Of a DNA stretch of 64,000 nt, positions 1 through 64,000 are shown in pieces. Origin of the DNA: Methylomonas paludis. Lineage in GTDB: Bacteria; Pseudomonadota; Gammaproteobacteria; Methylococcales; Methylomonadaceae. The stretch lies in assembly GCF_018734325.1 (NCBI RefSeq), contig NZ_CP073754.1, positions 1,612,001-1,676,000 of the forward strand, given 5' to 3'. The notes beneath the pieces are model-generated. The model did not search any database and had not been told where the DNA came from. It was given only the letters and a program-made list of their open reading frames with translations. Position 1 is the stretch's first letter. Each line of letters begins with the position of its first letter. The translations under genes were made by a program, and so were the position numbers.

Positions 1-3000
1 GCCGATTTCAATACCAGTCCGGGTGCGGACGGCACGATAGATGCCTCGCTGATTGCCGCGATTCAGGCGGCCACCCAGACTTTTATGGCTAATGCCGATA
101 TTTCTGCATTGACCGCTCAAAACGCCGCACTTACTTTGCTGCCTGGGGTGGAAATTGATTACACCGGTAATTTGACTCTGGCCGATTTATGGGATTTATC
201 CACCTGGCGCTATAACGGTAATCCTGGCGATCTGGTGATACGCGCCAGTAATTCCCTGACCTTTAATAACTCGCTGTCCGATGGCTTTACCTCGGGTAAT
301 TTCATCAATGCCGATGGCTCTAGCGGCACCATGACCGTGACTGACCAGTTAATGCGCGATCAATCCTGGTCGTTTACTTTGTCGGCCGGCGCCGATCTGG
401 CAAGCGCCGATATTAATCGGGTGTCCGGCACCAGCAATAATGTCACCATCGGTAATGCCGACAATGTAGCAGACGGCGGCGGCCAAATTCAAGTTAGAAC
501 CGGCACCGGTAATATCCATATCAACGCCGGCGGTGATATCAATATTATGGGCAATGGTACGGTTTATAGTGCCGGCCAGGCTAGCACCTCCAATCCTTAT
601 GGTCATTTGACCGATAGCCAGGTCAGCAAGTATTTCTTTGTCGAATATCCGATTAATGGCGGTAATCTGGATTTGGCGGCAGGCGGCAATATTAATGGCG
701 CTTATAGCGGTACCACTTATAACGACTGGTTGCTGCGTATTTGTTGCGACAGTTCGGCCCTGCATAAAAATCCGGCTATTTTTATCCCTACCGCCTGGGG
801 TGTGGCGCTGGGTTATACAAATTCAAGCAATCAACTGGTTAATAGCAACAATGCCCCGGCTTTTACCCAGAATATCGGTTCTTTTGGTGGTGGTAATGTT
901 AGTATCAAAGCCTCGGGCAATATTCAAAACTTGGAAGTGGCCATGCCGACCACCGGTAAACCGGTGGGCGCGACCACAACAAAACCAACTTCTGTTCTGG
1001 CCAGTTTTACCAGCAATGTGATTGATATTGAGGGTGGCGGCACTTTACAGGTTAGTGCCGGCGGCGATATTCAGGGCGGCAGTTATTACCTTGGTAAAGG
1101 CATAGCCGATATTAATGCCGGTGGTGCGGTGACGGTCAGCAGCGCTTGGACCAGTGGCCCGCAGTTATATTCCGGTGATACTCAGTTTAATGTCAATGCC
1201 GTGACTGGTGTGCAACTGGCTGGAGTCGCCGATCCGATGATGAATGGTGTTTCACATCTGCAAGCCAATATCCGTGATTTGCAAAAAGCCGTTAATTTCT
1301 TTAGTTATACTGATGCTAGCGCCTTGTCCCTGCGTTCACTGGCTGGTGATATCATTCTGACAGGTGGTAGCGATTTAGCCAATGTGTTCCCGGCCTCGTT
1401 GCAGGTCAGCGCATTCGGCGGCAGTTTGGTGTTGAACAATAATATCAATTTGTTTCCCTCATCCACCGCTAAGCTGAATGTTTATGCCCAACAGAATATC
1501 ACTTCAGCGAATTCCGTAAATCCGGCAACTTTACGGATGCTGGATTATGCGCCTAATGCCACTGCCGGAGCTTTGCCCACAGCTTATGCCCCAAATCTCG
1601 TCGTCAAAGATATTACCATTCATGCGGTTGATGCATCCAATATGCCGCTGCACATCGATGATTTACTGCCGGCTGTGATTGCCACTCAGTCGGGTGATAT
1701 CCACGATATTGGTTTCAATATACCGAAATTGACTATCATCAAAGCCGGGCGTGACATCAGCAATGCCAATATCAGTATTCAGAATATCCATAACAGCGAT
1801 GTGTCGATTGTCGATGCCGGACGCGATTTGATTTATCCGCTGCAATTATCGCCAAATACCGGCAAAATTATCAGCTTGGGGGTGCCGCCGCAAATTTCGG
1901 TGGCCGGGCCGGGAGATTTACTGTTAAAAGCTGGGCGTAATGTAGACTTGGGCGCGGCGGCCGGGGTGTTTACCATCGGTGATCGCAACGTGTATAACGC
2001 CAGTGGTGCTGCGGAAACCAATAGTGCCTTGATCAGGCCATATTACGTCAGTGCCGCTACCCAGGGCAGCAATGCCAAACAATTGACCCTGGCCAATACC
2101 AAAGGCCTGGTGGTGGGTGAACAATTAATCGGTACCGGGTTAGCCGGCAATACTCTGATTACCGCTATCAATGGTAATACTGTGACTTTAAGTGCCGCAC
2201 CCAGCCAGACCCTGGCCGCCGGTACTGTGTTTTCAACTGCCGATACCAGCGCCAATGTGTTTACCCAGGCGGCAGCCTCAACTAATTCCTATCAGTTAAA
2301 ACTGCTTGATGCCAGCGGCTTGCTGGTGGGTGAGCATTTGACCGGTACTGGTTTGGCCGACAACACCATTATTACCGCTATCTCCGGTAATACCGTGACC
2401 CTGAACGAAAAGCCCTTGCAAGCGCTTGCTGCCGGGGCGTTGTTGACCCAAACCACTAAAGATGCGCCAGGTGCTTATGTGGCCGATATCAATAACGGCG
2501 CCAATATTACGGTATTGGCCGGCTTACAGGGCACTACACCAAGCTATTCGGACTTTATTAACAGTGAAACCAAGCTGAAAGACTATATCGCTTTCCTGCA
2601 AAAAAACGAGCAGCAATTACAGTCCAATGGTTCCGCTCAGGCCTTGCTTGATATTTATACTAAAGCGATCAGCCAGTTCCAGGCCTTACTGCCGGTATTT
2701 GATACCAGCAATCAGGCAGCCACTGCTTTGATCGTGAATTTTATGCAGCAGCAAGCCGGCTATGTCTATACTACCGATGCTCAAGCGCTGACTGATTTTA
2801 AAGCCTTGCCGGTTGATCAAACCCTGGCATTGCAAGGCCAGCTTAACGATTTGCTGTTGCCTGTGCTGCTCAGTGAAATCAGAATCAACGGTGGTGCCTC
2901 GGCTTCCGATAAAGCTTTTGGTAATGATCAGGCCTATGCGGCGCTGGATGCTTTCTTTAATCGCAGTACCGGTAGCTGGCTGGGGGATATCAATATGTAC

Positions 3001-3693
3001 TTCAGTACCCTGCAAACCCAGAGCGGCGGCGATATCAATCTGCTGGCACCGGGTGGCCTGGTCAATGCCGGTTTGGCGGTGGCGGTGGGTTTTGATACGC
3101 CTAAAGCAGCCAGCCAACTGGGTATCATCGCCCAAGGCCAGGGCGCAGTTAATGCTTTAGTGGGCCAAGACTTCCTGGTCAATACTTCCCGGGTGTTTAC
3201 CCTGGATGGTGGCGATATTCTGCTCTGGTCTTCACATGGCAATATCGATGCCGGTAAAGGCGCTAAATCCGCCTTGTCCATCCCACCTTTGTCAGCCTCT
3301 TACATTGACGGTAATCTGGTCTATACCCAGGCGCCTAGTGTTTCCGGCAGTGGGATTAGGACTCAGGGTCTGGTGCCGGGTAACGTTTATCTGTTTGCGC
3401 CGCAAGGGGTGGTTAACGCGGCTGAAGCGGGTATCGCCGGTAAGAACGTCACCATTTCCGCCACCGCGGTATTGGGTGCGCAGAATATTTCCTTCAGCGG
3501 TGTCAGCACCGGGGTACCACAAGCCTCTACCGGCAGTTTGGCCGCCGGTTTGACCGGCAGCAGCAACTTGGGTGCTAGCGTCAGTCAAATTGCCCAATCC
3601 GCGGTTGAGGATGACTCCAAAGGTAAAAATAGCTCTATGAAAAACTCGGTACTGGGCTTGTTAAGCGTGGAATTGTTGGGCTTTGGCGATTAA
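1..3693 (+). CDS. Filamentous haemagglutinin-like giant exoprotein, C-terminal part (5' end outside window)
   Basis: The reading frame is open from the first base, so this is the last ~1230 residues of a larger protein; the first internal ATG (85) is not a real start. The sequence is rich in Gly, Ala, Asn and short beta-repeat phrases such as GGDIQGG, AGRDIS and AGRNVDLG, the pattern of right-handed beta-helix haemagglutinin/adhesin shafts. The end (AGIAGKNVTISATAVLGAQN, then a Ser/Gly/Thr-rich tail) resembles the DUF3739-type C-terminus of large filamentous haemagglutinin family proteins. A ~75-residue block around 2050-2260 is repeated in diverged form around 2270-2450 (LVVGEQLIGTGLAG versus LLVGEHLTGTGLAD). 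Expected at the cell surface. No TpsB-type transporter lies in the window; the ExbB/ExbD/TonB/porin operon follows after a repeat array. Confidence 0.85.
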   Translation, partial: ADFNTSPGADGTIDASLIAAIQAATQTFMANADISALTAQNAALTLLPGVEIDYTGNLTLADLWDLSTWRYNGNPGDLVIRASNSLTFNNSLSDGFTSGNFINADGSSGTMTVTDQLMRDQSWSFTLSAGADLASADINRVSGTSNNVTIGNADNVADGGGQIQVRTGTGNIHINAGGDINIMGNGTVYSAGQASTSNPYGHLTDSQVSKYFFVEYPINGGNLDLAAGGNINGAYSGTTYNDWLLRICCDSSALHKNPAIFIPTAWGVALGYTNSSNQLVNSNNAPAFTQNIGSFGGGNVSIKASGNIQNLEVAMPTTGKPVGATTTKPTSVLASFTSNVIDIEGGGTLQVSAGGDIQGGSYYLGKGIADINAGGAVTVSSAWTSGPQLYSGDTQFNVNAVTGVQLAGVADPMMNGVSHLQANIRDLQKAVNFFSYTDASALSLRSLAGDIILTGGSDLANVFPASLQVSAFGGSLVLNNNINLFPSSTAKLNVYAQQNITSANSVNPATLRMLDYAPNATAGALPTAYAPNLVVKDITIHAVDASNMPLHIDDLLPAVIATQSGDIHDIGFNIPKLTIIKAGRDISNANISIQNIHNSDVSIVDAGRDLIYPLQLSPNTGKIISLGVPPQISVAGPGDLLLKAGRNVDLGAAAGVFTIGDRNVYNASGAAETNSALIRPYYVSAATQGSNAKQLTLANTKGLVVGEQLIGTGLAGNTLITAINGNTVTLSAAPSQTLAAGTVFSTADTSANVFTQAAASTNSYQLKLLDASGLLVGEHLTGTGLADNTIITAISGNTVTLNEKPLQALAAGALLTQTTKDAPGAYVADINNGANITVLAGLQGTTPSYSDFINSETKLKDYIAFLQKNEQQLQSNGSAQALLDIYTKAISQFQALLPVFDTSNQAATALIVNFMQQQAGYVYTTDAQALTDFKALPVDQTLALQGQLNDLLLPVLLSEIRINGGASASDKAFGNDQAYAALDAFFNRSTGSWLGDINMYFSTLQTQSGGDINLLAPGGLVNAGLAVAVGFDTPKAASQLGIIAQGQGAVNALVGQDFLVNTSRVFTLDGGDILLWSSHGNIDAGKGAKSALSIPPLSASYIDGNLVYTQAPSVSGSGIRTQGLVPGNVYLFAPQGVVNAAEAGIAGKNVTISATAVLGAQNISFSGVSTGVPQASTGSLAAGLTGSSNLGASVSQIAQSAVEDDSKGKNSSMKNSVLGLLSVELLGFGD

Positions 3694-4160
3694 GCGTTAA
3701 CCCGCTTCATACCGTAGGGTGGATTTGCCGCAGGCAATCCACCAAGGCTGTGCAGGGTAAACATAGCCTGCATCATCGCGACCCGTAGCCTCGATGCAAC
3801 GCAGTGAAATCGAGGATCATCGCAGCCGATAGACCTAAACACCCGATAAGATACTTCGCAGGTACCCGTACCTGGTGTTAGCCATGTAGGGTGGATTTGC
3901 CGCAGGCAATCCACCAAGGCTGTGCAGGGTAAACATAGCCTGCATCATCGCGACCCGTAGCCTCGATGCAACGCAGTGAAATCGAGGATCATCGCAGCCG
4001 ATAGACCTAAACACGCGATAAGATACTTCGCAGGTACCTGGTGTTAGCCATGTAGGGTGGATTTGCCGCAGGCAATCCACCAAGGCTGTGCAGGGTAACC
4101 CCCCGCGTCAGACTAGTTGTCGTCTCAAATTTTTAAAGCCAATAAAATTTGAGATTAGAG

Positions 4161-4652
4161 ATGAAAACATATACAAGGTATTCTGAAGACTTCAAAGAGC
4201 AAGCTCTGAGAAAAGTTTACAACCGTGGAAACGACCAATCGATTCAGGATATTGCGAAGGACTTGAACGTTTGCTGGCAAACCCTAAAAACATGGATGAA
4301 AAAAGCTAAATTGCATAACTCCCGAGATCTACCGTCGAAATCGAAACGCCCTGATGATTGGCGTCCTGAAGAACGTCTCTCAGCGTTACAGAAATCTTAT
4401 GGCTTGAACGGGGAAGACTTGAATGCCTGGTGCCGTGAACAAGGGTTATTCGTTCATCAGCTTGAGCAGTGGAAAGCTGAATTCTGTCGTCAGGGTGGCG
4501 TATCTGAAAAAGGTGAAGTGCATACCCTAAAAGCGGAAATTCATACCCTGGAGCGAGAGTTGTTACGCAAAGACAAAGCCTTAGCAGAAGCCGCCGCGCT
4601 GTTGGTTCTGCAAAAAAAGTTCCGAGCGCTCTTGGGGGGAGAGGTCGAATGA
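4161..4652 (+). CDS. IS3-family transposase OrfA (HTH protein)
   Basis: 163 residues starting at the ATG at 4161 (a TTG 12 bp upstream is also in frame). An N-terminal helix-turn-helix (about residues 28-50, DIAKDLNVCWQTLKTWMKK) is the DNA-binding part of IS3-type OrfA. A second Trp-containing segment and a charged, leucine-spaced C-terminal helix (about 120-160) look like the dimerising coiled coil. Near the end the frame contains the heptamer A-AAA-AAG in the canonical phase (4613-4619), the usual -1 frameshift site of IS3 elements. The -1 frame closes after about 20 codons here, so the signal no longer leads into orfB. Confidence 0.8.
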   Translation: MKTYTRYSEDFKEQALRKVYNRGNDQSIQDIAKDLNVCWQTLKTWMKKAKLHNSRDLPSKSKRPDDWRPEERLSALQKSYGLNGEDLNAWCREQGLFVHQLEQWKAEFCRQGGVSEKGEVHTLKAEIHTLERELLRKDKALAEAAALLVLQKKFRALLGGEVE

Positions 4653-5735
4653 TGCCCACGAAGAGCGCAAGCAAGTAATTGTTTTACTGAATGAATCGAT
4701 AATAGCGGGTGCGCGGCAAGCCCAAGCTTGTGAAGTGCTGGGTTTAAGCGAACGCACCTTGCAGCGCTGGCAGACCGGTGAGACCGTTCATTGTGATCAA
4801 CGTCCATTATTACGTGAATATCAACCGCCGCATAAGCTTACCGTCATGGAGCGAGCCGAGGTGTTGGCTGTTGCCAATTCCGATGAATTTGGGCATCTGC
4901 CGCCGAGTCAGATCGTACCTCGGCTGGCCGATCAAGGCCGCTATCTGGCTTCTGAATCGACATTCTATCGCGTACTGCGAGCAGCAGAAAACCAATTGGC
5001 ACACCGTCGCAGTGAACGCCCTGCTCAATCCCGCACTAAACCGCGTGCCCTCTGTGCCACCGTACCTAACCAACTTTATAGCTGGGATATTACCTATCTG
5101 CCATCAGCAATCCGTGGACAGTTTTTCTATCTTTACCTGTTTGTGGATATTTTCAGCCGAAAGATCGTGGGTTGGCAGGTGTTTGAAGAGGAAAGCAGTA
5201 CCTTGGCAGGCGAATTGTTACGTGACCTGTGCCATCGTGAGGGGATACAGCCCAAACAGCTGATACTGCACTCTGATAACGGTAGCCCCATGAAAGGCTA
5301 CCATGCTGGCAACCTTGCAACAACTCGGTGTCATGCCCTCGTTAAGTCGGCCTTCGGTTAGCAACGACAATCCTTACTCAGAATCGCTCTTTAAGACCTT
5401 AAAATACCGGCCAAACTATCCGTTAAAGCCGTTTGCAAAGGTGACGGGATGCTCGTGACTGGGTAACGAGACTGGTGGAATGGTACAACCACGAGCATCG
5501 CCACAGCGCCATCCGGTTTGTCACGCCAGCGCAACGCCATGAAGGCTTAGATCAAGGCCTACTGGTTAAGCGTAAAGCCGTTTATGAGGCTGCCCGTGAT
5601 CGAAACCCGAAGCGATGGACTGGTAACACGCGGAATTGGGATTGCATCCAAGCAGTCCACCTTAATCCTGATAAGCCAGTGACTAACAGTAAACCTAATA
5701 CAGAGGAGACAACTCAGAACAAAAATGCCGCTTAA
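4639..5735 (+). pseudogene. IS3-family transposase OrfB (DDE integrase), frameshifted
   Basis: The integrase core is recognisable in three reading frames. The first (to about 5295) has the HTH-like segment LGLSERTLQRW and the first two catalytic Asp motifs, WDITYL and LHSDNGSPMK. The frame is lost after SPMK; the continuation (LQQLGVMPSLSRPSVSNDNP, then YSESLF with the catalytic Glu) lies one frame over. A second slip near 5445 moves to the frame that ends at 5735 (LVEWYNHEHRHSAIRFVTP and onward). Both breaks destroy the DDE domain, so the copy should be unable to make its own transposase. Confidence 0.85.
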
Positions 5736-7198
5736 GATTTAAACGTCGAGGCGACAACTACATTGACAATTTCCGGTAAACATAGCCTGCATCATCGCGA
5801 CCCGTAGCCTCGATGCAACGCAGTGGAATCGAGGATCATCGCAGCCGATAGACCTAAACACGCGATAAGATACTTCGCAGGTACCTGGTGTTAGCCATGT
5901 AGGGTGGATTTGCCGCAGGCAATCCACCAAGGCTGTGCAGGGTAAACCATAGCCTGCATCATCGCGACCCGTAGCCTCGATGCAACGCAGTGGAATCGAG
6001 GATCATCGCAGCCGATAGACCTAAACACGCGATAAGATACTTCGCAGGTACCTGGTGTTAGCCATGTAGGGTGGATTTGCCGCAGGCAATCCACCAAGGC
6101 TGTGCAGGGTAAACATAGCCTGCATCATCGCGACCCGTAGCCTCGATGCAACGCAGTGAAATCGAGGATCATCGCAGCCGATAGACCTAAACACGCGATA
6201 AGATACTTCGCAGGTACCTGGTGTTAGCCATGTAGGGTGGATTTGCCGCAGGCAATCCACCAAGGCTGTGCAGGGTAAACATAGCCTGCATCATCGCGAC
6301 CCGTAGCCTCGATGCAACGCAGTGAAATCGAGGATCATCGCAGCCGATAGACCTAAACACCCGATAAGATACTTCGCAGGTACCTGGTGTTAGCCATGTA
6401 GGGTGGATTTGCCGCAGGCAATCCACCAAGGCTGTGCAGGGTAAACATAGCCTGCATCATCGCGACCCGTAGCCTCGATGCAACGCAGTGAAATCGAGGA
6501 TCATCGCAGCCGATAGACCTAAACACCCGATAAGATACTTCGCAGGTACCTGGTGTTAGCCATGTAGGGTGGATTCGCCGCAGGCAATCCACCCAGGCTG
6601 TGCAGGGTAAACCATAGCCTGCATCATCGCGACCCGTAGCCTCGATGCAACGCAGTGGAATCGAGGATCATCGCAGCCGATAGACCTAAACACGCGATAA
6701 GATACTTCGCAGGTACCTGGTGTTAGCCATGTAGGGTGGATTCGCCGCAGGCAATCCACCAAGGCTGTGCAGGGTAAACCATAGCCTGCATCATCGCGAC
6801 CCGTAGCCTCGATGCAACGCAGTGGAATCGAGGATCATCGCAGCCGATAGACCTAAACACGCGATAAGATACTTCGCAGGTACCTGGTGTTAGCCATGTA
6901 GGGTGGCTTCGCCGTCAGGCAAGCCACCAAAACTTCGCGGGTATTTGGCCGAAATTACTCTGCGTAGAACTGGCGGTAATAGGCGATAGCCGTATTGCGA
7001 CGTACCAAACGCCAGGCAGATGTTCGCTATCACCAAGCACTATTAGCCCGAAACCATCCAGATTTCAACTCTGTTCAGCAATTACGGCCATAAGTTCCCA
7101 ATAATCCCGCCAATTTACGCAAAATCTGCGCTTCGTAATATTACTGTAAAGAACCATTGCGATAATTTGCCTAGATATTTTGATTTTTGAGAGAAAAG

Positions 7199-8983
7199 AT
7201 GAAACGGATCGTTTGTTTATTGGCCGCACTGTTAATGATGCCTACCTTAGCGCAAGCCTGGTGGAATGATGACTGGGGTTACCGCAAGAAAATTACCATC
7301 GATGTACAAAAATTGCAGCAGGATGCCGTGAAAATACCGGGCGATGCGCTGGCATTGGTGCGCTTGCATACCGGTAATTTTACTTATTTCACAGATTTGG
7401 GTGAAAAAGGCAAAGACCTGCGTTTTATGAGTGTAGACGATAAAACGCCGTTGAAGTTTTACATTGAGAAAATCGATACTGTTAATGAAATGGCGCTGAT
7501 TTGGGTGAAATTGCCCAAAGATCTGGCCACTGAAGCTGAGCCGGCGTTCTGGATGTATTACGGTAATCCCAAAGCAGTAGATGCTTCCGAACCGGCTGCC
7601 ATTTATGAAGTTGGCCAAATGCTGGATTATCATTTTTCAGAAGGTCCGGTCAAGGATGCCACGGCTTACGCCAATCAACCGTCGGCTGTGACCAGTACCA
7701 CGGTACCGGGTGGCGCGGTAGGTGATGCTGCTGGTTTTGACGGCACGCAATCCATCCGGGTAGCCAGTAGCCCCTCAATAGATCTGCAAACTTCAGTCGG
7801 CTGGACTTTATCAGTCTGGGTCAAAATTGATCAACCGCAAAGTGATGCGGTGATTTTTCAACGTGACAAGCTAACTTTGTCCGTTAGAGGTCAAGCCCCG
7901 GTATTAGTAGTCGGCGGTAAGGAACTGGTCAGCCCAGTGAGCCTGAATCTGGCCGGTTGGCAAAATCTGGCGGTTACTGCGGCCAGTAATGGTTTTACCC
8001 TGTCTCTGGATGGCAAGGCAATTGGCATTCTGCCTGCCGATGTTTCGGTACTGGATGGCGACATTGCTATCGGTGCTGCTCTGGACGGCAGCCACGGCTT
8101 TATCGGCGCTCTGGATGAATTGAGTCTGACTAAAGCCACGCTGGATGGTAATGCGCTGCAATTTGCCGCCTTGATGCAAGGCCAAAATACCGCGCCGGTC
8201 AATTACGGCGAAGATTTAACCCCAGACAGCGAAGAGGGCGGTGAATCTTATTTTGTCTCGACGCTGAATAACGTGACTGTGGACGGCTGGGTAATCATCG
8301 GTATTCTGCTGGTGATGTTCCTGATCAGTTGGATAGTGATGATAGCCAAAGCGATGGTGTTGAGCCGGACTGCCAAGGAAAACAAAAAATTTGAAGAAGC
8401 TTTTAGTGCTTTGGGTAATCAGGATATCAGCAGCCTGGATCATGCTGATGAAGCAGATCAGGCCGATTATGATGCTTCACCGCTGTTGTTGTCTTTAACC
8501 GGTAATCATGCTGAATTTGCCGGCTCTTCCATCTACCGTGTTTACCATACAGGTGTCCAGGAGATGAATAAACGTTTGGGTAAAGGGGTTAACAGCGGTT
8601 ATGACCAGGTGTTATCGGCTCAGGCTTTAAATGCAGTGAAGGCCTCTATGGATGGGGTGATGGTCAGGGAGTTGCAAAAACTCAATTCGCAAATGGTGTT
8701 GCTCACCATCGCCATCAGTGGTGGCCCCTTTTTGGGTTTGCTGGGTACTGTGGTGGGGGTAATGATTACTTTTGCGGCGATTGCGGTCAGCGGTGAAGTT
8801 AACGTCAATTCAATTGCGCCGGGTATTGCTGCGGCGCTGACGGCTACGGTGGCCGGTCTGGCAGTGGCGATTCCCGCGCTGTTTGGTTACAACTATTTGG
8901 GCAGCAAAATCAAGGTGATCTCTGCAGATATGCAGGTATTTGTCGATGAATTTGTCACCAAACTGGCTGAACAGCATAGCTGA
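7199..8983 (+). CDS. Lectin-like (DUF2341/LamG) - ExbB/TolQ proton channel fusion protein
   Basis: 594 residues from the ATG at 7199 (a TTG at 7187 is a possible upstream start). A signal peptide (about 1-20, ending LAQA) is followed by the DUF2341 signature (WWNDDWGYRKKITID, about 21-35, to about 125, FWMYYGNPKA) and a LamG/concanavalin-like region (about 140-330). A first membrane helix lies at about 362-386. The MotA/TolQ/ExbB channel domain occupies the C-terminal third, with helices at about 500-530 (GGPFLGLLGTVVGVM) and 542-567 (ALTATVAGLAVAIPALFGY). Ordinary ExbB has no large periplasmic domain; here a putative carbohydrate- or protein-binding head is fused to it. It is first gene of an operon with exbD, tonB and a porin, so it probably supplies proton-motive force to an outer-membrane process. 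Architecture clear, substrate unknown. Confidence 0.88.
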   Translation: MKRIVCLLAALLMMPTLAQAWWNDDWGYRKKITIDVQKLQQDAVKIPGDALALVRLHTGNFTYFTDLGEKGKDLRFMSVDDKTPLKFYIEKIDTVNEMALIWVKLPKDLATEAEPAFWMYYGNPKAVDASEPAAIYEVGQMLDYHFSEGPVKDATAYANQPSAVTSTTVPGGAVGDAAGFDGTQSIRVASSPSIDLQTSVGWTLSVWVKIDQPQSDAVIFQRDKLTLSVRGQAPVLVVGGKELVSPVSLNLAGWQNLAVTAASNGFTLSLDGKAIGILPADVSVLDGDIAIGAALDGSHGFIGALDELSLTKATLDGNALQFAALMQGQNTAPVNYGEDLTPDSEEGGESYFVSTLNNVTVDGWVIIGILLVMFLISWIVMIAKAMVLSRTAKENKKFEEAFSALGNQDISSLDHADEADQADYDASPLLLSLTGNHAEFAGSSIYRVYHTGVQEMNKRLGKGVNSGYDQVLSAQALNAVKASMDGVMVRELQKLNSQMVLLTIAISGGPFLGLLGTVVGVMITFAAIAVSGEVNVNSIAPGIAAALTATVAGLAVAIPALFGYNYLGSKIKVISADMQVFVDEFVTKLAEQHS

Positions 8984-9023
8984 TTGCTAACCACTATCCA
9001 CTTATAGAGAGTAACTAGAAAAT

Positions 9024-9428
9024 ATGAAAGTCCAGGAAGAAAATGCCGCGTACGACGAAATTAATGTTACGCCGATGCTGGATCTTGCCTATGTGTTGCT
9101 GGTGGTATTTATTCTGATGACCACTGCCGCAGTGCAGGGTATTCAGGTCAATCTGCCTAAAGCCAGCAATACCCCGAGTTTGGCTAAACCCCAGACCAAA
9201 GCCATTACCGTTACCGCTGAAGGTACCATTTTTCTGGATACTTTTCCGGTCACTATGGAGCAACTGGAATCAACTCTGCTGCAATATAAAGCCGCCAATC
9301 CAGAATTGCCGGTGGTGGTGAAAGGTGACGCCACGGTTCAATATCAAAGCGTTGTCGAGATTCTGGCTTTGCTGGGCAAGCTGGATATTACCCAAGTGGG
9401 TTTGGTCACGCAAAGCTTGGTGAAATAG
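9024..9428 (+). CDS. ExbD/TolR-family biopolymer transport protein
   Basis: 134 residues, one membrane helix (about 18-36) preceded by the ExbD hallmark EINVTPMLDLAYVLLVVF, whose Asp (in MLD) is the proton-carrying residue of the family. The rest is a periplasmic ExbD/TolR domain (VVVKGDATVQYQSVVEILALL). It lies 40 bp after the ExbB fusion and 7 bp before the TonB-like gene, so the three are surely cotranscribed and should form one ExbB-ExbD-TonB energiser. Confidence 0.93.
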   Translation: MKVQEENAAYDEINVTPMLDLAYVLLVVFILMTTAAVQGIQVNLPKASNTPSLAKPQTKAITVTAEGTIFLDTFPVTMEQLESTLLQYKAANPELPVVVKGDATVQYQSVVEILALLGKLDITQVGLVTQSLVK

Positions 9429-9435
9429 TTTAACC

Positions 9436-10092
9436 ATGAGCCAAAACAAACATTTCCGGGTTTATATCCCGAAAATTATTGCCGGTGTGCTGTCGATTCT
9501 GGCGATTTATGCGGTTTATACGGTGGTTCATATGTTTATGGACCATAAACCGGCCAAAAACGAGAAAAAAATTCAACCGATTACCTTGTTAAAACCGCCG
9601 CCACCGCCGCCACCGCCACCTAAGGTGGAAAAGCCGCCTGAGCCGGAAATCAAGGAAAAAATCAAAGAACCGGAGCCGGAACCCGAGCCGGAGCCGGAAA
9701 CGCCGCCCGATGAAGCGCCGGCCCGCGATCTCGGTCTGGATGCCGAGGGGACTGCCGGTTCCGATGGCTTTGGTCTGGCTGCCCGTAAAGGCGGCACCGG
9801 TTTGTTCGGCGGTGGCAATCCTTATGCCTGGTACGGCGGACTGGTGAAAAATGACATTATGGGTTTGCTGTCCAATCACGATGAATTGCGGCGTAAAGGC
9901 TATACCGCCATCGTCAAGATCTGGGTGAAATCCGATGGCAGCGTGGAACGCTTTGAACTGAGCAAGGGCAGTAATGATGCGGATATAGACGAGCTTTTGA
10001 ATAAATTACTGGAAAAGCTGAAAAAAGTCGCCGAGCCACCACCACCCGGTATGCAGCAACCGATTAAATTGAAAATTACATCACGTGTCTAA
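9436..10092 (+). CDS. TonB-like energy transducer
   Basis: 218 residues. One N-terminal signal anchor (about 14-35), then a rigid Pro/Glu/Lys-rich linker (a run of 10 prolines near residue 54, then EPEPEPEPEPE), a Gly-rich hinge (GTAGSDGFGLAARKGGTG) and a C-terminal TonB domain (about 145-218; YTAIVKIWVKSDGSVERFEL to MQQPIKLKI). TonB proteins span the periplasm and transmit ExbB/ExbD energy to an outer-membrane partner. The partner is probably the porin encoded 17 bp downstream, or a product tied to the large exoprotein. The latter link is inference. Confidence 0.9.
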   Translation: MSQNKHFRVYIPKIIAGVLSILAIYAVYTVVHMFMDHKPAKNEKKIQPITLLKPPPPPPPPPKVEKPPEPEIKEKIKEPEPEPEPEPETPPDEAPARDLGLDAEGTAGSDGFGLAARKGGTGLFGGGNPYAWYGGLVKNDIMGLLSNHDELRRKGYTAIVKIWVKSDGSVERFELSKGSNDADIDELLNKLLEKLKKVAEPPPPGMQQPIKLKITSRV

Positions 10093-10109
10093 AAATTACA
10101 GGAACAGAA

Positions 10110-11942
10110 ATGAGGAATAATAAACAGCTGATAGCCGCTGTGGCGCTGTCCGGGCTGATCGGTGTGGCACATGCCGGTGAAAAGGAAGAGTTGCTGAAGT
10201 TGCGCAATACCACGGTCAATCTGATCAAACAACTGGTCAAACAGGGTATCCTCACCGATAAAATGGCCGAAGATATGATCAAACAGGCCGAGGTTGATGC
10301 TGCCAAACAAGTGGCCGACAGTAAAGCGTTGGATACCAAAGCCGCTGCTTCAGCCTCTGCGGCTTCGGCTGCCGCCGCCGCAGCAGGAGTTGCGACAGGA
10401 GCGGCGGTCGGTAAAGAAGGTGTTGGTGTAGTAACGGCCACTGCAGGATCAGCAGCAAGCCGGGAAGCCGTCCCGGCTGATGAAGTGCGGGTGGCTTATG
10501 TGCCGGACTTTGTTAAGGATGAAATCCGTCAACAGGTGCGTACTGAGTTGCGTGATCAGGTGGTTGATGATGTATTGCAAAAAGCCAAAACCGAACAATG
10601 GGGTTTGCCTAACGCCTTACCGGAATGGACTAAACGCTTCAAACTGTCCGGCGATATGCGCCTTAGAGAGCAGTCCAACTTTATGGCGGACTACAATCAG
10701 GCTAATAGCTTTATCAACTGGCAAACCATTAACTCGCAAAACAATTTCAATGGTGCTAATGGTATTTCCGGTGCCGGGGCTAATGCCTTTATGAATACCA
10801 CCCAGAATCGTAATATGGCACGGGAACGCTTCCGCTTGTCTATTGATGCCGAAGTGGCCAATGGCCTGGATGCCGGCATCCGTTTGGCAACCGGTAATAC
10901 GCCTAACCCGGTATCTACCAATCAATCGCTGGGTAATACCGGCGCCCAGTACCAGTTTGCTCTGGATCGAGCCTTCCTGCGCTATAACGCCTTTGACAAT
11001 AATAAATTTAACTGGTTAACCGCGATGGCTGGCCGTACCCCCAACCCGTTTTTTACCGCCGGCAGCGAAGTGGTGTGGGATGAGGATTTATCATTCGAGG
11101 GCGCATCTGCTACGGTACGTAACAAGCTGGGCAGCAAAGGCGACCTGAGTGATGATATCGGTGGTAAAGGGCCGGTGGTTTATGCTACTGCCGGTATATT
11201 CCCGATGCAGACCTCCAATCTGATCAGCGGCCTAAGCGCCAGAGACAAATGGATGTTTGGTGGTCAAACCGGTCTGGAATGGGGCTTTGATAATCAGGAC
11301 ACCCTGCAATTCGGCGGTGCTTATTACGACTATCAAAATCTGAAAGCGGTATTGAACCGGACTGGTGCCGGTTTGTGCGCCAATAATACTGGCGATCAGA
11401 ATCAGTCCGCGCCGCAGTTTATGCAGGGCGGCAACAGTTTGGTCAGTATTTGTAATGCCAATGATGGTACTCCAAACGGCTTGGTGGGTTTGGCGACCGA
11501 TTACAAAATTCTGGATATCAATATGCTGTATGACCTGGCGGTGTTTTCGCCGATACATGTCAAATTCAGCGCCGATTACGCCAAAAACGTTGGCTTCAAT
11601 CCCAACAAATCGGTGGTATTGGCCAACTACGGTACCGATTATGCCGGCAAAACCAATGCCTGGCAGGTTAAAGTCGATTTCGGCTGGGGCAAACTCAATA
11701 CCCTGGGTAACTGGAATCTGTTTACCGGTTATCGCTACGTAGAACGCGATGCAGTATTGGATGCTTATACCGATTCGGATTTCCATAACGGTGGTACTAA
11801 TGTCAAAGGCTGGATGCTGGGCGGTAACTATGCGCTGGTTAAAAACGTCTGGCTGACTGGCCGCTGGCTGAGCGGTGATGTGATCACCGGTCCGCGTTAC
11901 GGTCTGGATATTATGCAGCTTGATCTTAATACCCGCTTTTAA
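10110..11942 (+). CDS. Putative outer-membrane porin with N-terminal coiled coil
   Basis: 610 residues. Signal peptide (about 1-22, ending AHA), then a helical Lys/Glu-rich segment (about 24-75) and an Ala-rich stretch (SAASAAAAAAG). After about residue 130 the sequence alternates polar and aromatic residues typical of beta-barrel strands (LSGDMRLREQSN; WQVKVDFGWGKLNTLGNWNLF; GYRYVERDAVLDAY) and ends in Phe (LDLNTRF), the usual outer-membrane insertion signal. This fits the 'putative porin' family seen with ExbB/ExbD/TonB genes. No TonB-dependent receptor plug domain or TonB box was recognised, so how it couples to TonB is open. Confidence 0.82.
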   Translation: MRNNKQLIAAVALSGLIGVAHAGEKEELLKLRNTTVNLIKQLVKQGILTDKMAEDMIKQAEVDAAKQVADSKALDTKAAASASAASAAAAAAGVATGAAVGKEGVGVVTATAGSAASREAVPADEVRVAYVPDFVKDEIRQQVRTELRDQVVDDVLQKAKTEQWGLPNALPEWTKRFKLSGDMRLREQSNFMADYNQANSFINWQTINSQNNFNGANGISGAGANAFMNTTQNRNMARERFRLSIDAEVANGLDAGIRLATGNTPNPVSTNQSLGNTGAQYQFALDRAFLRYNAFDNNKFNWLTAMAGRTPNPFFTAGSEVVWDEDLSFEGASATVRNKLGSKGDLSDDIGGKGPVVYATAGIFPMQTSNLISGLSARDKWMFGGQTGLEWGFDNQDTLQFGGAYYDYQNLKAVLNRTGAGLCANNTGDQNQSAPQFMQGGNSLVSICNANDGTPNGLVGLATDYKILDINMLYDLAVFSPIHVKFSADYAKNVGFNPNKSVVLANYGTDYAGKTNAWQVKVDFGWGKLNTLGNWNLFTGYRYVERDAVLDAYTDSDFHNGGTNVKGWMLGGNYALVKNVWLTGRWLSGDVITGPRYGLDIMQLDLNTRF

Positions 11943-11954
11943 GCGAGTGCCTAT

Positions 11955-12581
11955 ATGAATATAACTAGCAAACTGACTATAGCTCTATTTTTGACGGCCG
12001 GTTTATGCGCCGGCGTGGCTCAGGCCGCGCCGCGTGATAATGCCAAGGGCGATAATGGCGCAGTACTTAAATTGCAGGCCATGGTAAAAAGCCTGACCAC
12101 GGAGCGCGATACCGCCAAAACCGAAACCGCCAAACTGAGCGGCGAACTGGAACAATTGAAAAAAGATCACAGCAAGGCTCTGGCTTCGGCTGAAGCGGCG
12201 AAAGATCAACTGGGCAGTGAATTGGCGGCGCAAAAAAACAGCACCAATGATGCGCGTGACCATTTGGATAAAACCAATACCAAGTTACAAGAGGCGGTTG
12301 ACAAAATCAGGCAGCTGACGCAAACCAAAAATGAGTTAAGCTCTGAACTGACCAATCTGAAAAATACTCAGCAAGCCACTCAGCAGCAACTGACTTCCTG
12401 TACCGAGCACAATATCAAACTCTATCAATCCGGCAAGGAATTGCTGGAGCAATACGAGACCAAGGGTACCTTGTCCTCCATGCTGCAAAGCGAACCGGCT
12501 TTGCAATTCCACAGTGTGGAAATGGAAAACATCATTCAGGAATACGAAGATAAACTTAAAGCCGGCCAGTACAAAAACTGA
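11955..12581 (+). CDS. Periplasmic coiled-coil protein of the ExbB/TonB operon
   Basis: 208 residues, function unknown. Signal peptide (about 1-25, ending AQAA), then a long coiled coil (about 35-150: TTERDTAKTETAKLSGELEQ, EAVDKIRQLTQTKNELSSEL) and a short C-terminal segment with one Cys (QLTSCTEHN) and HSVEMENIIQEYEDKL. It is the last gene of the operon, 12 bp after the porin, and a GC-rich hairpin follows. Length and shape suggest a periplasmic spacer or scaffold for the porin/TonB complex; this is inference. Confidence 0.7.
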   Translation: MNITSKLTIALFLTAGLCAGVAQAAPRDNAKGDNGAVLKLQAMVKSLTTERDTAKTETAKLSGELEQLKKDHSKALASAEAAKDQLGSELAAQKNSTNDARDHLDKTNTKLQEAVDKIRQLTQTKNELSSELTNLKNTQQATQQQLTSCTEHNIKLYQSGKELLEQYETKGTLSSMLQSEPALQFHSVEMENIIQEYEDKLKAGQYKN

Positions 12582-12600
12582 TTCAGTATAAAAATACCCT

Positions 12601-12619
12601 GCGCCGCCTCAGGCGGCGC
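12601..12619 (+). terminator. GC-rich hairpin after the ExbB-TonB-porin operon
   Basis: GCGCCGCC-TCA-GGCGGCGC, a perfect 8-bp stem with a 3-base loop, begins 19 bp after the stop of the coiled-coil gene. No T-tract follows, so it may stabilise the 3' end rather than act as a classical intrinsic terminator. Confidence 0.55.
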
Positions 12620-12639
12620 AGCAATCGCGATAAAAACCA

Positions 12640-13800
12640 TCATTCCATCCCCCCAATCAGCCCGTAACCTCAATCCAACCCAGGCCCCAGTAGGATGTGC
12701 TAAACGCAGTGCAGCGCATCACTCAAAGCTGACCACCTATTTAAAAGGTTCAGACTACATTACCCTGAATAACACCCAAAACAGCCTGTGCCGACACAAA
12801 AGGCGCATTAATCATTCCAGTCAGCCGTAACCTCAAACCCAGGCCCCAGTAGGATGTGCTAAACGCAGTGCAGCGCATCACTCAAAGCTGACCACCTATT
12901 TAAAAGGTTCAGACTACCCCTGAATAACACCCAAAACAGCCTGTGCCGACACAAAAGGCGCATTAATCATTCCAGCCCCCCCATTCAGCTCGTAACCTCA
13001 ATCCAACCCAGGCCCCAGTAGGATGTGCTAAACGCAGTGCAGCGCATCACTCAAAGCTGACCACCTATTTAAAAGGTTCAGACTACATTAACCTGAATAA
13101 TACCCAAAACAGCCTGTGCCGACACAAAAGGCGCATTAATCATTCCATCCCCCCAATCAGCCCGTAACCTCAATCCAACCCAGGACCCAGTAGGATGTGC
13201 TAAACGCAGTGCAGCGCATCACTCAAAGCTGACCACCTATTTAAAAGGTTCAGACTACATTACCCTGAATAACACCCAAAACAGCCTGTGCCGACACAAA
13301 AGGCGCATTAATCATTCCAGCCCCCCCATTCAGCTCGTAACCTCAATCCAACCCAGGCCCCAGTAGGATGTGCTAAACGCAGTGCAGCGCATCACTCAAA
13401 GCTGACCACCTATTTAAAAGGTTCAGACTACATTAACCTGAATAATACCCAAAACAGCCTGTGCCGACACAAAAGGCGCATTAATCATTCCATCCCCCCA
13501 ATCAGCCCGTAACCTCAATCCAACCCAGGCCCCAGTAGGATGTGCTAAACGCAGTGCAGCGCATCACTCGAAGCTGACCACCTATTTAAAAAGTCATGCA
13601 AAATTACCCTGAATAACACCCAAAACAGCCTGTGCCGACACAAAAGGCGCATTAATCATTCCATCCCCCCAATCAGCCCGTAACCTCAATCCAACCCAGG
13701 CCCCAGTAGGATGTGCTAAACGCAGTGCAGCGCATCACTCAAAGCTGACCACCTATTTAAAAGGTTCAGACTACATTACCCTGAATAATGACCCAAAAAT
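12640..13800. repeat. Tandem array of seven ~159-173-bp units
   Basis: The anchor TAGGATGTGCTAAACGCAG occurs at 12691, 12850, 13019, 13191, 13364, 13536 and 13707. Each unit contains GATGTGCT / AGCGCATC around an AACGCAGTG loop, then a segment GACCACCTATTTAAAAGG. Units differ by small indels (for example ATTCCATCC-CCCC versus ATTCCAGCC-CCCC). Read on the minus strand, the core matches the dispersed hairpin repeats at about 29.75, 35.93 and 46.30 kb. The array fills the space between the convergent ExbB and efflux operons. Confidence 0.93.
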
Positions 13801-13825
13801 ACCAACCACCGACCAAGGCAGCCTA

Positions 13826-15376
13826 TCACTCCACCTCCACCCATCCCCCCCCCAGCGCTTTATAAACCGCAATTAAATCCAGCACACTTAAGCTGATGGT
13901 ATCCAGTTCGGTTTGCTTAGCCTGCAGCAATCTAGCCTGGGCCTGCAATACCGGCAGCCGGGTAATCAACCCCTGTTCAAAACGTTGCTGTTGTAATTGC
14001 CGGCTCTGCTGATTGGCGCTAACACCGGCCTGCAAGGCTTGCAGGCGCAGGCGAGCCTGCTGATAGGCCGCTAGATTACTGTCAATTTCATGCCAGGCGG
14101 CCAGCAGGGTGTTGTGATAGGCAATCGCAGCCTGCTGATGCTGGGCCTGACGCAATTCCAGGGTAGCTTCCAAACGGCCACCCTGAAAAATCGGCAGCAT
14201 GATGGATGGGCCGATGGCATATTGCCAGGCCGACCAATTGCCCAGATCCCGCAGGCGCAAGGCTTGCAAGCCGGTACTACCGGATAGGGTAAAGCGGGGA
14301 TAAAAATCGGCTTGCGCCATGCCGATATCGGCCAGGGCGCTATGCAAGCGGGCTTCGGCTTCGCGAATATCCGGGCGGCGCTGGGCCAACTCAGCAGGTA
14401 AACCCAGCTCCAGTCGCGGTGGTAGGCTAGGGAGGGCTTGGCTGCCGCTTAATTCGGCATTCAATACGCCGGGCTGCTCGCCCAGCAACAGGCTAAGCTG
14501 ATTCAGGCTTAGGCTGATCTGCTGTGCCAGTGAAGGCAGGGCGGCCTCAGCCTCGGCCAGCGCCGCCGCCGCGTTTTCCACTTCAATAGCGGTTACCACG
14601 CCGTGTTTGGCCTGTAGTTTAATCAGTTCATGCTGTTGACTGGCCAGATCGCGCTGTTCTGTACTCAGGGTGCGACTGGCCTGCAGCCGGCGTAACTCAA
14701 TATAATTTTTGGCCACTTCGGCGATTACGCTTAATTGGGCCGCGTGCTGCTGTTCCTGAGTGGCTTGCAGATCGGCAGCAGCGGCCTCCTGTTCACGGCG
14801 TACCCGTCCCCATAAATCCAGCTCCCAGGAAGCATCAAAACCGTATTGATACAGACTGAACGGTTGCACCCCGGCTGCCGGCACCCCAATTGCACCGGCG
14901 CCTGTGCCGCCGGCAGCCGAGCCGCTGCCCGAGCCATTGGCAGCCGTGCCGGCACTGCTGCCGCCCGACAGGGTTTTGGCCAGACTCAAAATCCCTTTTT
15001 GACTGGCCTGCATACGGGTATAAGAGGTGTTGGCATTGAGCTGCGGAAATTGATCGGCAGCGGCAATCCCTGTCTGGGCGCGGCTTTGCGCCAGCAGGGT
15101 GGCGGCATTGCGTAAACTTAAGTTTTGGTTTAAGGCCCGCTCTATTAAGGCGCTTAAGATGGGATCATTAAATTTTTGCCACCAATTTTTACTCACTGCG
15201 CTGCTGTCTATAGCGGCAGAGCCGACAGACGGCAGCGCCGTCCACTGCTGCGGGCCGGGGCTGTCCGGTTTGATAAAATCCGGGCCGGTGGTGCAGGCAT
15301 TCAGCGCTAATAGTGCCGGCAGCAGCCGCAGGCAGGATGTGGACGATCTGATCGGCATGGGGCGGTAAGTTATCAT
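13826..15376 (-). CDS. NodT/OprM-type outer-membrane efflux lipoprotein
   Basis: 516 residues. N-terminal signal with a lipobox (LLALNAC, Cys at about residue 28) followed by TTGPDFIKPD, typical of NodT-family outer-membrane factors. Two repeated outer-membrane efflux halves are visible (FNDPILSALIERALNQNLSL, about 68-87; ELAQRRPDIREAEARLHSA, about 330-348; FTLSGSTGLQ). A Ser/Gly/Ala-rich insert (about 138-165) is unusual. The start at 15376 lies just after the upstream permease stop; an in-frame ATG at 15358 is an alternative. As last gene of the five-gene efflux operon it should form the exit duct. Confidence 0.9.
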   Translation of the reverse strand: MITYRPMPIRSSTSCLRLLPALLALNACTTGPDFIKPDSPGPQQWTALPSVGSAAIDSSAVSKNWWQKFNDPILSALIERALNQNLSLRNAATLLAQSRAQTGIAAADQFPQLNANTSYTRMQASQKGILSLAKTLSGGSSAGTAANGSGSGSAAGGTGAGAIGVPAAGVQPFSLYQYGFDASWELDLWGRVRREQEAAAADLQATQEQQHAAQLSVIAEVAKNYIELRRLQASRTLSTEQRDLASQQHELIKLQAKHGVVTAIEVENAAAALAEAEAALPSLAQQISLSLNQLSLLLGEQPGVLNAELSGSQALPSLPPRLELGLPAELAQRRPDIREAEARLHSALADIGMAQADFYPRFTLSGSTGLQALRLRDLGNWSAWQYAIGPSIMLPIFQGGRLEATLELRQAQHQQAAIAYHNTLLAAWHEIDSNLAAYQQARLRLQALQAGVSANQQSRQLQQQRFEQGLITRLPVLQAQARLLQAKQTELDTISLSVLDLIAVYKALGGGWVEVE

Positions 15377-15381
15377 GGCTA

Positions 15382-16500
15382 TTAACTTAAGCGGTAACGA
15401 AACATCAGTGCGGCGCCGCTGAGCGTGACAATGCCTATCATCAGCAATGGCACCAGGTACTGGCTCAGCATGGGCAGGGTTGCGGCCTCCAGATAAACCC
15501 GTTCCACCAGACTGATGGCATGGCGCAGTGGGTTGATCAGCGTGACAATTTGTAAAGAGTCCGGCATATTTCGCACCGGCGTGGTCAGCCCGGATAACAG
15601 CATAAACGGCATCAGCACAATAAAACTATAGAGCATGGCTTGCTGCATGGTGGCGGAAACGGCAGAAATCAGCAAACCGATACCTACCGCCGCCAGCAAA
15701 AAGGTACTCAAGCCCAAATACAGTAAAGCATAAGACCCGGCAAACGGAATCCTGAACCACAACTGAGCCACCAGCAGCACCAGACTAGCCTGCACCAGGC
15801 CTATCAGCATGGACGGTACAGCTTTGCCCACCATGATTTCCGTAGCCGTATAGGGAGTAACCAGCAACTGGTCGAAAGTACCTTGTTCACGTTCGCGTGC
15901 TACCGAGAGCGCTGTGAGCATCATGGTTTGCAACATGGTCAGTGACGCGATCATGCCCGGTACCATGTGCCAGCGTGATTCAAAATTAGGATTAAACCAG
16001 GATCTGCTCACCACTTTTACCGGCATAGCCGTCATGCTGTGAGCGGCCCGCCAGTCACTATTAAAGCTGTCTATAATGCTGTTGACGTAACCGCTGGCGG
16101 TGGCTGCCGTATTGGAGTTACGACCATCGCTGATCAACTGGATGCTGGCCGGCCTGCCGGCCAGTAACTCCCGTTCAAATTCACGTTCGATTTGGATGAC
16201 CAGCAACACGCTGTGGTCTTCTATCAGCCCTCTGATATCGCGCTGATTTTGTAAATCGGCGCTACGTCTAAACACCCCGGAACCGTCAAACTTGGCCAGC
16301 AATTGCTGGGAGGCGATGCTGCGATCCCGATCCAGTACCGCATAAGGCACATTGTTTAAATCGTAAGTGGCGGCATAACCAAAAATAAAACACTGTACCA
16401 GCGGTGGCGCAAACAGACTGAGTCGACTGCGCGGGTCTTTGAGTACCGCCAGCAATTCTTTTCTGATCAAGGCCAAAATCCGTAATAATACATCCAGCAT
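15382..16500 (-). CDS. ybhR: ABC-2 type efflux permease (YbhR-like)
   Basis: About 372 residues from the ATG at 16500 (MLDVLLRILALIRKELLAVL); an upstream ATG at 16539 would overlap the previous gene. ABC2_membrane_3 layout: one N-terminal helix (about 20-45), a large extracytoplasmic domain (about 50-170), then five C-terminal helices (from about 175; conserved REREQGTFDQLLVTP). It pairs with the next permease upstream (16505-17635) under one double ATPase, the same layout as ybhFSR in Escherichia coli. Confidence 0.9.
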   Translation of the reverse strand: MLDVLLRILALIRKELLAVLKDPRSRLSLFAPPLVQCFIFGYAATYDLNNVPYAVLDRDRSIASQQLLAKFDGSGVFRRSADLQNQRDIRGLIEDHSVLLVIQIEREFERELLAGRPASIQLISDGRNSNTAATASGYVNSIIDSFNSDWRAAHSMTAMPVKVVSRSWFNPNFESRWHMVPGMIASLTMLQTMMLTALSVAREREQGTFDQLLVTPYTATEIMVGKAVPSMLIGLVQASLVLLVAQLWFRIPFAGSYALLYLGLSTFLLAAVGIGLLISAVSATMQQAMLYSFIVLMPFMLLSGLTTPVRNMPDSLQIVTLINPLRHAISLVERVYLEAATLPMLSQYLVPLLMIGIVTLSGAALMFRYRLS

Positions 16501-16504
16501 TGGC

Positions 16505-17635
16505 TTATTCCAGTTGTTTGTGGGTAATATGGGTGGCAAAGCCTAGAAAGAATACCGCCATAGCAATCAGCACGGCGGTATTAGGCAAAATCACCGCCCA
16601 GACATCCCCGGCCAGAAACAGCGTTTGCAGTAAATCGACAAAATACCTGGCCGGCACTAAATAAGTAATCATGCGTACAAATACCGGCAGGCTACGCAGG
16701 TCAAACATAAAACCGGACAGCATCATGGCCGGTAAAAACGTGGTGAGCACCGCAATCTGGCTGGCGATAAACTGATTTTTTACCGCCGAGGATATCAGCA
16801 GGCCTATGCCTAAAGATACCAGCAGATAGAGCATGGATGCCAGCGCCAGCAAAGCTACCGAGCCGCGCACCGGGACATCGAACAAATACTTGGCCGACAG
16901 CAGACATAATGCCAAACCGCACAGGCCCAGCAGAAAATAAGGTACGGTTTTGCCTATCATGATTTCCCCGACCCGCACCGGTGTAACAAACATGGCTTCC
17001 AGAGTACCGCGCTCCCACTCCCGTGCCATCACTAGGGCCGTTAGAAAAGCACCAATCAGGGTCATCACCTGCACAATCAGCCCAGGCACCAAAAAGTAGC
17101 GGCTGTTATTTGCTGTGTTATACCAGAGTCTGGCTTCAATTTTGACCGGCCCCAGAATGCTGGGCTGGCCTTCATTAAAGCGCCGCTGCGCCCATTGATT
17201 GATAGCCCCTTCCGCATAAGCCTGCACCAGCCGCGCATAATTGGCATCAGCTCCGTGCAGGAGTAATTCTATCTCGGCATTACCCAGCGCCAGCTGCCGG
17301 TCAAAATCCGCACGCAAGCGTAAAATGGCATCCACCTGGCGTTGATTCATCAGTTCCAGGGCTTCCGGCATGGTCAATACCCGGCGCGGCCGAAAATAAG
17401 GCGACAGCTCCAGTCCGGCTATCAGTTCGGTGGCTGCCGGACTAGGCGCTTCCATGACGATAGCCATCGGTACACTTTTAACATCCAGCGACAAGCCATA
17501 GCCAAACAATAACACCAGCATGACCGGCATTAATACCCCGATGGCAATGCTGCTGGGGTCGCGGCGCATTTGCAGGCTTTCCTTGAGAATCAAGGCGAAA
17601 ATGCGCCGGCGCACAGGATGTTGATCAGGCTGCAT
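16505..17635 (-). CDS. ybhS: ABC-2 type efflux permease (YbhS-like)
   Basis: 376 residues from the ATG at 17635 (MQPDQHPVRRRIFALILKES); this start overlaps the ATPase stop by 11 bp, normal for coupled translation, whereas the longer frame to 17758 would run deep into the ATPase. One N-terminal helix (VLMPVMLVLLFGYGLSL), a large outer domain, then five C-terminal helices with the family signature REWERGTLEAMFVTPV. Second membrane subunit of the exporter. Confidence 0.9.
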   Translation of the reverse strand: MQPDQHPVRRRIFALILKESLQMRRDPSSIAIGVLMPVMLVLLFGYGLSLDVKSVPMAIVMEAPSPAATELIAGLELSPYFRPRRVLTMPEALELMNQRQVDAILRLRADFDRQLALGNAEIELLLHGADANYARLVQAYAEGAINQWAQRRFNEGQPSILGPVKIEARLWYNTANNSRYFLVPGLIVQVMTLIGAFLTALVMAREWERGTLEAMFVTPVRVGEIMIGKTVPYFLLGLCGLALCLLSAKYLFDVPVRGSVALLALASMLYLLVSLGIGLLISSAVKNQFIASQIAVLTTFLPAMMLSGFMFDLRSLPVFVRMITYLVPARYFVDLLQTLFLAGDVWAVILPNTAVLIAMAVFFLGFATHITHKQLE

Positions 17636-19391
17636 GGCGGCGACTGCTTTCAACGATGCTGATAAAAGCATCTTCCATGGTCGGACTGCCGCCGTCGGCC
17701 CGGCTGCCCAGGCTGCGGATCTGGGCTGGCGTACCCTGCGCCAGCAGGCGACCGGCATCCTGGATCAGGGCGCGATCACAATATTCGGCTTCTTCCATAA
17801 AATGCGTGGTAATCACAATAGTGACGCCTTGGGCAGCCAAGGCGGTAATGCGGCGCCAGAATTCCCGGCGTGCCTGCGGATCGGCACCACTGGTGGGTTC
17901 ATCCAGAAATAGTACTTCCGGTTCATGCATCAGCGCGGCAGCCATAGCCAGTCGTTGCCGGTAACCGCCCGGCAGCCTGCCGCTGGGGGTATGCAGCATC
18001 GCGCCGAGTTCAAACTGGCTGATAGCCCAATCCAGCCGGTCATGGCGGCGCTGACCGCGTAAACCATAAGCACCGGCAAAAAACTCCAGATTTTCGCTGA
18101 CCGTCAGTTCACTGTACAGGGCAAATTTTTGTGCCACATAGCCGATGCGCTGCCGCGCCGAAGCCCTGGCAAAGCGCATATCCTGACCTATCACCCGTAA
18201 GGTGCCGGAACTGGGCGCCAACAGGCCGCATAACATGCGGAAGGTGGTGGTCTTGCCGGCACCATTGGGGCCGAGCAAACCAAAAATTTCGCCGCGTTTC
18301 ACTTCAAAACTAACCTTATCGACAGCAGTAAAGGTGCCGAAGCGCCGCACCAGATCGCGCACCTCGATAATGGTTTCGCCGCTGGTGCCGGGATGGGCGG
18401 TAGAGACTTGCATGGTGGGCGCAGCAGCCGGCACATTATCCGGATTTTGCCGCAATAGCAGCATAAAACCATCTTCAAAATGAGCCGGTACACTGCTGGC
18501 CGGATTGGAACCGGCCAGCGCCGGATCGGCAGCATTGGCCGGCAATTCGCGTAATACCACCCTTACCAGACCACCGGAGGGCAGGGCATCGGCTACCGCC
18601 GGATCATCCAGTAGTGTCATCTGCAAATTGCGTGGCAATTGCCCGGTCGCGGGTTGCAGCATAAACACCTTGCCGGTGGCAGTCTGGCTTAAGGTTTGCG
18701 GCAGGCCCTGGCTTAACACCCGACCCTGATCCAGCACGATGGCCTGATCGCAGTGTTCGGCTTCATCCAGATAGGCAGTACTGATCAATACGGTCAGGCC
18801 TTCCTGTTTGACCAGTTGCTGAATAATGCGCCATAACTCACGGCGGGATAATGGGTCTACTCCAACGGTGGGTTCATCCAGCACCAGTAATTCCGGAGAA
18901 CGCACCAAGGTACAGGCCAGACCGAGTTTTTGTTTCATGCCGCCCGACAACTGCCCGGCCAGTCGGTCAATAAATTTGCCCAGATCGGTCATCTCCAGCA
19001 ATTGGGCATAACGCTGTTGACGTTGATCCAGCGCCACCCCATGCAGATCGGCATACAGGTTTAAATTTTCTCTGACCGTCAAATCATCGTATAGGCCAAA
19101 GCGTTGCGGCATATAACCAATCCGTGATTGCACGTTTTGCGGATCCTGACTCACATCCACGCCCAATACCTGCAAATGTCCACTGTCGGCAGGCAGTAAA
19201 CCGCACACCAAACGCAATAAAGTGGTTTTGCCCGCACCATCCGGACCCACCAGGGCGGTGAGGGTGCCGGCAGCAATCTGTACAGAAATGCTATCTAACG
19301 CTACTACCAATTCGCCGCTGTTGATAAATGTTTTTCGGGTGTGTTCGGCGCTAACCAGCCAGGGAATGATTGCTGCCGGTTGGCTGTTCAT
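17625..19391 (-). CDS. ybhF: Efflux ABC transporter, fused double ATP-binding protein (YbhF-like)
   Basis: 588 residues with two complete nucleotide-binding domains. First: Walker A GPDGAGKTT (about 49-57), signature LSGGMKQK (about 147), Walker B LLVLDEPTVGVD. Second: Walker A GPNGAGKTT (about 375), signature variant LPGGYRQR, Walker B VLFLDEPTSGAD. A linker of about 80 residues joins them. The second signature has Pro where Ser is usual. The gene overlaps the adaptor by 4 bp upstream and the YbhS-like permease by 11 bp downstream. Confidence 0.93.
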   Translation of the reverse strand: MNSQPAAIIPWLVSAEHTRKTFINSGELVVALDSISVQIAAGTLTALVGPDGAGKTTLLRLVCGLLPADSGHLQVLGVDVSQDPQNVQSRIGYMPQRFGLYDDLTVRENLNLYADLHGVALDQRQQRYAQLLEMTDLGKFIDRLAGQLSGGMKQKLGLACTLVRSPELLVLDEPTVGVDPLSRRELWRIIQQLVKQEGLTVLISTAYLDEAEHCDQAIVLDQGRVLSQGLPQTLSQTATGKVFMLQPATGQLPRNLQMTLLDDPAVADALPSGGLVRVVLRELPANAADPALAGSNPASSVPAHFEDGFMLLLRQNPDNVPAAAPTMQVSTAHPGTSGETIIEVRDLVRRFGTFTAVDKVSFEVKRGEIFGLLGPNGAGKTTTFRMLCGLLAPSSGTLRVIGQDMRFARASARQRIGYVAQKFALYSELTVSENLEFFAGAYGLRGQRRHDRLDWAISQFELGAMLHTPSGRLPGGYRQRLAMAAALMHEPEVLFLDEPTSGADPQARREFWRRITALAAQGVTIVITTHFMEEAEYCDRALIQDAGRLLAQGTPAQIRSLGSRADGGSPTMEDAFISIVESSRRHAA

Positions 19392-20398
19392 GGTGCAACC
19401 GGCAATGTCACAGTGGCCGGCATCCCCAGTCGCAGGGCATCTGCCGGGTCTTTGACAAATACCCGGACCTCATAAGCCAGACTGGGACGCAATTCTTCGG
19501 TTTGTACGGCCTTGGGGGTGAATTCCGCTACCGGAGAAATAAAGCCCACCCAACCCTTGAAAACCTGTTTGGGAAAGCTGTCTACAGTCACCTGGGCTGT
19601 CATACCCGGCTGAACATGACCCAAATCCAGTTCACTGACATAAGCCCGCACCCATTTCGGGTCTATCAAAGCCAGCGAAAACACCGGCCGTTGCGGCGTG
19701 GACAACTCCCCCGGTTCCAGCAGACGGGAGCGCACGATCCCCAAGGCCGGCGCAACTAATTCAGCATCCTTGATTTGCTGGCGCAAAAACGCCAACTGGG
19801 CCTGATCGCCGCGTAACTGGGCCTCAGCTTGGGCGACATCTTCTTGACGCGGGCCCAACACCGCCAGATCCAGCGCTTTTTGTTGTAACTGCACTCTGGC
19901 ATCATTACTGGCTAAAGACGCCCGGCTATTATCCAAATCCTGCTGACTGACCGCCTGCCCCCCGGATTCCTCAGTCAAAGCCTGCAAGCGCCGATATTGC
20001 AGGCCGGCGTAGTCGGCATCGGCCTTGGCAGCCGCCAGATTGGCTCTGGCCTGGGCAATTTCTTCTGGCCGGCTGCCATGCCGCATCCGCAGCACAACCT
20101 GCTGTTGTGCATCGGTTTGTGCCGCCACTTCTGCGACCCTGGGAGTGAGCCGGGCAATGTCCAGCCGGGCTAGTACCTGTCCGGCTTGCACTTTATCACC
20201 TTCCTGAGCCAGAACTTCGCTGATGCGTTCGCTATTATTAAAAGCCAGTGCTACCTGACGCAAATCAATATTGCCGTACAGGCGTAGTTCCGGTAGAGGC
20301 TGAGCGCGCTGTTCCCAGCGCCAAATCAGCAGACCCGCTATCACCAAGCCCAGCACGACCAACCATAACAGCCACTTATTCTTCAATACCGCCGGCAT
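19388..20398 (-). CDS. ybhG: HlyD-family membrane fusion adaptor (YbhG-like)
   Basis: 336 residues; first gene of the efflux operon. An N-terminal membrane anchor (about 7-26), a lipoyl/barrel-sandwich half (LYGNIDLRQVALAFNNSERI ... EGDKVQAGQVLARLD), a long alpha hairpin (about 90-200) and the closing half with LVAPALGIVRSRLLEPGEL. Adaptor between the inner-membrane ABC exporter and the NodT-type outer-membrane lipoprotein, giving a full tripartite exporter for hydrophobic compounds. Substrates cannot be read from sequence. Confidence 0.92.
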   Translation of the reverse strand: MPAVLKNKWLLWLVVLGLVIAGLLIWRWEQRAQPLPELRLYGNIDLRQVALAFNNSERISEVLAQEGDKVQAGQVLARLDIARLTPRVAEVAAQTDAQQQVVLRMRHGSRPEEIAQARANLAAAKADADYAGLQYRRLQALTEESGGQAVSQQDLDNSRASLASNDARVQLQQKALDLAVLGPRQEDVAQAEAQLRGDQAQLAFLRQQIKDAELVAPALGIVRSRLLEPGELSTPQRPVFSLALIDPKWVRAYVSELDLGHVQPGMTAQVTVDSFPKQVFKGWVGFISPVAEFTPKAVQTEELRPSLAYEVRVFVKDPADALRLGMPATVTLPVAP

Positions 20399-21041
20399 GG
20401 ACTTCTCTCCATTGAATGATCTGATAGGTGGGTGGCCAACAGCAGTCGGCTGTTAGCCAAAGCAGAGAATATTCTAACTTGTTTTGGAGGCTGGGGTTCG
20501 TCTGCTAGAGCACAGAGGTGGTTGGTGCAATCCAGACTGCGGCGGCCAGCTTCCATTCGTGAATAAACTAAGATGCCGGTCAATCGAAAAGATAAGGATA
20601 ATCATGTTGCATGGATCGCTGTATCGCAAAACCAAACAGAGCCTACCGGTTTTGGAATTGCCTGATTTATTAGGTCACAAGATCAGCCAAATCTTGCCGA
20701 ATTTGCCATAGTCGTTATAGATAGCTATCAAAAACGCGGGCTAGGTGTTATTTTTATGTCATTACTCTACCGCTTGGCAAGGATAAAAAATTGAGATTTT
20801 ACGTGCCTCAATACTTTTAGAAAACGCTGTTATGAGCAATTGGTTGGCAAGATTAGGGGCTGTGGGTGAATACGATAACGGCCATCAACCAGGAATGTCG
20901 GGATGGCTAGGGAGGCGCAATTAGTGTCGATAGGGCACGCCTAGTAATATATCGCTTATACAATGGCATATTTCGAATATAGTGTGGCTTAGAAAATGAT
21001 CTTAGCTCAAAAGACTGGATTCCAAGCTAAGCAGCTAAAAT
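20399..21041. other. Intergenic stretch without a clear gene
   Basis: About 640 bp between the divergent adaptor gene and the ccdAB remnant. A 35-codon plus-strand frame (20604-20711) has a purine-rich AAGGAT upstream but resembles no known family. Nothing else is recognised; it is AT-richer than the flanking operons and may be a remnant. Confidence 0.5.
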
Positions 21042-21069
21042 TTGCCACAAACCCCTTTTTGCGTATAAT
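21042..21069 (+). promoter_or_regulatory. Putative sigma-70 promoter of ccdAB remnant
   Basis: TTGCCA at 21042-21047, 16-bp spacer and a perfect TATAAT at 21064-21069. The ribosome-binding site AAGGAG (21091-21096) lies 5 bp before the TTG start at 21102. Confidence 0.65.
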
Positions 21070-21101
21070 TAATGCGCATAAAGTACAGATAAGGAGCCGC
21101 C

Positions 21102-21354
21102 TTGCAAACTGCCTTTAATCCTAATGCTGCCAAAAAAGCCGCCAATCTCAGTATCAACAGCGAATTATTGAATCTGGCCAAGGCCTTGCATATCAATTTA
21201 TCCGCCACGTTTGAAAGTGCTTTAATTGAAGCCATACGTGATAAGCAGCGCCAACAATGGTTACATGACAATCAACAATCAACAATCAGTTGAAGATTAC
21301 AATCAGAGGGTGGAAGCAGAAGGCTGTTTCAGCGATAGCTTGCGGAATTTTTGA
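21102..21354 (+). pseudogene. ccdA: CcdA-family antitoxin, C-terminus frameshifted by a 7-bp repeat
   Basis: TTG start at 21102, chosen by AAGGAG 5 bp upstream. The N-terminal ribbon-helix-helix (ANLSINSELLNLAKALHINL) is intact. The open frame stops after 63 residues. The sequence CAATCAA-CAATCAA-CAATCAG (21269-21289) contains one 7-bp copy too many: removing one restores the family C-terminus (VEDYNQRVEAEGCFSDSLRN, then F) and a stop at 21352-21354 that overlaps the toxin ATG, giving 81 residues. The lost part is the region that in CcdA binds and neutralises CcdB. Confidence 0.8.
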
Positions 21355-21651
21355 TGGCACAATTTAACTTATACTTCAATGCCAATAGGCAAACCCAGGC
21401 ACGTTATCCTTTTTTGCTCAATATTCAGAGCGATTTTTTGGCGGCTGGTAATTCCCGTTGTCAAGCTGACTGATCAAAAACCCATTACTCGCTTGAATCC
21501 ATTTTTTGAATATCAACAACAGCAATACCTGCTCCTTGTGCAGGAGATAGCCGCTATTCCATCAAATAATCTGGGTGCTAAGGTTACAGAACTGGAGGTA
21601 CTGCGGAGCCAGATATTGGCGGCAGTAGATTTATTGATTACGGGGATTTGA
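21354..21651 (+). pseudogene. ccdB: CcdB-family gyrase toxin, frameshifted
   Basis: ATG at 21354 overlaps the restored ccdA stop (TGATG). The first frame reads MAQFNLYFNANRQTQARYPF, then LLNIQSDFLA, matching CcdB N-termini, but ends within about 40 codons. After about 21440 the neighbouring frame continues the family pattern (RLVIPVVKLTDQKPITRLNP ... EVLRSQILAAVDLLITGI). A small deletion/frameshift near 21440 separates the halves. The end keeps the terminal Gly-Ile typical of CcdB. The toxin is therefore probably dead, as expected when the antitoxin is also broken. Confidence 0.8.
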
Positions 21652-21798
21652 CAGATTCGTCGCAAATTTTAGCAGTTTTGGTTGGAATCAAAAGTATCGT
21701 GGTTTTTTGATAATCATGCGAGCATATTAATACAGGAATGGGATCTGGCTTGCGGGTAGAGGCTAAAATCCTGCCCCAACCCGACAAACCAGCCTGCT

Positions 21799-22137
21799 TT
21801 AAAGCGATTTATAAATTTCTTTGGCTTTATTCAATTCTGCTGTGGATTTGGCGATATCGCCTTTTTTGGCGGAAATCTGGCCTTGAATCAGAATGGCATG
21901 CGCCTGTTTGGCTGCATCAGAATTGCCGGCAATATGCTCGGAAGCAGTCCGGGCGGCTTTTAATTGCACTTGTGCGGCAGAAAAGTCACTTTTGCTGATT
22001 TCTAGCAGGGCGCTATCGATGCGGCTTAAAATTTCGCTGGTGCCGCCGACTGCTTCTTCGGCACATACAGCAGTGCTGCTTAAGGCAAACGTGATAGCCA
22101 TCAACAAGGATAATACGGTTGTTTTAATGTTTTTCAT
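21799..22137 (-). CDS. Small secreted helical-repeat protein
   Basis: 112 residues, function unknown. Signal peptide (about 1-26, ending VCAEE). The mature part is all-helical with two TPR-like helical pairs (RIDSALLEISKSDFSAAQVQ; AAKQAHAILIQGQISAKKGD). Predicted periplasmic. No clear operon partners: it is isolated between the ccdAB remnant and sufT. Confidence 0.65.
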   Translation of the reverse strand: MKNIKTTVLSLLMAITFALSSTAVCAEEAVGGTSEILSRIDSALLEISKSDFSAAQVQLKAARTASEHIAGNSDAAKQAHAILIQGQISAKKGDIAKSTAELNKAKEIYKSL

Positions 22138-22520
22138 AAGCTTAGAGTTAATGTAGGGAATGGAAAAATTCCAGGCACATTAAAATATCCGCGACAGCAG
22201 GACAGCGCGGTAGCCAGACAAGAGGAACGGGAGGAGGGTTCACGGTCCATGCGAACTGGGTTGTGTTGTGGCTAGTTCTGCCCACAACAACTTTAGCGTA
22301 TCCATGCTGCTTGACGGTATAGTTTAGTGCTATGGAGTCAAGTTGAAGCATTCAAATGCTTCATTAGCAATGATAACGGATTTGGCGAATAAGTGGGCAA
22401 AAAATTAGCCAATTGCGACAAGTTGTCACATGTGGCAATTGGTCACATTTTCAAGTGTTTGGCTAACTGATATTCTAGAACCATGTATTTGCTTATGCGC
22501 AGCAATGCTTCCCTCTGAAT
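22138..22520 (+). promoter_or_regulatory. Candidate sRNA leader region with palindromic operator
   Basis: About 380 bp without a gene. Near 22420-22450 lies TTGTCACATGTGGCAA, an almost perfect palindrome, followed by TGTGG-N7-TCACA, which resembles a loosely spaced CRP/FNR-type site. A weak -35/-10 (TTTTCA, 17 bp, TATTCT) follows. With the terminator at 22521-22543 this would give an RNA of roughly 60 nt. Suggestive only. Confidence 0.3.
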
Positions 22521-22543
22521 CCGGCTTTTGCCGGATTTTTTTT
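22521..22543 (+). terminator. Intrinsic terminator, plus-strand oriented, with no gene before it
   Basis: CCGGC-TTTT-GCCGG followed by A and eight T (CCGGATTTTTTTT). The T-tract places it on the plus strand, yet the genes on both sides are on the minus strand. It therefore terminates an unannotated plus-strand transcript or an antisense RNA. Confidence 0.75.
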
Positions 22544-22584
22544 GTCTGTTGCCCAGCCGGAGCCGGGCAAGCTGTTAGTGTTGA

Positions 22585-23133
22585 TTAGTATAATCCCAAC
22601 TGAATCTGCGCCACTTCCGACATCATTTCCCGGCTCCAGGGCGGATCCAGCACCACTTCCACATTCACACTGCGTACGCCGGGCAGGGCGCGGATGGATT
22701 TTTCCACATCACCCTGGATGACCGGACCCATGCCGCAGCCGGGCGCAGTCAGCGTCATTTGAATATGCACATCGTTGCCGCCATCAGCGCGTGGGGTGGC
22801 TTCACATTGATAAACCAGGCCCAGCTCGACGATATTGACCGGAATTTCCGGGTCGTAGACGGTTTTCATCACTTCCCAGCAGTTTTTTTCCACTGCCGCA
22901 CTGTCGGTATCATCCAGCAACGCTTCGTTTTCATGCGCTTCCTTACCCAAGGCATCCGCGTCCACTCCGGCGATGCGTACCATGTGGCCGTAATCGGTAA
23001 TCACAGTGTAATTACTGCCCAGTGCTTGATGAATAGTCACTTCCTGACCTTTTTGCAGAGTGCCTTGATGACCGTCAGGAATGGTAACGATATTGACATC
23101 GCGGCTTAACACAATCACTTCTTTAGCAGCCAT
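22585..23133 (-). CDS. sufT: SufT-family Fe-S cluster assembly protein
   Basis: 182 residues. The N-terminal part (about 1-65) carries EVIVLSRDVNIVTIPDGHQG and YTVITDYGHMVRIAG, characteristic of the SufT group. The C-terminal DUF59/MIP18 domain (about 85-182) has VYDPEIPVNIVELGLVY, MTLTAPGCGMG and LDPPWSREMMSE; the Cys in PGCGM is the conserved residue implicated in Fe-S maturation. It starts 8 bp after the SDR gene, so it probably ends that operon. Confidence 0.9.
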   Translation of the reverse strand: MAAKEVIVLSRDVNIVTIPDGHQGTLQKGQEVTIHQALGSNYTVITDYGHMVRIAGVDADALGKEAHENEALLDDTDSAAVEKNCWEVMKTVYDPEIPVNIVELGLVYQCEATPRADGGNDVHIQMTLTAPGCGMGPVIQGDVEKSIRALPGVRSVNVEVVLDPPWSREMMSEVAQIQLGLY

Positions 23134-23141
23134 ATTAGTCC

Positions 23142-23870
23142 TCAGATTTCAAAGGTTTTAGCGTCGATTATCTGGCCGGTTACACCCAGACTGGCCGCAC
23201 CGAATAAATAGCGATATACCGCTGCCAGACTGTCTGGCGTAGGTAAGGCGGCTTTGTCTTCTCCAGGATAGGATTTTTTGCGTAATGGACTATTCACCGG
23301 CCCCGGTACCAGGGTGTTGACCCGAATTTTGCCGCCGGCTTCCAGTTCATCGGCCAGAATTCCGGCCAGGGCTTCCAGAGCAATCTTGGAAACGCCATAA
23401 GCGCCAAGATAGGCTTTGGCTTGGCGGGCCGCTGAATCGGAAGTAAATACGATAGCGGCATGATCACTGTTTTGCAGTACCGGCAGCAATACTCTGGTTA
23501 GCAGAAACGCCGCATTGAGATTGACATTCAGCGTATGTCCCCAGTCCTGGGTTTTGTGAATAGCCAGCGGGGTATAGCTGCTGAATTCCACTGCTGAATG
23601 CAATAAACCTTGCAGGCTGCCATAACGTTGCTGCACGGCTGCCGCCAACTCCAGATATTCATCTTCATTGGCACCAGCCAGATCAAACGGATATAACATG
23701 GGCTCCGGACCGCCGGCGGCAACGATGGCATCGTAGCTTTGTTCCAGTTTTGGGATGCTTTTATCCAGCAGAATAATTTCGGCACCTTGCTGAGCCAGCG
23801 CCAGTGCGGCGGCACTGCCCAGGCCGCCGCCTGCGCCGGTAATGAGTATAACTTGCTTGCTTAAAGACAT
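23142..23870 (-). CDS. Short-chain dehydrogenase/reductase (YciK-like)
   Basis: 242 residues. Rossmann NAD(P) site TGAGGGLG (about 11-18), catalytic Ser in FTSDSAA and the YxxxK motif as YGVSK (about 159-163). Similar to the YciK oxidoreductase family; substrate unknown. Its start overlaps the phosphatase stop by 10 bp, and an SDR in this position is also found downstream of mupP in Pseudomonas. Confidence 0.88.
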   Translation of the reverse strand: MSLSKQVILITGAGGGLGSAAALALAQQGAEIILLDKSIPKLEQSYDAIVAAGGPEPMLYPFDLAGANEDEYLELAAAVQQRYGSLQGLLHSAVEFSSYTPLAIHKTQDWGHTLNVNLNAAFLLTRVLLPVLQNSDHAAIVFTSDSAARQAKAYLGAYGVSKIALEALAGILADELEAGGKIRVNTLVPGPVNSPLRKKSYPGEDKAALPTPDSLAAVYRYLFGAASLGVTGQIIDAKTFEI

Positions 23871-24535
23871 AATGTAGCGCTTATCCAGTGCTGTAGTTGC
23901 TGAGGATGTTCAATCATGGCATTTGCCCCCCAGGAGTGTGGGTGACCGTCTACCGGAATATAGCCGTACAAGGCGACCAGCGTTTTCATATTGACAGTTT
24001 TGCCGGCGCTGATGTCATGGGCGGCATCACCGATATACACACAGTTTTCCGGTTTGACCCCGGCCTGCTCACAAGCCGCCAGCATAGGCGCCGGATGCGG
24101 TTTGCTATAGGGCGTGCTGTCGCCGCTGATAATGCAGGCCGCCCTGGTGCTGAGCTGCAATGCAGCCATCAGCGGATCGGTAAAGCGTTGACGTTTATTG
24201 GTCACCACGCCCCATTTCAGCCCCAGCATTTCAATATGCGCCAAGGTGTCCTGCATCCCCTGGTAAAAACGGCTATGAGTAGCGATATTCAACTGATAAT
24301 AATCCAGCATATCGGTGAGGATGCGCTGTTGCAGTTCCGCGGCCGCCTCGGGCGCCGCCCGCTTGATCATCGGCAGTGCACCAAAGGAAATTAAAGGCTT
24401 AATTTCTTCATAAGCCACTTGGGCATAGCCATGATCATCTAAAGCACGGTTTAAGCAGGCTACCAGATCGGGTGCGGTATCCACCAGCGTGCCGTCCAGA
24501 TCAAACAATACGCAATCCAGTTTAAAATCAGGCAT
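23861..24535 (-). CDS. HAD phosphatase, MupP/Gph family
   Basis: 224 residues. HAD motif I FDLDGTLVDT (about 11-20; nucleophile Asp and acid Asp), motif II VVTNKR, motif III/IV VYIGDAAHDISAG. Sequence alone supports phosphoglycolate phosphatase. Gene order mtnA - amidohydrolase - ubiG - this gene - SDR matches the Pseudomonas locus in which this phosphatase is MupP, which dephosphorylates N-acetylmuramate 6-phosphate in cell-wall recycling. I favour MupP but cannot exclude Gph. It starts 3 bp after ubiG. Confidence 0.85.
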   Translation of the reverse strand: MPDFKLDCVLFDLDGTLVDTAPDLVACLNRALDDHGYAQVAYEEIKPLISFGALPMIKRAAPEAAAELQQRILTDMLDYYQLNIATHSRFYQGMQDTLAHIEMLGLKWGVVTNKRQRFTDPLMAALQLSTRAACIISGDSTPYSKPHPAPMLAACEQAGVKPENCVYIGDAAHDISAGKTVNMKTLVALYGYIPVDGHPHSWGANAMIEHPQQLQHWISATLCL

Positions 24536-24538
24536 GGT

Positions 24539-25246
24539 TTAAGTAGAGCGCCGGAACGCGGCGATATAATTAACGTCGATATTTTTACCCAGACTAAAAC
24601 GTTTACTGAACGGATTGTATTCTATGCCGGTAGTGCCCAATAACTGCAAGCCGGCTTGGCGGGCGGACTGGCAAAGCTCTGCCGGTTTAATAAAAGTTTT
24701 GTAGTCATGTGTACCCTTGGGTACCATTTTCAACAAATATTCCGCTGCCACAATCGCCAGCAAATAGGCTTTTGGTACCCGGTTCAGCGTGGAAAAAAAC
24801 ACCAGCCCGCCGGGTTTGACCAGCGTGGCGGCAGCACGGATGATAGCTGCCGGGTCGGGCACATGTTCCAGCATTTCCATACAGGTGATATGATCAAAAC
24901 TGGCCGGCTGTTCTTCTGCCAGCGCTTCGGCGCTGATGGTGCGGTACTGGGCGTTGACACCACTTTCCAGGCCATGCAATTCGGCAATCTCAATCAGCTC
25001 GTCACTCAGGTCTATCCCCATTGCTTCGGCCCCGGCTTGAGCCAGACCTTCGGTTAAAATCCCGCCCCCACAGCCGATATCCAGCACCCGCTGTCCGGTC
25101 AGATTGATATATTGCCGGATAAACGCCAGCCGCAAGGGATTCACCTCGTGCAGGGTATACAACTCGCCGCCGGCATCCCACCAGCGTTCGGCGTGAGAGC
25201 CGAATTTTTGAATTTCCTGAAGATTGACGTTTTCTGTTGCGCTCAT
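24539..25246 (-). CDS. ubiG: Ubiquinone biosynthesis O-methyltransferase UbiG
   Basis: 235 residues, usual length. SAM site VLDIGCGGGILTEGLA (about 55-70) and the UbiG-specific opening FGSHAERWWDAGGELYTLHE plus HDYKTFIKPAEL and TGIEYNPFSKRFSL. It performs both O-methylations of ubiquinone synthesis, at the inner membrane. First gene of the ubiG-phosphatase-SDR-sufT group. Confidence 0.95.
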   Translation of the reverse strand: MSATENVNLQEIQKFGSHAERWWDAGGELYTLHEVNPLRLAFIRQYINLTGQRVLDIGCGGGILTEGLAQAGAEAMGIDLSDELIEIAELHGLESGVNAQYRTISAEALAEEQPASFDHITCMEMLEHVPDPAAIIRAAATLVKPGGLVFFSTLNRVPKAYLLAIVAAEYLLKMVPKGTHDYKTFIKPAELCQSARQAGLQLLGTTGIEYNPFSKRFSLGKNIDVNYIAAFRRST

Positions 25247-25314
25247 AAAAGTCCAGCTTGATTGGGTTAATAGTTTACTATAATACTAGGTTATTAGCCA
25301 AAGCCTTCAGCCGT

Positions 25315-26628
25315 TTAAGGTGTGCCGATCCGACTTTGCCAGCTTTGAACTTTGGCCTGTAGTTCAGCCAGATCGATGCCGGTTAAGCGGCGCTTATCCA
25401 GTAGATGCCGGCCCGCCACCCAGACATGCTGCACTTGCTGGCGGCTGACTGCATAGACGATTTGCGAGAGGGGATTAAACAGCGGCTGGGTTTCAATTTC
25501 GCTTAAATCAATCGCCACCACATCAGCGGCTTTACCGATGCTCAAGGAGCCGATTTCGTCATCCAGGCCCAACGCCCTGGCACCGTTCAAGGTAGCCATT
25601 TGCAAAGCTTGCGCGGCAGGCACGGCGCCGGCATTGCCGGACACACCCTTGGCCAGCAGCGCTGCGGTACGCATTTCCGCCAGCATGTCCAGATCGTTAT
25701 TGCTGGCGGAACCATCAGTGCCCAGTGCTACATTAATACCGGCTTCCAGACAGGCAGCCACCGGACAAAAGCCGCTGGCCAATTTTAAATTGGATTCCGG
25801 ACAATGTACGATATGCGCACCGCTGGCGGCATAAGCGGCAATTTCTTCGCTATCCAGCTGGGTCATATGTACGCCCATGAACCCTGGAGACAACAAGCCC
25901 AGTTCATTCAGACGTTGCAGCGGGGTAACTCCGGTCTGCTTGATTTGGTTCTCCACTTCCTGTCTGGTTTCGTGCACATGCATATGGATAGTCAGATTCA
26001 ATTCATCCGCAAAAGTCAGCAGCTTGCGCAACGGTTCATCCGAAACCGTATACGGGGCATGGGGTGCGAATGAGGTACTGAGCAACGGCTGATGGCGCAA
26101 TTCATCATGCAGGGCCAGGCCTTTGGCGATATAGGCATCGGCGTGTTCTGCCCAGATGGTGGGAAAATCAAACACAATCAGACCGATATTAGCGCGAATG
26201 CCATGCAAAACCGCTTGCTGGGCGGTAACTTCCGGAAAAAAATACATATCATTAAAACAGGTGGTACCGCCGCGCAGCATTTCGGCTATGGCCAAGTCGG
26301 TACCGTCACGCACGAAAGCCTCGGATACCCATTTCTGTTCAGCCGGCCAGATATGATTTTGCAGCCAGTCCATCAGCGGCAAATCGTCGGCCAGACCCGA
26401 TAACAAAGTCATCGCCGCATGGCTATGACAATTGACCAGGCCAGGAATCAGGGCATGCTTGTCCAGCACCTGTAAACTGTGCGGCTGGTATTGCTGCAAA
26501 GCCTGCTTACTGTCCAGCAAATCGATAATCCGACCCTTATCTATCACCAGACTGTGATTTTCATAGATTACGGATGCCGGTTCAACAGGTATAATCCAGC
26601 CTGCCTGAATGATAAGATCGACTTGCAT
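25315..26628 (-). CDS. TRZ/ATZ-family amidohydrolase (MTA/SAH deaminase-like)
   Basis: 437 residues from the ATG at 26628, with AAGGA upstream; a longer frame to 26655 adds nine unlikely residues. Metal ligands of the amidohydrolase barrel: NCHSHAAMTLLSGLADDLPL (about 65), HMHVHET (about 216), the C-terminal LGTDGSASNN. These match 5'-methylthioadenosine/S-adenosylhomocysteine deaminases. It lies divergently next to mtnA, which favours a role in methylthioadenosine salvage (deaminating MTA to MTI); 8-oxoguanine or chlorohydrolase activities are alternatives. Confidence 0.88.
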   Translation of the reverse strand: MQVDLIIQAGWIIPVEPASVIYENHSLVIDKGRIIDLLDSKQALQQYQPHSLQVLDKHALIPGLVNCHSHAAMTLLSGLADDLPLMDWLQNHIWPAEQKWVSEAFVRDGTDLAIAEMLRGGTTCFNDMYFFPEVTAQQAVLHGIRANIGLIVFDFPTIWAEHADAYIAKGLALHDELRHQPLLSTSFAPHAPYTVSDEPLRKLLTFADELNLTIHMHVHETRQEVENQIKQTGVTPLQRLNELGLLSPGFMGVHMTQLDSEEIAAYAASGAHIVHCPESNLKLASGFCPVAACLEAGINVALGTDGSASNNDLDMLAEMRTAALLAKGVSGNAGAVPAAQALQMATLNGARALGLDDEIGSLSIGKAADVVAIDLSEIETQPLFNPLSQIVYAVSRQQVQHVWVAGRHLLDKRRLTGIDLAELQAKVQSWQSRIGTP

Positions 26629-26700
26629 ATTTCTTTTCCTTGCTAAAAACAGCAATTATACCTGTACATTTACAAAATCATCTTTTGAGGTTTTTCGAGC

Positions 26701-27735
26701 ATGAGCACTACCCCGCAATTATCCGTACAAGCGCTGCTATGGACCGGACACAGCCTGAAGGTACTGGATCAGCGTCTGCTGCCGGAACATATCCATTATG
26801 ATGAGTATCAAGATGGGCCGGGTGTGGCTGCCGCCATTCGCGCCATGCAGGTGCGCGGCGCCCCGGCAATCGGCATAGCTGCCGCCTATGGTGTGGTGCT
26901 GTCGGTTCAGCAGCATTTTCCGGCTGCCGACTGGCAAAGCCGGGTTGCTGCCGATATTGCCACCCTGGCCGCCTCCCGGCCTACTGCTGTTAATCTATTC
27001 TGGGCGCTGGATCAGTTGCGTCAGCTGCTGGCGGAAAACCCAGTTGAACCTTTGAGCGCAGTCACTGAACTGGCGATCAATATTCACCAGGAAGATTTGC
27101 TGGCCAATCAAGCGATGGGGGAACGGGGTGCCGACATCCTTGGCGATGCCAAAGCCGTCCTGACCCACTGCAATGCCGGGGCCTTGGCTACCGGTGGCTA
27201 TGGCACGGCCCTGGGGGTGATACGCAGCGCTTATCAACGCGGTAAATTGGAGAGTATTTATGCCGATGAAACCCGCCCCTGGCTGCAGGGAGCACGCTTG
27301 ACAGCCTGGGAACTGGCTCAGGACGGCATTCCGGTTACCCTGCTGGCCGATTCTGCTGCGGCCTGGCTGATGAAAACCGGACAAATCGACTGGATTATTG
27401 TGGGGGCTGACCGAATTGCCGCCAATGGTGATGTGGCCAATAAAATCGGCACTTATTCTCTGGCGGTGCTGGCCAAATATCATGGTGTGAAATTAATGGT
27501 GGCGGCGCCGTCCTCCACTTTTGATTTTAGTCTGGCCGATGGTTCCGGTATCGAAATCGAACAGCGGGATTCCCAGGAATTACTGCACAAGATTTATCTG
27601 GACGAACACAGTCGGGTTACCGCCTGGAATCCGGTGTTTGATGTTACCCCAGCCGCACTGATTACCGCTATCGTCACCGAACGCGGTTCGGTGATTAATC
27701 CCGGTCTGCACGGTGTGAAGAGTTTGGCTTTATGA
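26701..27735 (+). CDS. mtnA: S-methyl-5-thioribose-1-phosphate isomerase MtnA
   Basis: 344 residues. Contains the MtnA/eIF2B signature VRGAPAIGIAAAYGVV, the catalytic Cys in LTHCNAGALATGGYGTA (about 158-174) and the catalytic Asp in VGADRIAANGDVANKIGTY (about 235-253). Converts MTR-1-P to MTRu-1-P in methionine salvage. Divergent from the amidohydrolase, with about 70 bp between starts; overlaps the next gene by 4 bp (ATGA). The rest of the salvage pathway is not in the window. Confidence 0.96.
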   Translation: MSTTPQLSVQALLWTGHSLKVLDQRLLPEHIHYDEYQDGPGVAAAIRAMQVRGAPAIGIAAAYGVVLSVQQHFPAADWQSRVAADIATLAASRPTAVNLFWALDQLRQLLAENPVEPLSAVTELAINIHQEDLLANQAMGERGADILGDAKAVLTHCNAGALATGGYGTALGVIRSAYQRGKLESIYADETRPWLQGARLTAWELAQDGIPVTLLADSAAAWLMKTGQIDWIIVGADRIAANGDVANKIGTYSLAVLAKYHGVKLMVAAPSSTFDFSLADGSGIEIEQRDSQELLHKIYLDEHSRVTAWNPVFDVTPAALITAIVTERGSVINPGLHGVKSLAL

Positions 27736-28463
27736 GTACACCTAATTCTGTTAAGCAACCCTTGCTGGCCGTCCAAAGTTTATGGCAGGCTTTGCAAATG
27801 TTAAACCATCCCGATTTACGCAAATTTTTGCTGATACCGGTGTTGATCAATATCTTGTTGTTCAGCCTTGCTTTTGTGCTGGGTTATTACAGCTTTAACA
27901 GTCTGCTGCATGCTTTTATTCCGGACTGGTTATCCTGGTTAAGCTGGCTGTTATGGCCGCTGTTTGTGCTTAGTTTTCTGGTGGTGGGCTTTTTTAGTTT
28001 TACCCTGTTGGCTAATTTATTGGCGGCACCATATTACAACCGCTTGTCGGCCAAAACCCTGCAAATTATCAGTGGTGCTGCGCAGGTCGAGCCTGATTTG
28101 CCTTGGCGTCAGGTGTTTTTGGGCGAATTGAAAAGATTACGCTATATCAGCTTGCGCGCAGTACCGGGACTGGTGATATTCGCCATACCGGTATTGAATC
28201 TGTTGTCGCCGCTGCTATGGGGGGTGTTTGCCGCCTGGAGTGTAGCCATGGAATACATGGCCTACCCCCTGGAAAATCGCGGTCAGCTGTTTGACAGCCA
28301 GCAGCAGTTTTTACAGCAACAGCGCTGGGCGATGCTCAGCTTCGGCGGCATTACCAGCCTGGGGCTGGGTCTGCCGCTGGCCAATCTGCTGATTCCGCCG
28401 CTAGCGGTGATTGCCGCCACCATTTATGTGCATAATGCCGACATTAAGCTGCAAACTAAATAG
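27732..28463 (+). CDS. EI24/CysZ-like membrane protein
   Basis: 243 residues, four to five hydrophobic segments (about 32-56, 70-92, 142-170, 205-235) and the CysZ/EI24 pattern MLNHPDLRKFLLIPVLINIL and AAPYYNRLSAKT. CysZ proteins permit sulfate entry for cysteine synthesis; many family members are unassigned. Coupled to mtnA by ATGA overlap. Confidence 0.82.
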   Translation: MSTPNSVKQPLLAVQSLWQALQMLNHPDLRKFLLIPVLINILLFSLAFVLGYYSFNSLLHAFIPDWLSWLSWLLWPLFVLSFLVVGFFSFTLLANLLAAPYYNRLSAKTLQIISGAAQVEPDLPWRQVFLGELKRLRYISLRAVPGLVIFAIPVLNLLSPLLWGVFAAWSVAMEYMAYPLENRGQLFDSQQQFLQQQRWAMLSFGGITSLGLGLPLANLLIPPLAVIAATIYVHNADIKLQTK

Positions 28464-29598
28464 TTTTGCGCTTACCTAACCAGACAAGAACCATGACTGC
28501 CGAATTGAACAGCCATAAGCTGGCAGGCAGCGGTGCCGGCAGCGGTGCTGCGGAAATAGAGCCGAACAAACCATTGGTCTCGCCGTTCGGTCCAGCGGTG
28601 AAGTAAAGTTTTTGACTACTGCCTGCGCTGCTGTCATTGCCTATGCTTAAAGCCCACAGCCCGTCTATGGCCAAGGCTTGACCGTTAGTAGCGGCCAACT
28701 GCCCAACAAAGTTATGAGTCAACAGATTGTAGGCATTGATTTTGCCGTCGCCAAAATTACCGACCAGTAAATCGCCGGCATATTGACCAAATGAGCTGGG
28801 GGCAATAGCCAATCCCCAAGGTGAATCCAAGCTGCCCTGACTGGCGATTCGGCTTATCAGTTCGCCTTGAGTGTTAAATTCGTCGACATAACCATTACCC
28901 AATCCTGCCACATCATCATGCTTGGTGGCATCCTGCTTTGCGTAAGTGACAAATAGATTACCCCCCAGATTTTGGATGTCAAATGGAGCAAATCCGGCCG
29001 GCAGGTTTGGATCGCTGAAATGGCCGGTCAGCAGGGGAGCGCCATTAGACCCCGCAATTACGTCTATGCTGTTCGCTCTAAAATTGGCAGCATATAAATA
29101 GCTATTGCTGCCAACCACTGCCTCAGCTACGCCTTTGTAAACATTGGCGGGGGCTGCGGACTGCAGCGTTGCGCTGCCGCCACCCCAACCGGAAATTGTG
29201 CCGTCTTCACTGACAAAGATGAAGACATCGCCGCTGAATGCTGAGGCATTATTGTTAAACACCTGTCCGGTGATACTGCCATCACCGGGGATATTAACAG
29301 TCAATTCCACTTTAGCAACCACATTGGTGGTCGGATTGACACTGTAAACCGTGGAAACACCGGTTGCATTATCGGAAAGCCAGAATGGGCCGCCAGGGCC
29401 ATAAGCAATACCCCAGGCATTTTTTAAATTGGTATCGGTAATTTGCGCGGTATTAACCGACTGATCATCAGTGACCAGATTTTGCTGAATAAAGGCAGTG
29501 CCGGCCTCTGCCAAAGTTGAACATGACGCCAGGACTATAGTAATTGCCAAGGCTAGCGTAGGCTGCGATTTTTGTGCCGGATAATTTATCGTATTCAT
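28456..29598 (-). CDS. TIGR03118-family secreted protein with exosortase-type C-terminus
   Basis: 380 residues. Signal region (about 1-33, with ASCSTLAEA), then a beta-propeller-like body of the TIGR03118 family (LKNAWGIAYGPGGPFWLSDN; GNGYVDEFNTQGELISR; SPWGLAIAPSSFGQYAGDLL). The C-terminus (APLPASLWLF, hydrophobic helix, then GKRKTI) is a PEP-CTERM-like sorting signal recognised by an exosortase, so it is probably attached to or released at the cell surface. The 3' end overlaps the convergent EI24 gene by 8 bp. Confidence 0.85.
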   Translation of the reverse strand: MNTINYPAQKSQPTLALAITIVLASCSTLAEAGTAFIQQNLVTDDQSVNTAQITDTNLKNAWGIAYGPGGPFWLSDNATGVSTVYSVNPTTNVVAKVELTVNIPGDGSITGQVFNNNASAFSGDVFIFVSEDGTISGWGGGSATLQSAAPANVYKGVAEAVVGSNSYLYAANFRANSIDVIAGSNGAPLLTGHFSDPNLPAGFAPFDIQNLGGNLFVTYAKQDATKHDDVAGLGNGYVDEFNTQGELISRIASQGSLDSPWGLAIAPSSFGQYAGDLLVGNFGDGKINAYNLLTHNFVGQLAATNGQALAIDGLWALSIGNDSSAGSSQKLYFTAGPNGETNGLFGSISAAPLPAPLPASLWLFNSAVMVLVWLGKRKTI

Positions 29599-29747
29599 GC
29601 CAGGATCTCCAAAATTTATACCTAAGGTGAGGTGTTGATGGTCAATACCCTAGGCGTAATCAGGCCGATTCGATTTGGCTTAACCGTTTTACGCCAATTT
29701 ATTTATCCATCGCCAAGTCAATTCCGCCAATTGACTAAAGGTTCAAT

Positions 29748-29857
29748 TGTAATTATTCGGCGTAATTTGGCATGATCCTTTTTAAACAAATAGTTAGCGG
29801 CGAATGATGCGATGCACTGCGCTGGTGAATTCTACAACTATTTGTTTTTTAAAGGCT
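29748..29857 (+). repeat. Dispersed palindromic repeat, copy 1
   Basis: Within the 330-bp gap before the TorF-like gene. Starts GTAATTATTCGGCGTAA; outer arms AAACAAATAGTT and AACTATTTGTT enclose GATGCGATGCACTGCGC. Homologous to copies at 35931 and 46299 and, inverted, to the 12.6-kb array. Nothing else is seen in this gap. Confidence 0.8.
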
Positions 29858-29927
29858 ATGTTTGCGTTAATAGTGGATTTAGGTAAAAATCGAACCCGTA
29901 TCCATCCAATATTCAAATCATGGCAGT

Positions 29928-30668
29928 ATGCGTTCAGAAAACTTCCCCATTAATTTTATTCAACCGCTTATCCAACTAATGTGTTTGCTATGTTGGGCAA
30001 CAGCGAGTGCCGATTGGCATGGTGATTTAAGTTTTCGCAGTGAATACGTTTACCGAGGATATTCAAAAAGCCGGGGTAATCCGGTGGTGCAGGCCGACCT
30101 GCATTATCAGGCTGAAGCGGGCTGGCTGTTGGGCTCCGGGGTTTCCCAAGTCAGTTTTGATGATCATGCCTATCCAGGGTATTCTGAACTGGAAATCAAG
30201 CCGTATCTGGGCTACAACCTGGCACTGTCCGCCGATTGGCGTACCGAGTTATCAGTGACTGGTTATTTCTATAACAATAAAGTTTTTGCCCATGATGCCG
30301 ATTATGCGGAATTTTCTGCGGCTGTACATTATCAGGATGGGCTGAGTGCCAGGTTTTTCTTCGCGCCCGATGCCTATCAGCGCCATGCCGCCGTACCAGG
30401 CTACGAGCTAAATTATCGCCGTGAGCTATTGGATAATGTGCAGTTATCAGGTGGCCTGGGTTATTCCCAGGCGACAGCCTCGCTCGGTCAGGACTATTTT
30501 TACTGGAATCTGGGCGGCAGCTGGTTTTTGATGCGTAATCTGGCACTTGATATTCGCTATGTTGATGTGCATTTGGCTGATTATCCGCGCACAGACTACT
30601 ACCAGAATGAATTTTATCCTCGTCCGCTGGAGAATCAGTATTTGGTGTCAGTCACGTTAGGGTTCTAA
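29928..30668 (+). CDS. TorF-family putative porin (TIGR02001)
   Basis: 246 residues. Signal peptide (about 1-28), then the family opening DLSFRSEYVYRGYSKSRGNP and eight or more beta strands ending LVSVTLGF with a terminal Phe, as in outer-membrane barrels. TIGR02001 members are small barrels of unknown substrate. The ECF sigma factor gene follows after about 90 bp and may regulate it, though this is inference. Confidence 0.88.
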   Translation: MRSENFPINFIQPLIQLMCLLCWATASADWHGDLSFRSEYVYRGYSKSRGNPVVQADLHYQAEAGWLLGSGVSQVSFDDHAYPGYSELEIKPYLGYNLALSADWRTELSVTGYFYNNKVFAHDADYAEFSAAVHYQDGLSARFFFAPDAYQRHAAVPGYELNYRRELLDNVQLSGGLGYSQATASLGQDYFYWNLGGSWFLMRNLALDIRYVDVHLADYPRTDYYQNEFYPRPLENQYLVSVTLGF

Positions 30669-30755
30669 AAAAAATAATTGTTTTTGAACCTTTGCAGCCT
30701 ATTCAGGAATACAGAGTATGGTACAAACAGAAATAACAGGAACATAGATTGAACT

Positions 30756-31352
30756 ATGCTGCGCTTAGTCCATACCCAACATCAGCCATCGCTATCCAGG
30801 CAATCCGATACCGAAATGGATGAAAGTATCCTGCTGGGCCATATTGCTGAAGGAGATGCAGCGGCGTTTGAATTGTTTTATAAAATGTACTACCCAAGGT
30901 TATTTCGGTTTATTTTGCGTATGACCCGCCAGCCTGAATCAGTTGAAGAGTTGATTCAGGAAACGCTGTTGGTGGTATGGGAAAAGCCCCATAAATTTAA
31001 TCATGACAGCAAAATATCGACCTGGATATTCGGTATTGCCTATCACAAGGCGCTCAAGTCAATGTCACGCCATAACCGGCGGCGTATGGATGTCGATGTC
31101 GACGAATTAAAGGAAATCATGGGTGACCCAGGCGCCAATCCCGCCCAACACCAGGAAAATGCCGATTGGCTAAATACTGCTTTGGCCGTTTTGTCGCCGG
31201 AGCAACGGGCAGTTATCGAGCTGACTTTTTATCACGGACTGGCTTACCAGGACATTGCCAAAATCCTTAATTGCCCGGAAGGCACTGTCAAGACCCGCAT
31301 GTTTCATGCTCGCAAAAAACTGCAGTTTTTTGCTGAAACACAAGAGAGATAG
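30756..31352 (+). CDS. ECF-type RNA polymerase sigma factor
   Basis: 198 residues. Region 2 (about 40-105; YYPRLFRFILRMTRQPESVE, ELIQETLLVVWEKP) and region 4 (about 135-190; ALAVLSPEQRAVIELTFYHG, LAYQDIAKILNCPEGTVKTR). The first ATG gives an extra ~35 residues; ATG at codon 21 (MDESILLGHIAEGD) is a plausible alternative. Directs a stress or envelope regulon; its partner anti-sigma factor starts 2 bp downstream. Confidence 0.93.
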   Translation: MLRLVHTQHQPSLSRQSDTEMDESILLGHIAEGDAAAFELFYKMYYPRLFRFILRMTRQPESVEELIQETLLVVWEKPHKFNHDSKISTWIFGIAYHKALKSMSRHNRRRMDVDVDELKEIMGDPGANPAQHQENADWLNTALAVLSPEQRAVIELTFYHGLAYQDIAKILNCPEGTVKTRMFHARKKLQFFAETQER

Positions 31353-31354
31353 CC

Positions 31355-32050
31355 ATGAATATAGCCAATAATTTTTCAGCAGCAAAACAACAACACCAGC
31401 AAATACAGCTATTATTGCCGTGGTATGTCAATCAAAGCCTAGTAGGTCATGAGCAGCGCCAGGTGGAAACACATTTACGCAATTGCCTGCTGTGCAGAAA
31501 GGAGTTATTGAGATTGCAGCAACTTTCCGTGGCGATTAATGAACCCGCTGACCTGAAAGTAGCGGCAGAAATATCTTTTACGGATTTGCGCACCAAAATG
31601 CGCAATAAGCCGGCAGGCCGGCAGTCGCAAATCAGCGCCATTCTGGCCAGATTTAAATCTTTGCCGACAAATAGTGCAGATACGTCGCAACGGAACCGGA
31701 CTCACAGCTGCAATTTTGCTATTGCCGCCACAGTGTTGCTGATATTTATGCCGCTGGTTTGGAAATGGTGGTGGCGACAATCAGTCAATAACTATTACAC
31801 ACTGTCAGCTCAAATTCCGGCTTCCGCTACAGATAAACTGCATGTGGTTTTTACCCAAGCGGCAAGTGCTGCCCAAATTGATGCCTTGCTGGCCCAAACT
31901 CAGTTGCATCGTGTTGAGGGGCCTAATAGTATCGGAGTCTATACCTTAGAGTTGAACCAGACTGAAAACAATCGGAATATGACCAATACAATCGAATTTT
32001 TACGCCGACAAACCTTGATCATACTGGCCGAACCGGCTATTCAGCCCTAA
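31355..32050 (+). CDS. Membrane anti-sigma factor with zinc-finger-like N-terminus
   Basis: 231 residues. N-terminal ZAS-type motif H-x3-C-x2-C (ETHLRNCLLCRKE, about 34-46), a linker, one membrane helix (about 128-145, IAATVLLIFMPLVW) and an outer domain of about 85 residues. The order cytoplasmic finger / helix / periplasmic domain is that of anti-sigma factors that hold an ECF sigma inactive. Placed directly after the sigma gene and just before a subtilase. Confidence 0.85.
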   Translation: MNIANNFSAAKQQHQQIQLLLPWYVNQSLVGHEQRQVETHLRNCLLCRKELLRLQQLSVAINEPADLKVAAEISFTDLRTKMRNKPAGRQSQISAILARFKSLPTNSADTSQRNRTHSCNFAIAATVLLIFMPLVWKWWWRQSVNNYYTLSAQIPASATDKLHVVFTQAASAAQIDALLAQTQLHRVEGPNSIGVYTLELNQTENNRNMTNTIEFLRRQTLIILAEPAIQP

Positions 32051-32057
32051 GCAGAGT

Positions 32058-33344
32058 ATGAATATTTTGCCGATAGTGCTTGGGCTATGGCTGATGTCAA
32101 CACTGGGCGGTTGTGCCCAAAACACTGCAGTTTACCGCCTGGGTGACAGTCCAACCGCCGAGGATCGCCGCCTGCTGGTGACTTTTGCCGATCAAAGTAT
32201 CAATAGAAGCTTGTCAGCTAATCCACAAGATGGTTATCGGGCGTTGGATCAATACTCCAATTCGGGCTGGAGCCGACATTTTGCGGTTGAACTGGCGGAT
32301 CGCCACCATTTACAAATGATCACGCAATGGCCGGTTACAGAGTTGGGTTTAAGCTGTGTTGTTTATGAAGTGTCCGATCAGGCCCGACTAAAACAGGCAA
32401 TAAGGGATTTAGAAAATGATAGTGAGCTTGTTTCTGTGCAACGCATGAATAACTTCAAGGTGTTAGCCGAGGGATCAGTATCTGCCCAGTCGCAAAAAGA
32501 TCCCTATCTGTCCTTGCAAAGCAGCTATCGATCTCTGGGTATCAGCAGTTTGCACGCTATAGCCACCGGTCGTGGGGTGCGGATCGCCTTGATTGATAGT
32601 GGGGTTGATGTCGCGCATCCTGATCTGCAGGGCCAAATCAAGTTTAGCCAAAATCTGGCGACAGAACCAGCGGATCACAATCTGGCAGATGTTCACGGTA
32701 CTGCAGTAGCCGGTGTGTTAGTCGCTAAACTGGATAATGGTATCGGTATTGCCGGTATAGCGCCGCACGCGGAAGTATTTGCATTACGCGCCTGTTGGCC
32801 TAACCAGCCCGGTGCCCTGGCCGCGCAATGCAACAGTTTTACACTGGCTTTGGCTTTAAATCAGGCTATACGCCTGGATAGTCAGATTATCAATTTGAGC
32901 ATAAGCGGCCCGGATGATCCCTTATTGAGTTTATTGATAGACCGGGCCTTGCTTAAGGGCATTATCGTGATTGCAGCGGTACCAAGTAAAGATCAATCTG
33001 GTGGTTTCCCTGCTAATATGGAAGGGGTAATCGCCGTAGGGCGCGGTGTAGAGAATCATTCCGCGCAGATTATTGCGCCTGGTCAGGATATTCTTACCAC
33101 TGTGCCACATCAGGCCTATGACTTTATGACCGGCAGTTCTTTTGCTACCCCGCATGTAGCCGGTATAACCGCTTTATTGCTGCAACTGCATCCGGATTGG
33201 AAAATTGCCGATATCAGGCGCTTGCTGGCGGATGGATTAGAGCAGGTCAGTCCGCATTTGCTGGATGAGACCGACGGTTTTCGGACTGGCTCGACAACTT
33301 TGGCAGTTTGCCCACCCAGTCAAGACGATTGTAAGCGGCGTTAG
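32058..33344 (+). CDS. S8-family (subtilisin-like) lipoprotein peptidase
   Basis: 428 residues. Lipobox LGGC (Cys 19) suggests a lipoprotein. Catalytic Asp180 (ALIDSGVDVAHPDL), His213 (DVHGTAVAGV) and Ser361 (TGSSFATPHVAG) are present. The oxyanion-hole Asn of the usual AAGN motif is not found: the equivalent strand reads VIAAVPSKDQSGGFPAN. Cys 100, 246 and 258 could form disulfides. It starts 7 bp after the anti-sigma gene, so the three are one operon; the protease may act in the signal pathway. Reduced activity is possible. Confidence 0.9.
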   Translation: MNILPIVLGLWLMSTLGGCAQNTAVYRLGDSPTAEDRRLLVTFADQSINRSLSANPQDGYRALDQYSNSGWSRHFAVELADRHHLQMITQWPVTELGLSCVVYEVSDQARLKQAIRDLENDSELVSVQRMNNFKVLAEGSVSAQSQKDPYLSLQSSYRSLGISSLHAIATGRGVRIALIDSGVDVAHPDLQGQIKFSQNLATEPADHNLADVHGTAVAGVLVAKLDNGIGIAGIAPHAEVFALRACWPNQPGALAAQCNSFTLALALNQAIRLDSQIINLSISGPDDPLLSLLIDRALLKGIIVIAAVPSKDQSGGFPANMEGVIAVGRGVENHSAQIIAPGQDILTTVPHQAYDFMTGSSFATPHVAGITALLLQLHPDWKIADIRRLLADGLEQVSPHLLDETDGFRTGSTTLAVCPPSQDDCKRR

Positions 33345-33550
33345 CGTGGTGATGATAAAAAACATTGTGACCAGCCTCACAACTTCGCCCTACATTTGGA
33401 TAATGGTCACATAAACCCGTTAAACTATCTAACAAATACCTCAAGCAGAACAGTATTGTTTAACAGGAATTCGAACTTTGCCATAATTTGAGCTGAAGCT
33501 CAAAAGTGCCTGGTTTATAACATTGAATAGTTTTTAAATAGCGGTAAAAC

Positions 33551-34675
33551 ATGATGAATCTCCCATATATAGGTAAACCCAAAAAACTGATGCAAGCTGG
33601 CGGTGCTGTCATGATAATGCTGACGGCCGTTTGTTTGGAGCCTTATGACATGATAGACGGCGTTACTGCCGCTTCTATCATTCATCCAACGGCTGTGCCG
33701 GTATTACAGTTAACCGGTACACCCGCTATCATTAATAACACCATCACCGCCGTAAAAGGCCAGCCCGTCACTGTCAATTTTTCCGGTACGGATCCCAACG
33801 GCTATCAGGCCTATATCGTTATGGGCATCATTCAGAATCAAATGCTTTATCCACCCGGTTTCACCGGTAATCACTTGCCTAAGGGCGCAACCCTTAAAAA
33901 AGGTACGGACAATACTAATGCCGTATTTACCTGGAACCCGCCTGCCAGCGCATCGGGTGGCGCACCATTGGTAATTGACTTTGGGGTTTTTAATACCTAT
34001 GGCAATACCAATTACAATCAACAAACTATTAGCATTAAAGTTAACGATATAACCGGTCCAACGTTTGCACCGACCATGACAACCCAGGATACTGTGTATG
34101 TTGGTGTGCCGGTTACCTTTCCGGTACAGGTTAAACCCGATGCAGATAAGGATAATGTATTGATTACCGCGACCAATTTACCCGCGGGTGCCACATTGAC
34201 CAGCCCGGCCAAAAACAGCAAAGGTATTTGGATAGCCAATTTAAACTGGACACCTACTCTGGCCGAACTAGGTCAGTCCAATGTGACCTTTACCGCTCAG
34301 GATGCCAACGATAGCGCCTCAACAGCCGTCAATTTTACCACTAATTTTACCGTGCTGAATGTGACTACCCCGGCTTTTGCCGCCAGTATGCCTACCCAGC
34401 AAAAAGCCGTGGTTAACAAAACCTTGACATTCCACGTTATCGTCAACCCCGATCCGCACACCAATGATGTGCAAATCAGTGCTGAAGGTTTACCAAGTGG
34501 TGCCAGCCTTAGTGCCCCCAAACTGGTTAAAGGACAATTAATTTCCACCTTGAGCTGGAAACCAAGCAAGGGTCAATTGAACAATAGTTACGCGGTAACA
34601 TTTGTTGCCGTTGACAATCTGGCTGGCGCTCAAGCAGACGATTTTACAACCACTTTTACGGTGGCGAGCAAGTAA
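33551..34675 (+). CDS. Secreted Ig/cadherin-like three-domain protein (paralogue A)
   Basis: 374 residues, function unknown. Hydrophobic N-terminus (AVMIMLTAVCLEP) followed by YDMIDGVTAASIIHPTAVPV, also in the next gene. Three Ig-like beta domains: about 55-170 (VTVNFSGTDPNGYQAYIVMG), about 175-275 (NVLITATNLPAGATL, LNWTPTLAELGQSNVTFTAQ) and about 280-374 (DVQISAEGLPSGASL, LSWKPSKGQL). Putative-Ig/He_PIG-like modules bind ligands or build surface structures. About 61% of aligned positions look identical to the next gene by eye, so the pair is a tandem duplication. Confidence 0.7.
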   Translation: MMNLPYIGKPKKLMQAGGAVMIMLTAVCLEPYDMIDGVTAASIIHPTAVPVLQLTGTPAIINNTITAVKGQPVTVNFSGTDPNGYQAYIVMGIIQNQMLYPPGFTGNHLPKGATLKKGTDNTNAVFTWNPPASASGGAPLVIDFGVFNTYGNTNYNQQTISIKVNDITGPTFAPTMTTQDTVYVGVPVTFPVQVKPDADKDNVLITATNLPAGATLTSPAKNSKGIWIANLNWTPTLAELGQSNVTFTAQDANDSASTAVNFTTNFTVLNVTTPAFAASMPTQQKAVVNKTLTFHVIVNPDPHTNDVQISAEGLPSGASLSAPKLVKGQLISTLSWKPSKGQLNNSYAVTFVAVDNLAGAQADDFTTTFTVASK

Positions 34676-34750
34676 ACTCGATGAAGCCGGGGCATATTAT
34701 AATGCTATGATTTGCCCCGAAACCTTTTGCTAATATTTAATTGTGGAAAT

Positions 34751-35869
34751 ATGCATATTCATTTAACAGGCCGACCTAATAAATTATTCCGAACCAGCGG
34801 AGGCCTGTTACTGATGGCAATGGCTGTCGCTTTGGAGCCCTATAACGTCATCGATGGGGTTACGGCAGCTTCAACTATTCAACCAACCGCAGTCCCCATT
34901 CTAAAATTAAGCAGTACCCCACCAATTATTAATAATATTGTTAGTGTCAGTCCAGGCCAGACTGTGACCATTGATTTGTCCGGTCGCGACCCAAATGGTT
35001 ATAACAGCTATCTATACATGGGCATTTTTCAGGCCGGCAATTTTTACCCGCCTAATACCTCGGGTTTAAAATTAGCCAAGGGGGCCAAATTTAAAAATGG
35101 TTCCAACAACACCAAAGCCGTGTACACCTGGACAGCGCCGGCGGGATCGGCCAGTATCCCACCGGTTGTGGTGCAATTTGGTGTTTATAACAGCTATGGC
35201 TCCGGCAACCAAAGTGCACAGACTGTGACGCTGAAATCCATTGATGCCACCGGACCCAGTTTTGCACCTACCATGAAAGCCGTGGAAACTGTTTATGCCA
35301 ACCTGCCGGTTTCGTATCAGGTTGTGGTGGATGCCGATGTCGATAAAGATAATGTCATTATAAGCGCCACCAATTTACCGGCTGGGGCCAGCCTGACGCC
35401 TGCCGCTAAAAACAAGAAAGGCCAATGGCTGGCCAATCTGGTATGGACCCCCAGCCTGGATGAGCTTGGTCAGACCAATATCAGTTTTACTGCCCAGGAT
35501 GTTAACGAAACCCAGACCATCCCGCAATTTACTACCAATTTTACGGTACTGAATGTAGTTTCGCCGGCTTTTGCGGTGAGTATGCCTAGCCAGGAAAATG
35601 CTGCAGTCAATAAAACACTTACATACAAAGTCATCCTTAATCCTGACCCGCATACGAATAAAATCTTGATCAGCGCCAGCGGTTTGCCGCCCAAAGCAGT
35701 GTTAAGCAAGCCCAAACTAGTTAAAGGCCAGGTGATTGCCACCCTGACCTGGAAACCCACCAAGGCCGAGTTGAATCAGGTTTACCCTGTGACATTCAGT
35801 GCTGTGGATAATCTGCCTGGAGCGCCCGCGGTAGAGTTTAACAGCACGTTTACTGTTACCAGCAAATAA
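34751..35869 (+). CDS. Secreted Ig/cadherin-like three-domain protein (paralogue B)
   Basis: 372 residues from the ATG at 34751 (an upstream TTG at 34712 is less likely; the ATG aligns with paralogue A). Same layout: hydrophobic segment GGLLLMAMAVALEPYNVIDG, then three Ig-like domains with the shared phrases SGRDPNGYNSYLYMGI, NLPAGASLTPAAKN, WTPSLDELGQTNISFTAQD. It lies 75 bp after paralogue A in the same direction and ends near a dispersed hairpin repeat. Confidence 0.7.
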   Translation: MHIHLTGRPNKLFRTSGGLLLMAMAVALEPYNVIDGVTAASTIQPTAVPILKLSSTPPIINNIVSVSPGQTVTIDLSGRDPNGYNSYLYMGIFQAGNFYPPNTSGLKLAKGAKFKNGSNNTKAVYTWTAPAGSASIPPVVVQFGVYNSYGSGNQSAQTVTLKSIDATGPSFAPTMKAVETVYANLPVSYQVVVDADVDKDNVIISATNLPAGASLTPAAKNKKGQWLANLVWTPSLDELGQTNISFTAQDVNETQTIPQFTTNFTVLNVVSPAFAVSMPSQENAAVNKTLTYKVILNPDPHTNKILISASGLPPKAVLSKPKLVKGQVIATLTWKPTKAELNQVYPVTFSAVDNLPGAPAVEFNSTFTVTSK

Positions 35870-35930
35870 CCGGGTATGCGTGCCTGATTGCTTGAAATGG
35901 CCTGTTTAATGCCAACCAGCTTAATATTAT

Positions 35931-36046
35931 TGGTAATTATTCAGCGTAAATATTGGATTATCCTTTTTAAATAGGTCGTTAGCTTGTAATGATGCGCTGG
36001 ACAGCGTTTAGCACATCCAACAACGAGCTGTTTTTAAAGGGATTAC
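35931..36046 (+). repeat. Dispersed palindromic repeat, copy 2
   Basis: GGTAATTATTCAGCGTAA leads into a long hairpin: TTTAAATAGGTCGTT versus AACGAGCTGTTTTTAAA around GATGCGCTGGACAGCG, TTTAGCACATCC. The core is the minus-strand reading of the 12.6-kb array unit. Confidence 0.8.
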
Positions 36047-36100
36047 TGGGCTTTTTGTAGTGTTTAATAATCACAATTTATCTTAATCAAATACAACATC

Positions 36101-36610
36101 ATGATTACAAAATACTTTCGGTCTAACCGTTTAGGGTTTACCCTGGGTTTAATATTGGCCAGTACTTCGGCCTTGGCCATTGAAGTGGGCGCAACCCCAC
36201 CGCAATGTAATTTAAAACAATTATCGGACGGTAAAGCCTTGCAACTGGCTGTACCCGGCAAAGTGGTCTATGTGGATTTCTGGGCTTCCTGGTGTGGGCC
36301 TTGTGCGCAATCCATGCCGTTTCTTAACGAGATAAGTACCCAATATCAGTCAGAAGGGCTGGAAGTGATCGGCGTTAATCTGGACGAAAATCGCCAGGAC
36401 GCGCTGGCATTTTTAGAAAAACATCCGGTCAATATTACCCTGGCTCAAAATGAAGACGGCCAATGTCCCAGCTTATTTGGGGTGCAAGCCATGCCTTCTT
36501 CCTACATTATCGACCGGCAGGGCAAAGTCCGGCATATATTGCTGGGTTTTCACAGCTCGGAAAGCGCGGATGTGCGCCAGAAAGTTCAGCAATTACTCAG
36601 CGAAAAATAA
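36101..36610 (+). CDS. TlpA/thioredoxin-like secreted protein
   Basis: 169 residues. N-terminal signal (about 1-27), then a thioredoxin fold with WASWCGPC (about 62-69; Cys66, Cys69) and the cis-Pro region AMPSSYIIDRQGKVRH. A periplasmic disulfide reductase or oxidase. Operon with DUF4266 and DUF3570 genes, which both encode Cys-containing or metal-linked envelope proteins, so it may keep the Cys of the DUF4266 protein reduced (inference). Confidence 0.88.
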   Translation: MITKYFRSNRLGFTLGLILASTSALAIEVGATPPQCNLKQLSDGKALQLAVPGKVVYVDFWASWCGPCAQSMPFLNEISTQYQSEGLEVIGVNLDENRQDALAFLEKHPVNITLAQNEDGQCPSLFGVQAMPSSYIIDRQGKVRHILLGFHSSESADVRQKVQQLLSEK

Positions 36611-36625
36611 CATCAGGAGTCAAGG

Positions 36626-36862
36626 ATGCTCATTTCTAACGGTTTCAGTTTCAGCCGCGTTGGTTTGCTGATACTGATTGTGCTAACTCAGCAGGCCTGT
36701 GCCGGCAAAGTCATGCCCTGGGAACGCGGCGCCCTGGCCAAACCGCAAATGGCCCTGGAACCCAATACCCTGGATGCAGCCATCATGCATCATACCTATA
36801 GCTCTAAAGAAGCTGCCACTGGCGGCTACGGCATAGGGGGCGGTGGTTGTGGCTGCAATTGA
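36626..36862 (+). CDS. DUF4266 small lipoprotein with GGGGCGCN tail
   Basis: 78 residues. Signal peptide with a lipobox (LTQQAC, Cys 25), then the family core VMPWERGALAKPQMALEPN and a C-terminus YGIGGGGCGCN. Two closely spaced Cys in a Gly-rich tail are conserved in the DUF4266 family and could bind a metal or cofactor. The 3' end overlaps the DUF3570 gene by 20 bp. Confidence 0.88.
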   Translation: MLISNGFSFSRVGLLILIVLTQQACAGKVMPWERGALAKPQMALEPNTLDAAIMHHTYSSKEAATGGYGIGGGGCGCN

Positions 36863-38081
36863 TACGTCTAAAAACAGCCGGATACTGACGGCTTTAACCA
36901 GTACCGCACTGGCTTTGCCGGGTCTGGTACCCAGTGCCCAAGCCGATACTGCACCTCTGAACTATAGTCTGGATACCAATTTCAGCCGTTATGCGGAAAG
37001 TGGGGGCCGGATGAAAATTGATGTTTATCAGGCCGCAGCCACCCTTCCCATCAATGACAAGCTCAGTTTCAGGCTGAATGGTGTTAAAGATGTGATTACC
37101 GGCGCATCACCGGTAGGCCCGGCCTTACCCGGCGCTCCCAGTTGTAAAGGTCCCACCCATGCCGGATTGACTCAGTGTATGTCCGGTGCCTCGATCAGTG
37201 ATGTGCGCGATGCCATTGACCTAAATGCCAGTTATTACTATACAGAAGCCGGCACATTGGATGTGGATGTGGGTCGCTCCAGCGAAAATGATTATGAATC
37301 CAACTTCTTCAATCTTAACAATCGCTGGGAATTCAATAATAAAATGACCACCTTGTCCACCGGTTATGGCTATGCCTCGGATCAGGTATGGGAAATCAAG
37401 GATATCAACGGTGTTAAAGTCAGAACCTCCGGGAATGGTGGGGACAAACAAACCAATCAAAGCATGATAGGCCTGACCCAGATTCTGGATAAAAACTCGC
37501 TAGTGCAGACCAATCTTACTTATTCGTTTAGTGATGGTTATTTATCCGATCCCTATAAATATGCTTACGCGCCCTGGGCGTTGTTCTCGACACCTTATTC
37601 AAGATGGAAGCACGATGCCAGGCCGGGCTTTCATAACCAGATCGGCTGGCTGGCTCGCTATGTACGCAATTTTGAAGCCTTGAATTCTGCGGCTTTACAC
37701 GCCGATTACCGGTTTTATTCCGACACCTGGGGCATAGAATCGCACACTTTCGAATTGTCCTGGCTGCAACCCATAGTCGACGGCTGGCTGCTGACACCGC
37801 GCGCCCGTTATTATACCCAGAGTTCGGCGTTTTTTTATAACACCGTATTCATGGCCCCCACCAGCGATGGTTTTTACTCTTCCGATTATCGTCTAGCCGG
37901 TTTTGGCGCCATCGGTGGCGGCGTACAGCTCAGCAAGGAGTTTTTTAACCGCCTGAAACTGTCTGCCGGGATTGATTTTTATCAGCGTCAGCAGGGCTAT
38001 GGTTTTTCTGGGGGGATAGGCAGCAGTATTGATAACTATACTTTTTCGATGTTTTCGGCGAGTTTTAATTTGAAGTTTTAG
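36843..38081 (+). CDS. DUF3570 outer-membrane-type protein
   Basis: 412 residues. GTG start at 36843, inside the DUF4266 gene (an in-frame GTG follows at 36849); the signal region ends about PSAQA (residue 33). Many beta strands with aromatic girdles and a terminal Phe (FSASFNLKF) indicate a barrel. DUF3570 always accompanies DUF4266 in the clusters I know of; ApbE, a usual further partner, is absent here. Role unknown; possibly assembly or export of a redox lipoprotein. Confidence 0.85.
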   Translation: MVVAAIDTSKNSRILTALTSTALALPGLVPSAQADTAPLNYSLDTNFSRYAESGGRMKIDVYQAAATLPINDKLSFRLNGVKDVITGASPVGPALPGAPSCKGPTHAGLTQCMSGASISDVRDAIDLNASYYYTEAGTLDVDVGRSSENDYESNFFNLNNRWEFNNKMTTLSTGYGYASDQVWEIKDINGVKVRTSGNGGDKQTNQSMIGLTQILDKNSLVQTNLTYSFSDGYLSDPYKYAYAPWALFSTPYSRWKHDARPGFHNQIGWLARYVRNFEALNSAALHADYRFYSDTWGIESHTFELSWLQPIVDGWLLTPRARYYTQSSAFFYNTVFMAPTSDGFYSSDYRLAGFGAIGGGVQLSKEFFNRLKLSAGIDFYQRQQGYGFSGGIGSSIDNYTFSMFSASFNLKF

Positions 38082-38098
38082 AGCAGAAAATAAGGTAG

Positions 38099-38126
38099 CC
38101 TGGATGCAGCGTTAGCGGAATCCAGG
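38099..38126. repeat. REP-like hairpin
   Basis: CCTGGAT / ATCCAGG stem around GCAGCGTTAGCGGA, 17 bp after the DUF3570 stop. Same design as the CCTCGAT / ATCGAGG hairpin inside the 166-bp units. May act at the 3' end of the operon transcript. Confidence 0.6.
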
Positions 38127-38247
38127 ATGAGGGGTATTATTAGTTTGTGTTGAAGTTATTTGCTGCGATAACCTCGATCCCACTTTGCTGCAGCTAGGCT
38201 ACATTGGGTTTGGCGCGGAGCCTATACTACGCGCTAGGTATGTTCGC

Positions 38248-38326
38248 CTTGGCGTCATCAAAAGCTCAGTGGGTTGACGCGCGGTGAGGTGTTAAATATT
38301 AGTTACGCGTTTAACCCGCCCTACGG
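38248..38326 (+). repeat. Dispersed repeat GTGGGTTGACGCGCG, copy 1
   Basis: CTTGGCGTCATC, then GTGGGTTGACGCGCG and, after a variable middle, ACGCGTTTAACCCGCCCTAC as an inverted partner. A second copy lies at 43802-43892. Short palindromic family, not coding. Confidence 0.7.
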
Positions 38327-38356
38327 TTCTAAATCACTTTATTTTCGATCAGAAAA

Positions 38357-40399
38357 TCACACCTGTTTTTTTATAATCACATCAGTATGGGTTTGGCTAA
38401 ATATATCGACGCCGGCTTGGCGTAAGCTTTCAAGCCAGCATTCGGCCTCCATTGTGCCTATTCCGTGATGATGTAATGCCGCTTCTTTCAATAGCTGAAA
38501 TTCATTTGGTAGTGTTGTGGGAAAAATGCCAGGATCATCGGTATTAACACAAACCGGCATTGCCCCTTGTCTTAAATTAAAACGATTGAATTTGCCACCC
38601 GGTTTTAACCAGGTATCATGCGGTGGATACCAGCGAAAAATCGGATGTAGATGATAATCTTCGATACGGCTGATAAAAACATTGCTGGATGGGTTGGCCT
38701 CTATGATTAAGCCTTTTTGAGCATAACGTACTAATAAATAATCCTGTAATGCTTCCATGAAATCCAGCTCAACAGGTGCCAACCAGTCGTTTAAGGGATG
38801 ACAGGCAGTGGGTAATTGTTCGCCTTTTTTTATCAGAACGATTGAAGTTTGGTTTGGCTGAAGCAATTCTTGCGCCGGGCCGAAACGGTCTAAACCCTGA
38901 TAACTGGCGTTAAGCTTATATGCAGTGGAATCGGGTTGGGCATAAGCTTTATCAACATCGGGAAGCCAATGTTTCAGTTCGCTGGGTATGGTTTCGGTTG
39001 CTAGGTATTGGCGCCATTTAACAGGGCAGTTGCGGCGCAGCAGCCAGGCTTGATATAAATCCTCGGGTGTTAACTGATCGGCATAATCAGGATAAACCAG
39101 AGGTGCATAAATGTTGATTCTGGCAACCAATCTTAGCGCCACTACTTCCGCATTGGCCCAAAGTCCGGACAAAATCTGCGCCTGATGCCATGCCCAAACC
39201 AAATTATCCAGATGCTCGGCAACGGTTACAAACACCTCACCGCATTTGAACCACTGTTCAGGTAAGATGCCCAGTGCCAAGCCATGTCCAATACGGTCAT
39301 ATTGGCCCATTTCGCAAAATTGCACGGTTTCATCCAAATGCCGTAATCCACCCAACAAATGATTAAAATCTTCACCGGCATGGATGCTTAAATGTAAACG
39401 CTGGTGTGGGGGGTGATTAAAGCCTAAACTACGCAGTGGTTCGCGTCTAAGCCAACGAATGGCGGGTGCAAAAACTTCGGTAGGTGTGGCCAGCTCATCA
39501 CCTGCCACATCGAGGCCTCTAATAAGTTGGGTTAAATCTAAAACCGTGGTTTTATCTTCACCGATTAGACTATGCGCAGCTGTCGCACTGTTTAAAAACT
39601 GATCGATTTTTTGGGCTGCGCCAAGCGCCTTTATGCGTCTGGCCGTATGGGGTATCTGACTGGGTATGCGGATAAAATGAATGCAGGTGTGGGTGCGGGC
39701 TAAAAATTTGTTCAATTCAGTATTATTGATGTTAAGTTTACCCTTGCCAAGTTGTGTGCAAGAGGTGTTGATAAATCTTAATGCTGCTGATTTATCGGCA
39801 ATCCATTCGGTAATTTTCAACTCCGCCCACTGGTTTTCTTCCCCCAATAATTGATGCAAACTATCCTGATCGCGATGCTGTTCAGAAGCAATTTTACGCA
39901 CTGGGTTATCAAAATAACGGACAAACCGTTTTAAACCGACACCATCATGTATCATGTCCCGCCGAAACAATTGCGCCAAATGCAGGAAGGCTAAGATACA
40001 GGCTTTCTGGTTAGGATTTGCGTGAGGCTGACGATACATTAAAAACAATGCTGTGAGCCAGTACAACCAGCCTAATTGAAACTTGCCCTGGTGATAATTA
40101 TTTAAGGCGCTATATGCCAATTGCTGGGCTGTATGATCTGCCGCAGGCATATTTAAGTTTAACCAGGCACCCGGTTTTATCACTGGTCGGCCCACATGGC
40201 CCAAGCGCCATGCTAAATCCAGGCTGGCTATATGGGTTTGCCAATCAAACTCCTCTGGCACAACACTATTTAACAGGATGCGGAATAAGGTTTGATAAGT
40301 GGTTTGCCATTGGTTGTGCTGTTTTAAAACAGCATGGTCGTAATCTGCCGAAGGCAAGGTTTGGGTTTTTTCTGGCGGTTTACAACTGTTAAAAACCAA
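38357..40399 (-). CDS. RdrB-like adenosine deaminase (RADAR), 5' end lost at an IS
   Basis: 680 residues; the frame begins at a TTG directly at the IS1380 edge, so the true start is uncertain. C-terminal catalytic motifs of the adenosine deaminase superfamily are all visible: SIHAGEDFNHLL (His and Glu of HAGE), DRIGHGLALG, IEANPSSN and NTDDPGIF (metal/catalytic Asp). A ~200-residue insert lies between DRIGHG and IEANPSSN, and DVAGDELATPTEVFAPAIRW precedes HAGE; these features match the divergent deaminase RdrB of the RADAR phage-defence system. The N-terminal HxH metal motif is missing, suggesting about 100-200 residues were lost. No rdrA ATPase gene is present. Removing the IS alone leaves an in-frame ATG-GAA before the TTG, so a shortened start cannot be excluded. 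Confidence 0.65.
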   Translation of the reverse strand: MVFNSCKPPEKTQTLPSADYDHAVLKQHNQWQTTYQTLFRILLNSVVPEEFDWQTHIASLDLAWRLGHVGRPVIKPGAWLNLNMPAADHTAQQLAYSALNNYHQGKFQLGWLYWLTALFLMYRQPHANPNQKACILAFLHLAQLFRRDMIHDGVGLKRFVRYFDNPVRKIASEQHRDQDSLHQLLGEENQWAELKITEWIADKSAALRFINTSCTQLGKGKLNINNTELNKFLARTHTCIHFIRIPSQIPHTARRIKALGAAQKIDQFLNSATAAHSLIGEDKTTVLDLTQLIRGLDVAGDELATPTEVFAPAIRWLRREPLRSLGFNHPPHQRLHLSIHAGEDFNHLLGGLRHLDETVQFCEMGQYDRIGHGLALGILPEQWFKCGEVFVTVAEHLDNLVWAWHQAQILSGLWANAEVVALRLVARINIYAPLVYPDYADQLTPEDLYQAWLLRRNCPVKWRQYLATETIPSELKHWLPDVDKAYAQPDSTAYKLNASYQGLDRFGPAQELLQPNQTSIVLIKKGEQLPTACHPLNDWLAPVELDFMEALQDYLLVRYAQKGLIIEANPSSNVFISRIEDYHLHPIFRWYPPHDTWLKPGGKFNRFNLRQGAMPVCVNTDDPGIFPTTLPNEFQLLKEAALHHHGIGTMEAECWLESLRQAGVDIFSQTHTDVIIKKQV

Positions 40400-42092
40400 C
40401 CTGAATCCGTGTTCCTTTCGGTTTAAGTGAGGGCAGTCGCGTTTCAGACGCGTTTTTTAAAAAAATCTACCACCAATCGAAATTTAACTGCCGTTCATCA
40501 AGCCCTCAGTCGCAAAAATCAATCGTTTCCATGGTATTGCCGGCATCGCCAGATGAAAAACCTGACGCCAAGACAAGCAATCTTCTTCTCTACCCGGAGA
40601 ATCAGCTCGTAACCAGCATCTCAGCTTTCGCGCCGCTTATCCTGATGCAAAGCCAGGCTGCACCACCAATCGCTCTTGTAAATAAGCGAATACTTTTGCC
40701 ACGGGTGAGGCGCACCCTAAGTCCAGCCACCATTGCCGGGCTTTGTGGATCACCTGGGCTGCTCGATACATGACTTCTTGCAGCACCGTTCGTAACCGCC
40801 GTCGTTTTGCCGGATGACGTATTGGCGCCAAGTCGCCAGTCAAGCCCAGTTGACCAATCAGTCGCAAGCAATTATAGGCAAACATACCCATTCTCAATAG
40901 ACAGTCGTTGGTCTCAAACTTTCCAGATGGTAAGCGTTCCATATCCAGGTCAGTTTTGAATTCCGAATGAAATTGTTCATGGGTGCCGTGGTCGCGGTAG
41001 CGTTCAATGACGGTTTCTTCGGGTTCCTCCAGACTCGTCCACCAGCCTTCCAGTTGAATGTCCGGCAGTAATAGCATCTGGCCGTGCTTATTGCTCGTGC
41101 GTTCAATGATCCGCACGACCAGTCTGAAGGGGCGAGTCTGTTTTTTCCAAGCACGTTCCACCGTCAGTGTCATTAACGCTTCCCGTTTACCGGGGCGTTT
41201 TTCAACAAAGGCGCCGGCCGCTTCCGCTTTTTCTAACCAGGATGTCTTATCTTGCCGTCTTGGATTCCACTTGATCAAGTATTCAAAGCGCCTGTTCATG
41301 GCTGCCCAGCGTTCTTTCTCAGCCGCAACCGTAAATAACAGTTTGGCGCTATCAAACCCTGAGTCTTTGCGTAATAACAACGGCAAACCCGGTGCAACCA
41401 AGCGCTCAACTCGAGGAAACAGCCTTTCTAGAAAATAATCAATCTCCAGCGATGAATGCCAGCGGCCTGGACGCAGTTCCAATCCTATACACCAGCCTTC
41501 ATTGCCCAAATAAGCCGCGACAGGCGTATAGCCATCCACTCCCTGATAGGTTCGACTCACCTCTTCCTTCTTGGTACCGCTCTGATCCATGACGAAGGTG
41601 TCCATGTCCAGACAGACGTAGCCTTTATGCGGCGTAATTGGGGCTTCTGTTCGTTCGATGAGTCGTATCGATAGATCATCCACCGGCTCCAGCAGGCTGC
41701 CGCTGACACGATCAAGACGTTGCCGCAGCCACACGCTGCCGGGAACCTTACGTACATCCAATGCCTTCTTGAAAAAACGATCTTCACGAAACGGCTCAAC
41801 AGCCTCGAAGTCGCTTTTGCCTATACTTAAAAGGCCAACAGTGGTTTTGACTAAATCCGAGGTTTTGATACCCTGTGAAACAGGTATTCTACCGTCCACC
41901 ATCACTTCGACATTGACCGCTTCCAGGCACTGGCCGATCAAGGATAGTCCGGCATAGGAGGTAAGTTCCTTTTTGGATTCTTTAAGCTTAAAACGTGCCA
42001 TAATCAAAACGGGTGACTATAGAAAAACTATATTATACCTTTTTTATCATTGACTTATGACTATTTATAAAAAAAACGAACACGGATTCAGG
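40400..42092 (-). mobile_element. IS1380-family insertion sequence, copy 1 (no target duplication)
   Basis: 1693 bp bounded by CCTGAATCCGTGTTC and its inverse at 42078-42092. The left flank (AAAAACCAA) and right flank (TTCCATGC) share no direct repeat, unlike copy 2. The flanks are therefore probably not the original insertion site: an adjacent deletion or recombination is likely, and would explain the truncated RdrB-like gene. Identical in transposase sequence to the copy at 58279. Confidence 0.88.
40637..42001 (-). CDS. IS1380-family transposase (copy 1)
   Basis: 454 residues from the ATG at 42001 (an upstream start at 42007 adds two residues). DDE residues: Asp in YVCLDMDTFVMDQSG (about 128), Asp in LLLRKDSGFDS (about 210) and Glu in HEQFHSEFKTDLDMERLP (about 345). 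GYTPVAAYLGNEGW and ELRPGRWHSS are IS1380-type phrases. Protein identical to copy 2. Confidence 0.93.
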   Translation of the reverse strand: MARFKLKESKKELTSYAGLSLIGQCLEAVNVEVMVDGRIPVSQGIKTSDLVKTTVGLLSIGKSDFEAVEPFREDRFFKKALDVRKVPGSVWLRQRLDRVSGSLLEPVDDLSIRLIERTEAPITPHKGYVCLDMDTFVMDQSGTKKEEVSRTYQGVDGYTPVAAYLGNEGWCIGLELRPGRWHSSLEIDYFLERLFPRVERLVAPGLPLLLRKDSGFDSAKLLFTVAAEKERWAAMNRRFEYLIKWNPRRQDKTSWLEKAEAAGAFVEKRPGKREALMTLTVERAWKKQTRPFRLVVRIIERTSNKHGQMLLLPDIQLEGWWTSLEEPEETVIERYRDHGTHEQFHSEFKTDLDMERLPSGKFETNDCLLRMGMFAYNCLRLIGQLGLTGDLAPIRHPAKRRRLRTVLQEVMYRAAQVIHKARQWWLDLGCASPVAKVFAYLQERLVVQPGFASG

Positions 42093-42386
42093 TTCCATGC
42101 ATTAACCCAAAGTCAAGTTGTTACTCATTAATTCAGTTGATTGGATTAAGCATGGCGATAAGGGCACTTAGCTGGAAAAGCAGTCTGTGAAATCGGATAA
42201 ATTCTTTAACGCTTAAATTGAATCGGTTGAAAGTGGTTGGCAGGTTTATTTAATCAGGCAGTAATTAAATTTGAAATCGGGGGGATTGAATCTGGCGATG
42301 AATGGTTGGCTTTGCGCCATAGAGCGGTGCTATTGAGTATTTGTTGTGCGGGTGGTGTCAACTTCGAGCGGTATTGCTGCGGACAA

Positions 42387-42413
42387 CCTCGATTCCGTGT
42401 TGCTGCATCGAGG
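42387..42413. repeat. REP-like hairpin
   Basis: CCTCGAT / ATCGAGG stem with a CCGTGTTGCTGC loop; solitary relative of the hairpin in the 166-bp units. The 370-bp stretch between the IS and 42467 holds nothing else recognisable. Confidence 0.55.
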
Positions 42414-42466
42414 CTACTGCCGGCCACCCTTCGGCGTTAATGATAGAGTCGGGTGACGCGCAGCGG

Positions 42467-42754
42467 ATGAATGAGTTATTCGGTAGTTTTGGCGGGGCGA
42501 TGACAATTGGGATTTTGTGCATCTACGAGGTGTTGGTGCTGTTGTTCGGTTACTTCAGTCAACCGGTGGCGCTGCCCTTATCGCTGGGTGGGGCGTTTTT
42601 GGCCTTGCTATTGACCGGCAGCAGTTTTGCGATGCCCAGCGTGATCAGTCTGTTGATGTTGATGGGGGGTGAGCAAAAACTCTATTCTGTTGGTCGAATA
42701 TACGATTATCGTGCGCCGGGAACGCGGTTTGACTATTGTCCGCAGTATCATTGA
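42467..42754 (+). CDS. Hypothetical small membrane protein (weak)
   Basis: 95 residues from the ATG at 42467; the longer frame to 42341 runs through a hairpin. Two hydrophobic segments (about 12-32, GILCIYEVLVLLFGYF; about 36-65, LGGAFLALLLTGSSF), then a polar tail. No recognised family and no strong ribosome-binding site, so it may be a gene remnant. Confidence 0.35.
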   Translation: MNELFGSFGGAMTIGILCIYEVLVLLFGYFSQPVALPLSLGGAFLALLLTGSSFAMPSVISLLMLMGGEQKLYSVGRIYDYRAPGTRFDYCPQYH

Positions 42755-42950
42755 CATGGTTCGGCGTCCTCAGCATTGGCCCAGCACGAAAAAAGCGTCA
42801 GCGAATTGAAGTAACGGTTTGTTAAGATGGCGTTGAGTTTAGTCGGGGGGTGTTGATGTTCGACCCGGTCAGGGGTGTCATTTTGTTAGTTGGCGTCACC
42901 AAGTGTTACCCAAGGTCGGCGGCTAAACACTGGATATGGCTGGGTATGTG

Positions 42951-42979
42951 TTGACAAAGCCCGTCCAGAATGATATACA
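42951..42979 (+). promoter_or_regulatory. Sigma-70 promoter of the vapBC-type pair
   Basis: TTGACA (42951-42956), 17-bp spacer, TATACA (42974-42979): a near-consensus promoter 35 bp before the antitoxin ATG. Confidence 0.8.
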
Positions 42980-42996
42980 AATATATTTTGTATATC
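42972..42996. promoter_or_regulatory. Perfect palindromic operator over the -10 box
   Basis: GATATACAAA and its exact inverse TTTGTATATC (10-bp arms, 5-bp TATAT centre) cover the -10 element. Its place is that of the autoregulatory operator of toxin-antitoxin systems, presumably bound by the AbrB-like antitoxin alone or with the toxin. Confidence 0.75.
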
Positions 42997-43013
42997 TAAT
43001 AAGGGTGTCTAAT

Positions 43014-43247
43014 ATGCAAGTTGCCAAATGGGGTAATAGCTTAGCAGTTCGTTTACCTGCCGCCGTTGTCGAGGTGCTTCAGCTCAAAGAAGGTGACGAC
43101 ATCGAAATCCATATTGTTGACGAAAGGGTTTTCGAGCTTAAGAAAAAACCGACTCATCTAGAATTATTTGCGAGGCTTCGGAAATATCGAGGCCGGTTGC
43201 CGGAAGGTTTCAAGTTTGATCGCCTCGAAGCGAATGAAGAACGATAA
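43014..43247 (+). CDS. AbrB/MazE-fold (VapB-type) antitoxin
   Basis: 77 residues from the ATG at 43014. SpoVT/AbrB N-terminus (MQVAKWGNSLAVRLPAAVVE, VLQLKEGDDIEIHI) binds DNA; the C-terminal tail (LELFARLRKYRGRLPEGFKF) should wrap the toxin. The gene overlaps the PIN toxin by 14 bp, and the palindrome at 42972-42996 is a likely target. Confidence 0.9.
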   Translation: MQVAKWGNSLAVRLPAAVVEVLQLKEGDDIEIHIVDERVFELKKKPTHLELFARLRKYRGRLPEGFKFDRLEANEER

Positions 43248-43647
43248 GTGTTTTTTTGACACCAATGTTCTGTTGTACATGTTGTCTGGGGATGGAGAAC
43301 AGGCTGACCATGTTGAAGCCATAGTTTCTAGAGATGGAATTATCAGCGTTCAGGTGCTAAATGAGTTTGCCTCAGTCGCCTCACGAAAATTAGGGATGAC
43401 ATATCCAGAAATTCGGGAATATTTAGCGACTATTCGTGCTGTTTGCGATGTTCGACCTGTGACGGTCGAAACCCATCTATTGGGCTTGGATATGGCAGAG
43501 CGGTATGGCTTTTCTTTTTATGATAGCTTGATTGTCAGTTCTGCCCTTCTGTCCGATTGCTTAACCTTGTATTCGGAAGACATGCAACATGGCCAAACAG
43601 TTGAAAGCAGACTCGTGATTGTCAACCCTTTTCTGGTTGAATTGTAA
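43234..43647 (+). CDS. PIN-domain toxin (VapC-type RNase)
   Basis: 137 residues from the ATG at 43234. PIN acidic residues: Asp in CFFDTNVLLYML (about 9), Glu in VLNEFASVASRK (about 43), Asp in FSFYDSLIVSSALL (about 99) and the last in LYSEDMQHG (about 118). A Mg-dependent endoribonuclease, paired with the overlapping antitoxin. All four positions are kept, so it looks functional. Confidence 0.9.
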   Translation: MKNDKCFFDTNVLLYMLSGDGEQADHVEAIVSRDGIISVQVLNEFASVASRKLGMTYPEIREYLATIRAVCDVRPVTVETHLLGLDMAERYGFSFYDSLIVSSALLSDCLTLYSEDMQHGQTVESRLVIVNPFLVEL

Positions 43648-43801
43648 GGTTACTTGTAATCTGGGGGTGACTGGAAAAACCGGATGTAGGCTGTATGGTA
43701 AGGCGGGTTAGTTGTGCAAAACTATTTAAAGCAATGTTACCCGCTATTGCTGTTCGGCTGGGTATTTGCTAACTGATCTGATTTTACTGTGGGATATAAG
43801 T

Positions 43802-43892
43802 CTTGGCGCTATCAATAACTCGGTGGGTTGACGCGCGGGGAGGGCTATGGCTGTGTTAGTTGTTAATGAGCGCGCGTTTAACCCACCCTACA
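43802..43892 (+). repeat. Dispersed repeat GTGGGTTGACGCGCG, copy 2
   Basis: CTTGGCGCTATC, GTGGGTTGACGCGCG and the inverse GCGCGCGTTTAACCCACCC. The stop codon of the neighbouring minus-strand gene lies inside it. Confidence 0.7.
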
Positions 43893-44256
43893 GACCTGTC
43901 AATGCTTTGCCGTAAACTCCGCAGACTGCCCGGTAAAACCAGCTGGGGCGCAGCAATATAATGCCGAAAGCTATCACGGGTGTCACCGGTACCGGGGCAA
44001 TATCCAGGATAAACAGGGTTAACAGGCATAAGAAAAATCGGCGGCGGGCGCTGCGAATTTGTTCTTCGGTATAAGTCAATCCCGGTGCGGCAGCTCCCGG
44101 TAAGTCGGCATACATGGTGCCGATCAGCTTGGCAAACCAGTCTGGCCGTTTCAGGACGATGAACATGCCGATTAGACAGCCGGGTGATATCGGCCCGAAG
44201 CCGATAATCATAAAAACGGAGAATACGGCCAGGGCTTTGATTTGCGCAGAGTTCAT
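43888..44256 (-). CDS. Hypothetical membrane protein downstream of nhaD
   Basis: 122 residues from the ATG at 44256; longer upstream frames enter nhaD. Hydrophobic segments at about 8-35 (ALAVFSVFMIIGFGPI) and about 76-105 (FLCLLTLFILDIAPVP), with a third short one near 95-112. No known family. It lies 50 bp after nhaD on the same strand and may be cotranscribed; an ion-transport helper is possible but unproven. Confidence 0.6.
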   Translation of the reverse strand: MNSAQIKALAVFSVFMIIGFGPISPGCLIGMFIVLKRPDWFAKLIGTMYADLPGAAAPGLTYTEEQIRSARRRFFLCLLTLFILDIAPVPVTPVIAFGIILLRPSWFYRAVCGVYGKALTGL

Positions 44257-44306
44257 TAATATGCTGATTGGGTTGAGACGATAATTGATATTCGGTAGGT
44301 TGAGCC

Positions 44307-45758
44307 CTAAAAAGTATCCGCATTCACCAGAAAATGCACGCCGATGCTGGCGAAATAACCCAGTAAAATCGCCGGACACCATTTCATGTGGCTGCTGAAG
44401 GTGTACTGGCCTTTGGCTTGACCCATCAGACCGATGCCGGGGGCGGAACCGATGGCCAGCAGGCTGCCGCCCACGCCCAGGGTTAGGGTTAGCAACAGCC
44501 ATTGGCCGGGCGGTATGTCCGGGTGCATGGTCAGTACCGCAAACATCAAGGTGCCGTTATCGACAAATGCTGATGACAAACCGATCAGTATATTGGCCAG
44601 ACTGGGGCTGAGTTGACCATACAGGGTATGGGATACCGCATCCAGATAGCCGATATAACCCAGGCCGCCGATACCCATCATGGCGCCGTAAAAAAACAGC
44701 AGGGTATCCCATTCCAGTCGGCCGACTTTTTCAAAAATATCCAGTCTATCAATTTCGATCTGGTTGGCGTTGCTGTCACCACCACCAAAAAACAGGGCAA
44801 ATTCCGATTCGGCTGGAGTGGTGCGGCGCTGACTTTTTTGCAGATAAAAATAATAGAATTGCAGCAGAGCCAGACCAGCCATCATGCCGGCGGCAGCCGG
44901 TAAATGCAGGCTCATGTCAAAACTTACCGCAATGGCAATGGTAATGCCGAATAAAAACACCACTTGTCTGGCGCCGCGCGGCAGTACAACTACTTCTGCT
45001 GCGAGTGTAGGTTTGTCCTTGGGTAAGGTAAAATGCATGGCCAGTGCCGGCACCAAAAAATTGACCATGCAGGGGATGAACAGTTTAAAAAATTGAGTAA
45101 ATTCCAGCATGCCGTGCTGCCAGACAAACAGCGTGGAAATGCCGCCCAAGGGGCTGAAAGAGCCGCCGGCATTGGTGGCAACTATTATATTGATACAACC
45201 CAGAGATACGAATTTGGGATTGTCCTTGCCCACTGCCACGACCACTGCACCCATCAGCAAGCCGGCTGTCAGGCCATTGACTACGCAGGAAATAAAAAAC
45301 ACCAACCAGCCGGTAATCCAGAATAATTGCCTGTAGGTAAGGTTTTTGGTTACCAGCCAGGATTTTAAGGCGGCAAAAATCTGCATATCTTCCATGGCAT
45401 TCAAATAGGTCATGGACACCATAATGAATAGCAATAACTCCATATATGTTTGTAGATTAACCTTAAAGGCCGCCACCGCCTGAGCATCATTACCTTGCTG
45501 CTGATAAACCAGGACGATGGTAAACCAGATTAGTGCTGCCGCCAGCAGCATGGGTTTGGATTTGCGCAGCTCAGTGGCTTCTTCGAACATGGCCGCCACA
45601 TAAGCGGCTACCATCACGGCCAGCGAGAAATAGCCGGCCCAGTGGTGGGTCAAATCCAATGGTTCCAATGCCGGACTGGCTGATTGTGGGTCGGCGTGGC
45701 CCAAAACCGGTAAAAATAAGGTAGCGGCGCCAAACAGGCGGAAAACACGATGCACCAT
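44307..45758 (-). CDS. nhaD: Na+/H+ antiporter NhaD
   Basis: 483 residues, about 12 membrane helices. NhaD-type phrases: SCVVNGLTAGLLMGAVVVAV, IIVATNAGGSFSPLGGISTL and SSAFVDNGTLMFAVLTMHPD, with the charged/Asn residues of the ion path. N-terminal signal-like helix (about 1-22). Exchanges Na+ (or Li+) for protons across the inner membrane; common in salt- or alkali-tolerant gammaproteobacteria. Confidence 0.93.
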   Translation of the reverse strand: MVHRVFRLFGAATLFLPVLGHADPQSASPALEPLDLTHHWAGYFSLAVMVAAYVAAMFEEATELRKSKPMLLAAALIWFTIVLVYQQQGNDAQAVAAFKVNLQTYMELLLFIMVSMTYLNAMEDMQIFAALKSWLVTKNLTYRQLFWITGWLVFFISCVVNGLTAGLLMGAVVVAVGKDNPKFVSLGCINIIVATNAGGSFSPLGGISTLFVWQHGMLEFTQFFKLFIPCMVNFLVPALAMHFTLPKDKPTLAAEVVVLPRGARQVVFLFGITIAIAVSFDMSLHLPAAAGMMAGLALLQFYYFYLQKSQRRTTPAESEFALFFGGGDSNANQIEIDRLDIFEKVGRLEWDTLLFFYGAMMGIGGLGYIGYLDAVSHTLYGQLSPSLANILIGLSSAFVDNGTLMFAVLTMHPDIPPGQWLLLTLTLGVGGSLLAIGSAPGIGLMGQAKGQYTFSSHMKWCPAILLGYFASIGVHFLVNADTF

Positions 45759-45975
45759 ATGCTCCTAATGGTAAGCGGTTAGTGTAGGGTTGGCTGCAAG
45801 CCGGTCTTGTGGGATATAAACACTATCATGTCTAGCAAGTATAAAGACAGGCATCCGGCCGATGCCGGGTATTATAGCCTATCGCTGGTCGTGATTGAGC
45901 CGGGGCGGTGATTTTGGCAAACTTGGCCGCTTGGTCATACAATAAGCTTTTAATGACACTCTCAAGGCTAGATAT

Positions 45976-46185
45976 ATGACATTTAAACCGTGTATTGACG
46001 AATGCACCAAAGACGGCAGCCATTGTGCGGGTTGTGGCCGTTCACATCAGGAAATAGCCGAAACCAAACAGCTGGTAAAAACTGCCGTCGAGTTTATTCG
46101 CGCCCAACAATACGATAATCCGGAGGATTTTGTGGCGGCGATCAGTAGAAGTATTTTGAAAAAACTGTCTAAACCAGTCGAGTAG
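45976..46185 (+). CDS. Small Cys-rich DUF1289-like protein
   Basis: 69 residues. Four Cys in CIDECTKDGSHCAGCGRSHQ (C-x3-C-x7-C-x2-C) resemble DUF1289 proteins (CIxxCxxxxxxxCxGCGR), a likely metal or Fe-S site. The C-terminal half is helical. ATG preceded by a weak ribosome-binding site. Divergent from nhaD. Confidence 0.7.
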   Translation: MTFKPCIDECTKDGSHCAGCGRSHQEIAETKQLVKTAVEFIRAQQYDNPEDFVAAISRSILKKLSKPVE

Positions 46186-46298
46186 TCGGTATTAATCGAG
46201 TGAAATATTGGTCTGGTACGTTAAGCCATAAAAACGCCATATAGGCGCCATTATCGGGTTTTGTATCTTAATCTGGGTGGTCGCTGCATTTTAAAATA

Positions 46299-46410
46299 AG
46301 GTAATTATTTAGCCTAAATTTATGAAGTTTCTTTTTAAACAAATGGTTATATTAGAATGATACGCTGCACTGCGTTTAACATATCCTATAACTACTTGTA
46401 TATTAAAGAG
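46299..46410 (+). repeat. Dispersed palindromic repeat, copy 3
   Basis: In the 385-bp gap before the Gly-rich protein. GGTAATTATTTAGCCTAAAT, arms AAACAAATGGTTATA / TATAACTACTTGT around GATACGCTGCACTGCG, TTTAACATATCC. Related to copies at 29748 and 35931 and to the 12.6-kb array. No gene is seen in this gap. Confidence 0.8.
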
Positions 46411-46569
46411 ATAATTAGACGCTGAATAGTGTCTAATTATTTAGTGTAACTAATTTTTATTGGTATTTTATTGGTTGACTTTGTCGATTGATTGGTCTAA
46501 AGTTTGGCGCAAACAGCATGGTTTCGGCTGTGCGCGCCTTTTTACCTATACCCGATCAGGACTAAGCTC

Positions 46570-49500
46570 ATGCAATGGATTATCAAGCGTTTAGTTGGCT
46601 CTGGCATATTGCTGGGTCTGATGTTGCAGGCGCCGGTTGTGCTGGCGAATACCATTAATGTAACCGGCACCAACGGCGCTTATGGCGCTGACGGGGCAGT
46701 CGGCGGTGACGGCGCAGCCGCGCCCGCGCTGGCTCCGGCAGCGGCCACTGGTGATGCCTATAATTCTGAAACAGTTTATGGCGGTCAGGGCGGGGGTGGC
46801 GGCAACGGGCGTTGTGGTGGTGGCTCAGGTTGTCCCAATCCGGCACCAGGTGGCAATGCCGGTGCCGGTGGGGCTGGCGGCGCTGCCACCGCAACGGCAA
46901 TTGGTCTGAAAAATTCTGGTGATGTTCAGGCTGTCTCCAATGCCCAGGCTGGCGCTGGTGGCAGTTCCGGCTCGGCTGGCGTCAGCGGTGGCTTGGGTAA
47001 TGTCGGGGGTGTTGGTGGTAATGCGGTTGCGACCAGCAGCGCGATTACCAGTGGCAGTGGTTCGGCTTATAGTAGTGCTGCTGCTGCGGGCGGTGCGGGT
47101 GGTAATTCCGACGGTAATGATCCCAACGGCGGTGGCTCTGGAGTCAGCACACTGGGCGGTACCGGTAGCGCCACGGCTTACGGACAATCAGATACTGGTT
47201 CTGTGAGTGTGCTGACCAATATTCATGGTGGCGATGGCGGCAGCAGTTATCAATTTCACAACGGCGCTGACGGCGTTGCTGAGGCCATCACCAATTCGGT
47301 TAGCGGCCAGACTAGCGGCTCATTAAGTCTGACTCAACGAGTAACTGGCGGTAATGGCGGGTCGGTTTATGATCCCAGCGGCGTCCTGAATGGTGGTCGC
47401 GGTGGTGACGGCAGTTCGGTGCTGCAATTGAATGACAATAAGGCCAGTTATCTGAGTCTGACAATCTCAGGTGCAGGCGGCACAGGCGGCGCCAGTACCG
47501 GTGGCGCTGTGAGTGGGGCGGGTGGTAATGGCAGCGCCAATTTGACTGTCACTGGCATAGGCACTATTTACAGTTCGGTCAGTTCGCAGGGTGGTACCGG
47601 CGGCGGTGGAACGCCACTCTATGGTAGTGTGTTTGCCAACGGCGGTGCGGGTGGAGATGGTTTTGCCAGCAGTATTGTCAGTAGCACTGGGGCAAACAGT
47701 GTGTCCGGTGCAGCCAGTACTCAGGGTAATCGCGGTGGTCAGACTAATGGGGTTGGTCACACTGCCGGCGCAGGCGGAGGAGCGACCGGCTATAGCAGCG
47801 CCGCCAGCGATAGCGGTCAGGTTAATGCTTCGCTGTCACTCACCGGCGGCCATGGCGGTGATGCTTCGCAAGGCGCTAACGGAGGTGCCGGGGCCAGTGT
47901 ATCGGCTAATAATCTGGTGACTGGTAGTACCAGTGGCTCACTGAGTTTGAGTCAAACTCTGACGGCTGGTAGCGGCGGGCTGACCGATAGCGGTATTGCC
48001 GGCAGTGCCGGTCATGCGATTTCCGTGTTTAATGAAAGTAACAGCACCGCTCAATCATTCACCGGCAGTTTTTCCGCCAATGGCGGTAACGGCGGCACAG
48101 CAGGCACTGGCGGTACCGCCCAAGCCGGGTCTTATGCACAGGAAAACGATCAATTTAGTTTGACCGGTAACGGCGGCGGCAATCTGAATCTTACTGCCTA
48201 TACTTATGGCGGCTCCGGGGGATATGGCGGCGGCCTATATTCCAATGACACCGGCAGTGGCGCGCAGGGCGGTACGGCCTCTGCTAATGTGGCGGCTAGT
48301 GCCGATACGGTGAACACCACAAACGTCAGGGCAGGGGCAAGTGTGAACGGTGGTAGTGGCGGGGTTGGCAGTGGTGCAGGGCAGATTGGTGGTAACGGCG
48401 GCAGCGTGTCGCAAGTCAGCGTCTCAGCCGTTAATACGCTTTCAACGGCTGTTGCCACAGCTAATGCCAAAGGCGGCGATGGTGGCGCCGGTAAAAATGG
48501 TGCTTCCGGCGGTAATGGGGGTGCGGCCATCCTGAATAATGCGGCCACCATCAGTACCGGCGGGGCTGGTACCATCACCCAAACGGCAAACGCTGGTGGT
48601 GGCGGTCAGGCCAGTGGCGCGGGTGGGGTGTCTGGCAATGGTGGTCAGGCTGTATCGAATTTAAGCTTGCCGGGGTTTTTGGGTTCCAGTTTGAATGCCA
48701 GTAGTGTGGCATATGGTGGTACCGGGGTGAGCGGGGTTAATGGCGCCGGGGATGGTAATGGCGGTAATGCCAGCGCCAGTCTTCAGGTGGCGGATTTATC
48801 GACAAGCGCGACGACGGTGACCGGATCGGCTTATGCCGTCGGCGGTGTCATTGTCAGCGGAGCGGGGGTGGCGGGTAGCGCCAGCGCCAATGCCGCGGTA
48901 CAGGGCTTGGGTAGTATTGATGTGGTGTCTCAGGCGAATGCGAAAAGTGATAGCGCTGCCAGTTCTCAGGCCAGCAGTACCTCGCAGACCAGCGCTAGCG
49001 GTGCACCTATCCAATCGATTGCGATTGCCGCCGATCAGTCCACCGGCAATGTGTATAGCCGTACTTTTGCCAACACCGGCGGTAATTTGTACACACTAGG
49101 CCCCAACTTGACTAATTTTTCCACCGCCTGGGGCGCAGCCGTGCCGGATGTAAACAGTGTATTGGCGGCGGGCGGTTTTAGTGATGCCAATACCAGTGAT
49201 TATGTGCATACCAGCGCTGCGAACTGGAGTCATACTGATGAATTTATCATCGACTTGAATCAAGTGGCTTTGAGTGGTATCAATGGCTCTTTTAGCGGCG
49301 CTGCCAGTTGCGCGGCTTGCACAATACATTTTGATTTTCACCAAACTACGGTGGGGCATTATGATGAGATATTCGTTATCTCTACTATCGTTGGCGCTAA
49401 ATTAGGCGACAATTTTTACCTTAATTTCAGCATTACCGACCCACTGGGTAGCGCTGGCCCCATTTTCAGTCACGATTATGCGTCTGCCGCTGATTTTAAT

Positions 49501-49629
49501 CAGGCCTTCAGTAGCGGTTTGACGGTTAATTTGGGCGCCGTGCCGCCGGCAGTGGTACCGGTACCGGCCAGCGGCTTATTGATGCTGGCTGGGTTGGGGA
49601 TGCTGGGTTGGCGGAGCCGGTTGGTGTAA
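46570..49629 (+). CDS. Very Gly-rich repeat protein with PEP-CTERM sorting signal
   Basis: 1019 residues from the ATG at 46570 (upstream frame to 46504 is not supported; AGGA lies 8 bp ahead). Signal peptide (about 1-27). The body (about 30-800) is dominated by GG-x-GG motifs (GGAGGNSDGNDPNGGGSG; GGNGGTAGTGGTAQAG) and looks superficially like mycobacterial PE_PGRS proteins, but is probably an unrelated low-complexity surface repeat. The last ~180 residues lack these motifs. C-terminus VPVPASGLLMLAGLGMLGWR plus SRLV is a textbook PEP-CTERM signal, so export and exosortase processing are expected. Confidence 0.85.
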   Translation: MQWIIKRLVGSGILLGLMLQAPVVLANTINVTGTNGAYGADGAVGGDGAAAPALAPAAATGDAYNSETVYGGQGGGGGNGRCGGGSGCPNPAPGGNAGAGGAGGAATATAIGLKNSGDVQAVSNAQAGAGGSSGSAGVSGGLGNVGGVGGNAVATSSAITSGSGSAYSSAAAAGGAGGNSDGNDPNGGGSGVSTLGGTGSATAYGQSDTGSVSVLTNIHGGDGGSSYQFHNGADGVAEAITNSVSGQTSGSLSLTQRVTGGNGGSVYDPSGVLNGGRGGDGSSVLQLNDNKASYLSLTISGAGGTGGASTGGAVSGAGGNGSANLTVTGIGTIYSSVSSQGGTGGGGTPLYGSVFANGGAGGDGFASSIVSSTGANSVSGAASTQGNRGGQTNGVGHTAGAGGGATGYSSAASDSGQVNASLSLTGGHGGDASQGANGGAGASVSANNLVTGSTSGSLSLSQTLTAGSGGLTDSGIAGSAGHAISVFNESNSTAQSFTGSFSANGGNGGTAGTGGTAQAGSYAQENDQFSLTGNGGGNLNLTAYTYGGSGGYGGGLYSNDTGSGAQGGTASANVAASADTVNTTNVRAGASVNGGSGGVGSGAGQIGGNGGSVSQVSVSAVNTLSTAVATANAKGGDGGAGKNGASGGNGGAAILNNAATISTGGAGTITQTANAGGGGQASGAGGVSGNGGQAVSNLSLPGFLGSSLNASSVAYGGTGVSGVNGAGDGNGGNASASLQVADLSTSATTVTGSAYAVGGVIVSGAGVAGSASANAAVQGLGSIDVVSQANAKSDSAASSQASSTSQTSASGAPIQSIAIAADQSTGNVYSRTFANTGGNLYTLGPNLTNFSTAWGAAVPDVNSVLAAGGFSDANTSDYVHTSAANWSHTDEFIIDLNQVALSGINGSFSGAASCAACTIHFDFHQTTVGHYDEIFVISTIVGAKLGDNFYLNFSITDPLGSAGPIFSHDYASAADFNQAFSSGLTVNLGAVPPAVVPVPASGLLMLAGLGMLGWRSRLV

Positions 49630-49669
49630 TGCCAAAGTTATTCACCGTATTGAAAAATAGACGCTGTAG

Positions 49670-49755
49670 CCTCGATGAAACGCAGTGGAATCGAGGAACA
49701 TCGAAGCAGATTGACCTAAAAACGCGATAGGATGCTTCGAAGATGCGTGGTCAAA
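49670..49755 (+). repeat. Solitary relative of the 166-bp array unit
   Basis: CCTCGAT / ATCGAGG hairpin (49670-49696) followed by text homologous to the unit's later part: ACATCGAAGCAGATTGACC, TAAAAACGCGATAGGATGC, TTCGAAGATGCG. Shows the unit also exists singly. Confidence 0.7.
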
Positions 49756-49785
49756 TCACTTAAAAGTTAGGCAACTACCCCCAAC

Positions 49786-50481
49786 TTAAACCTTTAAACG
49801 ATACCCCACTCCAGACTCGGTGAGCAGCAGCTTGGGCTGGGTGGGTTCTGCCTCCAGCTTTTGGCGCAACTGGCTCATGTAAATGCGTAAATAATGGGCG
49901 TTTTCCTGATAAGACGGCCCCCATACTTCCTTTAATATTTGCTGGTGGGTCAGTACTTTTCCGGCGTGTTTGATTAGTACCGTCAATAGCCGGTATTGGA
50001 TGGGGGTCAGATGCACCTCCTGTTCATCGATAAACACCAGACGATTTTGCAGATCCACCTTTAAATTGGCGCTAACAAAAATATCGGATTGGCCAAGTTC
50101 GGCTGTGCGCAAGGCATGGCGCAGTGCCACCCGAATCCGGGCCAGCAGTTCACCAAATCCGAATGGCTTGCTTAAATAATCGTCGGCACCAGCATCCAGG
50201 GCATCAATTTTATGCTGTTCGCTGTTACGGGCAGACAGCACAATAATCGGCACACTGCTCCAGGCTCGTACTGCTTTGATGACTTCAACACCATCCAGAT
50301 CGGGTAGGCCCAAATCCAGGATCAGCAAATCCGGTTTGCGCACACCGGCTTCGATAATGCCCTGTTTGCCGGTTTCTGCTTCAAATACGGTAAAGCCCTG
50401 GGTGCTCAGGCTGGTGCGCAGAAAGCGCCGGATCGGCGGATCGTCTTCTATGATAATAATAACCGGATCACTTTTGGCCAT
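49786..50481 (-). CDS. kdpE: KdpE response regulator
   Basis: 231 residues. OmpR-type: phospho-Asp in LLILDLGLPDLDGV (about 54), Thr/Lys switch (SKPFGFGEL), C-terminal winged helix (LTPIQYRLLTVLIKHAGKVL, RIYMSQLRQKLEAEP). Positive regulator of kdpFABC in K+ starvation. Starts 3 bp after kdpD stop region, so one operon. Confidence 0.95.
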   Translation of the reverse strand: MAKSDPVIIIIEDDPPIRRFLRTSLSTQGFTVFEAETGKQGIIEAGVRKPDLLILDLGLPDLDGVEVIKAVRAWSSVPIIVLSARNSEQHKIDALDAGADDYLSKPFGFGELLARIRVALRHALRTAELGQSDIFVSANLKVDLQNRLVFIDEQEVHLTPIQYRLLTVLIKHAGKVLTHQQILKEVWGPSYQENAHYLRIYMSQLRQKLEAEPTQPKLLLTESGVGYRLKV

Positions 50482-50483
50482 GC

Positions 50484-53216
50484 TTACTCTGCCGGTACGG
50501 GTGGTGGATGATCAAGCGGCAGCACAAAGCTGAACTCGGCGCCGCCGCCGTGCCGGTTGGCGGCATGAATATGGCCGCCATGGACTTCGACGATGGCCCG
50601 GCAAATTGCCAAGCCTAAGCCTACACCACTTTGTGCCGCTTCGTGACGGGTTTGATAAAATTTTTCAAATAAGCGCTCTTCCTGACCTGCCGGTATTCCC
50701 GGCCCGCGATCGGATACGCTGATCTGCACTTCTTGCGGAGAAGCCGCCACGGTAATCTCTAGGGCTGTATCTGCCGGTGTGTAACGTACGGCGTTTTCCA
50801 GCAGGTTGATCAATACCTGCTCTATCATGACGGCATCGGCATAAATCATCGGCATCCCGCTAGGCAGATAAACTTGTACCTGGCGACCGGCCAATTGTTT
50901 TTGCGCCACAGTCAGCACAGTGCCTATCACTTCTTCCACCGGATGCCATTGCTTGTTCAACTCCAGCACACCGGCGTCAAGGCGAGCCATGTCCAGAATA
51001 TTATTAACCAGGCTGGACATACGTTCGGCTTCATCAACGATGGCCTTGCTCAAATCCAGTTTATCCTGATTCTGCAATTGGCCCTGGTCTTCGGCCAAGG
51101 CACTGGCCGAACCGATAATGGTGGCCAATGGCGTGCGCAAGTCATGAGAAATGGCGCTGAGCAAGGAATTACGCAGACGTTCCGCTTCTATCTGGCTATG
51201 GGTGAGCCGGGCGTGTTCTGCCAGCCGAATTCGGGCGATAGCCTGGCCTATTTGGCGCAAAAAGGTTTCCAGTAATTTTTGCTGTTCCGGTAAAAACACC
51301 CGGCGCAGATTGACCGGCAGCAAAGCCAGCACACCCACCACTTTGTCTTCGTCTTTAAACGGAAAATAAATAGCTGCCGCACCGGGCAGGGTGTTAGTGC
51401 CTTGGCCGGCCATTTCATTATGATCAAACACCCATTGCGCCACACTTAAATCCGCACCTAATAGCGATTCGGTCAGCGGAGCCTGGCGCGGGTAGACGAT
51501 ACGGCCTTGTTTATTGGGAAACAGAATCACGGTGCGGCTGCTGAATTCCGAATTAAGATGCCGCACAGCAGTGCGCACCACTGCGTCTACGCTCTGACTG
51601 CCGGATAAGTCTTTGCTCATGGCATACAGCACCGCTGCCCGGCGTTCCCGATGCGCGGCCACTTTGGCCTGAGAGCGGACATTGACGGTCAGATTGCTGA
51701 TCACCATACCCACTACCAACATAGCCAGCAGTGTGATTAAAAACTGGCTGTCCGCTACTGAAAAACTGTAATAAGGCTCCACAAACAAAAAGTCGCAGAT
51801 GCCTACCCCCAGGACCGAAGCCACAATTGACGGGCCACGGCCAAACCGAGTGGCGATATAGACCACGCCAAGCAGATAGACCATCACCAGATTGGCCAGC
51901 TCCAGGCGGCCAAATACCAGATGCCCTACCAGAGTGCTGAGCAGGGTGACACCCACTGCCCAAATATAGCCGACGTAGCGTTTTTTAGTTTTGGAGGGGA
52001 TACGCTGGCGTAAGCCCGGTAAGGAGCCGCGTTTGAACAAGGACAGCTCACTGGCGTTATCGCCACGGTCTTCCTGATGGGGGCTGCCCAATAAATAAAT
52101 GTTGATATTATGGGCATGGCTGATCAGTACATCGACCACCGATCCCATCAGCCAGCGCCGCCAGCCGCGCCGGGCAGGTTTGCCCAGCACTATTTTGTTG
52201 ATATTGCGTTCTCTGGAAAACCGGATAATGGCTTCACTGAGTTCCGGGGCGCTTAGGGTCACGGTTTCTGCCCCCAGTTGTTCCGCCAGACGCAGAATCC
52301 GCAGCACGGAATCGCGTTTTTCCGCAGACATGCGCTGCAATTCCGGCGTTTCCACATAAGCCACTATCCATTCAGCCCGCAGGCTGGTGGCCAATCGTTT
52401 CCCAGCCCGCACCAGGCGTTCCGCCAAGGGGCTGGGGCCGATACAGACTAGGATGCGTTCGTTGACCTGCCAGACATCGCGAATGGCATGGCCATCCCGA
52501 TAATCCAGCATTTGGGCGTCCACCCGGTTAGCGGTGTGGCGTAAGGCCAGTTCCCGCAAGGCAATCAGGTTACCTTTACGGAAAAAATGTTTAATCGCTT
52601 CCTGAGCCTGTTGCGGCAAATAAATTTTGCCTTCTTTAAGGCGCAGCAATAATTCGTCCGGCGGTAAATCGACCAGTTCTATTTCGTCGGCATCTTCAAA
52701 TACGGTATCGGGCACAGTTTCCCAGACTCTGATCCCGGAGATTTGGCCGATATCATCATTCAGACTTTCCAAATGCTGCACATTAAGGGCGGTATAGACA
52801 TCTATGCCGGCATCCAGCAGTTCGTAGATATCCTGCCAACGTTTGGGATGCCGCGAACCGGGGGCATTGGTATGGGCCAGTTCATCCACCAGTATGATGG
52901 CAGGCCGCCGCTTGATGGCGGCATCAATATCAAATTCCGATAAAACTGTACCTTTATATTCAATTTTTCGTCCCGGCAGCACCTCCAAACCTTCCAGCAT
53001 GGCCTGAGTGTCCTTGCGACCGTGGGTTTCCACCAGACCCACCACCACATCCAGGTTTTCATTGCGGCGCTCGCGTGCCGCCATCAGCATGGCAAAGGTT
53101 TTACCAACCCCGGCGGCCGCACCAAAGAAAATCTTCAGCCGTCCGCGCCGCGCTTTGGCGTTATCCCGTTCTACCCTGGCCAACAATTCATCTGGATCGG
53201 GCCGTTCCTGCATCAT
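50484..53216 (-). CDS. kdpD: KdpD sensor histidine kinase
   Basis: 910 residues. N-terminal KdpD domain with Walker A GAAAGVGKT (about 31-39) and VELAHTNAPGSRHPKRWQD, a Usp domain (about 250-370), four membrane helices (about 405-500), a GAF-like region, HisKA with phospho-His in LLSAISHDLRTPLATIIGS (about 680) and HATPase_c (DRGPGIPAGQEERLFEKFYQ). Senses K+ limitation/turgor. No kdpFABC lies in the window: a 2-TM K+ channel sits directly upstream instead. Confidence 0.95.
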   Translation of the reverse strand: MMQERPDPDELLARVERDNAKARRGRLKIFFGAAAGVGKTFAMLMAARERRNENLDVVVGLVETHGRKDTQAMLEGLEVLPGRKIEYKGTVLSEFDIDAAIKRRPAIILVDELAHTNAPGSRHPKRWQDIYELLDAGIDVYTALNVQHLESLNDDIGQISGIRVWETVPDTVFEDADEIELVDLPPDELLLRLKEGKIYLPQQAQEAIKHFFRKGNLIALRELALRHTANRVDAQMLDYRDGHAIRDVWQVNERILVCIGPSPLAERLVRAGKRLATSLRAEWIVAYVETPELQRMSAEKRDSVLRILRLAEQLGAETVTLSAPELSEAIIRFSRERNINKIVLGKPARRGWRRWLMGSVVDVLISHAHNINIYLLGSPHQEDRGDNASELSLFKRGSLPGLRQRIPSKTKKRYVGYIWAVGVTLLSTLVGHLVFGRLELANLVMVYLLGVVYIATRFGRGPSIVASVLGVGICDFLFVEPYYSFSVADSQFLITLLAMLVVGMVISNLTVNVRSQAKVAAHRERRAAVLYAMSKDLSGSQSVDAVVRTAVRHLNSEFSSRTVILFPNKQGRIVYPRQAPLTESLLGADLSVAQWVFDHNEMAGQGTNTLPGAAAIYFPFKDEDKVVGVLALLPVNLRRVFLPEQQKLLETFLRQIGQAIARIRLAEHARLTHSQIEAERLRNSLLSAISHDLRTPLATIIGSASALAEDQGQLQNQDKLDLSKAIVDEAERMSSLVNNILDMARLDAGVLELNKQWHPVEEVIGTVLTVAQKQLAGRQVQVYLPSGMPMIYADAVMIEQVLINLLENAVRYTPADTALEITVAASPQEVQISVSDRGPGIPAGQEERLFEKFYQTRHEAAQSGVGLGLAICRAIVEVHGGHIHAANRHGGGAEFSFVLPLDHPPPVPAE

Positions 53217-53319
53217 ACCGATCCACCTGTACGTGTTAATCCTGTCATAAGTATCCTAAGATTATCCAACCCCATATAAATCACTGCCGTCGGTCGCCAA
53301 GTCAGAACGGCCATGCTGT

Positions 53320-53805
53320 TTATTCAACCGGTTTATTTGCCTGACCAGCTTCCAGCTCGGCAATGCGCTGGTGCAGTTTGGCCAGTTCATCCAGTATCAG
53401 CTGTTCGCCGCTGCTGACGATAATGGCATCGCTATTCTGCTGCCATTGGCGATTCTCAGTCAGGGCATGCAGATTACGCCCGATCAGGGCTACTGATACC
53501 AGCGCGGTAAACAGTGAAAACAATACCAGTCCCAATAAAATCAGGCATGCCGACAATAAACGGCCAAAAAATGATATCGGCACCACATCCCCAAAACCCA
53601 CATGGGTCATGGTCACCCAGGCCGACCAAATGCCATCCATTGGTGAGGTGACATTGGGATCAATAATAAACAGTACCAAACCCACGCTTAGTGTCACCAT
53701 TAAGGCCAGTAAGATCAAATAACCTAAATGTCTGGATTTGAATAAATCCAGCCTTAGTGAATTACCCCAGTGCAAGGCGTTTTGAAAATCCGCTAACCAG
53801 TTCAT
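53320..53805 (-). CDS. Two-helix potassium channel-like protein
   Basis: 161 residues. Two membrane helices (about 27-50; 86-112) with a pore loop MTHVGFGDVVP, a TVGYGD-type selectivity filter (THVGFGD). A C-terminal coiled-coil-like tail (about 140-160). Probably a tetrameric K+ (or cation) channel. Located 104 bp upstream of kdpD on the same strand, so it may be under K+ control. Confidence 0.85.
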   Translation of the reverse strand: MNWLADFQNALHWGNSLRLDLFKSRHLGYLILLALMVTLSVGLVLFIIDPNVTSPMDGIWSAWVTMTHVGFGDVVPISFFGRLLSACLILLGLVLFSLFTALVSVALIGRNLHALTENRQWQQNSDAIIVSSGEQLILDELAKLHQRIAELEAGQANKPVE

Positions 53806-53906
53806 ATTTGTCTCTCCTCTATTGTTATCACGGCTAAATCAGGCCGATTTTATTGATATTTAAATACCCTGCCAAAATGGCTGTGTGGGTAGCAGCCATT
53901 TTAAGC

Positions 53907-54278
53907 TTAAATCATCCGTTCAGCACAACCGGCCAGTAAAACAGCACGTTGCGACTGCGCAGCATTAGCCGCTGCCAGATTTACTGATTTAGGCAGCCAG
54001 TTCAGATGCAGGCTCAATCCGGCTTTTGACAACAAAATAACTTCGGCACCGGGTATGCAGCTTAAATGAGCGATCAAATTAAAGCTGCCTGGGTAACCGG
54101 GATTAACGCAAACTTTCGGTTTATCGCAACGACGGCAGATAAAATCCAATATGGCCGCAGGGGCACTGGCGGTATCAGGAAAGGTGCTGGAAAACCGGCA
54201 CACCCCCTGTTCCCAAATAACCACAATCCACTCCTGAGTATCAGTTTTATCTATGCCTACGTAACTACGACTGTCCAT
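53907..54278 (-). CDS. Hypothetical protein, RNase-H-like N-terminus
   Basis: 123 residues. N-terminus YVGIDKTDTQEWIVVIWEQG followed by an Asn-Pro-Gly segment (VNPGYPGSFNLIAHLSC) vaguely resembles the first DEDD part of IS110-type transposases, but no catalytic continuation exists. Could be a remnant or an unrelated protein. Rich in Cys (6). Confidence 0.4.
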   Translation of the reverse strand: MDSRSYVGIDKTDTQEWIVVIWEQGVCRFSSTFPDTASAPAAILDFICRRCDKPKVCVNPGYPGSFNLIAHLSCIPGAEVILLSKAGLSLHLNWLPKSVNLAAANAAQSQRAVLLAGCAERMI

Positions 54279-54521
54279 TTATATTCCTGGTAGTTGAAAA
54301 CGCCATCAGTTTAGGCAAAATCCCATAAAAAATTTATAAATATTTACCAGGCATTCGTATTATCATTTATTTTCAGTGTCTTATGCACACATAAGCCGTT
54401 TGCAGGGATTTGATATTCAATTTCTTTGCTCCGGTTTAGACAAGCCCAATTTCCACGGTAAGCTCCCGGTGTGATTAAAATTATTCTTTAGACAAAGCCG
54501 GACAGGGCAGGAGGAGAACCA

Positions 54522-54659
54522 ATGGGGCCGTATTATCGGGATACATCGCAAAGCATGGGCGCATTTTTCGACGCGTTTTACCAGCACCCCAGTTTGATGT
54601 TAGTACTGGTGTTTGCTGTGGTGAGTGTAGGGTTTTTGGTGTGGCGTAAAAGTAGTTAA
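54522..54659 (+). CDS. Small single-pass membrane protein (45 aa)
   Basis: ATG at 54522, preceded by a strong ribosome-binding site (GCAGGAGGAGA, about 10 bp upstream). 45 residues: MGPYYRDTSQSMGAFFDAFY, then one membrane helix (LMLVLVFAVVSVGFLVW) and a basic end RKSS. Family unknown; not homologous to KdpF by eye. Too short for most gene callers. Confidence 0.65.
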   Translation: MGPYYRDTSQSMGAFFDAFYQHPSLMLVLVFAVVSVGFLVWRKSS

Positions 54660-55045
54660 ACCGGTTTACATCCTCTACGCTGAATCGTTAGCTATCAAGC
54701 GGTATTTAAGTTGGGCAGGAGGTGATGAATATTACAGACAGCTAGGCCTATGATCATAAAGGTGAGGATTTTGTTCTTACCAAGCAAATAAAGCCAGCGC
54801 TTTAATCTGTGTGGGCACAGCAACCGTGCCCACCTTAATCCTGCCAAGTAGTCATTGACAAGCCGCCAAACCGCCGTTATAGTCAAGCGGTATGAACACT
54901 ATCACTCTAAATCTAAAAAAACACCTATGGTGGCTAAAACCAATAGCGACTGCAGTGTTTCTGTGTTCTTAACCATCTGAAGCAACTGCGGGTTTTACCG
55001 CGATTGCTGTCTACGCGTCTAAGGCCCGCCTCATCCGGAGCCCTG
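54660..55045. other. Intergenic stretch with one hairpin
   Basis: About 385 bp. GTGGGCAC-N7-GTGCCCAC at 54811-54833 is a perfect stem, like the GTGGGCT-type text at about 60.70 kb. No convincing gene: minus-strand 54695-54886 is read through this hairpin and has no family. Confidence 0.5.
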
Positions 55046-55957
55046 ATGCCCAGCCATTCCTTGCAACACCTGAGTTCACGCCAATATTTTAGCGGTTATT
55101 GTCTGGCCGTATTGGCAGCTGTGGGTTTTTCCACTAAAGCCATTCTGGTAAAACTTTGTTACGCTTATCCGGTGGATGCCACTACTTTGCTGGCCTTGCG
55201 CATGCTGTTTTCTGTGCCGGTGTTTTTACTGATTGCCCTGCGTCACGGTTGGAAAAATCGGCAGACACCGTTAAGCCGGGCAGATAAGCTGGCCGTGTTG
55301 CTATTGGGGCTGTCCGGTTATTATTTGTCCAGCTTGCTGGATTTTATGGGGTTGCAATATATCTCCGCCAGCCTGGAGCGCTTGATTCTGTTTTTGTATC
55401 CCACTTTTGTGGTGTTAATTTCCATGCTGTTCCTGGGCAAACCTTGCGGTAAAAAAGAGCTGCTGGCCCTGCTGCTTAGTTATGCCGGCATAGTGGTCGT
55501 GTTTTATGCTGAGTTAAATGTACAAGCCGGGCAATTATGGTTGGGTGCGGGGTTGGTGTTTGCCAGCACGTTGAGTTTTGCCGCTTATCTGATCGGCACT
55601 GGCCAGATTGTAGCCCGCATCGGCACCTCGCGGTTTACCGCATACGCCATGTTAGTAGCTAGTGTTGCCACGGTGCTGCAATTTGCTTTTACGCATCCCT
55701 GGCAAGCCCTGCTGGTACCAAAGCCAGTATATGAATACAGCATGTGGATGGCTTTAATTGCAACGGTATTGCCGGTATTCATGTTGTCGGCAGCAATCAA
55801 CCGCATCGGTTCTTCACGCGCCTCGCTGATCGGCTCACTCGGCCCGGTGGCCACTTTGTGTATGGCCAACCAGATTTTGGGTGAAGCCTTAACGCTGGTA
55901 CAAATGGCTGGTTTGGTACTGGTAATGGCAGGGGTATTGAGTTTGAGTCGGCGATGA
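55046..55957 (+). CDS. EamA-family (DMT) transporter
   Basis: 303 residues from the ATG at 55046, chosen by GGAG 5 bp upstream. Ten hydrophobic segments in two EamA repeats (LAAVGFSTKAILVKLCYAYP; FYAELNVQAGQLWLGAGLVF) and a C-terminal LVQMAGLVLVMAGVLSLSRR. Exporter/importer of metabolites; substrate unknown. Alone in its transcription unit. Confidence 0.9.
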   Translation: MPSHSLQHLSSRQYFSGYCLAVLAAVGFSTKAILVKLCYAYPVDATTLLALRMLFSVPVFLLIALRHGWKNRQTPLSRADKLAVLLLGLSGYYLSSLLDFMGLQYISASLERLILFLYPTFVVLISMLFLGKPCGKKELLALLLSYAGIVVVFYAELNVQAGQLWLGAGLVFASTLSFAAYLIGTGQIVARIGTSRFTAYAMLVASVATVLQFAFTHPWQALLVPKPVYEYSMWMALIATVLPVFMLSAAINRIGSSRASLIGSLGPVATLCMANQILGEALTLVQMAGLVLVMAGVLSLSRR

Positions 55958-55973
55958 TAGTCGTGTCTGGTTC

Positions 55974-56113
55974 TTAGACAAGTTGCACCGAACCGGGGTA
56001 TTCAGCCACATGAGCATCGGCTGTTAGTAGTGTGATGCCTTCGACTATAGCAGTAGGCGATCAAAAGGATCTTTATGGATCGGAGGCAAAGCTCCAATAG
56101 CGACCGCATGCTC
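55974..56113 (-). pseudogene. VapC (PIN toxin) C-terminal remnant
   Basis: Read in two frames: EHAVAIGALPPIHKDPFDRLL (56048-56113, now the C-terminus of the lipoprotein frame) and AIVEGITLLTADAHVAEYPG, then SVQLV (stop at 55974). Together they are the C-terminal part of a VapC, with a small deletion/frameshift at about 56047 where the usual DRLL-x-AQA-x-VEG link should be. Confidence 0.8.
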
Positions 56114-56764
56114 GCTGATTAGTGAATCAGCACCCTTCTCGATCCCAGTTTGCGCGGCTGACATTGAACCCATGCTGGCAGCAATATTCAGCGGCATTGG
56201 GTATTGCTTAGCAACGTAAGCGTCGAGTAAGGCATTGGTAGAGGCATCAAAAATCTCTACTGCATAGCTTACAGAGCCGGTAAATGAACCTTCCCCACCT
56301 CTGACGGATTGCACGATATTGTAAAGTCCTCCGGCAATGTCGAATCGTGTAAAGGTACTCAGAAAGGGTGTGTTTGATTTAGCTCCGGTCAGCGTTAGTT
56401 TTATCCGAATAGTATTTGGGGATGGCTGATCTGATATTTTGAAGCGTTCTTTTAATTTCTCTGTAAATTTATCTCGCATATAATCGGCTAAAGACAACTT
56501 GTCTTCTTCCGATATCTCATCAAATTGATTGTCAATTCCTTTGTAGATGATAACTGGCGATAGGATAGCGCTTGAGTATTTTCGCCAATCTGTCTGTGTA
56601 GAAAACCGATAAGGGATATGATCCGAGGTGTCTTCAACATAGGGTTGGAGTCGCGCAGCTGAATCGAGACCAGAATAGGTCACTGGCTGTGTGCTTGCGC
56701 AACCTGCCAAAGTTATGCAGAGCGTTATTAATGATATTTGACGAATTAAGAATGAGTTTTGCAT
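56045..56764 (-). CDS. DUF3313 lipoprotein with C-terminus from a vapC remnant
   Basis: 239 residues. Signal with lipobox LAGC (Cys 22). DUF3313 body: IPYRFSTQTDWRKYSSAILS, LTLTGAKSNTPFLSTFTRFD, GEGSFTGSVSYAVEIFDAST and KQYPMPLNIAASMG. The last ~22 residues (HAVAIGALPPIHKDPFDRLL) do not belong to DUF3313; they match the end of VapC toxins. So the gene fused to a neighbouring toxin gene. Divergent from the TetR regulator, which probably controls it. Confidence 0.85.
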   Translation of the reverse strand: MQNSFLIRQISLITLCITLAGCASTQPVTYSGLDSAARLQPYVEDTSDHIPYRFSTQTDWRKYSSAILSPVIIYKGIDNQFDEISEEDKLSLADYMRDKFTEKLKERFKISDQPSPNTIRIKLTLTGAKSNTPFLSTFTRFDIAGGLYNIVQSVRGGEGSFTGSVSYAVEIFDASTNALLDAYVAKQYPMPLNIAASMGSMSAAQTGIEKGADSLISEHAVAIGALPPIHKDPFDRLLL

Positions 56765-56842
56765 ATTACCAATCCTCTTAAATGGGTAGATTCTGGGAGT
56801 TGAGAGCCTTTATTAATAGACGGCGCTGCCTTAAATCAAAAC

Positions 56843-56910
56843 AGTACAGTCTAGTACACTATAGATATGTGTTTTGTGTCTGTCAAGCAAAAGTGTACAA
56901 TAGTGTTCAC
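56843..56910. promoter_or_regulatory. Putative TetR operator/promoter region
   Basis: Between the divergent lipoprotein and tetR genes. Inverted half-sites ACACTAT (56857-56863) and ATAGTGT (56900-56906), plus two nearby TGTAC/GTACA steps. TTGTGT (56874-56879), 16 bp, TACAAT (56896-56901) is a possible tetR promoter overlapped by a half-site, which would allow autorepression. Confidence 0.45.
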
Positions 56911-56925
56911 ATAAGAGAGGTGAGG

Positions 56926-57543
56926 ATGAAAATTAGAACCCAGGCTCGGCGTGAGACTATCGTTTCAGAAGCAGCCAAACTGTTTACGGAAATTGGCTAT
57001 GAAGCGGCATCCATGAACGAACTTTCGAAACGGCTCGGTGGCTCTAAAGCCACTTTGTATGGGTATTTCCCATCTAAAGAATCTTTACTGGTTGCGGTTG
57101 TGGAAGCCTTTGCCACTGCGCATTTATCAGATGCAACGACTGAGCTTTCATTAAATATTGAGGGTGAGATTGCGCTTGAATCGACACTGATGCGCTTTGG
57201 TGAACGAATGCTCAACGTATTAACCAACGATAAAACTGCGCTGGCGATTTATCGTATGACAATTGCGGAAGCAGGTCGCTCTAATGTCGGACAATTGTTC
57301 TATGACTCGGGGCCAAGCCAGTGCATAGACGTGCTGACCAGACTGATTGCTGTGGAAATCAATCGCGGCAAGGTTCGGGAAGCAGATCCCCGTGTAATGG
57401 CACTGCAGTTCCTTGCGCTTTTGACGGCAGAGACCGAGATCCGGCTATACCAACAAAATCCACCACCATTGACCTCATCGCAAGTCCAGGCAATGGTCAG
57501 TCGATCAGTCAATATGTTCCTTCTTGGCGCTGAACCGCGCTAA
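56926..57543 (+). CDS. TetR/AcrR-family regulator
   Basis: 205 residues from the ATG at 56926, with GAGGTGAGG just upstream; the frame to 56782 is unlikely. HTH EAAKLFTEIGYEAASMNELS, KRLGGSKATLYGYFPSKESL (about 14-55) and a ligand-binding C-terminal domain (TetR_C type, ALQFLALLTAETEIRLYQQN). Likely represses itself and the divergent DUF3313 lipoprotein. Confidence 0.9.
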   Translation: MKIRTQARRETIVSEAAKLFTEIGYEAASMNELSKRLGGSKATLYGYFPSKESLLVAVVEAFATAHLSDATTELSLNIEGEIALESTLMRFGERMLNVLTNDKTALAIYRMTIAEAGRSNVGQLFYDSGPSQCIDVLTRLIAVEINRGKVREADPRVMALQFLALLTAETEIRLYQQNPPPLTSSQVQAMVSRSVNMFLLGAEPR

Positions 57544-57602
57544 GGTGTCAATCCGCGTCTAATGTTTTATAAAATAGAGCCAAAGGGTAAGTTTTGCAAC
57601 AT

Positions 57603-58001
57603 TTACAAGGCATCCAGCTCTTTTTGAAATGCGTCCCTCATTGCTGCTAATTGACCGAAAATCAATTCGGCCTTTGCCTCTTCGACATTTGACTTAATAT
57701 CTTTGTAGGTTAGCTCACACCAATAATTTTTGATTATAAAAAATTGGTCTTTAGTAAAATCATACCGTTGTCCATCAATTCTGTTGTAGAAATGCTGTAT
57801 CATTCTTCCATCAGTCTTTCTTACTTCCGTTTTAAGAATTTCCCCGCCAAATGTCTCAAATATAACTATTGCTGTATTGGCGCATTGACCATAAGAAAGT
57901 GGAGCAATTTCGGGATTATAACAAAGACTTGTTTTAGACGACCAGCTTGCTTCTAAAGCACGAAGAAGAACTTCAAGATTAAAATCTTTTATATGTTTCA
58001 T
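57603..58001 (-). CDS. YunG-like protein
   Basis: 132 residues. LLRALEASWSSKTSLCYNPE, GQCANTAIVIFETFGGEIL and HFYNRIDGQRYDFTKDQF match the YunG-type family (papain-like Cys/His arrangement C-Q/GQC ... H). Function unknown. AT-richer than neighbours, suggesting recent arrival. Confidence 0.6.
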   Translation of the reverse strand: MKHIKDFNLEVLLRALEASWSSKTSLCYNPEIAPLSYGQCANTAIVIFETFGGEILKTEVRKTDGRMIQHFYNRIDGQRYDFTKDQFFIIKNYWCELTYKDIKSNVEEAKAELIFGQLAAMRDAFQKELDAL

Positions 58002-58140
58002 TGTGGGCTAAATTGAGTTGTGTTTTAATTGCGCAACATTGTTTTACCCACAAAGCCTGTGGATAACATTTATATAAAGAAATATTTGTATTTAATTTCA
58101 GTCAATTATGTAAACGACTGCTATGAAGACTAAAGCAGCG

Positions 58141-58177
58141 CGGTAGGATGGGTAGAGGCGATAGCCGAAACCCATCA
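58141..58177 (+). repeat. Inverted REP flanking RAYT (left)
   Basis: 37 bp identical, in inverse orientation, to 60442-60478. Contains CGGTAGGATGGGTAGAGGCG. It lies just beyond the 3' end of the split RAYT gene. Confidence 0.9.
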
Positions 58178-58278
58178 TATAATTAGCGATTTACTCTAAA
58201 TCCATTTCTCTATCCATGTCCATGTCGCCAGCCCAATTTAAGGGTAAAACACCCCGTTTTACATAATCATGAAAAGAA

Positions 58279-59971
58279 CCTGAATCCGTGTTCGTTTTTT
58301 TTATAAATAGTCATAAGTCAATGATAAAAAAGGTATAATATAGTTTTTCTATAGTCACCCGTTTTGATTATGGCACGTTTTAAGCTTAAAGAATCCAAAA
58401 AGGAACTTACCTCCTATGCCGGACTATCCTTGATCGGCCAGTGCCTGGAAGCGGTCAATGTCGAAGTGATGGTGGACGGTAGAATACCTGTTTCACAGGG
58501 TATCAAAACCTCGGATTTAGTCAAAACCACTGTTGGCCTTTTAAGTATAGGCAAAAGCGACTTCGAGGCTGTTGAGCCGTTTCGTGAAGATCGTTTTTTC
58601 AAGAAGGCATTGGATGTACGTAAGGTTCCCGGCAGCGTGTGGCTGCGGCAACGTCTTGATCGTGTCAGCGGCAGCCTGCTGGAGCCGGTGGATGATCTAT
58701 CGATACGACTCATCGAACGAACAGAAGCCCCAATTACGCCGCATAAAGGCTACGTCTGTCTGGACATGGACACCTTCGTCATGGATCAGAGCGGTACCAA
58801 GAAGGAAGAGGTGAGTCGAACCTATCAGGGAGTGGATGGCTATACGCCTGTCGCGGCTTATTTGGGCAATGAAGGCTGGTGTATAGGATTGGAACTGCGT
58901 CCAGGCCGCTGGCATTCATCGCTGGAGATTGATTATTTTCTAGAAAGGCTGTTTCCTCGAGTTGAGCGCTTGGTTGCACCGGGTTTGCCGTTGTTATTAC
59001 GCAAAGACTCAGGGTTTGATAGCGCCAAACTGTTATTTACGGTTGCGGCTGAGAAAGAACGCTGGGCAGCCATGAACAGGCGCTTTGAATACTTGATCAA
59101 GTGGAATCCAAGACGGCAAGATAAGACATCCTGGTTAGAAAAAGCGGAAGCGGCCGGCGCCTTTGTTGAAAAACGCCCCGGTAAACGGGAAGCGTTAATG
59201 ACACTGACGGTGGAACGTGCTTGGAAAAAACAGACTCGCCCCTTCAGACTGGTCGTGCGGATCATTGAACGCACGAGCAATAAGCACGGCCAGATGCTAT
59301 TACTGCCGGACATTCAACTGGAAGGCTGGTGGACGAGTCTGGAGGAACCCGAAGAAACCGTCATTGAACGCTACCGCGACCACGGCACCCATGAACAATT
59401 TCATTCGGAATTCAAAACTGACCTGGATATGGAACGCTTACCATCTGGAAAGTTTGAGACCAACGACTGTCTATTGAGAATGGGTATGTTTGCCTATAAT
59501 TGCTTGCGACTGATTGGTCAACTGGGCTTGACTGGCGACTTGGCGCCAATACGTCATCCGGCAAAACGACGGCGGTTACGAACGGTGCTGCAAGAAGTCA
59601 TGTATCGAGCAGCCCAGGTGATCCACAAAGCCCGGCAATGGTGGCTGGACTTAGGGTGCGCCTCACCCGTGGCAAAAGTATTCGCTTATTTACAAGAGCG
59701 ATTGGTGGTGCAGCCTGGCTTTGCATCAGGATAAGCGGCGCGAAAGCTGAGATGCTGGTTACGAGCTGATTCTCCGGGTAGAGAAGAAGATTGCTTGTCT
59801 TGGCGTCAGGTTTTTCATCTGGCGATGCCGGCAATACCATGGAAACGATTGATTTTTGCGACTGAGGGCTTGATGAACGGCAGTTAAATTTCGATTGGTG
59901 GTAGATTTTTTTAAAAAACGCGTCTGAAACGCGACTGCCCTCACTTAAACCGAAAGGAACACGGATTCAGG
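58279..59971 (+). mobile_element. IS1380-family insertion sequence, copy 2 (5-bp AAGAA duplication)
   Basis: 1693 bp between CCTGAATCCGTG and its inverse. Target duplication AAGAA at 58274-58278 and 59972-59976. Inserted inside a RAYT gene; removing IS and one duplication copy restores the reading frame, which confirms the ends. Same length as copy 1, opposite orientation. Confidence 0.95.
58370..59734 (+). CDS. IS1380-family transposase (copy 2)
   Basis: 454 residues from the ATG at 58370 (a TTG at 58364 adds two residues), identical to the copy at 40637-42001. DDE motif as described there. Identity of the copies and the clean target duplication point to recent, probably active, transposition. 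Confidence 0.93.
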   Translation: MARFKLKESKKELTSYAGLSLIGQCLEAVNVEVMVDGRIPVSQGIKTSDLVKTTVGLLSIGKSDFEAVEPFREDRFFKKALDVRKVPGSVWLRQRLDRVSGSLLEPVDDLSIRLIERTEAPITPHKGYVCLDMDTFVMDQSGTKKEEVSRTYQGVDGYTPVAAYLGNEGWCIGLELRPGRWHSSLEIDYFLERLFPRVERLVAPGLPLLLRKDSGFDSAKLLFTVAAEKERWAAMNRRFEYLIKWNPRRQDKTSWLEKAEAAGAFVEKRPGKREALMTLTVERAWKKQTRPFRLVVRIIERTSNKHGQMLLLPDIQLEGWWTSLEEPEETVIERYRDHGTHEQFHSEFKTDLDMERLPSGKFETNDCLLRMGMFAYNCLRLIGQLGLTGDLAPIRHPAKRRRLRTVLQEVMYRAAQVIHKARQWWLDLGCASPVAKVFAYLQERLVVQPGFASG

Positions 59972-60441
59972 AAGAAGAATATGGCCAATCTGCCACACGT
60001 CTGACATAGCCATGTTTTACCGGATTATAATGAATGTAGTTTGTATGTGCGACGAAATCGGCGTTGTTTCGAATTTGATGTTCCCAAAAACGTCTTTGCC
60101 AAATCCCGCGCTCATGTTTGCTCTGGCGGCTTCTGGAAACCCGCTCACCTTTTTCAACATGCCGACTAAAATGCGCCTTGATTTGCCTCCATCGGCAACT
60201 AAAATTATCGTCGGCTTCCGGTAAAGTCCAAATAGTATGCAAATGTTCGGGTAAAATAACAATCGCTTCAATATTAAAAGGATAGCGGTCTTTAACAATG
60301 CGAAATGACTCACGCAGAAGCTCGATTTTTTCAGTTAGCAATGCTTGCTTCCTTTCTGCCAGATTAACGGTGAAGAAATAACAGCCACCTTTGGTTCGAT
60401 ACCTGCGATATTCGGTCATATTTCCTTTTTAAGCTATTGTT

Positions 60442-60478
60442 TGATGGGTTTCGGCTATCGCCTCTACCCATCCTACCG
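60442..60478 (-). repeat. Inverted REP flanking RAYT (right)
   Basis: Exact inverse of 58141-58177, located 23 bp upstream of the RAYT start. Identity over 37 bp implies recent movement or selection. These sequences are the predicted substrates of the adjacent transposase. Confidence 0.9.
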
Positions 60479-60820
60479 TTGATTATCCGACTTTTTTTGA
60501 TGAATTGCCCGATCCATCGCAGTTCGGTAGAGTGGGCAAAAGGTGTTGCCATATTGTCGATTCCCGGTGTTTCTTTTTTGAGGCCGTCAGCCATTCGTCG
60601 CGATGGTATGCGTTTCCGCAATCCATGCTGACGCGTCTTTTATCCTGCCCCAACGGTTTGAAAAATCGGCATCGTTGGGTGGCAAAGTCTTAACGCGTGG
60701 GCTGTGCCCACCCTACACCTTAAGGTTTTTGCGGTATCAATGACCGCTTTTGTCAAAAACCAATTTATCTAATGATGGATTACCCACTTCTTTTAACGAT
60801 CCATCGCGGTTGAGGTACAT
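60479..60820. other. Intergenic stretch, repeat-like text only
   Basis: About 340 bp between the REP and the 60.82-kb hairpin. CGTGGGCTGTGCCCACCCTA at about 60697 is a short palindromic motif. Short frames here have no family; no gene is supported. Confidence 0.5.
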
Positions 60821-60872
60821 ATTTGGCTATTACTCTACTGAGTAAATTAACTCAGTAGAGTAATTTGGCTAT
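60821..60872. repeat. Perfect 15-bp hairpin between 10-bp direct repeats
   Basis: ATTACTCTACTGAGT (60829-60843), loop AAATTA, ACTCAGTAGAGTAAT (60850-60864). The direct repeat ATTTGGCTAT occurs at 60821-60830 and 60863-60872, so the hairpin looks like an inserted miniature element with a target duplication. It lies 15 bp after recN and may also stop its transcript. Confidence 0.75.
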
Positions 60873-60887
60873 CAATCTGTCGCCCGC

Positions 60888-62576
60888 CTACTCTGCTTTA
60901 CCGCCACCCACCAGCATTTCCTCGGCATGTGCCAAGGTGTTTTCAGTAATGGTGACGCCACCCAGCATCCGGGCAATTTCCTGTATCCGTTCTGGTTGGC
61001 TAAGGCGGCGCACGGTGGAGGCGGTGACGGTGGTGTTCTGGTTTTTGGCGACAAATAAATGTTGATGGGCCTGGGCGGCTACCTGGGGTAGATGGGTAAC
61101 GCACAGCACCTGACGATTGCTGCTGAGGCGGCGCAGTTTTTGGCCGACGATTTCAGCAATACCGCCGCCGATGCCGGCGTCTACTTCGTCGAAGATCATG
61201 GTGGGGGTGGTTTTGTCGGTGCTGGTGGTGACTTGTATGGCCAGACTGATACGCGACAGTTCGCCGCCGGAAGCTACTTTTGCCAGGGGCTTGGCCGGTA
61301 GGCCGGGGTTGGTGCTGATTAAAAATTCGATATCATCCAGACCGTTGATTTGGGGATCGGGCTGATCCCAGCCTGCCGGGCTGTTGATTTGCACCAGAAA
61401 TTCGCCGTGCGGCATCCCCAGTTCACGAATGGTGGCGGTGATGCGCTGCTGTAATTCGGTGGCGGCGCTGTGGCGCAGGCTGGACAGGCGGTTTGCCAGG
61501 CCGGCATATTCTGTACGCAGGCGCTGACAGTCCAGATGCAAGGTTTCGATGCGTTCGCTGCTATGGCTAAGCCGGTGCAGTTCCGTCGTCAGGTCGGCAG
61601 CCAGTTGCGGCAATTGTTCTGGCGTGGTTTTATGCTTGCGGCTGAGATTTTGGACGATGCCGATCTGGGTTTCCAGAGCCTGCAATTGTTGCGGGTCGGT
61701 TTCCTGATTATCCAAAAACCGGCGTAATTGCTGAACAGCTTCGCCGATCTGAATTTCGGCATCGGCCAGCAAATCGGCTATGCCTTGCAGTTCGCCGGCA
61801 TACTGGCTTAAATCCTGAATGGCGCGCAAGCTGTGGCCCAGCAATTCCACAACGGCCTGTTGATCGTTGTCGTACAAAATATCCAGTTGCTGCTGGCCGG
61901 CGCTAAGGATTTTGCCCAGATTGGCCAGTTTGTGATGTTGGTCGGCCAAGGCCTGGTAATCAAAGTTCTCCAGATCCAGCTGTTGCAGTTCCTCCAACTG
62001 AAAATTAAGCAGCTCTTCGCGTTCGGCTACATCACTGCCGGTTTTGATTAAGGATTGTAATTCCTGATGGGCTTGTTTCCAGTGCCGATAACAATCGTTT
62101 AACGCTGTCAGCACGGCGTGGGTTTTACCAAATCCATCCAGCAAACGGCGTTGCTGGTCACTGTCCAGCAGGGTGAGATGCGCGTGCTGGCCGTGGATTT
62201 CGACCAGTAGCCGGCTTAGACTTTGCAGGGTTTGCAGGTTTACCGGCCGGTTATTGATATAGGCTTTGGAGCGGCCATCATCGCTGACGGTGCGCCGAAT
62301 CAGGCAAACGCCTTCGTCATCCAGCTCGTTGTCCAACAGCCATTGTTTGGCCAGTGGCGCATCAGCCAGATCAAATTCCAAATTAATTTCCGCCCGTTTG
62401 CAATTGGGCCGCACATAGCCGGCATCGGCACGGTCCCCCAGCGCCAGTCCCAGCGCTGTTAATAATATCGATTTGCCGGCTCCGGTTTCGCCGGTTAATA
62501 CCGACATGCCTTTATCCAGTTCCAGATCCAGCGCGTCTACCACTGCCAGATCGATAATATTCAGATTTAACAGCAT
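60888..62576 (-). CDS. recN: DNA repair protein RecN
   Basis: 562 residues, usual length. Walker A GETGAGKSIL (about 28-37), long coiled coil, C-terminal signature (LAKVASGGELSRISLAIQVT), Walker B TMIFDEVDAGIGG and VLCVTHLPQVAAQA. SMC-like ATPase in double-strand break repair. Follows nadK with 12 bp, a common gammaproteobacterial pair. Confidence 0.96.
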   Translation of the reverse strand: MLLNLNIIDLAVVDALDLELDKGMSVLTGETGAGKSILLTALGLALGDRADAGYVRPNCKRAEINLEFDLADAPLAKQWLLDNELDDEGVCLIRRTVSDDGRSKAYINNRPVNLQTLQSLSRLLVEIHGQHAHLTLLDSDQQRRLLDGFGKTHAVLTALNDCYRHWKQAHQELQSLIKTGSDVAEREELLNFQLEELQQLDLENFDYQALADQHHKLANLGKILSAGQQQLDILYDNDQQAVVELLGHSLRAIQDLSQYAGELQGIADLLADAEIQIGEAVQQLRRFLDNQETDPQQLQALETQIGIVQNLSRKHKTTPEQLPQLAADLTTELHRLSHSSERIETLHLDCQRLRTEYAGLANRLSSLRHSAATELQQRITATIRELGMPHGEFLVQINSPAGWDQPDPQINGLDDIEFLISTNPGLPAKPLAKVASGGELSRISLAIQVTTSTDKTTPTMIFDEVDAGIGGGIAEIVGQKLRRLSSNRQVLCVTHLPQVAAQAHQHLFVAKNQNTTVTASTVRRLSQPERIQEIARMLGGVTITENTLAHAEEMLVGGGKAE

Positions 62577-62588
62577 GTGCTCAGGCGA

Positions 62589-63464
62589 TTAGCCGCCGCT
62601 CCAGTTTAATTTGCTTCTGAGAATGTTAAAAAAGTCGTGATCCTGCGGATGCAGAATTTTAATCGGTTTCGGTGCGGTTTTAATGACAATTTTATCCCCG
62701 GTTAAAACATCAGGAATTTCCAAATGATCACAAGTGACCTGGGCATTAATTTGGGTGGATTGACTGAAGCGAATTTCAATCTCCACCTGATCGTCCACCA
62801 CAATGGGCCGATTGGATAAAGTATGCGGATTCAACGGCACCAGTACCAAGGCATTAAGGGCGGGATGCAGAATTGGCCCGCCAGCAGATAACGCATAAGC
62901 GGTAGAGCCGGTGGGGGTAGCGATAATCAGGCCATCGGAGCGCTGGGTGTTGAGATACACACCGTCTATGCGGGTAATAATTTCGACCATGCTAGGGGTC
63001 AGCCAGCGATGCACCACGACTTCGTTTACCGCAGTCTGGCGGTGAAAAATCCGCTCATCACGGTAAATGGTGGCTACCAGAGTGCGGCGCTCCTCACTGA
63101 TATACTGGCCGGCCAGAATCTGCTCCAGGCGCTTGGTGAGCTGCTCGGGCGAGATATCCGTCAAAAAACCCAACCGACCCAGGTTGACGCCGAGCAAGGG
63201 TGTTTCAAAATCAGCTACTGCTCGTGCTGCGGTTAAAAAAGTACCGTCTCCGCCCATGGCAATCAACAAATCGCAATGAGCGGCAATTTCAGAAAGCGCC
63301 AAGCTGCGCACTTCGGTATCGTTCAGCAACGTTGCACTGTCCGCATCCACGATGACCTGATAGCCGTGATCCAGCAAATAGCGGTACAACTCGGTCAAAA
63401 TTCCGCCAATACCGGGATCGCCGATTTTGCCGATAATACCGATACGGGGAAAGTGCTGAGGCAT
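62589..63464 (-). CDS. nadK: NAD kinase
   Basis: 291 residues. GGDGTFL (about 71-77, catalytic Asp), TPTGSTAYALSAGGPI (about 170-185) and NPHTLSNRPIVVDD are standard NadK motifs. Makes NADP from NAD and ATP. Upstream of recN in one operon. Confidence 0.96.
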   Translation of the reverse strand: MPQHFPRIGIIGKIGDPGIGGILTELYRYLLDHGYQVIVDADSATLLNDTEVRSLALSEIAAHCDLLIAMGGDGTFLTAARAVADFETPLLGVNLGRLGFLTDISPEQLTKRLEQILAGQYISEERRTLVATIYRDERIFHRQTAVNEVVVHRWLTPSMVEIITRIDGVYLNTQRSDGLIIATPTGSTAYALSAGGPILHPALNALVLVPLNPHTLSNRPIVVDDQVEIEIRFSQSTQINAQVTCDHLEIPDVLTGDKIVIKTAPKPIKILHPQDHDFFNILRSKLNWSGG

Positions 63465-63645
63465 GTTAGATTGCAGGCTAATAAAGGGTAGCCTGATTAT
63501 ACCTAGAATTAACCGGTGGGGAAGGGCGTATCGGTTTCCTGGATGTGTATTGCTTTAAACACCACCACGGCAGCTATTGCAATATTAGCCGATTATAGCG
63601 CTGGAGCTAAGCCCATCCTTGGGCACAAAACCCGCATATTTGACT

Positions 63646-64000
63646 TTAATCGCTAGAGCCCACTTTGTTAGCAGATATGGTAAACACCATAACCAGTTCT
63701 TCGTCTTTAAGCAGCGTCAATGGTGCCGGCAAGCCGTCCTGGGCAGGTTGATTGCCGATAACCGGTTCTATGCAAACATATTCATGTTTTTTATCACTCC
63801 AGATCCCAAACACAATCGCCAGATTTGCTGATACAGGTGATATCCGGCAATTAATGGTGGCGGTGTAATCGTCTGTCGTTAGTTGCACTTCTTCGGTTAA
63901 TGACGCGGCTTGATATTTTTGCAGGCTATCATGCGGTAATGAGGCTATGTCTACCCGAACCGCACCTATATCAATAAAACTGTTTTGGGTAACTGAAAAG
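63646..64000 (-). CDS. Aldose 1-epimerase-like protein, C-terminal part (5' end outside window)
   Basis: Frame is open to the window edge (FSVTQNSFIDIGAVRVDIAS) and ends at 63646, about 117 residues seen. DKKHEYVCIEPVIGNQPAQ and LKDEELVMVFTISA resemble the C-terminal end of galactose mutarotase-like domains (YxCIEPxxG). The catalytic His/Glu part is outside. Family assignment moderate. Confidence 0.5.
   Translation of the reverse strand, partial: FSVTQNSFIDIGAVRVDIASLPHDSLQKYQAASLTEEVQLTTDDYTATINCRISPVSANLAIVFGIWSDKKHEYVCIEPVIGNQPAQDGLPAPLTLLKDEELVMVFTISANKVGSSD

Follow-up and report, generated by a model that had tools for sequence, protein, structure and literature searches.

A deaminase frame cut off at an insertion sequence

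In the window, the 64,000-nucleotide stretch analysed here of DNA from the methane-oxidising bacterium Methylomonas paludis, a deaminase frame of 680 codons directly adjoins the edge of an insertion sequence (IS) (Table 1). As the sequence-only reading had claimed, the frame begins at the IS edge, which its start codon TTG abuts in the ORF reading; the first in-frame ATG is codon 84. The three deaminase motifs listed in that reading were found as well. HAGED, RIGHG and NTDDP are intact, and the His and Glu of HAGE and the His of RIGHG align with H498, E501 and H530 of E. coli RdrB. The adjoining element is bounded on both sides by the end CCTGAATCCGTGTTC. From its Pfam group, DDE_Tnp_1_4, we take it to be an IS1380 element; like members of that family, it carries a transposase of this group between inverted repeats, with 15-bp terminal repeats at both ends.

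Table 1. Features of the truncated rdrB locus (window positions)
Feature	Position	Strand	Evidence
rdrB, C-terminal 680 codons (RADAR ATP deaminase), ~180-residue front absent	38357..40399	-	NF041744, PADLOC, alignment to G117 RdrB
Complete IS1380-type element lacking a target duplication; same sequence as other copies in the genome	40400..42092	.	copy comparison
Left terminal inverted repeat; rdrB junction at 40399/40400	40400..40414	+	
DDE transposase of the IS, 456 aa	40637..42007	-	PF13701 (DDE_Tnp_1_4), E 1.2e-29
Right terminal inverted repeat; 42092/42093 is the inferred deletion junction, past which rdrB has no match	42078..42092	-	
ORF with short AcrB-type transporter piece, facing the cut	42341..42754	+	PF00873, E 6.8e-05, below its cut-off

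Profile searches bore out the RdrB-like identity of the window protein. The NCBIfam RdrB model NF041744 matched with 615.8 bits (protein residues 88–670 against profile positions 256–850 of 850), a score below the curated cut-off of 800, as is that of an intact Methylomonas RdrB (702.8), and the PADLOC RdrB profile gave an E-value of 3.6e-126. The sequence-only reading had left room for a better match to an unrelated deaminase family; the other models, those of ordinary adenosine deaminases, scored at most 32.9 bits, and RdrB is the best match among the deaminase models tested. Among PDB sequences only two, both of E. coli RdrB, are strongly related (E 2e-21). An AlphaFold2 model of the retained part, built from 40 aligned sequences, is fairly confident (pLDDT 82.4, pTM 0.84), with a poorly modelled loop just behind the NTDDP aspartates (residues 622–624, pLDDT <50). 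A structure search with this model, the fold check proposed from the sequence, yielded eight PDB matches at E <= 0.001, all of them RdrB or RdrA–RdrB complex chains, with TM scores of 0.54–0.57 by query length. Judged by two profile libraries, the sequences of solved structures and the modelled fold, the window protein is RdrB. The likeness to RdrB of the RADAR anti-phage system (NF041744; PDB 8fnv, 8fnw and 8hr7) takes in roughly the final three quarters of the sequence, the three motifs and the fold, whereas RdrB of RADAR also has the first ~180 residues, including an HxH zinc pair, and a partner, RdrA. RdrB characteristically assembles into a dodecameric shell. RdrB proteins average about 900 residues (PMC9994260); counted from the IS edge, the window frame is not full length.

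The G+C content of the remnant is 45% and its GC3 43%, versus 49–57% and 53–60% in the five window genes measured, which would fit an acquired gene without proving it. On the far side of the IS, the ORF with the AcrB-type piece shows a 79% DNA match to another place in the same genome, within a 700-aa ORF. Beyond it, ORFs for a MazE-like antitoxin and a PIN-domain protein (42936–43647) are likely a toxin–antitoxin pair. Short dispersed repeats at 42370–42417 and 38095–38129 have many near-copies in the genome, and the latter also occurs in relatives.

The missing front and the missing partner

The nearest relative found is RdrB of Methylomonas methanica R-45363 (G117; 864 aa), with 57% identity over its residues 187–852. 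The match begins at residue 8 of the window protein and residue 187 of the M. methanica protein, so about 180 residues are missing. In M. methanica RdrB, the HxH histidines are residues 166 and 168. Alignment with 88 full-length RdrB proteins (one best frame of at least 780 aa per locus, from 92 loci, excluding three frames below that length and L101, which duplicates L014) showed His at both positions in 88/88, and both columns are gaps in the window protein, in agreement with the absence of an N-terminal HxH noted earlier. E. coli RdrB needs this zinc pair to deaminate ATP (PMC9994260). Of the four zinc histidines only the two later ones are kept, and with HxH gone half of the metal site is missing. 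The rest of the genome, a single contig of 3.67 Mb, yielded neither the rdrB front nor any second piece of rdrB.

The reported lack of rdrA near the frame holds, and extends to the genome as a whole: searches with the M. methanica RdrA protein and with an RdrA profile found no rdrA, adjoining or distant, on the single contig. The same profile detected rdrA in four of six relatives searched (G117, G107, G115 and G015). It gave no match in the other two, G136, where a 1016-aa frame lies beside the RdrB-like gene, and G099, where the RdrB-like frame begins 119 bp from the contig end. In G115 (L100:10958-13470), rdrA looks split: the profile matches a 459-aa frame, behind which comes one of 359 aa.

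Among 150 other genomes of the family, six matched RdrB, and M. methanica alone did so over most of the protein. Its RADAR locus (L014; the L101 record is identical) belongs to the same genus as the window but holds a complete rdrA (938 aa) upstream of a complete rdrB, 2 bp apart. The 13 kb read there shows no IS, either between the two genes or next to them. Behind this intact rdrB lies a 202-aa ORF (L014:12205-12813, minus strand) with no match in Pfam, NCBIfam or PADLOC.

A single-sequence scan of genome contigs confirmed no RdrB relatives; an alignment-based contig search found 401, of which the best 80 were kept, one being M. methanica itself. Four relatives came from viral contigs, and seven records from plasmids. 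Within the best 80 of 401 loci, rdrA lies <=350 bp upstream of rdrB in 72. At L148, L170 and L177 the rdrA match is farther off and another frame stands directly upstream of rdrB, an arrangement that reads as rdrA split over two frames. At L154, rdrA adjoins the front part of an rdrB frame broken by a run of N in the assembly, and mutation was rejected as the cause of that break. In three loci without rdrA (L122, L145 and L176), the contig ends within 800 bp; one further locus, L180, has a SNF2 helicase in place of rdrA, the only such case in this set. Counting only those of the best 80 of 401 loci whose upstream DNA can be seen, 76 of 77 have rdrA upstream. The profile used for this census was built by iteration over frames from these very loci, and the weakest of its matches (E about 1e-18 to 1e-28, at some Firmicutes-type loci) are less independent than the others. 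The earlier question of whether rdrA sits beside the intact homologue is thus answered in the affirmative, and the lone rdrB state is derived. The survey backs the view that rdrB is normally accompanied by rdrA, the one exception having a different neighbour.

These data bear directly on another proposal, that the short deaminase stands alone by nature and acquired a new start at the IS. The intact motifs speak for it, but the two zinc ligands present in every full-length relative are lost, and rdrA accompanies rdrB in nearly all related loci whose upstream DNA is visible. The proposed in-frame ATG-GAA just beyond the IS proved to lie at 42099 (minus strand), at the opposite edge of the element. 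It is 1700 bp from the deaminase frame, in another reading frame, and reaches a stop after 21 codons, which contradicts its use as a re-made start. We regard a stand-alone origin as scarcely credible.

The exceptional locus L180 (L180:3146-10584) encodes a full-length RdrB-like deaminase of 881 aa that keeps HxH (NF041744, 187.6 bits) and has no rdrA. A 753-aa SNF2-family helicase lies 14 bp upstream, itself preceded, with a 4-bp overlap, by a radical SAM/SPASM protein; a 115-aa ORF and a SAM methyltransferase follow downstream. This is possibly a different RdrB-based system. It had no match in phages and none confirmed in viral contigs, and a limited literature search did not find such an arrangement.

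Insertion and a probable one-sided deletion

Members of the IS1380 family duplicate 4–5 bp of their target. The window copy has no such duplication (flanks AACCAA / TTCCAT), and a second copy in the window (58279–59971, L021) has AAGAA on both sides, a difference that the sequence-only reading had described correctly. The genome holds 12 contiguous near-identical copies, 11 at full score and one with a 1-base difference; target duplications flank ten of them (nine of 5 bp, one of 6 bp), leaving the window copy and L026 without. L026 (G000:C1:2711558-2713250), with flanks AATGA / TAGCT, perhaps marks a second deletion or rearrangement. Six of seven divergent full copies have 5-bp duplications, the exception being L029, and two copies interrupted by other DNA have matching ends (TGCTA and AATCA, respectively); these totals exclude the partial copy L027 and the pieces L028, L040 and L041. 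With L026 and L029 also lacking it, a missing duplication is not unique to the window locus. Unlike most copies of the element, the window copy shows what is expected after a one-sided deletion.

Many identical IS copies and unmatched flanks at the window copy could also result from an inversion or translocation between two copies that placed the other half of the gene elsewhere in the chromosome. Such a reciprocal exchange predicts a partner copy with TTCCA on the left and ACCAA on the right, in the IS direction. These flanks were absent from all IS copies examined, including three not in the common direction, whose flanks were read both ways and which all have target duplications. The rdrB front and rdrA are likewise unmatched elsewhere in the genome. 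Reciprocal rearrangement is thus contradicted unless the other half was lost later, and we consider it very improbable. A one-sided deletion leaves no partner copy, consistent with the absent reciprocal flanks.

To the left of the locus, the genes for DUF3570 and redoxin and further genes stand in the same order in G173 (L089), where the window genes between about 28.5 and 33.5 kb have no match. The G173 DNA beyond DUF3570 does not match the rdrB frame, and the 275 bp between DUF3570 and rdrB matched relatives only in short repeats. In G173 the right-hand gene is on another contig, so no clean empty site was found.

The loss on one side at the IS end, the lack of a target duplication and the lack of a reciprocal junction fit an insertion followed by a deletion. 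We therefore share the main inference of the sequence-only reading: the best explanation, with a probability of roughly 0.88, is that a complete rdrA–rdrB pair was broken by insertion of the IS1380-type element and a subsequent one-sided deletion. We infer the order of events, the deletion step and the former presence of rdrA as follows. Initially, an ancestral Methylomonas strain would have carried the complete pair. An IS1380-type element from a burst of identical copies then presumably inserted into rdrB, shortly behind the HxH motif. Afterwards, a second, one-sided event would have removed the upstream side, comprising the rdrB front, rdrA and one copy of the target duplication. This deletion may have occurred by recombination between two same-direction IS copies or as an adjacent deletion caused by the IS.

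Age and fate of the remnant

The retained part shows no measurable decay. In columns where at least 85% of the other 87 RdrB proteins share one residue, the window protein has the consensus at 41 of 42, the same count as intact M. methanica RdrB; at >=60% consensus both have 97 of 108, with three private deviations each. The alignment misplaces the first residue of the window protein; these counts start at its residue 20. In 2000 simulations of uniform random change, the median divergence at which the first stop arose was 0.7% substitutions per site, and the central 90% of runs spanned about 0.1–2.9%. The absence of decay together with the identical IS copies suggests that the loss is recent, and the front of rdrB and rdrA were probably lost not long ago. 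Divergence from the M. methanica gene is saturated at synonymous sites (dS), so no dN/dS was obtained.

The fully open frame could also mean that the remnant is still selected. A truncated protein might still be made from the TTG at the IS edge, with an AAAGGA stretch inside the IS end as putative ribosome site, and serve a reduced role in nucleotide binding or shell formation without deamination. Its 680 codons without a stop, its unchanged conserved positions and the fairly confident model of the retained part agree with this. However, a recent loss would account for the open frame just as well, the protein lacks two zinc ligands and its partner, and promoter-like sites are not in excess in 38000–42600 (4 found versus 6.7 expected). 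We consider continued production unlikely, and less likely still that truncation by the IS created a pseudo-enzyme, a beheaded RdrB whose expression starts at the IS edge and which selection maintains for a role other than catalysis. Such a protein might, for instance, form a shell that binds nucleotides or act as a decoy for anti-RADAR factors of phages.

Returning to insertion and deletion as the preferred origin, the window protein is a member of the RdrB family by descent that lacks the defining catalytic and partner features of the family. In this strain, the remnant, without two of the four zinc histidines, the N-terminal part and RdrA, should not function as a RADAR deaminase, and it most likely has no present function.

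In summary, the locus is most likely a recently broken known defence system rather than a new one, a case of ordinary gene decay. It illustrates neatly how one lineage may lose a defence system of two genes: a burst of IS copies, an insertion that hits the effector gene, then a deletion to one side. A gene finder relying only on an RdrB profile match would list part of RADAR for this genome, although a working system is very probably absent.
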